Positions 1 through 41,780 of a stretch of DNA of 41,780 nucleotides are shown here, one piece after another; the stretch's first letter is position 1; each line of letters opens with the position of its first letter. The notes beneath the pieces are model-generated. The model was not told the origin of the DNA, made no database searches, and saw nothing but the letters and a program-made list of their open reading frames with translations. The stretch spans positions 1 to 41,780 of the forward strand of contig JAJFIV010000002.1 in the NCBI GenBank assembly GCA_021774625.1. The letters are read 5' to 3'. The position numbers were made by a program, and so were the translations under genes. Origin of the DNA: Alphaproteobacteria bacterium (GTDB lineage Bacteria > Pseudomonadota > Alphaproteobacteria > Sphingomonadales > JAKSBY01).

Positions 1-88
1 AGGTCAGATTGGGTATCCTAACATTGCCGCGCTGCACGGGAAGGTAAGGATGAAGCAGATCATACTGCTCTCGCGTGATGCTTTTCAT
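1..88 (-). CDS. IS5-family transposase, N-terminal fragment
   Basis: The ATG at 88-86 opens a frame that stays open to the window edge and gives 29 residues beginning MKSITREQYDLLHPYLPVQR, followed by GNVRIPNLT. This start is typical of IS5-family transposases of the type whose first open reading frame continues with a VAEHGCKWRGLP-like segment (known family feature, not visible here). Only the N-terminus is present, so neither the DDE residues nor intactness can be judged. Confidence 0.75.
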   Translation of the reverse strand, partial: MKSITREQYDLLHPYLPVQRGNVRIPNLT

Positions 89-136
89 GCCCGAAATATA
101 GCACCATAAAATATCAATGAATAGTGTTAACACGCC
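1..136 (-). mobile_element. IS5-family insertion sequence, one end (partial)
   Basis: The left edge holds one end of an insertion sequence running off the window. Inside it is the start of a transposase (88 down to 1) and, outside that, a short AT-rich leader ending in GGCGTGTTAACAC at 124-136, which looks like a terminal inverted repeat and contains the palindrome GTGTTAACAC. The next bases are CTAG (137-140), a usual IS5-family target sequence (YTAR). I infer the element ends at 136 with CTAG as the target duplication; a TA duplication at 138-139 is also possible. The other end is outside the window. Confidence 0.7.
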
Positions 137-1807
137 CTAGATCATCGGCAGATCAAGGCCCTGTTCTTTCGCGCAGGTTTTCGCGATCTCATAACCGGCG
201 TCCGCATGACGCATAACACCGGTGGCCGGATCATTCCACAAAACCCTTTCAATGCGCCGGGCGGCATCCTGCGTGCCGTCGCACACCACGACCATGCCGG
301 AATGCTGCGAAAAACCCATGCCGACTCCGCCGCCGTGATGCAGGGAGACCCAGGTTGCGCCGCTGGCCGTATTCAGAAGCGCATTCAAGAGCGGCCAGTC
401 GGACACCGCATCCGATCCGTCCTGCATGGCTTCGGTTTCCCGGTTGGGGCTGGCGACCGAACCGGAATCCAGATGATCGCGGCCAATCACCACCGGCGCT
501 TTCAGTTCGCCGCTCGCCACCATTTCGTTGAAAGCAAGGCCCAGCCGGTGCCGGTCGCCGAGCCCGACCCAGCAGATGCGCGCCGGCAGCCCCTGAAAGC
601 GGATGCGCGCCTTCGCCATATCCAGCCAGTTATGCAGATGCGGATTATCCGGCATCAGCTCCTTCACCTTGCGGTCGGTCTTATAAATATCCTCGGGATC
701 GCCGGACAGTGCCGCCCAGCGGAATGGCCCGATCCCCCGGCAGAACAGGGGGCGCACATAGGCCGGCACGAAGCCGGGAAAATCGAAGGCCCTATCCACG
801 CCTTCATCCTTCGCCACCTGGCGGATATTATTGCCGTAATCGAAGGTGGGAATGCCCATATCATGAAAGGCCAGCATGGCGGTGACATGCGTGGCCATGC
901 TCGCTTTGGCGGCCTTTTCCACGGCGCCCGGGTTTTTTTGCCGCATGTCGTCCCATTGTTCGACGCTCCAGCCTTCCGGCAGATAGCCATTGACGGGATC
1001 ATGGGCCGAGGTCTGGTCGGTCACAGCATCGGGTCTGATGCCGCGCCTTAAAAGTTCCGGCAATATTTCCGCCGCGTTGCCCAGCAGGCCTACGGAAACG
1101 GCCTTCCCGTTGCGGCAGGCGGCATCGATAATGGCCAGTGCCGCGTCCAGATTATCGGCTTTTTGATCGAGATATCCGGTCTCCAGCCGCTTTTCGATAC
1201 TGCTTGGGCGGCATTCGACGGCCAGCATAGAGGCGCCCGCCATGGTCGCCGCCAGAGGCTGGGCCCCGCCCATGCCGCCAAGCCCTGCGGTGAGAATCCA
1301 TTTTCCGGCAAGCGCGCCGCCATAATGCTGACGCCCCATCTCGACGAATGTCTCATAGGTGCCCTGAACAATCCCCTGGCTGCCGATATAAATCCACGAT
1401 CCCGCGGTCATCTGGCCATACATCATCAGACCCTTGGCATCCAGGTCATTGAAATGCGCCCAATCGGCCCAATGCGGCACCAGATTGGAATTGGCGATCA
1501 GCACCCGGGGCGCATCCTTATGGGTTTTGAAAACACCCACCGGCTTGCCGGACTGTACCAGTAATGTCTGATCCTCCTCCAGCGTTTTCAGGGCTGTTAC
1601 GATGGCGTCATAACAGGCCCAGTTGCGCGCTGCCCGGCCAATGCCGCCATAAACCACCAGTTCTTCAGGTTTTTCAGCCACATCTGGATCAAGATTATTC
1701 ATCAGCATGCGCAACGGCGCTTCGGTCAGCCAGCTTTTGGCGGAAAGTTTTGTGCCGGTTGGGGCCTTGATATTCCGGGAATTGTCGCTGCGGGAAAACT
1801 GGGTCAT
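137..1807 (-). CDS. hutU: Urocanate hydratase
   Basis: Cytoplasmic NAD-dependent enzyme of histidine degradation that hydrates urocanate to 4-imidazolone-5-propionate. At 556 residues it has the usual full length. Family landmarks are visible: an N-terminal [19 protein letters not shown] block, a glycine-rich [17 protein letters not shown]-binding segment and a C-terminal [15 protein letters not shown] block. It is the last gene of the minus-strand hutF-hutC-hutU set, 11 bases after hutC. Its stop codon TAG lies inside the CTAG that borders the IS5-family end, so the gene reaches its stop intact but is cut off from any further hut genes downstream. Confidence 0.97.
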
Positions 1808-1818
1808 AATAGTCTGCC

Positions 1819-2532
1819 TTATGGTTTGAAACTGCCGAACAGCTCGAACCGGCTGCCGGGATGGTAAAGATGGGCGACGGTGGCGACCACGCCGCGGGTC
1901 CAGGTCCGCCGTCTGATCACAAGACTGGGTTCATCAAACGCCATATTCAGGCGGCTGCGGACGGAAAGGGGCGGCATCATGGCGCGGACCGCATGTTCGG
2001 CTTCCTGCAGGGGCGCTATTTTTGTCAGATATTCATAGGGCGTCTGTTGCGAAAAATCCTGCGAAAGATAATCCGGTGCGACGGCGGGATTGACGAAGCG
2101 GTCTTCATATTGGTGAGGCGTGTCGTCCCGCAAGTGAACAATCACCGAATGGAAAAGCGAATCAGCATTTTTCAAACCGAAGGAAAGCGCTATGCCGGCC
2201 TCCGCCCCCTCTTCCTGTAGCGTGATGACCTCCGCGCTATAGCGATGGCCGTCGCTTCGGATATCTTCGGCAATATTGCGGATGCTGAGGGGGTGACCCT
2301 TGGCCCGCCGGTCGGCGACAAATGTGCCAACCCCGGCGACGCGGTTTAAAAACCCTTCGCCGGTCAGTTCCTTCAGAGCACGGTTTGCGGTCATGCGGGA
2401 TATCCGGAGCGTTTCCACCAGTTCATTTTCCGACGGCACCCTCTCACCAACGGCGAAATCCCCGGCCGCGATGCCGGTCAGGATATGATCCTTGACCTTC
2501 TGATAGAGGGGTGTGGCGCCGGCGCCAATCAT
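1819..2532 (-). CDS. hutC: Histidine utilization repressor, GntR family HutC
   Basis: Transcription factor of 237 residues. The N-terminal GntR winged helix (about 10-75) contains [14 protein letters not shown] and the recognition region [20 protein letters not shown]. The rest is a UTRA ligand-binding domain, which in HutC proteins senses urocanate (family knowledge). The gene overlaps hutF by four bases (ATGA) and precedes hutU, so it is autoregulated if the operator at 3912-3923 controls this operon. Its position inside the hut cluster supports HutC over other GntR/UTRA regulators. Confidence 0.93.
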
Positions 2533-3896
2533 GCGGGGTCACCGTTCAACCGAAGTAGCGTGCGTTTGTAAGAATCGAGAATGGCATCCGCGCCGGACAG
2601 TATACCGTTGCGGACCCGCCATTTTCCACCGGTCATGACATCCCGGACCGGACTGGTATTGCCGCTGAAGATCAGGCTGTCGAGAATGGCGGGCCCGCTG
2701 CGGCCATAAAGACCGGCGCATTCCGTATCCAGAGCCAGCAGATCGGCCCGGCAGCCGGGCGCAATCCGGCCTGTTTTGATTCCCGCGGCCTGCGCGCCGC
2801 CCGCGGTGGCCATGGTCCAGAGCGCGGCGCCGGTGTGGAGCTCGCCGCCGCCCGCCGCCAGATTACGGGCCCGGTGAACCAGCCGCTGGCCGTATTCCAG
2901 AAGCCGCAATTCCTCGACGGGACTAACCGAGACATGGCTGTCGCCGCCAATGGCCAGGGTGCCGGATGCCTCCAGATAGCGGACGAGTGGAAAGAATCCG
3001 TCACCGAGATTGGCTTCCGTGGTCGGACATAAAACAGCCGCCGCCCCGCTTGCCGCCAATCGTTCCGTTTCCGCCTCCGTCATGTGAATGGCGTGGACAA
3101 GCGACCATTTTTTATCGACAGGGAGAGTGTCGAGCAGCCATTCCACCGGCCGTTTGCCGGTATGGGCCAGGCAAGTCTCCATTTCTTTTTCCTGCTCGGC
3201 GATATGAATATGGATAACGGAAATATCCGGCAGTTTTTCCAGAACCGTCCGCAGGGCGTCTTCGGGCACGGCGCGAAGGGAATGAAAGGCAATTCCCAGG
3301 ATGACATTCGGCATATCGGCGGTCAGTGTCTGCAGTTCTTTAATCAGATCGATATAGGCGTCCGTTTTGTATACAAAACGTTTTTGATGCGACAGCGGCC
3401 CGTATGCGCCAAAATCCGCTACCTGATAGAGAACCGGCAGCAGCGTGAGGCCAATGCCGGTCTTTTCGGCGGCGCGGATCACGGCTTCAGTCATGCCGGC
3501 ACCGGGTTCATAAAAACACCCCCCCGGCTTGTGATGGAGATAATGAAATTCGACCACATGGCTATAGCCGGCCTTCAGCATTTCGCCATAAAGCTGACAG
3601 GCAATAGTGAAGACATCCGGAGGTTCAAGTTTTTCCGTAAAATCATACATGGCCTGCCGCCAGGTCCAGAAACTGTCCCGGTCCGCCGCCCGGTATTCCG
3701 TCAGCCCGGCCAGCGCCCGCTGAAACGCATGAGAATGGGCATTGACCATCCCGGGAAGAACAAGACCCGGCACCAGGTCTCCTGCCGGGACAGCATCCGG
3801 TTCAACGCTTTTTATAAAGCCGTCAGCGCCAATGGTCAGCCGCACATTGCGGGCCACGCCATCGGCCAGCCAGGCCTGTTCGCAGAATAATTCCAT
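2529..3896 (-). CDS. hutF: Formimidoylglutamate deiminase
   Basis: Zinc amidohydrolase-superfamily enzyme that deiminates N-formimidoyl-L-glutamate to N-formyl-L-glutamate and ammonia, which marks the five-step histidine route. The metal motif GMVNAHSHAFQRALAGLTEY is near residue 50, a metal-binding His is in VIHIHIAEQ, and the late Asp is in AIGGDSHVSVSP. I place the start at the ATG at 3896 (MELFCEQAWLADG, 455 residues). The frame stays open to 3932, but that extension would translate the operator and promoter. There is no good ribosome binding site before 3896. The gene overlaps hutC by four bases. Confidence 0.93.
   Translation of the reverse strand: MELFCEQAWLADGVARNVRLTIGADGFIKSVEPDAVPAGDLVPGLVLPGMVNAHSHAFQRALAGLTEYRAADRDSFWTWRQAMYDFTEKLEPPDVFTIACQLYGEMLKAGYSHVVEFHYLHHKPGGCFYEPGAGMTEAVIRAAEKTGIGLTLLPVLYQVADFGAYGPLSHQKRFVYKTDAYIDLIKELQTLTADMPNVILGIAFHSLRAVPEDALRTVLEKLPDISVIHIHIAEQEKEMETCLAHTGKRPVEWLLDTLPVDKKWSLVHAIHMTEAETERLAASGAAAVLCPTTEANLGDGFFPLVRYLEASGTLAIGGDSHVSVSPVEELRLLEYGQRLVHRARNLAAGGGELHTGAALWTMATAGGAQAAGIKTGRIAPGCRADLLALDTECAGLYGRSGPAILDSLIFSGNTSPVRDVMTGGKWRVRNGILSGADAILDSYKRTLLRLNGDPA
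3363..3380. repeat. Perfect 18-bp palindrome inside hutF
   Basis: CGTTTTGTATACAAAACG is its own reverse complement over all 18 bases. It lies within the coding part of hutF, encoding KRFVYKT on the minus strand. Its centre GTATAC resembles, but is two bases shorter than, the GTATATAC core of the hut operator. It may be a secondary regulator site or chance; no function is shown. Confidence 0.5.
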
Positions 3897-3903
3897 AAGA
3901 CTT

Positions 3904-3932
3904 GTATAAACCTGTATATACAGATAAATCAA
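3904..3932 (-). promoter_or_regulatory. Putative hutFCU promoter
   Basis: Read on the minus strand there is TTGATT (3932-3927), a 17-base spacer and TTATAC (3909-3904). The palindromic operator fills most of the spacer, which is a repression geometry. This -10 would start transcription at about 3897, directly against the hutF ATG at 3896. The message would then be nearly leaderless, which agrees with the missing ribosome binding site. The promoter is inferred from sequence only. Confidence 0.5.
3912..3923. promoter_or_regulatory. HutC-type operator
   Basis: CTGTATATACAG is a perfect 12-bp palindrome in the hutF/hutI divergent region. Its core GTATATAC fits the HutC-subfamily GntR consensus GTMTAKAC and the TGTA-N2-TACA pattern described for hut operators. 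It is centred about 21 bases from hutF and 53 bases from hutI, so one site could control both directions. Urocanate is the expected inducer (family knowledge). Confidence 0.75.
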
Positions 3933-3952
3933 GTTTGTGTTTAAGGACGCAG

Positions 3953-3961
3953 ATGAATTAG
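3953..3961 (+). other. Start-Asn-stop mini reading frame in hutI leader
   Basis: ATGAATTAG sits five bases after AAGGA (3943-3947), the best ribosome binding site in the hutI leader. It would be translated as Met-Asn and then stop. The hutI start follows ten bases after this stop, with only a weak GAGTG before it. It could be a translational control element or coincidence. Confidence 0.3.
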
Positions 3962-3970
3962 AGTGCCGCT

Positions 3971-5212
3971 ATGACGCGCAACGAAAAATGGGACCGGATC
4001 TGGATCAACTGTCATCTGGCGACGATGACGCCGGAGGACGCACCCTATGGCATCATTGAAAATGCGGTGATCGCCGTCAGAGATGGTAAAATCGCCTGGC
4101 TTGGCCGCGCGGCCGAACTAGGCGGCGATCCGGCAGGTTTGGCCGCGCAGGTTATCAATGCGGACGGCCAATGGATCACGCCCGGCCTGATCGACTGTCA
4201 CACGCATTTGGTTTATGGCGGCAATCGTGCAAATGAATTCGAAATGCGCCTTCAGGGCAGGAGCTATGCTGAAATTGCCGGAACCGGCGGTGGTATTGTC
4301 AGCACCGTCCGGGCAACGCGGGCGGCGAGCGAGGAAGAACTGACAACCGATGCCCTGAAACGGCTGCGGGCGCTGCAAAGGGAAGGCGTCACCACCGTTG
4401 AAATCAAATCCGGCTACGGGCTCAATACCGAGACAGAGATCAAGATGCTGAAAGTCGCCCGCGGTCTTGCCGATCATGCGCCGTGCGATATTGTCACCAC
4501 TTTTCTCGGCGCGCATGCCCTGCCGCCGGAATATCAGAATGACTCCGATGGCTATGTTGATCATGTCTGCCGGGTAATGCTGCCAGAAATTGCCGGGGCC
4601 GGTCTTGCCGATGCGGTCGACGGTTTTTTGGAAACCATCGCCTTTACGCCGGAGCAAATCCGGCGGGTGTTCGATGCGGCAGTAAAGCTCGGATTGCCGG
4701 TCAAGCTGCATGCCGATCAGCTGAGCGACGGCAAAGGCGCCGCCCTCGCCGCCTCTTTTGCCGCTCTGTCGGCCGATCACCTGGAATATACCGGCGAGGA
4801 CGGTTTGCAGGCGATGGCAAAATCGGGAACAGTGGCCGTTCTGCTGCCCGGCGCCTTTTATTATCTGAACGAGACAAAAAAGCCGCCCGTTCAGGCCTTT
4901 CGCGACCATAACATTGCTATGGCTGTGGCAACCGACTGCAATCCCGGCTCGTCACCGACCGCGTCCCTTCTTTTGATGATGAATATGGCCGCGGTCCTTT
5001 TTAACCTGACCGCGGAAGAGGCATTGGCCGCTACGACTCGTCATGCGGCCCGTGCTTTGGGGCTGACTGATCGCGGCATTTTACGAAAAGGCTTAACTGC
5101 AGATCTCGCGGTGTGGGATATCGCCCATCCCCGCGATCTGGTTTATGCTTTTGGTATGAACCCCTGCACCGGCCGGGTTAAAAATGGCGCTCCCGACGGG
5201 AAAACTCAATAG
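3971..5212 (+). CDS. hutI: Imidazolonepropionase
   Basis: Cytoplasmic amidohydrolase of 413 residues that opens 4-imidazolone-5-propionate to N-formimidoyl-L-glutamate, linking HutU to HutF. Visible landmarks are the metal site [20 protein letters not shown] near residue 70, the substrate-loop segment [30 protein letters not shown], the metal His in [12 protein letters not shown], and [11 protein letters not shown] near residue 320. It is transcribed divergently from hutFCU across the shared operator. The 204 bases after it carry a modest inverted repeat (GTTTAG at 5236-5241, CTAAAC at 5255-5260) and no clear T-tracted terminator. Confidence 0.96.
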
Positions 5213-5416
5213 AATAAGGCGTTTAGCAGCAGAACGTTTAGGCTCTGCCAGTCTCTAAACCCTCAATCATAATCTTCCGTTAGATTTTCACCGGGAAAAA
5301 ATCCGGGTTTCGCCGGGACTTTTTACGCCGTGCACCCTAATCACATGAGACAAGCGAAAGATAACATATTCAATTATTTAAAATACAAGTATTTGGATTA
5401 TGGGAGGGGGAAATAT

Positions 5417-6073
5417 ATGAAAACGCTGATCATCGACCGCCAGGAATTATTCCGCAAGGCATTGAAAGATGTGGTTCTGTCGCTGCCCGATATGGAAGCG
5501 GTGCTGGAAGCCGGCAACGCCGAACAGGCTGTTTCGGCGGCCGTAAACCCCGAGGGGGTTTCGCTGGTTCTGACGTGTCCGCACCTGTTTGGCCTTGAGA
5601 ACAGGGCCTGTGCGGAGATTATACAAAAACTGTTTCCGGCGTCAGAAATCATTCTGATCAATGAGGAGGGCCATGGCGACGACCCGTTTCACAGCGGAAC
5701 GGGTCGCGATATTATTGTCGTAACCCGCGAAAGCAGCCGGAAGAAAATTTTAAACACGCTCACGGAAGTAATAAAGGCTGCCTCCAGCCATAAAGCGGAA
5801 AATTCGGGCGTCTCTCAATACTCCACGGACGTCCCGTGCCGGTCATTCGGACTGACAAAGCGGCAGAAGCGGATTGTAGAGATGATGACGCAGGGTCTTT
5901 CCAATAAGGAAATCGCCGCAAAGCTGGATATTTCCGAAGGGACTGTCAAAGCCCATTCCAATGCCGTCTTCCGAAAATTGGATGTGACCAGCCGCACCCA
6001 GGCGGTCCTCGCCTATATGGGTCTGAACCGGCCTCTTGAAAAGCCGCCCGTAATGGCTGCTGCGGCAATGTAA
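5417..6073 (+). CDS. LuxR-type regulator with degenerate receiver domain
   Basis: Transcription factor of 218 residues built like a NarL/FixJ response regulator. The C-terminal LuxR helix-turn-helix is clear (LTKRQKRIVEMMTQGLSNKE, then SEGTVKAHSNAVFRKLDVTS; about 150-205). The N-terminal receiver keeps MKTLIIDRQELFRKAL, but the acidic pair is D-R, the expected phospho-Asp position reads LVLTCPHL, and no K-P-F/Y signature is visible. It is therefore probably phosphorylation-independent. I choose the ATG at 5417 because GGGAGGGGG lies just before it; the longer frame from 5330 has an AT-rich, non-conserved extension. No histidine kinase is adjacent, and the target is unknown. Confidence 0.85.
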   Translation: MKTLIIDRQELFRKALKDVVLSLPDMEAVLEAGNAEQAVSAAVNPEGVSLVLTCPHLFGLENRACAEIIQKLFPASEIILINEEGHGDDPFHSGTGRDIIVVTRESSRKKILNTLTEVIKAASSHKAENSGVSQYSTDVPCRSFGLTKRQKRIVEMMTQGLSNKEIAAKLDISEGTVKAHSNAVFRKLDVTSRTQAVLAYMGLNRPLEKPPVMAAAAM

Positions 6074-6154
6074 AACACGGTTCGGGACTGACGCTGGCGG
6101 TCCGGAGAAAATTGCATTAGGCTCACTCGGTCTTTTACGGAGGGAGCCTCTTTT

Positions 6155-6772
6155 ATGCTGAAACTTTTCCATCTGATACCTTTGGCGCTGGCCCTGTCCA
6201 TGAGTGCGGCGCAGGCGGATCATCACGCGGCGTCCGGGACGGTCACGGTCCTTATGCGCACGGAGGCCGGCGACATTGAACTTGCCCTCTATCCGGAAAA
6301 AGCTCCGGTCACGGTGGCCAATTTCCTGAAATATGCCGATGGCGGCCATTATAAGGGGGCAAGTTTTTACCGGACCGTGCGCTATGAAAATGACAACGGC
6401 GATCCGAAGATTGAAGTGATTCAGGGCGGCATTGGCGATGCCGAGCCACCCTTTCCGCCCATCGTTCATGAAAGTACGGAACAGACCGGCATCGGGCACG
6501 CCAACGGCGTGATTTCCATGGCGCGAGGGGCGGTTGGCACGGCGGCAGGCGAATTTTTCATCACCATCGGCGATCAGCCAGCGCTTGACCATGGCAACAC
6601 ACGCAATCCGGACAGGCAGGGCTTTGCCGCATTCGGCAGGGTTACAAACGGCATGGATACGGTTCGCCGCATTCATCAGGCCCCCGCAAACGAACCGGTG
6701 GAAGACGCTTACGTCAAGGGCCAGATCATCGAAAACCCGGTCAAAATCCTGAGTGTGGAAAGAAGAGAATAA
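6155..6772 (+). CDS. Exported cyclophilin-type peptidyl-prolyl isomerase
   Basis: Protein of 205 residues with a signal peptide (MLKLFHLIPLALALSMSAAQA, cleavage after AQA), so it probably acts in the periplasm. The cyclophilin fold follows: TEAGDIELALYPEKAPVTVANF, the active-site region GASFYRTVR (the usual FHR arginine read as YRTVR), the GVISMARG strand, AGEFFITIGDQPALD, and FAAFGRVTNGMDTVRRI. It catalyses cis-trans isomerisation of proline bonds during folding. A strong ACGGAGGGAG ribosome binding site precedes the start. It appears to be a single-gene unit. Confidence 0.92.
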   Translation: MLKLFHLIPLALALSMSAAQADHHAASGTVTVLMRTEAGDIELALYPEKAPVTVANFLKYADGGHYKGASFYRTVRYENDNGDPKIEVIQGGIGDAEPPFPPIVHESTEQTGIGHANGVISMARGAVGTAAGEFFITIGDQPALDHGNTRNPDRQGFAAFGRVTNGMDTVRRIHQAPANEPVEDAYVKGQIIENPVKILSVERRE

Positions 6773-6859
6773 AATCTATCACCAGACATGCGCTTTCAAC
6801 ATATTTAATTCCCTATCAGGTGAAGCGTGAGAGTGCGCCGGTGCGGCCGGTCCCGGTGT

Positions 6860-7066
6860 TCAAACAGATAAATCCCCTGGCGCAGTAAAAATTTCTTCAA
6901 TATGTAACTGGAAAAGTGCGCCGATTTTAAAAGCCAGCGGCAGCGACGGATCATATTTTTCCGTCTCAATGGCATTCACCGTCTGCCGCGAGACCCCAAG
7001 CTGATCGGCCAGATCGGCCTGCGACCAGGCCCGGCCGGCCCGCAGCTCCCGGAGCCGGTTTTTCAT
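6860..7066 (-). CDS. Small XRE/Cro-type transcriptional regulator
   Basis: About 68 residues, almost entirely one helix-turn-helix: MKNRLRELRAGRAWSQADLA, then DQLGVSRQTVNAIETEKYDP and SLPLAFKIGALF. This is the compact YozG-like class often paired with a small membrane protein (family knowledge). The start at 7066 gives an ATGA overlap with the upstream membrane-protein gene; an in-frame upstream extension only re-reads that gene. It probably represses its own two-gene operon, perhaps through the inverted repeat at 7472-7497. Confidence 0.88.
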   Translation of the reverse strand: MKNRLRELRAGRAWSQADLADQLGVSRQTVNAIETEKYDPSLPLAFKIGALFQLHIEEIFTAPGDLSV

Positions 7067-7458
7067 TGGTATTTCCGCCGCACAAAGGGAAGGATCACGC
7101 CCCACAGGCCAATCATGACCGGCAGGGTCCATAAGATGGGCAGATGCGGCAGCCCGGCATTTTCCATCAGGCCATAGGTAAAAGTGGCAAGAGCCGTGAC
7201 GATGGCGGCGTAAGCCAGGGCCTCTGAAAAGATGTGCCGATACAGCTCATCAAACCGGCGGACATGGCGGATAATCGCCCACAACGCCAGCAGCGTCGGC
7301 AGGACCGGAATAACCGCAACAAAAAACCGGAATTCGCTGTCCGGATTGCCGTTCAGGAAACTGATCGAGCCAAAGATCGCCCCGGTATAAGATAAAAGCG
7401 CACCGCCAAGTTCCGCCCTGTAGCGCCGTTGCGCCTGTTTTTTTTCGCTCTCCCGCAT
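7063..7458 (-). CDS. Small membrane protein partnered with XRE regulator
   Basis: A 131-residue protein with a charged N-terminus (MRESEKKQAQRRYRAEL) and four likely membrane segments: LLSYTGAIFGSISFL, FFVAVIPVLPTLLALWAII, ALAYAAIVTALATFTYGL and LWTLPVMIGLWGVILPF. The start at 7458 has GGAGG eight bases upstream; an earlier TTG is too close to that site. The downstream regulator overlaps it by four bases, so the two are translationally coupled. The function is not known. Pairs of this kind are common in bacteria, and the membrane protein may modulate the regulator, but nothing here proves it. Confidence 0.8.
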   Translation of the reverse strand: MRESEKKQAQRRYRAELGGALLSYTGAIFGSISFLNGNPDSEFRFFVAVIPVLPTLLALWAIIRHVRRFDELYRHIFSEALAYAAIVTALATFTYGLMENAGLPHLPILWTLPVMIGLWGVILPFVRRKYQ

Positions 7459-7471
7459 GAAGCATGCCTCC

Positions 7472-7497
7472 AATATGTCAAGTAACCTTTACATATT
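7472..7497. promoter_or_regulatory. Inverted repeat before the membrane protein/XRE pair
   Basis: AATATGT (7472-7478) and ACATATT (7491-7497) form a perfect 7-bp inverted repeat with a 12-base spacer, 14 bases upstream of the start at 7458. A minus-strand TTGACA lies inside it (7480-7475). This is a plausible autoregulatory operator for the XRE protein. Confidence 0.45.
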
Positions 7498-7530
7498 ACC
7501 TCACGGGAAGGATGTCAAGTCTGCAGGGCT

Positions 7531-9324
7531 TCAGAAAGCCTCCGCATCCAGGGCCATGAGATTTTCTGCGCCAGCCTGGATGCGTTTCAGGTGACCGATG
7601 GTTGCGGGCAGCAAGTGGGAGGCGAAATACCGTCCGGTGGCGAGCTTGTTGCGGTAAAAACTTTCATCGCCCGCGCCGCCGGCAATACCGTCCAGCGCTG
7701 TTTTCGCCATCAAAACCCACATATGGCCAAGGGCGACCAGACCCATCAGATGCATATAGGCGGTGGCACCGGCCCCGGCATTATCCGGGTTTTGCATGGC
7801 ATGCTGCATCAGCCACATGGTGGCCTGCTGCAGATGTTCGACGGATGTTTTAAGCGGGCCGATAAAGGGGGCCATATCCTCATTCGCCGCATGCTCCTTG
7901 ATCAAGGCTTCCAACTGGCCAAAGTAAAGCCGGACGGCATGTCCGCCTTCCCTGGGCAGTTTGCGGCCCACCAGATCCATAGCCTGAATGCCGTTGGCGC
8001 CTTCATAAATCATGGTGATTCTGGCATCGCGGACAAACTGTTCAATGCCCCATTCCCGGATATAGCCGTGACCGCCGAGCACCTGCTGGGCATTGGTGGC
8101 ATTTTCATAGCCGAGATCGGTGAACACCCCTTTGATGACCGGGGTCAGCAGGCTGAGAACATCATCGGCCGCCTTTCTTTCCTCGGCCGTCTCGGCCTTG
8201 AGCGCAAGGTCGGCCTGCAGCCCGGCCCAGAGCGCCAGCATCCGCCCCCCCTCGTTAAAAGCTTTGGCATCCAGCAGCATGCGGCGAACATCGGGATGCA
8301 CAATAATGGGGTCGGCCGGCTTGTCTTCGGCTTTGGTGCCGGTCAGGGCGCGGCCCTGCAGGCGGTCACGGGCGTAATCTGCGGCATTCTGATAGGCGAC
8401 TTCCGACAGGCCAAGGCCCTGAATGCCGACCCCGATACGGGCGGCGTTCATCATAATGAACATAGCTTTCAGACCCTGATTGGCCTCGCCGATCAGATAG
8501 CCGGCGGCGCCGTCATAATTCATCACGCAGGTGGAGTTGCCGTGAATGCCCATCTTTTCCTCCAGCGCGCCGCAACTGACCGCATTGCGCTCGCCGGGGG
8601 ATCCATCTTCCTTCACGATATATTTAGGCACGATGAAAAGCGAGATACCCTTCACGCCTGCCGGCGCATCGGGCAGCCGCGCCAGCACCAGATGAATTAT
8701 ATTCTCCGTCAAATCATGCTCGCCGGCGGAAATGAAAATTTTGGTCCCGGTGATTTGATAGCTGCCATCGGCCTGCGGCTCGGCTTTGGTCTTAAGAAGT
8801 CCGAGATCGGTGCCGCAATGAGGTTCCGTCAAATTCATGGTGCCCGACCATTCGCCGGCGATCATTTTCGGCAGATAAGTTGTTTTCTGTTCATCGGAGC
8901 CGGTGACCAGAATGGCGGCAATGGCGCCGTTGGTGAGGCCCGGATACATGGCGAAGGCGAGATTGGCCGCCACGGTCATTTCATCAATGGCAAGGCCCAG
9001 AACATGGGGCAATCCCTGTCCGCCAAACTCGACCGGCGCGACCAGGCCCTGCCAGCCGCTGTCCCGGTAGAGGTTGAACGCCTCCTTAAAGCCGGCGGGC
9101 GTAGTGACGGACCCGTCTTCCGCCCGTTTGCAGCCTTCGTAATCCCCTACGGCATTCAGCGGCTGCAGCACCTGTTCGCAAAGCTTTCCGGCTTCCTCCA
9201 GTATGGCGCTGACCAGATCGGGCGTCGCGTTTTCGAAACCTTTCAGGTTGCCGTATTTTTCCAGTTCCAGAACTTCATTCAGAACAAACAGTGTGTCTTT
9301 GACGGGGGCGCGGTATGTGGGCAT
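7531..9324 (-). CDS. Acyl-CoA dehydrogenase (long, DmdC/FadE-like)
   Basis: FAD enzyme of 597 residues oxidising an acyl-CoA to its 2-enoyl-CoA. It begins [20 protein letters not shown] and has the N-terminal alpha domain, the middle-domain motif [19 protein letters not shown], a [11 protein letters not shown] segment, and the catalytic base Glu441 in [13 protein letters not shown]-terminal extension of about 120 residues follows, typical of the long family that includes the 3-methylmercaptopropionyl-CoA dehydrogenases (DmdC). The substrate cannot be assigned from sequence. It lies one base after the MerR regulator, so the two are cotranscribed, which points to branched-chain or fatty acyl-CoA breakdown. 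Confidence 0.92.
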
Positions 9325-9325
9325 G

Positions 9326-9733
9326 TCATTGGGCCTTTTGTATGTCGTTGATGTCGATTAAATCTTCCAGTATCAGGCAATATTCTTCCAGTTCATTGAT
9401 GGTGATATCGATATCGATACGCTGCTGTTTCAATGCTTCAATACGCTCCATGCATTTTTTCAAGGCAACATGGCGTTGTTTTGCAGGGCCGTCTTCCTGG
9501 TCATAAAGATTGATCATTTCGCGAATATCGGCGAGCGAGAAGCCGACCCGCTTGCCGCGCAGGATCATGGCGAGCCGGGCGCGGTCCCGGGGGGAGTAAA
9601 TGCGGGCCTGGCCGCTGCGTTCTGGGGAAATCAGCCCCTGATCCTCGTAAAAGCGAATGGCCCGGTGGGTCACGCAGAATTCCTGCGACAAATCGGCGAT
9701 GGAATAGGCAGTTTTTTTTGCTTTATCCGGCAT
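9326..9733 (-). CDS. MerR-family regulator, LiuR-like
   Basis: Regulator of 135 residues. The MerR DNA-binding head contains [40 protein letters not shown] and [20 protein letters not shown]. It is followed by a long dimerisation helix ([20 protein letters not shown]) and a short tail without a metal-binding Cys cluster. This layout matches LiuR-type regulators of leucine/isovalerate and acyl-CoA catabolism. It sits first in a two-gene operon with an acyl-CoA dehydrogenase, and its promoter carries a strong palindrome, so autoregulation is likely. Confidence 0.88.
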
Positions 9734-9772
9734 GGCAGCGCCTGTCTGTGGATGGCTTGGTCGAACAAACCT

Positions 9773-9801
9773 AAAATAGTTTACGTTTACGTAAACGTCA
9801 A
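9773..9801 (-). promoter_or_regulatory. MerR-type promoter with 16-bp palindromic operator
   Basis: On the minus strand TTGACG (9801-9796) and TATTTT (9778-9773) are 17 bases apart. The perfect palindrome ACGTTTACGTAAACGT (9783-9798) overlaps the -35 and fills most of the spacer. An operator between -35 and -10 is the classic MerR placement, and an ACGTAAACGT-like site is in keeping with LiuR-type operators. The gene start is 40 bases downstream at 9733. Confidence 0.65.
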
Positions 9802-10056
9802 GGCCATTGCCACTTGGAAACCGGCGGACAATATGGTCCTGTAGCGCTGGTGAAATTTATCAGATCAGAATTTGCAAAATGGCGTCATTGATAACCCATC
9901 CCTTGATTCCGCTGGCAGTCTGCTAGATTTGAAGGGGAGCAATATTTCCTCGTATGTCTCGGTGAACTCTGTTGGCTGGAGATGTTTTTTGATCCACCTC
10001 ATTCATTACAAAAAGTTCCATCATGCTTGTTGAGCATATTACAAATGCTATTGTTC
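9802..10056. other. Intergenic stretch without a recognised gene
   Basis: No convincing reading frame is seen between the MerR promoter and the cytochrome gene. A small hairpin (ATGCT at 10023-10027, AGCAT at 10033-10037) lies downstream of the cytochrome stop. Read on the minus strand it is followed eight bases later by TTTTT, so it may be a weak terminator for the ccp/cytochrome operon. Confidence 0.4.
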
Positions 10057-10839
10057 TTAATTTTCTGGCGTGGGATGCAGTCCATCATGCCCGGCGGCCA
10101 TTGGATCATCCAGGTCCTGAGGAGCTCCGGCGATGATTTTTCGTCCGGTAAACATGGCTGATATCAACGTCCCCCCTTCGCGGACTTCAGTAACAATCAC
10201 AGCGGTGACATGGATGAAGATCACCGCCGCAAGGGCATAAAATGTATAGACGTGGGTTGTGATGAAATAATCTCTGAATGCCCGCATGTCCTGATAAGCC
10301 TGCTCATCATACATTTCCCGGGCGTAGGGAAGAAGGCTGTTGGGATCAATGCCGTCCGCTGCAATCCAGTCGGCGAATAGACCGCCAAATGGCGGATAAA
10401 ATATGTCTGTGCCGGCAAGAACCAGCCCCGTTAACGCCTGAATAAGAAGGAACAGCAGCATAATGGCGATACCGATTTTGCCGAGCGGATTATGTCCCAA
10501 GTAGCGCTTGGGACGGCCACCAAGAAAGCCCTTGATATAGTCTCGCACAGAACTGAAATACCCAAAGCCGCCGGGAAGAATTCCCCCCCATCGCGTGTAG
10601 CGGTTCCCAAAAAACCCCCAGAACAGACGAAAAAGCAGGTTGAAAATGAACACATAGCCAACCCAAACATGCGTTTTTTTGAGAAGAATCTTACCGGATG
10701 TGGATACCCCCAGGGAATCAGCGTTCAGAATGACCAAGCCCAGACCGATTAAACCAAAAACCGCGAGAACATTAATCCAGTGAAACCAGCGGGTCGGCCG
10801 GTCCCAGACATCGTAGACTTTTAGCTTTTCATCAGACAT
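10057..10839 (-). CDS. Cytochrome b561-type membrane protein
   Basis: Integral membrane haem b protein of 260 residues. It starts with the typical VYDVWDRPTRWFHWINVLAV segment, where the His in RWFHW is a likely haem ligand. Further likely ligands are in LKKTHVWVGY, ITTHVYTFYAL and VIFIHVTAVIV. Four membrane helices are seen, with a periplasm-like loop after the third. The start at 10839 is preceded by AAGGAG; an upstream TTG is less likely. It lies 70 bases after the di-haem cytochrome c peroxidase and is probably cotranscribed, so it may pass electrons from quinol towards the periplasmic peroxidase (inference). Confidence 0.88.
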   Translation of the reverse strand: MSDEKLKVYDVWDRPTRWFHWINVLAVFGLIGLGLVILNADSLGVSTSGKILLKKTHVWVGYVFIFNLLFRLFWGFFGNRYTRWGGILPGGFGYFSSVRDYIKGFLGGRPKRYLGHNPLGKIGIAIMLLFLLIQALTGLVLAGTDIFYPPFGGLFADWIAADGIDPNSLLPYAREMYDEQAYQDMRAFRDYFITTHVYTFYALAAVIFIHVTAVIVTEVREGGTLISAMFTGRKIIAGAPQDLDDPMAAGHDGLHPTPEN

Positions 10840-10909
10840 CAATCACGTCTCCTTGAAATCGCGGCATACGAATTTACCTGGTGCCAGCCAATGTGCTTCA
10901 GATACCTGT

Positions 10910-11980
10910 TCATGGTTTTGGCCGCGGCGTTGAGGCAACGCTGGGCGGCAGGATCGGGTAGAGTATCTTTGGCTGTTCGCCGGTCAGGGCATGCATAAAC
11001 GCCGCCAACTGATCAATCTCCTGCTCGGTCAGCTGGATGCCGATCTGGCTTGAGCCCATGACCGCAACCGCCTGACGCAGGTCCCATGACTTTCCGGAAT
11101 GAAAATAGGGAGGCGTCAATGCGATATTCCGCAGGGTTGGAACCTTGAACACATACTCATCGTTGACCGTCTTGGTCACCTCGAAACGGCCCTTGTCTTC
11201 CGGCGGCAGGAAATCCGCGCCGGGCTTTTCGACAACACCGAAGGGAGCATACATATTGCCGCCCACATTGATGCCATTGTGACAGCCGGCGCATCCCTGA
11301 TCAATAAAGACCGCCAGTCCTTGTTTCTGTTGTTCGCTCAATGCACTGGCATCACCCTGCAGATATCTGTCGAAAGGCGCACCGGGCGTTATCAGGGTCG
11401 CCTCGAAAAGCGCGATGGCGTTACGCACATTGTTAAATGTGATCGGATCCGTCTCGTTGGGAAACGCCCTTGCAAATACCTCCACATAGCCGGGAATGCC
11501 TTTCAGCTGCTCGACCACGTGACTTTCGGTCATTCCCATTTCGATCGGGTTCACCAAAGGGCCTCCCGCCTGTTCCTGCAGGTCCCTGGCCCGGCCATCC
11601 CAGAATTGGGCGGTATTGAAAACCGAATTCAGCACTGTGGGCGCATTGCGGCCGCCGCGTTGCCAGCGATGGCCCAGCGAGGTTTCGAGCAGATCGACGC
11701 CCCCCATGCCGACAACATGGCAGGAGTTGCAGCTGATGGTGTGGCTTTCCGACAGCCGCGTCTCGAAATAGAGCATTTTTCCAAGCTCAACCCTCGCGGG
11801 CGTGCTCGCAATACCTTCAAGCGGCGGCGGAGAAATCGGAATAGGCAGGAACATATCCTGCGCTGTTTGCATCAGTTCGTCAGCCGCCTTTGCCGGACCA
11901 AATCCAGGCACTGTAAGAAGCAATAGAAGAACAATGCCAACCGGCATTTTCGAGCGACATATTTCTCCAGGGCTTTTCAT
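10910..11980 (-). CDS. Di-haem cytochrome c peroxidase (CcpA/MauG family)
   Basis: Periplasmic enzyme of 356 residues, which in this family reduces hydrogen peroxide to water with electrons from small cytochromes. An N-terminal hydrophobic export segment (about 12-33, VGIVLLLLLTVPGFGPAKA) is followed by haem site C84-N-S-C87-H88 and haem site C230-A-G-C233-H234. Between them lies the usual NAPTVLNSVFNTAQFWDGRA region, and later PTLRNIALTPPYFHSGK. GAGGA lies seven bases before the start. Upstream there is a perfect FNR-type site, so expression probably rises when oxygen is low. MauG-like oxidative functions are possible, but the layout favours a peroxidase. Confidence 0.93.
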   Translation of the reverse strand: MKSPGEICRSKMPVGIVLLLLLTVPGFGPAKAADELMQTAQDMFLPIPISPPPLEGIASTPARVELGKMLYFETRLSESHTISCNSCHVVGMGGVDLLETSLGHRWQRGGRNAPTVLNSVFNTAQFWDGRARDLQEQAGGPLVNPIEMGMTESHVVEQLKGIPGYVEVFARAFPNETDPITFNNVRNAIALFEATLITPGAPFDRYLQGDASALSEQQKQGLAVFIDQGCAGCHNGINVGGNMYAPFGVVEKPGADFLPPEDKGRFEVTKTVNDEYVFKVPTLRNIALTPPYFHSGKSWDLRQAVAVMGSSQIGIQLTEQEIDQLAAFMHALTGEQPKILYPILPPSVASTPRPKP

Positions 11981-12288
11981 TTGTTAATCCTCAATAAGTT
12001 CCCCACCGATTTACTGCGCCAACCCATTTGCTTCGGGTCGGTTGAGCGTTGCGTTTGCGGGAAATATTATTTTGCCCTGTGCGCCAAGTCATTGATCTGT
12101 ATCAACTCCATCCTGCGACGGTTGTTCGCCATATCTGCTATTGGCCTAGGCGATATCGCGCGGGCAAGTTTCCATATTCGCGCTATGTAGTAACCGGACC
12201 ATGCTCTGGGCCATCTTAAGCCCATGACATGCATCAGGATGCACCGCGATCTCCGCAGGAGTGGTGCGGGGCGGTCGTAAAGCCGGGT
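11981..12288. other. Intergenic region holding the ccp promoter
   Basis: This 308-base gap between the ccp start and the serine hydrolase stop has no convincing gene. Its main content is the FNR-type promoter at 12064-12105 and a leader of about 76 bases before ccp. The remainder (12106-12288) shows only minor inverted repeats near the end of the hydrolase gene. Confidence 0.5.
12064..12105 (-). promoter_or_regulatory. FNR/FixK-type (class II) promoter of ccp
   Basis: TTGATCTGTATCAA at 12092-12105 matches the FNR/ANR/FixK consensus TTGAT-N4-ATCAA perfectly. On the minus strand TAATAT (12069-12064) lies with its centre 32 bases downstream of the site's centre. This is exactly the spacing of class II FNR promoters (site at -41.5). 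The predicted transcription start is about 12057, which is 77 bases before the ccp ATG. Confidence 0.75.
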
Positions 12289-13836
12289 TCAGTCCCGCTG
12301 AAAAATTCGCCCGCCCCAGTCGATTACAAGTCCCAGCTCTTTGTCGTTGCGAAGGATAAAAAGTTCCGGCGGTGCGCCCCAGGCCCCAATATGCGCCAGA
12401 TAGGCATCCGCACCCGTCCGTATCATCGGTCCTTCTAGTTCGCCAAATGTGACGGTTAGTACCGGCCCCTCCTTGCTGACGGCCATGCCTCCTAACCGGG
12501 CGTCGCTATAGTGTCCAATAAGTGCGGCGGCAGGAAAGGTGTTTTCACCCTGCGGGGCAGAGTCGGTTAAACTTTTGACGTAATCATCATATCGTTTCAC
12601 CCGGTTTGCTTTGGCTGCCGCGATCTTGGTTAACCGGCTTTCTGTCCTGGCCTTCAGATCCTCCCTGCCGAGGAGCGCATCATAAATTGTTGAGGCCAAA
12701 TCGTGGGTCAGATAGCCGCCGAAACCGATTTCATTGGACAGGATTGCAATCCCAATCCCGTGTTCCGGCATAAAGGAAACATGCGTTTCACCCCCAAAGT
12801 GGTGCATGAGAAGATCCCCGTCATAGTCGGCGGAATAGAGCCCAAGACCATGTGCAAACCGTTCATATTCCCCGAATGTCGCCTTGAGCTGAACCTGCCG
12901 TGCCTGCGCCTGTTCGATAGCGCGGCGGGGAAGGGCCTGTTTGCCGTCAATCGCCCCTTTGTCGAGATTGAGGATGATCCAGCGTCCGAGGTCGGAAACC
13001 GTTGAGACGGCACCCCCGGCTGCATGCATCTGGTTATCGGTTTTTGTCGGTGTTTTTATATAATCATCGCGTTCCGCACCGGTATAGGATGTTGCCAGCG
13101 GTCCCTTTGCGGCCTCTGTGATTGATGTAAAACTGTCCCGCATTCCGGCCGGTTTAAAAATTTTCTCGCGAATAAGGTCCCGCCAATTGGATCGGACATG
13201 TCTGCCAATGGCATGGGCTCCCACAATGGGGCCGAAGTTGGAATATCTGAATTTGATATCGGTCGCCTGTGAGAAAGTGTTGATATGCGCCACAAACGCG
13301 CTTTCGGGAAGATTCCCCGGAAAGGCCGTCCGATAATTCAGGCCGGCGTCAAAATAAGGCTGGGTATGGGTAAAGTGCGAGCGGAGCGATATTTGCTCAG
13401 GATTGAGAGGGGCCGGTAATTTCAGGCCCGGCAGATATTCCGATATGGCGGCATCCAGATCAATGGTTCCCTCCTCATGAAGTATCGCCGCCATCATGCC
13501 GGTAAATGACTTGGTGGTTGACTTGAGATAATAGCGGGTTGCGGCATCTGCCTTTTCGCAGGTATCAAGATCGCGAAATCCAAACCCGCGCGCATAAACT
13601 ATTTTCCCGTCTTTAACGACCGAAATGCTGGCTGCCGGCGTTGCATCGGCGCGCTGCAGAAACCGCTCAATCTGCGTTTCCAATTCCTTCGAGATAACGT
13701 CCTTATCGCGAACACCGTCTTCCCGATTGACCCCGGCATCACCGCAGGCGTCAACGGATGGATATCCGGCGTAACTGACGCCTGAATTCACAAAGAATAA
13801 CGTGCCGAAAAGAACAGCGTTGCGTAATTTTATCAT
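12289..13836 (-). CDS. Exported serine hydrolase, beta-lactamase/class C-like
   Basis: Protein of 515 residues with a signal peptide (MIKLRNAVLFGTLFFVNSGVSYA). The penicillin-binding fold shows the three catalytic signatures: S106-T-T-K109, Y198-S-N200, and a late HHFGGETHVSF block standing for the HxG motif. It belongs to the broad Beta-lactamase (PF00144) family, which includes esterases, D-aminopeptidases and class C-like enzymes; a specific substrate cannot be named. A C-terminal domain of about 120 residues after the catalytic part is of unknown role. It is transcribed alone, and AGGAAGG precedes the start. Confidence 0.88.
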   Translation of the reverse strand: MIKLRNAVLFGTLFFVNSGVSYAGYPSVDACGDAGVNREDGVRDKDVISKELETQIERFLQRADATPAASISVVKDGKIVYARGFGFRDLDTCEKADAATRYYLKSTTKSFTGMMAAILHEEGTIDLDAAISEYLPGLKLPAPLNPEQISLRSHFTHTQPYFDAGLNYRTAFPGNLPESAFVAHINTFSQATDIKFRYSNFGPIVGAHAIGRHVRSNWRDLIREKIFKPAGMRDSFTSITEAAKGPLATSYTGAERDDYIKTPTKTDNQMHAAGGAVSTVSDLGRWIILNLDKGAIDGKQALPRRAIEQAQARQVQLKATFGEYERFAHGLGLYSADYDGDLLMHHFGGETHVSFMPEHGIGIAILSNEIGFGGYLTHDLASTIYDALLGREDLKARTESRLTKIAAAKANRVKRYDDYVKSLTDSAPQGENTFPAAALIGHYSDARLGGMAVSKEGPVLTVTFGELEGPMIRTGADAYLAHIGAWGAPPELFILRNDKELGLVIDWGGRIFQRD

Positions 13837-13971
13837 ATCAACCTTCCTGTTTTAACCTGACCGATATACCCTATACAATCATGATGCGTTCAGGCGGGCT
13901 TTTGGATGCAACAGGGGCGCATCAGCAGGGAAGCTTTGTTCGCCGTCCGGGCCTGTGCTATCCTAAGTTCC

Positions 13972-14301
13972 ATGGAAAACAAGTTTCAGACTTTCCGGGA
14001 ATTTTTTCCTTATTATCTGCGGGAACATTCTAAATCGTCCTGCCGGGCGTGGCATTATGTTGGTTCTCTCCTGGCGCTGGGGTGCCTCGGCGCATTTCTT
14101 GTCACCTTTAACTGGCTTTTCCTGCTGGCGGCTCCGATCGGGGGCTATGGTTTTGCCTGGGCATCCCATGCCTTGATTGAGAAAAACAGGCCGGCCACTT
14201 TTACCTATCCGGGCTGGTCCCTGATGGGGGATTATTACATGCTTTTTTTGTGGGTGACAGGGCGCCTGGGCCGTTATCTGGAAGCCGCGCGCGATAAATA
14301 A
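13972..14301 (+). CDS. DUF962 / Mpo1-like membrane protein
   Basis: 109-residue membrane protein starting MENKFQTFREFFPYYLREHS. It shows the DUF962 pattern: an early R-A-W-H-Y-V-G motif, two hydrophobic helices (SLLALGCLGAFLVTF and WLFLLAAPIGGYGFAWASH), then HALIEKNRPATFTYPGWSLM with a final amphipathic segment. Yeast Mpo1 of this family is a dioxygenase of 2-hydroxy fatty acids; whether bacterial members share this is uncertain. I choose the start at 13972 because the family begins there; the longer frame from 13906 is not conserved-looking. It may be read together with the TauE gene 96 bases on. Confidence 0.85.
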   Translation: MENKFQTFREFFPYYLREHSKSSCRAWHYVGSLLALGCLGAFLVTFNWLFLLAAPIGGYGFAWASHALIEKNRPATFTYPGWSLMGDYYMLFLWVTGRLGRYLEAARDK

Positions 14302-14397
14302 CCGGCCTTCGCTCCGAGAGCGGTTGCAGCAAAGGAAAAACTGGCCTAACAAAGGGGCGGATTATAGTTCACCGCCCGGCCCGGAAACCATTCAGTC

Positions 14398-15321
14398 ATG
14401 CCGCTTTATTTGCCCATAGCAGAAATGTCCATGAACATTTTCCTGCTGCTGGGCATGGGCGCGGCCGTGGGGTTTTTGTCCGGCATGTTTGGCGTAGGCG
14501 GTGGATTTCTGATGACGCCCCTGCTGATTTTCACCGGCGTTCCGCCGGCGGTTGCGGTGGCGACGGAAGCCAATGAAATCACCGCCGCCTCAGTCTCGGG
14601 TGCGCTGGCCCACTGGCGGCGGGGCGGGGTCGATATCAAAATGGGCGCGGTGCTGATTGCCGGCGGTGCGGTTGGTTCCTTCATCGGCGCGCAGGTTTTT
14701 AAAATATTGCGGGAGCTGGGTCAGGTCGATCTGGTGATTTCTCTTGCCTATGTGCTGTTTCTCGGCAGCGTTGGCGCTTTGATGCTGAAGGAAAGTCTGA
14801 CCGCCATTCAACGGCAGCGCAAGGGGGTGGTGGTTGTCAGCAAGAAGCGGGACCATTCCGGCTGGATCCACCGGTTGCCGTTAAAAATGCGCTTCCGCAA
14901 ATCCCGGCTTTATATCAGCGCCCTGCTGCCGCTAATTATTGGCTGTCTGGTTGGTTTTTTATCGGCGATTATGGGGGTGGGCGGCGGATTTATCATGGTG
15001 CCCGCCATGATCTATATCCTGGGCATGCCGACCAATGTGGTGGTGGGAACGTCGCTTTTTCAGATTATTTTTGTCACCGCCAGCGTGACCTTCCTGCATT
15101 CGGTCAACACGCAGACGGTGGATATTGTCATGGCGGTCCTTTTGCTGACGGGCGCTGTCATTGGTGCACAGATTGGCGCCCGGGCCGGTCTGAAACTGAA
15201 AGGCGAACAGCTGCGCGCCATTTTGGCGCTGATCGTGCTCGGGGTGGGCGTTCGCATGGCTTACGGGCTGATTGTCAGACCCGGCGATCTTTATTCCATC
15301 TCACCGGTGCTGGGGTCATGA
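14398..15321 (+). CDS. TauE/SafE-family anion exporter
   Basis: Inner membrane transporter of 307 residues. Two homologous halves each carry the family repeat: FLSGMFGVGGGFLMTPLLIF near residue 30 and FLSAIMGVGGGFIMVPAMIY near residue 190. About eight hydrophobic helices are seen, with a basic cytoplasmic loop around residues 140-165 (RQRKGVVVVSKKRDHSG). The family moves sulfite, sulfoacetate or other organosulfur anions. The next gene starts inside this stop codon (ATGA) and encodes a TIGR02186 protein, a pairing widespread in alphaproteobacteria. The substrate is unknown. Confidence 0.92.
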   Translation: MPLYLPIAEMSMNIFLLLGMGAAVGFLSGMFGVGGGFLMTPLLIFTGVPPAVAVATEANEITAASVSGALAHWRRGGVDIKMGAVLIAGGAVGSFIGAQVFKILRELGQVDLVISLAYVLFLGSVGALMLKESLTAIQRQRKGVVVVSKKRDHSGWIHRLPLKMRFRKSRLYISALLPLIIGCLVGFLSAIMGVGGGFIMVPAMIYILGMPTNVVVGTSLFQIIFVTASVTFLHSVNTQTVDIVMAVLLLTGAVIGAQIGARAGLKLKGEQLRAILALIVLGVGVRMAYGLIVRPGDLYSISPVLGS

Positions 15322-16070
15322 TGCGTTGTGCCTTCATCCTTATGTTTGCTCTTTTCCCCGGTCTCGCCTGGGGGCAGACGGGTTTGGTCGCCGATATTTC
15401 AGAACGCACGATCGAAATCCGCTACAGCTTTTCGGGCGCCCATCTCCTGCTGTTCGGCGCTATCAAGAAAGACGCGGGCCTGGATGTTGAAAATCCCGAT
15501 ATCGTGGTGGTGGTGCGCGGGCCCGCCATGCCGGTGGTCGTTCGCCGCAAGGAACGGATTGCCGGCATCTGGGTGAATATGGACTCGCTGACATTTATCA
15601 ACGCGCCGGGTTATTATGCGGTGGCCAGCACCCGCCCACTGGACGAAATAGCGGACCGGCGCACCCTGCGCACTCATGAGATCGGCTTCAACAATATTCA
15701 GCTGGCGATCCAGACAGCGCTGGATGCCGAGGAATATAACGCCTTCCGCAGCGCTTTTATCCGCAACAAGGGCGCCGAAGGCCTCTTTTTCAGCTCGACT
15801 GCCAATGTGACGCTTGCGGAAGACGTTCTGTTCCGCACGGATGTGGAATTGCCGGCCAATGTTCCGGTCGGATCCTACGCTGCGGATGTTTATCTGTTTC
15901 AGGACGGGCAGCTTCTGGGTTCGCACTCGACGGATCTGGTTGTCGATAAAAGCGGCTTTGAGCGGGCGGTTTATGATCTTGCCCATATGCGGCCGGCTTT
16001 GTATGGCCTTCTGGCGATCTTTATCGCGGTTGCCGCAGGATGGACCGCCGGAACCCTTGCCCGCCATTGA
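15318..16070 (+). CDS. TIGR02186 family periplasmic/transmembrane protein
   Basis: Protein of 250 residues with a signal peptide (MMRCAFILMFALFPGLAWG), about 200 periplasmic residues and one C-terminal membrane helix (LYGLLAIFIAVAAGWTAGTL). Family landmarks are ERTIEIRYSFSGAHLLLFGA, DIVVVVRGPAMPVVVRRKER and GIWVNMDSLTFINAPGYYAV. It overlaps the TauE gene by four bases, so the two are made together. I infer a periplasmic partner that serves the exporter, for example in substrate handling. Biochemical function is not established. Confidence 0.9.
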   Translation: MMRCAFILMFALFPGLAWGQTGLVADISERTIEIRYSFSGAHLLLFGAIKKDAGLDVENPDIVVVVRGPAMPVVVRRKERIAGIWVNMDSLTFINAPGYYAVASTRPLDEIADRRTLRTHEIGFNNIQLAIQTALDAEEYNAFRSAFIRNKGAEGLFFSSTANVTLAEDVLFRTDVELPANVPVGSYAADVYLFQDGQLLGSHSTDLVVDKSGFERAVYDLAHMRPALYGLLAIFIAVAAGWTAGTLARH

Positions 16071-16076
16071 TTGACT

Positions 16077-16322
16077 TTAACCGGGGCTGTCCAGCGGCTT
16101 GCAGACCGCAACGGCGCTTTTGGCAACCAGCAGGATTTCCTGATTTTTCTGCCGTAGGGGAAAAAAGGGATTGGGATGGTTCAGAATATCCTGCACCCGC
16201 TCCTCCTTGCCGATAAAGACCGAACCGGCAATACGGGTGCCGTCATTGAGAATCAATTCCACTTCGATTCCGGTTTTGACGCGGACCCTGACCCGCTGAT
16301 CATCCAATATATCAATGGTCAT
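16077..16322 (-). CDS. Small protein coupled to cpaF
   Basis: 81 residues, [20 protein letters not shown] through to VCKPLDSPG. The composition suggests a small beta-rich soluble domain (alternating VRVRV, VELIL, ILLVA), without Cys pairs or membrane segments. I do not recognise the family with confidence. It overlaps the end of cpaF by four bases (ATGA), so it is translated after the ATPase and may act with it. It ends six bases from the convergent TIGR02186 gene. Confidence 0.65.
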
Positions 16323-17778
16323 GCGATGGTCTCCAGAAGCTGTTTTTCCAGCCCGTAGCTGCGGATTTTCTCCATGAAATGCGGCCTGAGGCCGGATGGT
16401 TTGAAATCTCCGACCATCATGCCCGCCTCGTCGTCTTTTTCAAAAATATACTCGAAAAGGCATTGGGAAACGACCACATCGCCCTCCATACCGACAATTT
16501 CCGTAATATTGGTAACCCGCCGCTGGCCGTCCCGCATGCGGGCGATCTGGACGATCAGGTCAATTGCCTCGGTCATTTGGGTCCGGATCGCCGTAAGGGG
16601 ATAATTCAGGCCCGAGAGCGAGACCATATTCTCCAGCCGGGTGAGCGCTTCACGCGGTTTATTGGCGTGAAGCGTACACATGGAGCCCTCATGTCCGGTA
16701 TTCATCGCCTGCAGCATATCAATGCACTCGATGCCGCGCACCTCGCCGAGAATGATGCGGTCGGGCCGCATACGCAGGGCATTCACCATCAGGTCACGAA
16801 TAGAAACCGCCCCGTTGCCCTCAAGATTGGGGGGGCGGGTTTCCAGGCTCACCACATGGGGCTGCTGAGAAGGCGCAGTTCCGCAGCATCCTCAATAGTG
16901 ACGATCCGCTCGCCGCGGTCCACCATTTTCGAGAGCGCGTTCAAAAGGGTGGTCTTACCGGAACCGGTGCCGCCGGAGATGATAATATTGAGCCGCGACT
17001 GGGCGGCGATTTTCAGGAACTGGCACATGGCTTTCGACATGTTTTTCTGCCGCGCCATCATGTCGAGATCAATGGGCATATCGGCGAATTTCCGGATGGA
17101 AAGGGAGGGTCCCTTTAAGGAAAGCGGGGGAATAATGACATTTACTCGGCTGCCGTCAATCAGTCTGGCATCGGCCAGCGGCGTGGTTTGATCGACCCTT
17201 CGTCCGACCAGATTGCAGATCCGGTTGGCAATATGCAGAACATGATCATTGTCCCGGAACTTTACATCGGTCAGTTCGAGTCTGCCCTTGCGCTCCACAT
17301 AAACCTGGCCGGGCCCGTTGACCAGGATATCCGTGACGCTTTTATCGCTGAGAAGATTTTCAATAGGCCCGAGACCCAGCAGCTCATGAAATATGGCTTC
17401 TTCCAGTTCCTTCAGTTCCTTGCGGTTCAGTGTGACCTGCAGTTCCTGCAGAACTTCGGAAACAATCGGTGAAAATTCCGCTTTTAATTCGATGCGGGAG
17501 AGCTGAACCGCGACTTCAGGGTCGATCCGGTCCAGAAGATCGGGCATGACCCGCTCTTTAAGATTTTCGACAAGCGGCGAAAAGGTTTTTTCGATTTCAA
17601 TGGTTGCTTCGGTCTTGCCCGCTTGAGCCTCTTCAGGGTTCTGGGTTTCATCCGGTTCCAGCAAAAGCGCATCGCCTTTCCCGAAACCACCGCTCCGCTG
17701 ATGATTTTTTAAGTACCGTACCGGACTGGTACGGGACAGTCCGGCCGAAATAGGAGAATCATTCTTTTTTCCAAACAT
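16319..17778 (-). pseudogene. cpaF: cpaF/tadA type II/IV secretion ATPase, frameshifted
   Basis: Hexameric ATPase that powers Tad/Flp pilus assembly. The first part (17778-16849, 309 residues) holds the N-terminal domain, SRVNVIIPPLSLKGPSLSIR and Walker A IISGGTGSGKTTLL. It breaks after [10 protein letters not shown] and ends in SSPMW-stop. The second part, in another frame (to 16319), resumes at once with [20 protein letters not shown], Walker [13 protein letters not shown] and [13 protein letters not shown]. The family expects [15 protein letters not shown], so two extra bases (AG/GA within 16866-16870, plus strand) explain the break. Removing them gives one 485-residue protein. It is either a true inactivating mutation or a sequencing error. 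No other pilus genes are nearby. Confidence 0.85.
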
Positions 17779-17930
17779 CGGGTTGATGTCCCTGCAAAAT
17801 CGACACAGAATTTTTATTCGACCAGAACTTTAAAGGAGTATATTTAAGATTTTCATAAAATCCGGAAGCGGGTTTGTCCTGTGGAACGCCTCTTTTGTAC
17901 GGTGATGCGCCTGGCCGGGCAAACCGAACT

Positions 17931-18155
17931 TTAATGGATCATGGCACCCTTCGGGATATGACGCTCCCGGACTTTTTTGAAAAGCTGTCTTTCTATCCCC
18001 GACCAAAGTTCAAACCCTTCATCATCGCCTAAAATCCGCATTTTCCTGAGGGCGTCCTCGGCATAGGACAAAGCCGTCTCACCGTGATTGCGCAAAAGCG
18101 TTTCGGCGACGATGCGAAAATAAGTGGTGGGGTCGAATGCGAGGGCGTGTTTCAT
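17931..18155 (-). CDS. Small hypothetical protein
   Basis: 74 residues: MKHALAFDPTTYFRIVAETL, then LRNHGETALSYAEDALRKMR and ILGDDEGFELWSGIERQLFK. It is probably all-helical and cytoplasmic. The pattern (YFRIxAExLLRxHG, followed by ALxYAExALxxM and GDxEGFxLW) is one I associate with short conserved alphaproteobacterial proteins of unknown function, so I think it is a real gene. It lies between the bio genes and cpaF on the same strand. No function is proposed. Confidence 0.6.
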   Translation of the reverse strand: MKHALAFDPTTYFRIVAETLLRNHGETALSYAEDALRKMRILGDDEGFELWSGIERQLFKKVRERHIPKGAMIH

Positions 18156-18195
18156 GGCCGATCCTTTGGTTTGTGTCCGGATTCAGCAAAGCAAA

Positions 18196-18218
18196 AGCCG
18201 GGCCAGTTTTAAGCGGCT
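18196..18218 (-). terminator. Possible terminator after bioFD
   Basis: Read on the minus strand, AGCCG (18218-18214) and CGGCT (18200-18196) can form a 5-bp GC-rich stem around a 13-base loop, followed by TTTGCTTT. It lies about 75 bases past the bioD stop. The stem is short, so this is a weak call. Confidence 0.3.
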
Positions 18219-18290
18219 CTATCTACCTGATTTCACTGATTTATTTTGGGCTGAACGGAAACGGATTCAGGTATCGGCAGAATTTGCCGG

Positions 18291-18980
18291 TCATTCCGTG
18301 CCCACCACGGCGCCCGCAACAGGATCGGCAAACCGCCAGGGGCCCTCCTTGTGATGGATATAGGGCAGGCCGTGGATAGCTGTCTCCGGATGGTGATGCC
18401 TGATGGCCGCCATTGTCTCGGTGAGTGTGACCGGGTTTTCTTCGCTCTCGCTGACAATCAGGCACCGGATGGCAATATTCCGGGCTCGAAGGGCCTCAAG
18501 AGCCGCGATAGCATGCCCGATGGCGCCGAGATAGCTGCCCGAAACTACGATGGCCGGGAGGGTGAGCGCGGTGGCAAGATCGATATTGAGCCGGTTGTCC
18601 GTCAGCGGTGAAAAAGCGCCGCCGGCGCCTTCGATCAGACAGAAATCCTCGGGACCCGCGAGAGCGTTACGGCAAAAGGCGGTGATAGCCGTGAAATCCA
18701 GCTTTTTCCCTTCCCGTGCGGCGGCCATATTGGGCGCAAGCGGGGCGGTAAAGCGCCAGGGCGTAGTCGCATCAATCGCCTTGCCGGTTTTCTCCAACCC
18801 GGCCGCTGCCAGAAGAATGGCGGTGTCGGTGTCTTCAAAAGCTGTTTCCGAATAGCCGGACAATACTGGTTTTAAAACGCGTACGGTTTTTCCGGACCGG
18901 CGGAGTTGATGACAGAGCGCCGCCGTGACAAAGGTTTTGCCGATTTCCGTACCGGTGCCGGTGATGAAAAAGCCTTTCAT
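18291..18980 (-). CDS. bioD: Dethiobiotin synthetase
   Basis: ATP-dependent carboxylase of 229 residues that closes the ureido ring of 7,8-diaminononanoate to give dethiobiotin. Residues 1-20 [20 protein letters not shown] contain the P-loop GTGTEIGKT. KPVLSGY, a TTPWRFTAPLAPNMAAAREG region with the usual lid role, and the IEGAGGAFSPL motif follow. It overlaps bioF by four bases (ATGA) and is second in the bioFD unit. Confidence 0.94.
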   Translation of the reverse strand: MKGFFITGTGTEIGKTFVTAALCHQLRRSGKTVRVLKPVLSGYSETAFEDTDTAILLAAAGLEKTGKAIDATTPWRFTAPLAPNMAAAREGKKLDFTAITAFCRNALAGPEDFCLIEGAGGAFSPLTDNRLNIDLATALTLPAIVVSGSYLGAIGHAIAALEALRARNIAIRCLIVSESEENPVTLTETMAAIRHHHPETAIHGLPYIHHKEGPWRFADPVAGAVVGTE

Positions 18981-20125
18981 ATCCGGGCCAGCTTTCGGAT
19001 GGCGCCGGCAAGGGCCAGCACATCTTCATCCCGGTGGGCGGCGGAAAAAGCGATGCGCAGCCGGGCGGTTCCGTCCGGCACCGTTGGCGGGCGGATGGCG
19101 GTGACCAGAAAGCCCTGCTCTGCCAGCGCCCGGGACGCTTTCAACGCCCGCTCCGGCGTTCCCAGAATGATCGGGACGATGGCGGCGGCCGGTTGCGGCA
19201 GACAGACTTGATCGGCAAAAAGCCGGGCCTTGCGGTTGGGTTCCGCGCAAAGACCCGGATCATCTGTGATGATATCCAGAGCCGCAATGGCTGCTGCTGC
19301 GGAGGCCGGCGGCAGGGCGGTGGTGTAGATCAGACTGCGGCAGCGGTTTTTGATCAGGTCAATCACCGGCTGATCGGCTGCGATATAGCCGCCATAGCTG
19401 CCGAGAGCCTTGGAAAATGTTCCCATGCGGACCGGAATATTACCTGCGGAACCCTTGCCCCCACCGGTCACTCCGACGCCATGGGAATCATCCACCATCA
19501 GCCAGGCTTCATAGTGCCGGGCCAGATCACCGATTCTTTCCAGTGGCGCCAGATCGCCATCCATGCTGAATACGCCTTCGGTGACAATCAGAGCGTTCCG
19601 GTGCGCTTTTCGATGATCTGCCAAAAGCGCGTTCAGATGGTCCATGTCATTATGGCGAAAGGTCAGGCCGGCGGCATTCGATAACTGTGCGCCGGTAAAC
19701 AGACAGGAATGGCTCAGTTCATCCAGCAGGATCAGATCGCCCTCACCGGCAAAAACCGGAATGCTGCCCATATTGGTGAGATAGCCGGAGCCGAAAATGG
19801 CGGCGGCGTCCGTTCCCTTGAAGCGGGTAATTTTTTGCTCCAGTTCCTGTAAGAGCGGGTGATGGCCGGTGACAAGCTGCGACGCGCCGGCGCCGGCGCC
19901 ATAATCCTGAATGGCCTTGATGCCGGCCGCTTTCACGGCGGGATGCTGGCTGAGGCCAAGATAATCATTGCAGGAAAAGGAAATGCCGTCCCGGCCATCC
20001 CGCCGGGCGGATTGCGCGGCGCCCCGAGCCGTGACAATGGTTTGCCGCCGGAGGTCCATGGCATCCAGCGCCGCCAGTTTCTGTTCCGCAAAGTCATTCA
20101 GTGACGTCATGGCCTGCTTATGCAT
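18977..20125 (-). CDS. bioF: 8-amino-7-oxononanoate synthase
   Basis: PLP enzyme of 382 residues that condenses pimeloyl thioester with L-alanine. Visible are [63 protein letters not shown] and the PLP lysine in [14 protein letters not shown]. The start is uncertain between ATG 20125 (AAGG nine bases upstream) and ATG 20110 ([12 protein letters not shown], the more usual family start); 20125 is given. It is divergent from bioB with about 60 bases between them, and bioD follows directly. Confidence 0.93.
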
Positions 20126-20184
20126 CGGGCTTGGCCTTGAAACAAGACTTGACTTATGGCCGCGGCTTGGGGAAGGGTGCGGCC

Positions 20185-21186
20185 ATGTCAGACCTTCATG
20201 CCATACCGGCTGCCGGACCCTCTTCCGCCACGCCGTCAGACGGTTTCCGCCATGACTGGCGGGTCGCGGAAATCCTTGCGCTTTACGGGCAATCCTTCAG
20301 CAATCTGATCTTTCAGGCGCAAAGCGTGCACCGACAATATCACGACCCCAACCGGGTGCAGCTGTCGCAGCTGATTTCCATCAAGACCGGCGGCTGTGCG
20401 GAAGACTGCGCCTATTGCCCGCAATCGGCGAAATATAAAAAGGAAACCGGACTGGCGGCGGATAAACTGATGGCGGTCGGGGCGGTTCTGGAAGATGCCA
20501 GAAAAGCCAAGGCAAACGGCGCGTCGCGCTATTGCATGGGGGCGGCATGGCGCAGTCCAAAGGATAAGGACCTTGAAAAGGTCGCCGAAATGATTGCCGG
20601 CGTCAAAGCGCTGGGGCTTGAGACCTGCGCCACCCTCGGCATGGTGACGGGCGATCAGGCGGTGCGGCTGAAAGCGGCCGGGCTTGATTATTACAATCAC
20701 AATATCGATACATCGGAAGAATTTTACGGCGAGATCATCACCACCCGCACCTATGGGGACCGGCTGGAAACGCTGCAAAATGTCCGCGATGCGGGTATGA
20801 ATGTCTGCTGCGGCGGCATTGTCGGCATGGGGGAGACGCGGGAAGACCGGGCAGGCATGCTGCTCACCCTCGCCAATCTTCCACAGCATCCGGAATCGGT
20901 GCCCGTCAATCAGCTGGTGCAGGTCAAGGGCACCCCCTTGTTTGGCGCGGAGGCCTCCGATCCCTTCGAATTTATTCGAACAATCGCGGTTGCCCGCATA
21001 GTGATGCCGGCCTCCTATGTGCGGCTTTCCGCCGGGCGGGAGGATATGTCCGATGAAATGCAGGCGCTGTGTTTTCTCGCCGGCGCCAATTCGATATTTT
21101 ACGGTGAAAAGCTTCTCACCACGCCCAATCCCGACGGCAATCAGGACCTTCAGCTGTTTGCCCGGCTCGGGATCGAACCCGAATAG
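20185..21186 (+). CDS. bioB: Biotin synthase
   Basis: Radical SAM enzyme of 333 residues that inserts sulfur into dethiobiotin. The cluster motif is C71-A-E-D-C75-A-Y-C78 in [35 protein letters not shown] and [19 protein letters not shown] are typical, and the second [2Fe-2S] ligands are in keeping with [18 protein letters not shown] and [14 protein letters not shown] use the ATG at 20185 ([11 protein letters not shown]), which has GGGTGCGG upstream; the longer frame from 20101 would run back into the bioF start region. bioA follows after two bases. Confidence 0.96.
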
Positions 21187-21188
21187 AC

Positions 21189-22475
21189 ATGACAAGCCCG
21201 CCCGACTGGTATGAAGACGGCCTGAACCATATCTGGCTGCCCTATACCCAGATGAAAACCGCTCTTCGGCCATCGCCCGTGGTCAGGGCGGACGGCGTGC
21301 GGCTGACCCTTGCCGATGGCCGGACGCTGATTGACGGCATCGCCAGCTGGTGGACGGCGGCGCACGGTTATAATCATCAGCATATTATGGATGCCATTGC
21401 GGCTCAGGCCGCGAAAATGCCCCATGTGATGTTTGGCGGGCTGGTCAATGAACCGGCGCTCCGGCTGGCGAAAAGACTGGCGGCGCTCACACCCGGCGAT
21501 CTCAATCGCTGTTTTTTTGCCGAATCCGGATCGGTTTCAGTCGAAGTCGCGATGAAAATGGCGGTGCAATACTGGCTGAATAAGGGCGTCCGGGGACGGA
21601 CCAAATTTGTCTCCTTCCGGGGCGGCTATCACGGCGACACCATGGCCACCATGTCGGTCTGTGATCCCGATGAGGGCATGCACGGCAAATTCCGCGATTA
21701 TCTGCCGGGTCAGATCATTGCCGATCTGCCGGATGGAGAAGCCGGTGCAGAAGCCCTCGGCGAATTGTTTGCCCGGCACCGGCACGAGATTGCCGGTGTG
21801 CTGTCCGAGCCGCTGGTACAGGGTGCGGGCGGCATGCTGTTTCACGACCCCGAAACCCTCGCAACCATACGAAAGCTGTGTGACAAACACGGCCTTCTGC
21901 TGATTGCCGATGAGATTTTCACAGGATTTGGCCGGACGGGGACGATGTTTGCCTGCGAGCAGGCGGGAATCGTGCCCGATATCATGACCCTTTCCAAAGC
22001 GCTGACCGGCGGCACAATGCCGCTCTCCTGCGCCATCGCCCGCGATCATATTTTTAATGCCTTTTATGATGATGATCCGGACAAGGCTCTGATGCACGGC
22101 CCGACCTATATGGGGCACGCGCTGGCCTGCGCGGCCGCCAATGCATCGCTTGATCTTTTTGATCGGGAGCCACGATTGGAACAGGTCAAACGGATCTCAG
22201 ATCAGATGAGCGCTGAACTGGAAACCTGCCTGAACCTTCCCGGCGTCAGGGATGTGCGTGTCAAAGGCGCCATCGGTGTGGTGGAACTGACCGACAAGCC
22301 GAACACTGAAGCGCTCCGCGCCTTTTTTATTGATCAGGGCTGCTGGATCCGCCCGCTTGGGCGGGTGATTTATCTGACCCCGCCTCTGGTAATCGCGGAA
22401 CAAGACCTCCGTCAGCTGACCTCCGCCATATCGAAGGCCATCAGCAGGAAAGTATATTCCTCGGCAATTTCGTGA
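21189..22475 (+). CDS. bioA: Adenosylmethionine-8-amino-7-oxononanoate aminotransferase
   Basis: PLP aminotransferase of 428 residues that converts 8-amino-7-oxononanoate to 7,8-diaminononanoate with SAM as amino donor. Visible are HIWLPYTQMK near the N-terminus, DGIASWWTAAHGYNHQHI, FRGGYHGDTMATMSVCDP, the ADEIFTGFGRTGTMFACEQA block, the PLP lysine in MTLSKALTGGTMPL, and HGPTYMGHALACAAANASL. The WWT and HGPTYMGH blocks separate BioA from other class III aminotransferases. Its last 64 bases overlap the convergent oligopeptidase gene. Confidence 0.95.
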   Translation: MTSPPDWYEDGLNHIWLPYTQMKTALRPSPVVRADGVRLTLADGRTLIDGIASWWTAAHGYNHQHIMDAIAAQAAKMPHVMFGGLVNEPALRLAKRLAALTPGDLNRCFFAESGSVSVEVAMKMAVQYWLNKGVRGRTKFVSFRGGYHGDTMATMSVCDPDEGMHGKFRDYLPGQIIADLPDGEAGAEALGELFARHRHEIAGVLSEPLVQGAGGMLFHDPETLATIRKLCDKHGLLLIADEIFTGFGRTGTMFACEQAGIVPDIMTLSKALTGGTMPLSCAIARDHIFNAFYDDDPDKALMHGPTYMGHALACAAANASLDLFDREPRLEQVKRISDQMSAELETCLNLPGVRDVRVKGAIGVVELTDKPNTEALRAFFIDQGCWIRPLGRVIYLTPPLVIAEQDLRQLTSAISKAISRKVYSSAIS

Positions 22476-24481
22476 AGATATTCGAACCGGCCGGATTTGC
22501 CGCCATGGCCCGCGCCCATATTGGTTTTCAATAGAAGTAAATTATCGTCTGTCTTTAACTGCCGCAGACGGGCGGTCCATTTGGCAGGCTCCCAATAGGT
22601 AACCCGGGGATCATTGAGGCCAGCCGTGATCAGCATGGTGGGATAGTTCTGGGCACTGACCTGATCATAGGGCGAATAGGACCGGATGAAGTCGAAAGCC
22701 TTTTTATCCTTGATCGGATTACCCCATTCGGTCCACTCAATGGGGGTGAGCGGCAGACTGTCATCCAGCATGGTGTTGAGCACATCCACAAACGGCACAT
22801 GGGCGACAATAGCACGCCAGAGCCCCGGCTTCGCATTGACGACATAGCCCATCAGGGTGCCGCCCGCACTGCCGCCGGATGCGGAAATTTGACCCTTGCC
22901 GGCAAAGCCCTGATCGATCAGGTGGTTGGCGCAGTCGATAAAGTCATGAAAAGTGTTGAGGCGGTTTTCCATCTTGCCGCCTTCATACCAGGCCCGGCCC
23001 AGTTCATCGCCGCCCCTTATATGGGCAATGGCATAGGCAAACCCGCGGTCCAGAAGGCTGAGCCGCGCCGTTGAGAAGGACGGCATGATGCCGATGCCAT
23101 AGGCGCCATAGCCATAAAGATGCAGGGGCCGGGAGCCGTCCTTTTTAAATCCCTTTTTATAAACGATTGAAATCGGGATACTGGTTCCGTCCCGGCCGGG
23201 GGCCAGCAGGCGTTCGGTCACATAATCACCGGCGGAATAACCGGAGGGAATCTCCTGGACTTTCCGGGTGATCAGTGTGCGGTCCGCAACGTCATAATCA
23301 AACACGGTTTTGGGCGTTGCCATGCTTTCATAGTTCAGCCTGATGGCCGTGGCGTCGAAATCGGGTGTGGATCCCAGTTTGGCCACATAGGAGGTCTCAT
23401 CAAAGGGTATGCTGCGACTTTCGCCGTCATAGTCCCGGATCAGAATCGCATCCAACCCCTGAACCCGCTGCTGAATGGCGAGAAAATCCCGAAAAGGGGC
23501 GATATGGCGGATATAAGTATCATCGGAGGGAGCAATCAGCTCCCGCCATTGTTCCGGCTCCGGCGCATCTACCGGGGCCGTGACCAGCCGGAAATTCCGG
23601 TGCGCATCATTGGTGCGGATGACAAACCTGCGCCCGTCATGGTCCACATCATATTCATGACCGGGCTTTCGTGCGGCGATCATTTCGGGTGTGGCCGCAG
23701 GATCGTCCGCCGGAATAAACCGCCATTCGGATGTTTCGTGACGCCCCGATACGATAAAAATAAAGTCGCGAGAGGCGGATTTGCTGATCCCGGCGAAAAA
23801 GGACGGGTCTTGTTCCTCAAACACAATCCGATCTTTTGCCGGGTCGTCGCCCAATCGGTGGGCGCGCACCCGGTAGGGGCGGTGATTGTGATCCAGTTCC
23901 GTATAGAAAAGGGTTCGGCTGTCATTGGCCCAGACCATGGAGCCGGACGACATTTTTATCTCGTCCGCCAGCTTTTCGCCGCTGATCAAATCCCGGATAT
24001 GGATTTTATACTGTTCCGATCCGTTGATATCCTCGGACCACGCCAGCAGGCGGCCATCGGGACTGACGGCAAGATCACGAACCCGATAATAATCAAGGTC
24101 TTTGGCCCGCGCCGGCTCGTCCAGGATCAGGCTTTTCTTCTGGTCTTCGCCCACCGGCCAGCGCCACCAGGTGCGGTATTCCGCCCCTTCAGCGAACCGC
24201 CATTGATACATAAAAGCGCCGTCCTTCGTGGGGACGGAGACGTCATCTTCCTTGATCCGGCCTTTCAGTTCGGTGAAGATTTGATTCTGCAGGCTTTTGT
24301 GGGTGGCAAGGGCGGAATTGAAATATTCATTCTCCGCGTTCAGATAGCCGAGAATTGTCTCGTCTTTAACGTCTGGATAGCCGGAATCCCGCAATCCCCA
24401 ATAGGGGTCGGTCCAGGTCACATCATGGAAGGAGAAGTTTTTTGGACGCTTTGGCGCTTTGGGCGGTTTAGGATTTGACAT
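22412..24481 (-). CDS. ptrB: Oligopeptidase B (prolyl oligopeptidase family, S9A)
   Basis: Serine peptidase of 689 residues that cleaves short peptides, in this family after basic residues. The N-terminal two thirds form a beta-propeller (YWGLRDSGYP, YRVRDLAVSPDGRLLAWSED and similar strands). The C-terminal alpha/beta hydrolase domain has the catalytic Ser in ISASGGSAGGTLMGYV, Asp in TAGLNDPRVTYWEP and His in MGAGHGGKSGRFEY. No signal peptide is seen. The start at 24481 (MSNPKPPKAPKRPKNF) is chosen over the longer frame from 24538, which would abut the divergent aminopeptidase gene. Confidence 0.93.
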   Translation of the reverse strand: MSNPKPPKAPKRPKNFSFHDVTWTDPYWGLRDSGYPDVKDETILGYLNAENEYFNSALATHKSLQNQIFTELKGRIKEDDVSVPTKDGAFMYQWRFAEGAEYRTWWRWPVGEDQKKSLILDEPARAKDLDYYRVRDLAVSPDGRLLAWSEDINGSEQYKIHIRDLISGEKLADEIKMSSGSMVWANDSRTLFYTELDHNHRPYRVRAHRLGDDPAKDRIVFEEQDPSFFAGISKSASRDFIFIVSGRHETSEWRFIPADDPAATPEMIAARKPGHEYDVDHDGRRFVIRTNDAHRNFRLVTAPVDAPEPEQWRELIAPSDDTYIRHIAPFRDFLAIQQRVQGLDAILIRDYDGESRSIPFDETSYVAKLGSTPDFDATAIRLNYESMATPKTVFDYDVADRTLITRKVQEIPSGYSAGDYVTERLLAPGRDGTSIPISIVYKKGFKKDGSRPLHLYGYGAYGIGIMPSFSTARLSLLDRGFAYAIAHIRGGDELGRAWYEGGKMENRLNTFHDFIDCANHLIDQGFAGKGQISASGGSAGGTLMGYVVNAKPGLWRAIVAHVPFVDVLNTMLDDSLPLTPIEWTEWGNPIKDKKAFDFIRSYSPYDQVSAQNYPTMLITAGLNDPRVTYWEPAKWTARLRQLKTDDNLLLLKTNMGAGHGGKSGRFEYLHEIAEEYTFLLMAFDMAEVS

Positions 24482-24537
24482 GGGCTTCCATTCACGGTTT
24501 TCTCGGCACTCCACTAACATAAAAAAACGGGATCGCA

Positions 24538-26316
24538 ATGACCAATAAACTGGAGGCGCTGCGGGGTGAACTCAAACGGCAAAATCTGACCGGCTTTGCT
24601 GTGCCTTTGACCGATGAACATCAAAGCGAATATGTCGGCGGCTATGCCCAGCGCCTGGCCTGGCTGACCGGCTTTACCGGTTCGGCTGGCAATGCGGTGG
24701 TGCTGATGGACAAGGCCGCGGTTTTTGTCGATGGCCGTTATACATTGCAGGTCACACAGCAGGTCGACCCAAGCCGGTTCGAGGCCCATCATATTGTGGA
24801 CAAGACATTGCTGGACTGGCTTGGCGAAAACACATCGGAAGGCGACCGGATTGGCTATGATCCCTTCCTCCACACCAAAGGCTGGGTGGAAAGCGCCAAA
24901 AACAAACTCGCACGGAACAAGGCGGAACTGATGGCCGTGAAAACCAATCCCGTTGATGCGGTCTGGACCGATCAGCCGCAACCCTCCAAGGCGGAAGCTC
25001 TGCCCCATGATCTGAAATATGCCGGCGTTAGCGCAGAGGAAAAGCGCGACATGATTGGCGGCACCCTCGAAGAACGCGGCGCGGACGCCGCCGTGCTGAC
25101 GGCGCTCGATTCCATCGCCTGGGCCTTCAATATCCGGGGCAGGGATGTCCCCCGCACCCCGGTGGCGCTTTCTTTCGCGGTGATTGAAAAAGGCGGCGCG
25201 GCGACGCTTTATATGGACCCGGAAAAGGTGAACGATGATCTTCGGCGGCATCTCGGCAATCAGGTGGCGCTTGCGCCAAAATCCGATTTTCTCACTGGAC
25301 TGGAAAAATTAGGGGCAGCAGGCAAGGCGGTTTCGGTCGACCCCGATAGCGCATCGGCGGCAGTGTTTGAAAGCCTGGAAAAGGCCGGGGCCGGGATTAT
25401 TGCAGCCCAGGACCCCTGCGCCCTGCCAAAGGCAAAAAAGAATGCCGTGGAAGCAGACGGCACCCGCAATGCGCATATCCGGGACGGCGCGGCGATTGTG
25501 GAATTTTTGAAATGGGTGGATGAAGCCGGCCCCTCCGGCACCACCGACGAATTAAGCGCCGTCGCAAAACTTGCGGATTTCCGGCAGCAGAGGGAAATTT
25601 TCCAGGACAACAGTTTTGATACCATTTCAGGCTATGGCCCCAACGGCGCAGTCATCCATTACCGGGTGACGCCGGAAACCAATCTCGCCATCAAACCGGG
25701 ATCGCTCTATCTGGTGGATTCCGGTGGACAGTATTTTGACGGCACTACCGACATTACGCGCACCCTGGCCATTGGCGATGTCGGCGCTGAAGAAAAGGAC
25801 CGTTTCACCCGGGTGCTGAAGGGCCATATTGCCCTTGCCACCCTGCGCTTTCCGAAAGGCACCACCGGCACCCAGATCGATGTGCTGGCCAGGCGGCCTT
25901 TATGGGAAGCCGGTCTTGATTATGACCACGGCACCGGCCATGGCGTGGGCAGCTATCTCGGGGTTCATGAAGGCCCGCAACGGATCGCCAAACTGCCCAA
26001 TTCCATCGCGCTGGAACCCGGCATGATCCTCTCCAATGAGCCCGGTTATTACAAGCCGGGCGCCTACGGCATCCGCATTGAAAATCTTGTCATGGTGCGG
26101 GAAGTGGCGGAGAAAACCGAACGCCCCATGCTCGAGTTTGAAACGCTCACCCTGGCCCCCATCGACCGGCGGCTGATTGATCTGTCCCTGCTGACGCCGG
26201 CGGAACTGGCTTGGCTCAATAGCTATCACGCCCGTGTCCGCAAGACCCTGACCCCGCTGGTGCCGGAAGATGCCCGCCCCTGGCTTGACCAGGCCACCGC
26301 GCCGCTCGCGGCCTGA
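24538..26316 (+). CDS. Xaa-Pro aminopeptidase (M24B, long aminopeptidase P type)
   Basis: Metallopeptidase of 592 residues that removes the N-terminal residue before proline. It has the three-domain layout of the long, eukaryote-like aminopeptidase P: two creatinase-like domains (1-310) and a C-terminal pita-bread domain. Metal ligands are visible as Asp in YLVDSGGQYFDGTTDITRTL (both Asp residues), His in DHGTGHGVGSYLGVHEGP, Glu in LSNEPGYYKPGAYG and Glu in IRIENLVMV. It is divergent from the oligopeptidase gene with 56 bases between them, suggesting shared use in peptide degradation. It ends one base from the convergent amidohydrolase gene. Confidence 0.94.
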   Translation: MTNKLEALRGELKRQNLTGFAVPLTDEHQSEYVGGYAQRLAWLTGFTGSAGNAVVLMDKAAVFVDGRYTLQVTQQVDPSRFEAHHIVDKTLLDWLGENTSEGDRIGYDPFLHTKGWVESAKNKLARNKAELMAVKTNPVDAVWTDQPQPSKAEALPHDLKYAGVSAEEKRDMIGGTLEERGADAAVLTALDSIAWAFNIRGRDVPRTPVALSFAVIEKGGAATLYMDPEKVNDDLRRHLGNQVALAPKSDFLTGLEKLGAAGKAVSVDPDSASAAVFESLEKAGAGIIAAQDPCALPKAKKNAVEADGTRNAHIRDGAAIVEFLKWVDEAGPSGTTDELSAVAKLADFRQQREIFQDNSFDTISGYGPNGAVIHYRVTPETNLAIKPGSLYLVDSGGQYFDGTTDITRTLAIGDVGAEEKDRFTRVLKGHIALATLRFPKGTTGTQIDVLARRPLWEAGLDYDHGTGHGVGSYLGVHEGPQRIAKLPNSIALEPGMILSNEPGYYKPGAYGIRIENLVMVREVAEKTERPMLEFETLTLAPIDRRLIDLSLLTPAELAWLNSYHARVRKTLTPLVPEDARPWLDQATAPLAA

Positions 26317-26317
26317 G

Positions 26318-27598
26318 TTATTCGTTCTTGTAAACCACCCCGCCTTTCATCACGAAAGGCACAGTTTCAAGGATAGAAATATCGTCGAGCGGATCGCCGT
26401 CCACAGCGATGATGTCGGCATAGCGTCCCGCTTCGATGGCGCCAACATCCTGTGCGCGGCCGAACAGTTCCGCATTCAGGCTGGTCGCGGCCTTGACCGC
26501 CTGCATGGGCGTCATGCCGAAACGCACCATACGCGAAAGCTGTTTTCCGTTATCGCCATGGGGATAGATGGCGGCGTCCGATCCGAGCACCACCTTCACG
26601 CCGGCCTCGACCGCGCGGCGGAAACTTTCCCGCTGAACGGTCCCGACCTGGCGTTCCTTTTCGATATTTTCCGGCAGCGCCCCGGTTTTTTCACCCTCCG
26701 CCAGCGTATATTCGGTGTTGTAAATATCCATGGACAGGAAGGTGCCGTGGTCCTTGGCAAGCTGAATGGCTTCCCCATCCAGCATGCTGGCATGTTCCAC
26801 CGAATCGACCCCGGCGCGGATGGCGTATTTGATGCCCTCCGTGCCATGGGCGTGGGCGGCGACTTTCAGATCCCGGAGATGGGCTTCTTCCACCACCGCT
26901 ATCAGTTCCTCCATGGTAAAATGCCGACCGCCGACGGTCGTGCCTTTGGAAAAGACGCCGCCGGTGGCGGTGATTTTGATCAGATCCGCGCCATATTTGA
27001 TGTTTTCCCTCACTTTGGCCCGCATGGCCCAGGGGCCGTTGGCGACGCCGTCAGCCTGCGCATTATATTCTTTGGGCAGGAAGTTATTGTCACAATGACC
27101 GCCGGTGCCGCAAATGGTCGGGCCGGATACCAGCAGGCGCGGCCCCGGCACGTCACCGTCATTGATGGCGTCCCGCAAAGCGATATCGGAAAAGCCGTCC
27201 GCGCCGACATTGCGCACCGTGGTGAAGCCCGCCATCAGGGTCTTTCGCGCATTGGCAACGCCGTTGATTGCGGCGCGGGGCAGGGAGACGATCAAACCCC
27301 GATAACCCTTATCGTCATGGTTGGATGTCAGATGCACATGGGCGTCCATCAGGCCCGGCAGAATGGTGCGGTTGCCAAGGTCGATGACGTCCACCCCGCC
27401 CGGGATCGCCAGCGAGTTATTTCGGCCGACTTCGGCAATGCGGCCATCCTCGATACGGACCACCGGGTTATCGATGGCCCGGTCGGACAGGCCGTCAATC
27501 ATTCGGCCCGCTTTGAGATAGAGCGTATCGGCGGATGCGGACAGGTTAAGACCCAAGAAAACAAAAACCGTGGCAAGGAACAAATTTTTTGAGCGCAT
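26318..27598 (-). CDS. Exported amidohydrolase-family protein
   Basis: 426 residues with a signal peptide (MRSKNLFLATVFVFLGLNLSASA). It is a metal-dependent amidohydrolase with a binuclear site: HVH in GLMDAHVHLTSNHDD, a lysine in DLIKITATGGVFSKG that is probably carbamylated, His in KVAAHAHGTEGIKYA, His in SVEHASML and Asp in VLGSDAAIYPHGDN. Such secreted proteins are close to Xaa-Pro dipeptidases and arylformyl/carboxyamide hydrolases; the substrate is unknown. The neighbouring peptidases suggest dipeptide or acyl-amino acid substrates (inference). Confidence 0.9.
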   Translation of the reverse strand: MRSKNLFLATVFVFLGLNLSASADTLYLKAGRMIDGLSDRAIDNPVVRIEDGRIAEVGRNNSLAIPGGVDVIDLGNRTILPGLMDAHVHLTSNHDDKGYRGLIVSLPRAAINGVANARKTLMAGFTTVRNVGADGFSDIALRDAINDGDVPGPRLLVSGPTICGTGGHCDNNFLPKEYNAQADGVANGPWAMRAKVRENIKYGADLIKITATGGVFSKGTTVGGRHFTMEELIAVVEEAHLRDLKVAAHAHGTEGIKYAIRAGVDSVEHASMLDGEAIQLAKDHGTFLSMDIYNTEYTLAEGEKTGALPENIEKERQVGTVQRESFRRAVEAGVKVVLGSDAAIYPHGDNGKQLSRMVRFGMTPMQAVKAATSLNAELFGRAQDVGAIEAGRYADIIAVDGDPLDDISILETVPFVMKGGVVYKNE

Positions 27599-27628
27599 AA
27601 GTATGAATTTCCTCTTTCTGTCATCCTC

Positions 27629-28543
27629 TCAGGGTGTGGCGTTTGCTTCCGTCACTGTGTCCTTGTTTTCGATGCGGGTCAAATAGGCTTTTAGGTTGCG
27701 GCCATTGCCGCGCATTTCAAGCCTTACCGGCACATACCAGGGCGTTCCCTCTATGGCGCCAAGCCACAGCTTGACCGGTTTCTGGTTTTCCGCTTCCTTT
27801 AGCCGTCTTTTTTCCTCTTTCCGTTTTTTCTTTTCATCCTTTTCGATATAAAAACCGGCCGTCTGCCGGGTGTGGATTTCACACAGGATCGCTGGACCAT
27901 AGTAAATTCCCCGGCCGGATTTTTTCAGAACCTGTTCTTCGGGATTGCAGGCAATCTGATATTCGACGGTGCGGATGCCATCAAAGCTGGTCCGGATGGC
28001 AGGGCCCTTTTCCGTCTTCTGGCTGGCGGCGACGCCCCAGGGGTCGCGGGATGCATGAAAGATGAGCGATAGGGGATCCGGTCCCCGCCGCAATATTTCC
28101 GGCACCGGTTCCCATTCCATGGCGTCTTCGTCTTCCGGCCGGATAAATTCAAATTCATCCAGTGAGCCATCCGGAAAAAAGGTCAGGGTGCGGGCATAGC
28201 GCTTTTCGTTCCACACACCGTCATTACTGTAATAACCCGGCAGAATAGCGCCATCCCGGGTAATTGATCCTTCGGCCTGCGCCAGAGATTTTCCGTTCAC
28301 AAATAATTTAATAAAGCCCCGGGTGCGGGCCGCCACGGAAACACTGTAGGACTCTTCTGTGAAGGATGCCTCGCCGACGGCCGTCACCACCCGCAAACCG
28401 GACCAGTAACCATCATATTCCATGACAAGGCTGCGGGCGGGATTGACCTGAATGGCGGTGATTTTATCTTTGGCAAAGCCATGGTCCGGCAGGGCCAGAG
28501 CAAAGAACAAAACAGTAAGAACCGAAACTCCGGGATATTGCAT
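27629..28543 (-). CDS. Exported DUF3108 protein
   Basis: 304 residues with a signal peptide (VSVLTVLFFALALPDHGFA). It matches the DUF3108 pattern: SLVMEYDGYWSGLRVVTAVG, a central variable part, DPLSLIFHASRDPW, and a final strand set ending VRLEMRGNGRNLKAYLTRIE. An unusual, highly charged insert (DEKKKRKEEKRRLKEAENQK, about residues 236-255) interrupts the C-terminal part. It probably acts in the periplasm or on the outer membrane; no catalytic residues are evident and no role is established. It could share a transcript with the amidohydrolase 30 bases downstream. Confidence 0.82.
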   Translation of the reverse strand: MQYPGVSVLTVLFFALALPDHGFAKDKITAIQVNPARSLVMEYDGYWSGLRVVTAVGEASFTEESYSVSVAARTRGFIKLFVNGKSLAQAEGSITRDGAILPGYYSNDGVWNEKRYARTLTFFPDGSLDEFEFIRPEDEDAMEWEPVPEILRRGPDPLSLIFHASRDPWGVAASQKTEKGPAIRTSFDGIRTVEYQIACNPEEQVLKKSGRGIYYGPAILCEIHTRQTAGFYIEKDEKKKRKEEKRRLKEAENQKPVKLWLGAIEGTPWYVPVRLEMRGNGRNLKAYLTRIENKDTVTEANATP

Positions 28544-28682
28544 CGACGCTGTTCCTCCTGTCAGGCCGACACCATAGCGGCAAATCGGGCGGCAAAAAAG
28601 CCCGAAAGCAGTTGCGGCGCATATTAGGCGGCGTTAGGAAGGAGTGTTTTCACTTCATTTTATTTCAGACAGGAAAACCGTC

Positions 28683-30035
28683 ATGCGGGCCGAGTGGCTG
28701 AAAGAACGGATCCAACGGCATTTGGGCGCGCTGATCCGGCTCGCCTGGCCGACGGCCTTGTCCCGCCTTGGCATCATTGCCATGGTAATGGTCGACACCA
28801 TGATGGTGGGCCGCTACGGGACAGAAGATCTGGCCTATCTCAATATCGGAAATGGCACGATGGTCGCTGTATTTATCGTCATAGCGGTCGGGCTTTTGAT
28901 GGGCACCCTGGTTTGCGTTGCCGATGCCCATGGCCGCAAGGATTTGCGCCTTTGTGGGCGGGTCTGGCGGCGTTCGCTGAGCTACGCCTGGTGGCTGGGT
29001 GTCGCTTTTGCGGTCTTCAGTTTTCCGGGAGAATTCTGGTTGACCCTGTTTGGCCAGACGGAAGAAGTCGCACGGCAGGGCGGCGCAGTGATGCGGATTC
29101 TCAGTTTCGGCCTGCCCGGCTATATGATCTATCTCACCAGCATCTTTTTTCTGGAAGGGATCGAGCGGCCAAAGGTCGGTATGTATCTGATGCTGGCCGC
29201 GAATATTCTCAATATAGGCTTCAATTACGTCCTGGTGTTCGGACATTTCGGCGCGCCGGAGCTGGGCGCACAGGGTTCCGCCTGGGCGACCACGATCTTG
29301 AGGAATTTTTTAGGAGCAGGCATTTTGATTTATATCCTGCTGAGTTCGGGCCTGAAACCCTATGGGGTGCGGGAGAAAGCGGCTGATAAATGGCGGGACT
29401 GGCAGAGGCAGCGCATGATCGGCTATGCGGCGGGCGCCAGCCTCGGGGCCGAAGTGATTGCCTTTGCCGCTTTCAATGTCTTTTCCGGCTGGCTCGGAAC
29501 CCTGTCGCTGGCCGCATATGGCGTCATTCTCAACATTATTTCTGCTCCTTTCATGCTGGCGGCCGGCATTGGTTCGGCGACGGCGGTCCGGGTGGGCATT
29601 GCAAAGTCGCGCAATGACCGTCCTGATGTCGCTTTGGCCGGATGGACCGGACTTGCGCTGTCGACACTGGTACTTGGCGTTGTCGGCAGCCTGCTGTTCG
29701 CGTTTGCGACGCCGATTCTGTCCGTTTATTCGGACGATTTGATCCTTATTGCTTACAGTGTGCCGCTGGCCGTCTTTACGGCTTATGTGCTGGTGGTGGA
29801 CGGCGATCAGGCGGTCCTGTCCAATGCTTTGCGCGGGCTCGGGGAAACCTGGATCCCGACGGCGATTCAATCCATCGCCTATTTTATTTTCATGATTCCG
29901 TTGGGGTATTTTCTGGCAGTCTATGGGGCGCGGGACGTCAGGGGGCTGCTGGAAGCTATTTTGATCGCCAGCATCGTTTCGGTGGCTTTGCAGGCGGCCT
30001 ATTTTCACAATCTGACCCGTGCCGGCGCAAAATAA
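28683..30035 (+). CDS. MATE-family multidrug efflux protein
   Basis: Integral membrane antiporter of 450 residues with about twelve hydrophobic helices in two halves. The N-terminal half has LIRLAWPTALSRLGIIAMVM and VDTMMVGRYGTEDLAYLNIG, and the second half repeats the pattern in GYAAGASLGAEVIAFAAFNV. The VDTMMVGRYG block is diagnostic for NorM-like MATE proteins, which expel cationic drugs by Na+ or H+ exchange. The start at 28683 (MRAEWLKERIQ) is chosen over the frame from 28644, which lacks family resemblance. It is transcribed alone. Confidence 0.92.
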   Translation: MRAEWLKERIQRHLGALIRLAWPTALSRLGIIAMVMVDTMMVGRYGTEDLAYLNIGNGTMVAVFIVIAVGLLMGTLVCVADAHGRKDLRLCGRVWRRSLSYAWWLGVAFAVFSFPGEFWLTLFGQTEEVARQGGAVMRILSFGLPGYMIYLTSIFFLEGIERPKVGMYLMLAANILNIGFNYVLVFGHFGAPELGAQGSAWATTILRNFLGAGILIYILLSSGLKPYGVREKAADKWRDWQRQRMIGYAAGASLGAEVIAFAAFNVFSGWLGTLSLAAYGVILNIISAPFMLAAGIGSATAVRVGIAKSRNDRPDVALAGWTGLALSTLVLGVVGSLLFAFATPILSVYSDDLILIAYSVPLAVFTAYVLVVDGDQAVLSNALRGLGETWIPTAIQSIAYFIFMIPLGYFLAVYGARDVRGLLEAILIASIVSVALQAAYFHNLTRAGAK

Positions 30036-30080
30036 GGCAACAGAAACGGAACTTTGGCATATTTTTGCCGTTATTCCTTT

Positions 30081-30113
30081 ATTGACTTCGTCAATCAATG
30101 GTCAATCTTTGAC
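30081..30113. promoter_or_regulatory. Two TTGAC inverted repeats before mipA-like gene
   Basis: ATTGAC-TTC-GTCAAT (30081-30095) and GTCAA-TCT-TTGAC (30101-30113) are two perfect inverted repeats with three-base spacers, in opposite order. They lie 43-75 bases before the GTG start. The regular arrangement of four TTGAC units suggests an operator for a dimeric regulator, or overlapping -35 elements. Confidence 0.45.
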
Positions 30114-30155
30114 AAGGATACTACGCGTGGGGAAGGTTTACGGGAGGAGGCTGTT

Positions 30156-30986
30156 GTGAGACGCATTTCCGGAATTTGGCTGGGGGTCGCCCTTTTGCTG
30201 TCCGGTGCTGTTTCTGCCCGGGCGGATGTTTTTGATTCGGCCGTTTCCGTTATTTCCCAGGGCTTTGATTATATCTGGCCGGATGATGTGGATCTCGAGG
30301 ATTTCAGCCTGCGGCTGGGCGTCGGGATGGGTGTTGCCCCGGATTATGAGGGGTCGGACAATTACCGTTTTCGCGTTCTGCCGCTGATCGACCTTCGATA
30401 CAAGGATATTGTCGCTCTTCAGGGAACAAGGTTGCGCCTCAATTTATTGCGGGAATCCATCGTCAGTGCCGGGCCGCTGGTTGCCTACGAATTTGGCCGG
30501 GATGAAGACCGCAATTCGGCGCTTGAAGGATTGGGCGATGTTGACGGGACATTTGAAGTCGGCGCTTTCATTGAAGCGCGTAATAAGGATTTCCTGGTGC
30601 ATATTGATTTCCGGCAGGCTTTAAAATCCGGCCATGGCCGCATACTAAAAATCGAGGCCGGACGGGGCCTTTACGAAGAGGGAGCCTTTACGCTGGCGCT
30701 CGGCGGGCAACTGAACTGGAAATCCCGGAAATATGCCCAAACCTATTTTGGCGTTACCGACACTCAGTCCACGGCGTCCGGTTTACCTGTTTTTAGTCCG
30801 GATAACGGATTTTTTGCAGCGGGGGTTAATCTGTTATCCCGTTATAAAATAAATGATCACTGGATGCTGCATGGCATTACGGGCTATTCTAGGATTTTGG
30901 GGGACGCGGCGGACAGCCCGCTTGTTAAAATGCGCGGCTCCGCCAATCAGTTCCTCGCCGGCATCGGCGTCCTCTATCATTTTTAG
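30156..30986 (+). CDS. MipA/OmpV-family outer membrane protein
   Basis: 276 residues. The signal peptide (to SARA) is followed by a beta-barrel starting FSLRLGVGMGVAPDYEGSDN and RFRVLPLIDLRYKDIVALQG, and ending in an aromatic C-terminus (AGIGVLYHF) that suits outer membrane insertion. The family includes the scaffold protein MipA and OmpV-type porins. The start is GTG at 30156, five bases after a strong GGGAGGAGG; the upstream frame to 30054 crosses the promoter repeats. It overlaps the convergent nitroreductase by four bases. Confidence 0.88.
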   Translation: MRRISGIWLGVALLLSGAVSARADVFDSAVSVISQGFDYIWPDDVDLEDFSLRLGVGMGVAPDYEGSDNYRFRVLPLIDLRYKDIVALQGTRLRLNLLRESIVSAGPLVAYEFGRDEDRNSALEGLGDVDGTFEVGAFIEARNKDFLVHIDFRQALKSGHGRILKIEAGRGLYEEGAFTLALGGQLNWKSRKYAQTYFGVTDTQSTASGLPVFSPDNGFFAAGVNLLSRYKINDHWMLHGITGYSRILGDAADSPLVKMRGSANQFLAGIGVLYHF

Positions 30987-31654
30987 AACCAGCTGCAGGT
31001 CTCGGAAAAATCCTTTTTGGTCAGGGTTGGCACCATGGCATCCTCCGCAGGATGACCGGCCACCACGATCATGATCGCCCGTTCATTCTTTGGCCGCCCC
31101 AGCAGATCTCGCAAAAATCCCATCGGGCTGGGGGTATGGGTCAGGGTGGCAAGCCCGGCGATATGCAGGGCGGCTATCAGGAACCCGGTGGCAAGCCCGG
31201 CGCTTTCCTGCACATAATAATGTTTGCTTCGCTTCCCTGTTTTGGGGTCAAGGGCATAATTCTGCTGGAAACAGACGATCAGATAGGGAGCCGTTTCGAG
31301 AAAGGGTTTGGAGGAATCGGTTCCGAGATGCGCGAGATCCTTCAGCCATTCCTCGCCGGCCCGGCTTTCGTAAAATTCCTTTTCTTCAATTTCCGCGGCT
31401 TCCCTGATTTTTTTCTTCACTGCCGGATCGGATACGATGGCAAAATGCCAGGGCTGTTTGTTGGCGCCGGACGGGGCTGTGTTGGCGGCTTTGACGGCCT
31501 CCGCGATAATATCTTTCGGGACCGGCTGACCGGAAAAGAACCGGATGGTCCGCCGCCGCTCCATAAAGGTGCGGAATTCCGTCACTCTTTGCCGCCGCTC
31601 GGCTTCGGAAAAGGCAGGAAAATCGGTCAGCGGAACAGGCTGATAAGCACCCAT
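30983..31654 (-). CDS. Nitroreductase-family FMN oxidoreductase
   Basis: 223 residues, MGAYQPVPLTDFPAFSEAER onward. FMN-binding landmarks are RRRTIRFFSGQPVPKDII, AANTAPSGANKQPWHFAIVS and the late HTPSPMGFLRDLLGRPKNER block. It is close to the BluB/iodotyrosine deiodinase-like branch, where TAPSGANKQPWHF is characteristic, but no cobalamin genes are nearby and the substrate is not certain. The ATG at 31654 fits the family start; a longer open frame to 32020 overlaps the divergent gene and lacks family features. Confidence 0.88.
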   Translation of the reverse strand: MGAYQPVPLTDFPAFSEAERRQRVTEFRTFMERRRTIRFFSGQPVPKDIIAEAVKAANTAPSGANKQPWHFAIVSDPAVKKKIREAAEIEEKEFYESRAGEEWLKDLAHLGTDSSKPFLETAPYLIVCFQQNYALDPKTGKRSKHYYVQESAGLATGFLIAALHIAGLATLTHTPSPMGFLRDLLGRPKNERAIMIVVAGHPAEDAMVPTLTKKDFSETCSWF

Positions 31655-31728
31655 AATCAAATTCTTTCTTGTTGGTTTTCCATGCGCACAGCATAGTGGA
31701 TTCATTCTGCGATGGAAAAGCCTTCTCG

Positions 31729-32511
31729 ATGAAAAAACTGTTATTTGCCACAGCGATGGTGTTTTTTTCTTTACCAGTGTTTGGTCAGGCAACGGATGAG
31801 GTTGAGGCCGCATGGGATAAGCCGGGGCGGCTTTCCGGCCTTTATGTCGAACACCGCACCGGCACCCGCATGCTCCATGACCGGATGATCCGGGAACCGC
31901 TTTCAGTTCGGCGGATTGAAGCAAGGGATGATCAGAGCCTCCGTTATAAGGGAAGAATTTATCGCCGGGCAGAGCCCTTTCTCTATCGCGCCGATAATGG
32001 CGAAACGCTTGCCTTTGCAATCACCGGCGGCGGGCCGTTTATCTTTTTTGCAGAAAGCGCGAGGCCGTACCGCAAAAGTTTTTTTGCCGCCAATCCCCGG
32101 CTGGTCCTGTACCCGGCCCCGATCGCTTTTTTTATACTTCTGACGGCGGCGCCTTATCTGTACCGGCGTTTTCCGCCGAGTAACCGCAAATTGGCTGCCT
32201 TCAGCGTGGCCGGGGCGTTATTGTTCGCCGGAGGCATTCTGCTGGAACTGAATTTTTACCAGCTGATTGTGCTTGAGGCCGGATTTTCATGGCCGCATTA
32301 TTTCTGGCGGGCGCTGACAAATCTGGGGGCCATCGCGCTGCTGGTGACGCCCATGTTTGCGCTAAGCATCCGCAAGCGCATGGACTTTGCCGCGGGTCCT
32401 TTTATGCCCCTGCAAAGCCTTCATATCACCCTGATTGGCCTCGCGGGGCTTGTTTTATTCATTCTGGGTGTTTTCTGGGGCGTGATCGGCGAGTTCAGGG
32501 TTTATTTTTAA
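31729..32511 (+). CDS. Membrane protein of unknown function
   Basis: 260 residues. A signal-like N-terminus (MKKLLFATAMVFFSLPVFGQ) leads to about 100 soluble residues rich in Arg (TGTRMLHDRMIREPLSVRRI, FLYRADNGETLAF). Four membrane helices follow (IAFFILLTAAPYLY, GALLFAGGILLELNFY, LGAIALLVTPMFAL and ITLIGLAGLVLFILGVFWGV). I do not recognise the family. The layout resembles the C-terminal membrane part found attached to some beta-lactamase-like serine hydrolases, but no catalytic motif is present here. It is divergent from the nitroreductase and overlaps the ferredoxin gene by four bases at its end. Confidence 0.7.
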   Translation: MKKLLFATAMVFFSLPVFGQATDEVEAAWDKPGRLSGLYVEHRTGTRMLHDRMIREPLSVRRIEARDDQSLRYKGRIYRRAEPFLYRADNGETLAFAITGGGPFIFFAESARPYRKSFFAANPRLVLYPAPIAFFILLTAAPYLYRRFPPSNRKLAAFSVAGALLFAGGILLELNFYQLIVLEAGFSWPHYFWRALTNLGAIALLVTPMFALSIRKRMDFAAGPFMPLQSLHITLIGLAGLVLFILGVFWGVIGEFRVYF

Positions 32512-32825
32512 TCTTCCGGCGCAATGGTTACCCGCAGGCCATCCAGGGCTTCGGAAAAATCGATCTGGCAGGACAGGCGGGATTCCGGCTTATGGTGGTC
32601 AGTGGAGGAAACGAGATCATATTCGTCTTCGCTTTGCGCGGCAAGCCGGTCCAGCTGATCCCGATCCACATAGACATGGCAGGTGGCGCAGGAGCAGCTG
32701 CCGCCGCAAATGGCGGCAATCTCATCAAAACCGTTATCGCGCAAGATTTCCATCACCGAATAGCCGGGCTTGCCGGTTACTTCGGAAATCTCACCAGTAC
32801 GCGTGGTTACGATTATTTTCGCCAT
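32508..32825 (-). CDS. [2Fe-2S] ferredoxin, adrenodoxin-like
   Basis: 105-residue cytoplasmic electron carrier. Cluster ligands follow the adrenodoxin spacing: the first Cys in ICGGSCSCATCHVYVD, then C-x5-C-x2-C, and a fourth Cys in RLSCQIDF. Two additional Cys/Ser positions inside the loop (GGSCSC) are notable. The start at 32825 (MAKIIVTTRTGEISEV) is the family start. It lies 63 bases after the FAD reductase on the same strand, its likely electron donor. The usual acceptors are cytochrome P450s or Rieske oxygenases, none of which is in the window. Confidence 0.92.
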   Translation of the reverse strand: MAKIIVTTRTGEISEVTGKPGYSVMEILRDNGFDEIAAICGGSCSCATCHVYVDRDQLDRLAAQSEDEYDLVSSTDHHKPESRLSCQIDFSEALDGLRVTIAPED

Positions 32826-32888
32826 GTCTGTTCCTTCACAAGTGCAGCCGGTTAGGTATCCGAAACCGCGCCGGCTTTGCAAGATGCT

Positions 32889-34103
32889 TCACAAGAAAGT
32901 TTTTAATGGGATGGCCGGGTCGCTGGCGGCCGCCGTATCCAGGCAGGCGCCGGCGGCGATCAGTTTTTTTGCCGGCAGAAAATCCTGCAGATTATTGATG
33001 GTGCTGATGGCCGCCAAAGCGCCGTTTCGCAAACAAAGCAGCGAAAATTTGCGTGTTGCCGGATCCCCGCGGACAATCACTTGATCGTCTTGCCGCCACA
33101 GCCCGGCAATCTGTAATTTCAGATCATACTGATCGGACCAGAACCAGGGTATTTCCCGGTAAGGCTGTGGTGTGCCCAGTATGGAAAAAGCCGCGCATTT
33201 GGCCTGATCGACTGCGTTCTGCACGGATTCCAGGCGGACCAGCCCACCAAAGCAAGCGTTGGGATGGCGGGCGCAATCGCCGGCCGCGTAAATATACGGA
33301 TCGCTCGTTGCAGCGAATTCATCAACCAGAACACCGTCATTCACCGCCAGCCCGGCATCCTCGGCCAGTGTCTGATTGGGGATCACGCCGATGCCGATTA
33401 TCACCGTATCGGCGGCTAAGGATGCGCCGTCAGAACAGAATACCCGTTCCACACGGCCCTTTCCTTCAATCGATGCAATCCCGGTATTGAGGCGGATATC
33501 CACACCCTGGGACGCATGTTCTTTCTGGAAGAACTCCGACAAGTGGGGGGTGGCCGTCCGCTGCATCACCCGGTCCGCGATTTCCAGCAGGGTGACATCA
33601 ATGCCAAGGCTTCGGGCCGCGGCGGCCACCTCGAGGCCGATATAACCGCCGCCGGCGATGACCAGCCTTTGGCCGGGTCGCAGACTCTCAGCGATAGCGG
33701 CGGCATCCTCCAGGGTCCGGAGAGACTGCACGCCGGCAAGGCCAATTCCCGGAATGTCCAGTGTCCTGGCCCGCGAGCCGGTGGCAAGCACCAGCTTTTC
33801 ATAGGTCTGTTCTGAATGATCGGAGAGGCGCAGACGCTTTTGCCGCCGATCAATCCGGGTCACCGCGACCCCGGTCAGACAGTCAATGGCCTTGTCCTGA
33901 TAGAAGGCGGCCGGTTTGAGCGAAAGCCGTTCGGCAGGCACAAGTCCCTTCAGAAATCCCTTGGAAAGCGGCGGGCGTTCATAGGGCAGATGCGCCTCAT
34001 CGCCGATCATCAGGATTTTGCCGGTATAATCCTTCTGCCGCAGCGTCGCCGCCACCTGAAGTCCTGCCTGACCGGCACCGATAATGATAAGTTTCTCCGT
34101 CAT
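32889..34103 (-). CDS. Ferredoxin reductase, rhodocoxin/putidaredoxin reductase type
   Basis: 404-residue NAD(P)H- and FAD-dependent enzyme. The FAD-binding Rossmann motif is at the N-terminus (LIIIGAGQAGLQVAATLRQK), PYERPPLSKGFLKG follows near residue 50, the second nucleotide site is VIAGGGYIGLEVAAAARSLG near residue 150, and the family motif YAAGDCARHPN near residue 270. It transfers electrons to the adjacent [2Fe-2S] ferredoxin. The C-terminal domain (FWSDQYDLKLQIAGLW) is that of the rhodocoxin reductase group. Confidence 0.92.
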   Translation of the reverse strand: MTEKLIIIGAGQAGLQVAATLRQKDYTGKILMIGDEAHLPYERPPLSKGFLKGLVPAERLSLKPAAFYQDKAIDCLTGVAVTRIDRRQKRLRLSDHSEQTYEKLVLATGSRARTLDIPGIGLAGVQSLRTLEDAAAIAESLRPGQRLVIAGGGYIGLEVAAAARSLGIDVTLLEIADRVMQRTATPHLSEFFQKEHASQGVDIRLNTGIASIEGKGRVERVFCSDGASLAADTVIIGIGVIPNQTLAEDAGLAVNDGVLVDEFAATSDPYIYAAGDCARHPNACFGGLVRLESVQNAVDQAKCAAFSILGTPQPYREIPWFWSDQYDLKLQIAGLWRQDDQVIVRGDPATRKFSLLCLRNGALAAISTINNLQDFLPAKKLIAAGACLDTAAASDPAIPLKTFL

Positions 34104-34168
34104 AAGCCGGCCTTCATTAAAGCAAAGAGCGGAGTGACAAAAGCCGGAATTTCAACTATGCCACACCT

Positions 34169-34798
34169 ATGAAGTTTGCTCTTGATAAAAACTCACTGAT
34201 CCTTGCGCTGGATGCACTGAGTAAAAAAGATTTCGATCTTGCCGCTGCGGTCAGGCAGGTCGGTTATCCTGATGAGCGGCGGCGTCCGGCCGGATTTCAA
34301 ACTTTGATGCATATCATCATCGGCCAGCAGCTGTCGACAAAGGCCGGGGCGACCATTGTCGGCCGGCTGCATGACGCGGCCGCGCCGGACCTGACCCCAG
34401 AAAGTTTTCTGGCGCTTGATGAGGCGCAGCTCCGCGCCATTGGTTTTTCCCGGCAGAAAATTCTTTATGGGCGAGGGTTGTCCGAGGCTATTCTCGATGG
34501 CTCCTTTTCCCCGCATGAGCTTGAGAGCATGGCGGACGAGGGGGTGCTTGCCGCTCTTACAGCCCTCAAGGGTTTTGGCCGCTGGAGCGCGGAAATGTAC
34601 CTGCTGTTTTCCCTTGGCCGTCCGGATGTTTGGCCGGCGGATGATCTTGCGGTGCGGGTCGGCGTGCAGCAGCTGAAAAAACTTGATGAGCGGCCCGGCA
34701 CCAAAGAGATGGACGCAATTGCGGAAGCCTGGCGGCCATACCGGGGCGCGGCGGCGATCTTTCTCTGGCATTATTATAAGAAATTTCCCGAACTTTAA
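34169..34798 (+). CDS. DNA-3-methyladenine glycosylase II (AlkA-like)
   Basis: Base-excision repair glycosylase of 209 residues that removes alkylated purines. It is of the HhH-GPD superfamily: FQTLMHIIIGQQLSTKAGAT near residue 45, the hairpin-helix-hairpin LTALKGFGRWSAEMYLLF near residue 130, and the catalytic Asp in VWPADDLAVRVGVQQL. There is no Cys cluster, which excludes the EndoIII/MutY branch. It lacks the N-terminal domain of E. coli AlkA, as do many bacterial short forms. The DUF442-type gene starts 11 bases later. Confidence 0.9.
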   Translation: MKFALDKNSLILALDALSKKDFDLAAAVRQVGYPDERRRPAGFQTLMHIIIGQQLSTKAGATIVGRLHDAAAPDLTPESFLALDEAQLRAIGFSRQKILYGRGLSEAILDGSFSPHELESMADEGVLAALTALKGFGRWSAEMYLLFSLGRPDVWPADDLAVRVGVQQLKKLDERPGTKEMDAIAEAWRPYRGAAAIFLWHYYKKFPEL

Positions 34799-34809
34799 GG
34801 CAAAGGCAT

Positions 34810-35241
34810 ATGAAAAAACTGGTCGATGGGTTCTTTGTGGCCCCCCAAGTCAGCGAAGCGGACATTCAGTCCGCGGCGAAGGCTGGCATCAGAGTGATCA
34901 TCAACAATCGGAATGAAGGCGAAGCGCCCGCCCAGCCGGATTCCGCTACGGTGAAAGAATGGGCGGAAGCTGCAGGAATGTTGTATTTTGCTGTCCCTGT
35001 TTCCATGCAGCAGCTGAATCAGGAAACACTGCGCTCTTACCGGGATGCGGCGGCGCAGGACGAAGGACCGGTGCTGGCTTATTGTGCGTCCGGCATGCGG
35101 TCCGCCTCGGTCTGGGCGCTGGTCCAGTCGGCGCAAGGAAAAATGGCGGTTGCCGATATTCTGCAGGCTGTCGCGGCGGCCGGCTATGATCCCGCCCCTC
35201 TTGCCGGCGCCCTGCAACAGCTCCACGGTCAGGGACTTTAA
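34810..35241 (+). CDS. TIGR01244/DUF442 family phosphatase- or rhodanese-like protein
   Basis: 143 residues. MKKLVDGFFVAPQVSEADIQ and GIRVIINNRNEGEAPAQPDS are family blocks, and the active-site loop is AYCASGMRSASVW, with Cys in a C-x-S-G-x-R loop like rhodaneses and dual-specificity phosphatases. The same domain forms the N-terminus of Blh-type proteins, where it has been linked to sulfide handling, but here it stands alone. Specific function is unknown. It follows the glycosylase gene closely and may share its transcript. Confidence 0.87.
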   Translation: MKKLVDGFFVAPQVSEADIQSAAKAGIRVIINNRNEGEAPAQPDSATVKEWAEAAGMLYFAVPVSMQQLNQETLRSYRDAAAQDEGPVLAYCASGMRSASVWALVQSAQGKMAVADILQAVAAAGYDPAPLAGALQQLHGQGL

Positions 35242-35284
35242 AAGCCTACATGGAAAAATATTAAGCCATCTAACAAAATGCTAT

Positions 35285-35299
35285 TGATAATCATTATTA
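35285..35299. promoter_or_regulatory. Putative Fur box
   Basis: TGATAATCATTATTA matches the 7-1-7 Fur inverted repeat TGATAAT-N-ATTATCA at 13 of 14 defined bases. It stands in an AT-rich stretch 48 bases before the GTG start at 35348. This placement suits iron-dependent repression of that gene. Related regulators in alphaproteobacteria (Irr, Mur) use similar AT-rich sites, so the exact regulator is not certain. Confidence 0.6.
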
Positions 35300-35347
35300 A
35301 TAACATTAGAGTTCCCTCTCGGGCACGTTTGCAGAGAGGATGAAACA

Positions 35348-35845
35348 GTGACTGCAGCGCAGATGGACGATAGAACCGGTCTTCAGGATGAAGTTTCAGT
35401 CCGGCCGCCGCAGGAACAGTTCTATTTATGGGCGATTCGTATCTGGATGCGGGGGCATTGGGCGGGACAATCAGTGGACGGGATTTTAAGAAAGGGCTTT
35501 GCCGGAATGTATGCGGCGGATGCGCTGTCAGGCTTTGACGCTCTGATGCATTGTATTACGGCAAGCTGGCACCGGCCGTTGGATATCACCTGTGCCTGCC
35601 GCCGGTTTTTAACCGGGGATGAAGTTTACCTGCTGGATATGATCCGCCTTGCGCATCAGCGCCCGCCGTCCGATTATCCGGCAGGCCTTTTGGACTATGC
35701 GTTTAGAGCCAGTGCCCGGCAATCCCTGATCCTGCATCTTTACCAGTTCATGCGGGATTTTGACCATGCTGTTACCACGTTCCGAAAGCCGGGCGGGGCT
35801 GTGTCCTCCGGTTATCAGTTTCCCATCCGTGCATCCGTTCATTGA
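35348..35845 (+). CDS. Hypothetical protein behind a Fur box
   Basis: 165 residues, starting with GTG at 35348 after GAGAGGA (seven bases spacing). It is not recognised. It has no signal peptide or membrane helix and appears mainly helical, with several aromatic-rich parts: FYLWAIRIWMRGHWAGQS, AADALSGFDALMHCITASWH, DITCACRRFLTGDEVYLLDM and LILHLYQFMRDFDHA. Three Cys and many His residues might allow metal or haem binding, but no known site is visible. The Fur-like site upstream suggests synthesis under iron limitation. Its last seven bases overlap the convergent lutC end. Confidence 0.75.
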   Translation: MTAAQMDDRTGLQDEVSVRPPQEQFYLWAIRIWMRGHWAGQSVDGILRKGFAGMYAADALSGFDALMHCITASWHRPLDITCACRRFLTGDEVYLLDMIRLAHQRPPSDYPAGLLDYAFRASARQSLILHLYQFMRDFDHAVTTFRKPGGAVSSGYQFPIRASVH

Positions 35846-36465
35846 TCCCCGGTCAGAATAATGTGCAGATGCTTCGGCCCGTGAGCCCCCAGATACATGG
35901 TTTGTTCAATATCGCCGGTCCGCGAGGGACCGGAAATAAAATTGACCGCCCGCGGCATATGCGCCGGATTAAGCCTCTGCCAGATATCTTCATAGCCGCC
36001 GACGATCCGGTCCTCACTCAGGATAGCAATCTCAATTTCCGGGGCGAAGTTCAAAAGGACCGGTGTTTTGGGACCTGAAAAAAAGGCCAGGGTCCCGGTT
36101 TCAGCGATGCCAAAGGCGGGTTCGGAAAGACTGACCCGGTCGCCCTCCCCTGCCGTGCAAAAGGCGACATCCAGTGTTGTCCAGTCCATCCCCTTCAGAG
36201 CCGGCGCCGCCACCGCCTGCAGCGGCGCATTCAGGGTCCGGAGATAATCGCAGACGGCCCCCTCGACGGATTGTCTGTCCGCGAGATGCTCGATGGTCGC
36301 TTTATGGGCCTTGGATTGGGCGATGAAGCGGGCAATCCGCTCCTCGCGGCTGCCTTTTGCGACGGCGGGAGACGGCCAGTTTCGCGGGGTGGCCAGTTCC
36401 GGCTTTTCCCGGTGTGATATGCGGTTTCGGATATGGGCCAGAAAGGTCTGTCTGTCCGTGGTCAT
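35839..36465 (-). CDS. lutC: Lactate utilization protein C (LUD domain)
   Basis: 208-residue LUD-domain protein, third subunit gene of the LutABC L-lactate oxidation complex. Family blocks are DVAFCTAGEGDRVSLSEPAF, IAETGTLAFFSGPKTPVLLN and NFISGPSRTGDIEQTMYLGA, ending GPKHLHIILTGD. I take the ATG at 36465, which overlaps the lutB stop (ATGA); a start at 36486 would lie further inside lutB. LutC has no cofactor motif and its precise role in the complex is not settled. Confidence 0.92.
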   Translation of the reverse strand: MTTDRQTFLAHIRNRISHREKPELATPRNWPSPAVAKGSREERIARFIAQSKAHKATIEHLADRQSVEGAVCDYLRTLNAPLQAVAAPALKGMDWTTLDVAFCTAGEGDRVSLSEPAFGIAETGTLAFFSGPKTPVLLNFAPEIEIAILSEDRIVGGYEDIWQRLNPAHMPRAVNFISGPSRTGDIEQTMYLGAHGPKHLHIILTGDQ

Positions 36466-37856
36466 GATCCGCCCCGCTTTTGCCATTGCGCATGAAAGCT
36501 TCTTCCTTCCGGTTTCGGGAAGTCACGGGCATCGGTCCAGCCTTTGACAAAGGGCGGCGGGCTTTTCTTCAACCCCCAGGCAGCGAAGGCGGCAAACCTG
36601 CGGTAGAGCCGGGGCCTTAAGGCAAGGAATGCCCAGAGTTTCAGGGTCATGCGGATAAAGAACGGCGTAATATTTTTCTCAAACGCCTGGTTACGCCAGT
36701 GGCGGAAGATCATCGGCAGCGGGATTTTTACCGGACAGACCGCTTCGCAGGCGCCGCAGAAAGTGGACGCTTCCGGCAGATGCCGGCTTTCCTTCAGGCC
36801 GATCAGGGCCGGATTCAGGGCCGCGCCGATGGGGCCGGGATAGACCCAGCCATAGGCATGACCGCCGACGGCTCCATAAACCGGACAATGGTTCATGCAG
36901 GCGCCGCATTTGATGCAGCGGAGCAGATCCTGCTGTTCTGTGCCCAGCAAAGCGGACCGCCCGCCATCCAGAAGAACCACATGAAAATTTTCCGGGCCAT
37001 CAAGATCATCTTTCCGTTTCGGTCCCGAAACAAGGGTCGTGTAAACCGACATGGTCTGCCCGGTGGCGGAGCGGGCGAGCAGGCGCATTAAAACGGTCAT
37101 ATCAGCGAGTGTCGGCACCATCTTTTCGATGCTGGTAATGACGATATGGGTATTCGGGCAGGTCATGGTCAGGTCGCCATTGCCTTCATTGGTGACGATC
37201 ACCGCCGATCCGCCTTCGGCCACCAGAAAATTTGCCCCGGTAATGCCGACATCGGCAGCGAAATATTTTTCGCGCAAAATCTGCCGCGCCTCCGCAACCA
37301 GCGCCTCGCCCTCTTCCTGCCGCTCATCGAATCCCAGGGGGGTATGGTGTTCCAAGAACAGGTCCGAGACCTGATCCTTTGTTTTATGCAGGGCCGGACC
37401 GATAATGTGGCTCGGCGGTTCCTTGGCCAGTTGCAGGATATATTCGCCGAGATCGGTCTCGATGGGGGTGATGCCGGCCGCTTCCAGCGCCTCATTGAGG
37501 GCGATTTCCTCGCCGACCATGGATTTGCCTTTGGTGACGGTTCTCGCGCCCTGTTTCCGGCAGATGGCGACGACCGTTTCCCGGGCTTCCCGGGCGGTGC
37601 GGCAGAAATGGACATGACCGCCCGCCTCTTCCACCCTGTCGGTAAATTGTTCCAGATAACGGTCCAGATGGGCAAGGGTATGATCCTTGATGAGGACGGC
37701 AGCCTCCCGCAGCGCCTCGAATTCCGGCAAGGCAGCCACGGCCTTTCGCCGCTTTTCCGGAAAGCCCGTGGCGAAAAGTTTTAACGCATCCTGTAAGGTT
37801 TCATCCGCCAGGGCGTCTTTTGCGGCAGACCGGAAGGCATGGCTTTTAGGGCGCAT
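36462..37856 (-). CDS. lutB: Lactate utilization iron-sulfur protein B
   Basis: 464-residue subunit with an N-terminal LUD domain (GARTVTKGKSMVGEEIALNE, ITGANFLVAEGGSAVIVTNE) and two [4Fe-4S] motifs, CIKCGACMNHCPVYGAVGG near residue 305 and CGACEAVCPVKIPLP near residue 360. It takes part in oxidation of L-lactate to pyruvate with LutA and LutC. The ATG at 37856 overlaps the lutA end by 11 bases. A longer frame to 37931 would sit inside lutA and is less likely. Confidence 0.94.
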   Translation of the reverse strand: MRPKSHAFRSAAKDALADETLQDALKLFATGFPEKRRKAVAALPEFEALREAAVLIKDHTLAHLDRYLEQFTDRVEEAGGHVHFCRTAREARETVVAICRKQGARTVTKGKSMVGEEIALNEALEAAGITPIETDLGEYILQLAKEPPSHIIGPALHKTKDQVSDLFLEHHTPLGFDERQEEGEALVAEARQILREKYFAADVGITGANFLVAEGGSAVIVTNEGNGDLTMTCPNTHIVITSIEKMVPTLADMTVLMRLLARSATGQTMSVYTTLVSGPKRKDDLDGPENFHVVLLDGGRSALLGTEQQDLLRCIKCGACMNHCPVYGAVGGHAYGWVYPGPIGAALNPALIGLKESRHLPEASTFCGACEAVCPVKIPLPMIFRHWRNQAFEKNITPFFIRMTLKLWAFLALRPRLYRRFAAFAAWGLKKSPPPFVKGWTDARDFPKPEGRSFHAQWQKRGGS

Positions 37857-38580
37857 CCAAAATCTCCGCCAGCAATTCGGCAATGTGCCTGACCTTGATA
37901 TCCGATCCCAGGCGTTTAAGCCGGCCTTCAATATTCATCAGGCACCCAAAGTCGCAGGAGGTCACGACCTCTGCTCCGCTGGCCTGAATAGCGGCGGCCT
38001 TTTTATCCGCCATCTGGCCGGAAATGTCGCCATATTTGACCGAAAACAGCCCGCCAAAGCCACAGCATCTGTCACTATTTTCAATTTCCGTTAAAGGCAA
38101 AAGCTGCCGTGGTTGGCGCTGGACACCAAGCTCACGAAGGGCGGAACAGGAATCATGCATGGCGATGCGTCTGGCCGGCTGCGGGATTTTCATTTCCAGC
38201 TTCACCGCATCAACCAGAAATTCTGTCAGCTCAAAGCTCTTTTTCGCCAGGTTTTCAGCTCTCTCCCGCCATGCTTTATTCGTCTTGACGATCTCGGGAT
38301 AGTGGCAGCGGAGCATGCCGATACAGGATCCGGACGGTGCCACCACATAATCGAACGCCTCGAATGTTTCGATCACTGTTTTGGCGATTTTTTCCGCGCT
38401 TTTCCGGTCCCCCGCGTTATAGGCCGGCTGGCCGCAGCAGGTCTGGGTATCGGGCACACTTACGGCGCAGCCAGCCATTTCCAGCAGCCGGAGCGTTGCG
38501 AAGGCGGCAGACGGACGGAACAAATCAATCAGGCAGGTAACAAACAATCCCACGGATGGTTTTTTTGTAACGGTATCCAC
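37846..38580 (-). CDS. lutA: Lactate utilization protein A (CCG-domain)
   Basis: 244-residue subunit of the L-lactate oxidising complex with two cysteine-rich CCG domains: TCCGQPAYNAGDRKSAEKIA near residue 45 and DRCCGFGGLFSVKYGDISGQ near residue 170. These ligate Fe-S clusters in the family, as in the heterodisulfide reductase and GlpC/GlcF proteins. The start is GTG at 38580 with GTGAGG close upstream; the nearby ATG is out of frame. It is first in lutABC. No GntR-type LutR gene is adjacent. Confidence 0.93.
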   Translation of the reverse strand: MDTVTKKPSVGLFVTCLIDLFRPSAAFATLRLLEMAGCAVSVPDTQTCCGQPAYNAGDRKSAEKIAKTVIETFEAFDYVVAPSGSCIGMLRCHYPEIVKTNKAWRERAENLAKKSFELTEFLVDAVKLEMKIPQPARRIAMHDSCSALRELGVQRQPRQLLPLTEIENSDRCCGFGGLFSVKYGDISGQMADKKAAAIQASGAEVVTSCDFGCLMNIEGRLKRLGSDIKVRHIAELLAEILDAP

Positions 38581-38653
38581 ATCGCCTCACATTTTAATTT
38601 CCGCCAGGCCTTTTTATATACTAGATTAACTTTCTGGGTGCGGGACAAGAAGA

Positions 38654-40105
38654 ATGTTATTTTTCGAGGACGTCGTTCCATTTATTGTCGCCGTTGGGGC
38701 CTTTCTGATCCCGGTGATGGCGTCTTTGCATATTATTCTATCCAAGGATGATGTCCGGGCCGCCATCGGCTGGGCGGGCCTGGTCTGGCTGGTGCCCTTC
38801 TTTGGCGCGGTCTTTTATCTTCTCTTCGGCATCAACCGTATTCGCCGCCGCGCCGCCCGGGTCAGACCGGTGCGCGCCCTGGCCGGCGAGCCGCACAAGC
38901 GGCGCCGGGATGCGGCTCCGCTGCTTTCCGAATTTCTCCCCGATGCCTCTCCGGGTATGGTGGCCGAGGGAGAGCTGATGGACCGCGTTGGCCGCTTTCC
39001 GCTGACCGCTCGCAACAGCGTCACCTGTCATATCAATGGCGAGCAGGCTTATCCGGCCATGCTAGAAGCCATTGCCGGCGCGGAACACTCAATTGCCTTT
39101 TCCACCTATATCTTTGATCGGGATGCGGCGGGGGAAGAATTTATTAAGGCGCTGGCCCGTGCCGTCAAACGCGGTGTGAAGGTCCGGGTGCTGATCGATG
39201 CGGTCGGCAGCCTTTATTCCCGGCCCCGCAGCATTGGTGCTTTACGGGACAATACTATTCCAGTCGCCGAGTTCAACACCTCCCGCCTGCCCTGGAAAAT
39301 CCCCTATCTCAACCTCCGCAATCACCGGAAATTGCTGATTGTCGATGGCAAAACCGGTTTCACGGGCGGCATGAATATCCGGGCTGGTCACTATGTGGCG
39401 CGGGCCGGAAGAGCGGCTATTCAGGATTTGCATTTCCAGCTTGAAGGCCCGGTGGTGCGGCATCTGATGCAGGTTTTTTCCGAAGACTGGGTCTTTGCCG
39501 ACGGTGAAACCCTGACCGGCACCGCCTGGTTTCCCAATGAGATGGCTGCAATCGGCAGCACGGTAGCCCGCGGCATCCCCGACGGGCCCGATGGCGATAT
39601 CGATAAAATCCCCTGGGCCATTCTGGCGGCCCTTGGCATGGCGAACCGCACGGTCAAAATCATCACGCCCTATTTTATTCCCAATATGGTCCTGATTTCC
39701 GCTCTTAATCATGCGGCGCTTCGGGGGGTGGATGTCTCTGTCATCCTGCCGGAAAAGAACAATCTGCGCTTTGTGCAATGGGCGTCATTCCGCCAATATC
39801 AGATGCTGTTGAAAAACGGCGTCAGGATTTACCATACGCCCCCGCCCTTTGATCACTCCAAGCTGATGACGGTGGACGGCGCCTGGGCGCTGTTCGGCTC
39901 CACCAACTGGGACGCCCGCTCTCTGCGGCTGAATTTCGAGTTTAACGTGGAATGTTTCGACGATGCCTTCGTCCACTCGCTGGAAACCATCGCCGACGGG
40001 AAAATCGCGGCAGCAAAGGAAATCACCTATCAGTATATGAAAGCCCGCCCGCTTTACCAGAAACTCCGGGACGGATTGGTCTGGCTGCTCAGCCCTTATC
40101 TATGA
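38654..40105 (+). CDS. Cardiolipin synthase-like phospholipase D
   Basis: 483 residues. Two N-terminal membrane segments (FIVAVGAFLIPVMASLHIIL and IGWAGLVWLVPFFGAVFYLL) form a PLDc_N-type anchor. Two catalytic HKD-like motifs follow: NHRKLLIVDGKTGFTGGMNI near residue 220 and FDHSKLMTVDGAWALFGSTN near residue 400. The first has HRK in place of HxK, as usual for this family. Proteins with this layout condense phosphatidylglycerols to cardiolipin, although other phosphatidyl transfers are possible. It is divergent from lutA, and its 3' end overlaps kynureninase by 17 bases. Confidence 0.9.
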   Translation: MLFFEDVVPFIVAVGAFLIPVMASLHIILSKDDVRAAIGWAGLVWLVPFFGAVFYLLFGINRIRRRAARVRPVRALAGEPHKRRRDAAPLLSEFLPDASPGMVAEGELMDRVGRFPLTARNSVTCHINGEQAYPAMLEAIAGAEHSIAFSTYIFDRDAAGEEFIKALARAVKRGVKVRVLIDAVGSLYSRPRSIGALRDNTIPVAEFNTSRLPWKIPYLNLRNHRKLLIVDGKTGFTGGMNIRAGHYVARAGRAAIQDLHFQLEGPVVRHLMQVFSEDWVFADGETLTGTAWFPNEMAAIGSTVARGIPDGPDGDIDKIPWAILAALGMANRTVKIITPYFIPNMVLISALNHAALRGVDVSVILPEKNNLRFVQWASFRQYQMLLKNGVRIYHTPPPFDHSKLMTVDGAWALFGSTNWDARSLRLNFEFNVECFDDAFVHSLETIADGKIAAAKEITYQYMKARPLYQKLRDGLVWLLSPYL

Positions 40106-41291
40106 TTTTGGCCAGAACCTGCACAGCCCGGAAAATATCCTGATAGCGGACATAAAGCGGCGTCAGACCGAAGCGGATCACATCCGGCGGCCGGAAGTCG
40201 CCGACAACACCCTCCGCTATCAGTCGCTTTATAATGTGTCCGGCGTCCTGATGCTGAAACGAAACCTGGCTGCCGCGCATTTCCGCATTCAAGGGGCAGG
40301 CGGGCTTCAAGCGGTCAAACCCGATCCGGTCCTTGACCAGCGTGAGGAAAAGATCGCCCAGCGCCATGGATTTTTCCCGGACCCGCTTTAAATCGACACC
40401 ATCAAAGGTCAAAACCCCCGCCTCCAGCGCCCGCAGCCCCAATATTCCCGGCGTACCGCAGGAAAAGCGCATAATGCCGGGCGCCGGGCGGTAATCCGGC
40501 CCGAAATCTAACGGATCGGCATGGCCCATCCAGCCGGGCAGGGGCGATTGCAGCGCCTTTTGCCAGCGTTTGGCGACAAACAGATAGGCCGGTGCGCCGG
40601 GCCCGCCATTGAGATATTTATAGCCACAGCCAACCGCGAGATCAGCGTCGCAGCCGTTTAAATCCACCGGCAGGGCGCCCGCCGAATGGCTCAGGTCCCA
40701 AAGCACCATTGCACCGCGGGCCTGTGCGGTGCGGGTCAGGGCGGCCATATCGTGCATCTCCCCGGTTTTGTAATCGCAATGGGTGAGAGATAAAAGCGCG
40801 GTTTGGTCGGTGATCCGTGCGGCAAGTTCGGACCGGCTGGCGCTCACCGTCTCACAGCCGGAAAACCAGTCGCCCATACCCATTAGGATGTAGCTGTCGG
40901 TCGGGAAATTATTCCGTTCGGTCAAAAGAACGGTTTTGCCTTTTTTATTTTGAAAGCGAAGCGCCGCCGCCGCCAGCTTAAAAAGATTGACCGATGTGGA
41001 ATCACAGGCGAGGACCTCGCCCGGCCCGGCGCCGATCAAGGGCGCAATCCGGTCCCCGACCGTGGCCGGCAATTCAAACCAGCCATTTTTGGACCAGCTT
41101 GCGATCAGATCAGCCCCCCATTCCTGTCTCAGGGTGCGATCAAGCATATCCGGGGCGGCCTTCGGTAAAACCCCAAGGGAATTTCCATCCAGGTAAATTT
41201 TGCCGTCCGGAACAGTGAAGCGGGTCCGGAAGTCCGCCAGCGGGTCGGCGCGGTCCAGCTGCTGATATTTCTCATAAGAAGCCATAGGCAT
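40089..41291 (-). CDS. kynU: Kynureninase
   Basis: PLP enzyme of about 400 residues that cleaves L-kynurenine to anthranilate and alanine, or 3-hydroxykynurenine to 3-hydroxyanthranilate. Family blocks are YLDGNSLGVLPKAA near residue 35, LLTERNNFPTDSYILMG, VLWDLSHSAGALPVDLNGCD, the PLP lysine in AVGCGYKYLNGGPGAPAYLF (about residue 225), and the GWMGHADPLDF segment. The start is uncertain between 41291 and 41285 (MASYEKYQ). No other kyn or nad genes are nearby. A tRNA-Arg lies 39 bases upstream on the same strand. Confidence 0.94.
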   Translation of the reverse strand: MPMASYEKYQQLDRADPLADFRTRFTVPDGKIYLDGNSLGVLPKAAPDMLDRTLRQEWGADLIASWSKNGWFELPATVGDRIAPLIGAGPGEVLACDSTSVNLFKLAAAALRFQNKKGKTVLLTERNNFPTDSYILMGMGDWFSGCETVSASRSELAARITDQTALLSLTHCDYKTGEMHDMAALTRTAQARGAMVLWDLSHSAGALPVDLNGCDADLAVGCGYKYLNGGPGAPAYLFVAKRWQKALQSPLPGWMGHADPLDFGPDYRPAPGIMRFSCGTPGILGLRALEAGVLTFDGVDLKRVREKSMALGDLFLTLVKDRIGFDRLKPACPLNAEMRGSQVSFQHQDAGHIIKRLIAEGVVGDFRPPDVIRFGLTPLYVRYQDIFRAVQVLAKIIDKG

Positions 41292-41330
41292 TGTCCGTTC
41301 CGGCTGCCTGGGAAAAGTCCAAACCTGAAA

Positions 41331-41407
41331 TGGTGATCCCGACTGGATTTGAACCAGTGACCCCCAGATTAGGAATCTGGTGCTCTATCCAGCTGAGCTA
41401 CGGGACC
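41331..41407 (-). tRNA. tRNA-Arg (CCT anticodon)
   Basis: A 77-nt cloverleaf is read on the minus strand from GGTCCCG (41407-41401) to CGGGATC-ACCA (41331). The D-arm GCTCAGCTGGATAGAGC, the anticodon arm CCAGA-TTCCTAA-TCTGG with anticodon CCT, and the T-arm ACTGG-TTCAAAT-CCAGT are all present. The 3' CCA is encoded. The D-loop and anticodon identify a rare-codon (AGG) arginine tRNA. Confidence 0.96.
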
Positions 41408-41597
41408 AAGAAAGTTTACGCCGCCAACTATTACAAAGAAAAAGCGGTCCGGAGCAATAGCAAAGACGGACAAGCCCCCACCCCGCCGGGTTGAGCCGCG
41501 GCCGCAGGCATGGCGCGCGAACCATTGCAACTCGGCGCTGATCCTGAACAGTTTGGGCGCAGTGAAGACAAAACATCGGTGGTTTCAGCGAGTAAGA

Positions 41598-41642
41598 TGG
41601 TGCCCATAGTAAGATTCGAACTTACGACCTCTCCCTTACCAA
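41598..41642 (-). other. tRNA-Thr(GGT) 3' fragment, likely att site
   Basis: On the minus strand 45 nt, from TTGGTAAGGGAG to TTACTATGGGCACCA, equal the 3' part of a tRNA-Thr(GGT): the full anticodon loop TTGGTAA, the 3' anticodon stem GGGAG, variable AGGTC, T-arm GTAAG-TTCGAAT-CTTAC, acceptor strand TATGGGC and ACCA. Just 5' of the loop the expected CTCCC is replaced by GATCCG, and no D-arm follows. This is how the chromosomal end of a tRNA-integrated element looks. By orientation the element, and the intact tRNA, should lie to the right of 41642. Confidence 0.75.
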
Positions 41643-41780
41643 CGGATCAGGTGAGCGCATATTTGGCGGTTTTACTGGGGTTTCCGGACATGTAGTTGCC
41701 GGAACTTTCGTGAACTTGACCCAACTCTGTCCCGTTTCACGGCAAATTCACGGCAAATCCAGCGGCGGGGTGAGTGAGTG
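41643..41780. other. Presumed start of an integrated element
   Basis: The last 138 bases follow the tRNA-Thr fragment. No gene can be called: all frames are short or run off the edge. The stretch holds a tandem 11-bp repeat. If the att interpretation is right, this is element DNA, not original chromosome. Confidence 0.4.
41736..41757 (+). repeat. Tandem 11-bp repeat (two copies)
   Basis: TTCACGGCAAA occurs twice head to tail at 41736-41746 and 41747-41757, about 95 bases from the tRNA-Thr fragment. Short direct repeats near an att core can be integrase arm-type sites; this is only a suggestion. Confidence 0.5.

Follow-up and report, generated by a model that had tools for sequence, protein, structure and literature searches.

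The window analysed here, a stretch of 41,780 nucleotides that makes up the whole of contig C2 in an alphaproteobacterial genome of 2.99 Mb and 35 contigs, carries near its right-hand end what reads as part of a tRNA gene. The question that this locus raises is where the fragment came from and to what the DNA beyond it belongs. As its reverse complement (TTGGTAAGGGAGAGGTCGTAAGTTCGAATCTTACTATGGGCACCA), the fragment comprises the full 7-nt anticodon loop (TTGGTAA), the 3′ strand of the anticodon stem, the variable loop, the T arm, the 3′ strand of the acceptor stem and CCA. The 5′ half of tRNA-Thr is absent, since ARAGORN makes no tRNA call at 41598-41642, and the sequence breaks between tRNA positions 31 and 32, at the 5′ edge of the anticodon loop. 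The original prediction was that such a fragment, lacking its D-arm and 5′ half, marks the distal end of an element that had integrated at a tRNA gene by a crossover in the anticodon loop, with element DNA starting at about 41643 and running to the right. Each of these points agrees with what was found in the rest of the genome, and it is very probable that the fragment is the displaced end of the original chromosomal tRNA-Thr gene and the attR of an integrated island. The features are listed in Table 1.

Table 1. Features at the right-hand end of the window and at the partner site on contig C24
Feature	Position	Strand	Basis or remarks
tRNA-Arg(CCT), intact; ordinary chromosomal neighbour outside the element	41331..41407	-	ARAGORN
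Remnant of the 3′ end of an integrase gene, chromosome side of attR	41564..41597	+	EDKTSVVSASKM vs EDKTSVISVGKV of the C24 integrase
attR core, 3′ fragment of tRNA-Thr(GGT), anticodon loop to CCA	41598..41642	-	Exact 45-nt match to C24:20313-20357
Right end of the integrated island (P′ side of attP), to contig end	41643..41780	+	Identity to C24, similarity to C32 and C33
Stranded codons of the integrase C-terminal tail, DQVSAYLAVLLGFPDM, stop TAG at 41693-41695	41645..41695	+	Translations; in frame with the tRNA antisense
P′ arm-type tandem repeat, TTCACGGCAAAT / TCACGGCAAATC	41736..41759	+	Partner of the repeat at C24:20426-20447
Intact tRNA-Thr(GGT), attL	C24:20283-20357		Its 45-nt 3′ part is C24:20313-20357

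The partner site and the integration history

A search of the whole genome with the 45-mer, allowing up to three mismatches, finds exactly two copies, the one in the window and one inside an intact tRNA-Thr(GGT) gene on contig C24, which are identical at all 45 positions. The reversed control pattern gives no match in the same search, so the identity is not a chance one. The gene on C24 is the only intact tRNA-Thr(GGT) in the genome and has an attL-type orientation. Rather than lying far from any mobility gene, it is directly adjoined by one: a convergent tyrosine integrase gene begins immediately behind its CCA and overlaps the tRNA. The integrase open frame is 458 aa long, and a match to phrog_1 (PHROG 1 integrases) spans residues 19-403 with an E value of 3.6e-18; the phrog_1 integrase matches are at 3.6e-18 and 3.9e-22. 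The protein has no match in Pfam or NCBIfam, and a sequence search for a solved structure gave none. By its profile match over the catalytic domain it is classed as a predicted tyrosine recombinase. As it stands in the integrated gene, this frame takes in all of the matched domain and is not split.

The dcd gene lies a few hundred bases from the intact tRNA-Thr. C24 therefore holds the ancestral position of this tRNA, because dcd and tRNA-Thr(GGT) are also neighbours in 12 of the 20 other genomes of the order that yielded a dcd locus. At the fragment, orientation places the chromosome on the downstream side (left, below 41598) and the element on the upstream side (right, from 41643). The orientations of the fragment and the intact gene fit a tRNA-integrated island, in which the two are expected in the correct order on one replicon at a distance of 2-200 kb, but C24 and C2 are separate contigs. 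We infer that they carry the two ends of one island which the assembly did not join.

Several features are observed: the two copies of the core and how they are oriented, the integrase, arm repeats that are paired and equally spaced, and the same layout at a tRNA-Val gene. From them we infer the following events. A circular island would have carried an attP in which a copy of the tRNA 3′ half lay between tandem arm-type repeats. The tyrosine integrase would have recombined this site with the chromosomal tRNA-Thr(GGT) in the anticodon-loop region, which would have restored a complete tRNA gene next to the integrase (attL) and left the old 3′ half at the far end (attR, 41598-41642). The integrase encoded by the circle would end with the tail DQVSAYLAVLLGFPDM, and the integrated one ends in the tRNA 5′ half (SPLPRECSTPELYGR). 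The point at which attL and attR diverge agrees with a crossover in the anticodon loop, as originally predicted, both in this genome (tRNA-Thr and tRNA-Val) and in genome G575 (tRNA-Val).

The site seems to have been used before. Similarity to C24 runs about 34 nt past the CCA, giving 83 nt at 90% identity overall (window 41564-41646), and a tblastn match of the integrase covers C2:41543-41638 at 69%. The remnant on the chromosome side is, judging by this similarity, probably the trace of an older element of the same family at the site. It also lends some weight to reading the fragment as an old scar, the only attR left of a decayed or deleted element that has nothing to do with the C24 integrase, as does the presence in the genome of several right-end copies that lack tRNA fragments. 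A scar of this kind is improbable, since the core is identical at 45 of 45 positions and the P′ arm repeat is of the Thr-specific type, matching the repeat in the C24 integrase gene, and not of the Val type. Far less probable still, to the point of being negligible, is a tRNA pseudogene or a chance similarity without any mobile element: a site with no tRNA call would suit it, but the exact identity over 45 nt, the empty control search and the paired attL with its integrase do not. The fragment was also considered as a split tRNA gene, and this reading was rejected.

Neither an empty site nor a circular form was found in database searches and in a search of dcd neighbourhoods. The search for an empty site used the dcd neighbourhood together with the kynureninase and phospholipase D genes of the window. 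In one Sphingomonas MAG it yielded a kynureninase gene beside dcd, but on the flank opposite to the one where the tRNA would lie, which does not establish an empty tRNA-Thr site. The one other genome of the family has a dcd locus without tRNA-Thr in the flank examined, and no relative among those searched is close enough for this comparison.

Right ends, arm repeats and sister islands

The DNA to the right of the fragment behaves as part of an element. The 139 bases at window 41642-41780 are 100% identical to C24:31138-31276, and the right end is similar to sequences at C32:185147, C32:186503 and C33:338471, in two other islands. The window stops at 41780 because contig C2 stops there, and C24 stops at 31301; the same 139 bases lie near both contig ends. 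The copy on C24 is inverted relative to the expected attR and carries no tRNA fragment, and for this reason the interior of the Thr island may be rearranged. Either an inverted duplication or a second insertion would account for the two contig ends. C24, C32 and C33 all hold right-end copies that lack tRNA fragments, and these suggest that insertion took place repeatedly, with deletion or rearrangement afterwards. At C24:31138-31301 (L011:16139-16302) the copy adjoins the start of a DUF3800 gene, which may be truncated. C24 itself ends in a sequence that resembles a tRNA T arm (GGTTCAAATCCC).

Short tandem repeats tie the two ends of the Thr island to each other. The 3′ end of the integrase gene contains the repeat TTCACGGCAAAC TCACGGCAAA at C24:20426-20447, and the right end in the window carries its partner, which agrees with the assignment of this DNA to the element. 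In the tRNA-Val(GAC) island on contig C32, the integrase gene has TCCATTGCAAA TCCATTGCAA and the right end has TTCATTGCAAA TTCATTGCAA. The repeat is thus of the type TTCACGGCAAA in the Thr island and TTCATTGCAAA in the Val island, so that, when the arm sequences are compared, the repeats agree inside each island and differ across islands. Their spacing is almost constant: the left (P) arm lies 135 and 136 nt from the end of the core in the Thr and Val islands, respectively, and the right (P′) arm lies 93 nt from the core end in both. The repeats are candidate arm-type binding sites of the integrase, a reading that is based on the general plan of lambda-like attP sites.

The Val island shows the same layout on a single contig. 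It occupies C32:171.7-186.6 kb and consists of an intact tRNA-Val, an integrase gene, type I restriction genes and the right end, in which an exact tRNA-Val 3′ fragment is found from C32:186578 onwards; the tRNA and the fragment are in the correct order about 15 kb apart. The Thr and Val integrases are 76% identical in amino-acid sequence, and the nucleotide identity of their genes ranges from 63 to 93% by 100-nt window over the coding part. The two right ends on C32, at 185147 and 186503, have the same orientation and stand 1.36 kb apart with a 278-aa ORF between them, and the inner one has no tRNA fragment. The arrangement resembles a tandem island that has lost its middle junction by deletion. 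A third, eroded island is located at tRNA-Ala(CGC) on contig C33, where an integrase gene truncated at its N-terminal end lies at 328.6 kb and a right end without a tRNA-Ala fragment at 338.47 kb. The G+C content is 0.531 in the Thr element and 0.487 in the Val element, compared with 0.549-0.565 in the flanks.

Relatives outside this genome are few and distant. When the integrase is aligned against 385 genomes of the class, only this genome is found at an E value of 1e-30, and at 1e-9 four others appear, all distant. No relatives occur in the genome-contig, viral-contig and phage collections, and the plasmid collection holds only two, at 27% identity. In genome G575, a distant homologue overlaps a tRNA-Val gene in the same frame, with an attR about 61 kb away. 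A similar island architecture is seen in an unrelated genome of the class (L074, G734:C215), where a tRNA-Val region on the minus strand, near 14833 and 19951, contains both an integrase homologue and a 3′ fragment that is degenerate.

An integrase frame that crosses the attachment site

The integrase frame does not stop at the core. In attL it runs antisense through the 3′ half of tRNA-Thr and ends inside the 5′ half (SPLPRECSTPELYGR; ...KVVPIVRFELTTSPLPRECSTPELYGR), and in attR the same frame leaves the tRNA-Thr fragment and goes on as ...SPLPTDQVSAYLAVLLGFPDM-stop. The corresponding ends at tRNA-Val are ...GKMVGAAGIEPATPTMST-stop in attL and ...GKMVGAAGIEPATPTMSKDKINAYLAVLLGFPDM-stop in attR. 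The translations of attL and attR at both tRNAs thus have a frame that crosses attP, and on the integrase side this frame is identical through three different tRNAs. Since it continues out of the tRNA fragment in attR, the integrase of the excised circle would bear the tail DQVSAYLAVLLGFPDM, and since it runs across attP, integration changes the C-terminus of the integrase.

Five copies of the right end retain the tail, and in its last 12 codons and the stop all changes are silent. Among the four distinct versions, 9 of the 51 columns vary, and six of these are third positions of codons. The four variable columns nearest the stop all fall on third positions, with silent or stop-to-stop changes, although three of these come from one copy. 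Beyond the stop, variation affects 27 of 45 columns when they are counted without gaps, a figure that one small indel inflates. The pattern suggests that the tail is selected as a protein sequence, on the strength of very few substitutions in one genome. It is tentatively suggested that, in a family of alphaproteobacterial defence islands, a functional C-terminal tail is encoded beyond attP, present only in the circle and lost on integration, so that the integrase senses and sets its own integration state at several tRNAs. With equal reserve, and by analogy with phage Mx8, the exchange of tails might alter integrase activity, for example by favouring integration in the circle and leaving an altered enzyme after insertion.

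Another possibility, also to be held with some doubt, is that the segment between the core and the P′ arm is conserved as DNA, with sites for the integrase, an excisionase or a bending protein, and that the open frame is incidental and the C-terminus is swapped without consequence. This would bear on the tail only and would leave the identification of attR as it is. The right ends of the Thr, Val and Ala islands share an identical run of 38 bases even though the integrase genes have diverged, and such a run also fits a DNA site; open frames of 18 codons are no rarity in random sequence. In G575 the homologue carries a different, unrelated short tail, its frame ending after SRKWTTR, from which it follows that the overlap with the tRNA recurs and the tail does not. 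A conserved DNA site, however, does not readily fit the fall in conservation after the stop codon, the third-position changes in the last four variable columns or the constancy of the integrase-side frame through three tRNAs. RNA structure in the tail region is no better than in shuffled sequences (z 0.23). A degenerate pattern of the tail (AYLAVLLGFPDM, up to three mismatches) matched this genome only among 396 genomes of the order, and the exact pattern had no match in viral contigs.

Cargo and comparison with known systems

Within its visible 10.8 kb the Thr island has genes for two Fic proteins, an IS transposase, one protein each of ShosT-like and ShosA-like type and a DUF3800 protein; a Pfam scan of the ten ORFs in this stretch found no virion structural genes. 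Of the two Fic proteins, at L011:8760-9929 and 11537-12745, the first is a strong SoFic match, and the IS transposase (DDE_Tnp_IS240) lies between the two. The ShosT-like phosphoribosyltransferase gene and the ShosA-like gene of the DprA family adjoin each other at L011:13201-14527 (C24:28200-29526) and, from their profile matches, are a probable ShosTA defence pair. In the Val island, the type I restriction-modification genes occupy L031:4760-13271 (C32), where a RhuM-like gene separates the methylase gene from the specificity gene. PADLOC profiles matched in the cargo are SoFic, ShosT, ShosA, REase_I, MTase_I and Specificity_I. One type of integrase is thus associated with different cargo at different tRNAs (SoFic and ShosT/ShosA at Thr, type I restriction at Val), and the islands carry candidate anti-phage genes. 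This cargo resembles that of mobile defence islands with ShosTA, SoFic or type I restriction.

The type of island is already known. Islander (PMC4383910) catalogues 2083 islands in tRNA genes, with sites centred on the anticodon, and notes that some integrases, among them those of Mx8 and SSV, extend across attP. Islands of this class share with the present one an intact tRNA beside a tyrosine integrase, a displaced 3′ fragment at the far end and an anticodon-centred attP; unlike them, the Thr island has its ends on separate contigs. In Myxococcus phage Mx8, according to a review (PMC6070905, citing Tojo 1996 and Magrini 1999), attP lies inside the coding sequence of the integrase, towards its 3′ end, and integration gives a recombinant int gene with a new 3′ end, whose enzyme keeps activity but has a modified specificity. 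The likeness, a frame that crosses attP and a C-terminus that is replaced on integration, is at the level of the reading frame only, and the present islands are an alphaproteobacterial family and not a Myxococcus phage. The suicidal integrases of the archaeal SSV type also have a gene that spans attP and is altered by integration, but there integration splits the gene (PMC8371274), while here the catalytic domain stays intact and the exchange affects just the C-terminal tail. An SSV-type suicidal integrase was rejected, as the 458-aa frame of the integrated gene holds the entire domain (19-403).

The analysis precisely locates one boundary of a mobile island that carries candidate anti-phage genes (ShosTA-like and SoFic), and its sister islands share the attachment architecture, with matched arm repeats, at other tRNA genes. 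The exchange of the integrase tail is a mildly unusual and modestly interesting feature. The tail-exchanging integrase offers a second, non-myxobacterial system in which to probe the overlap of attP with the integrase gene and the control of direction; if the tail does nothing, this is an ordinary tRNA-inserted island. Elsewhere in the window, genes at 36462-38580 and 35839-36486 resemble, by reading only, the three-gene lactate utilisation operon LutABC.
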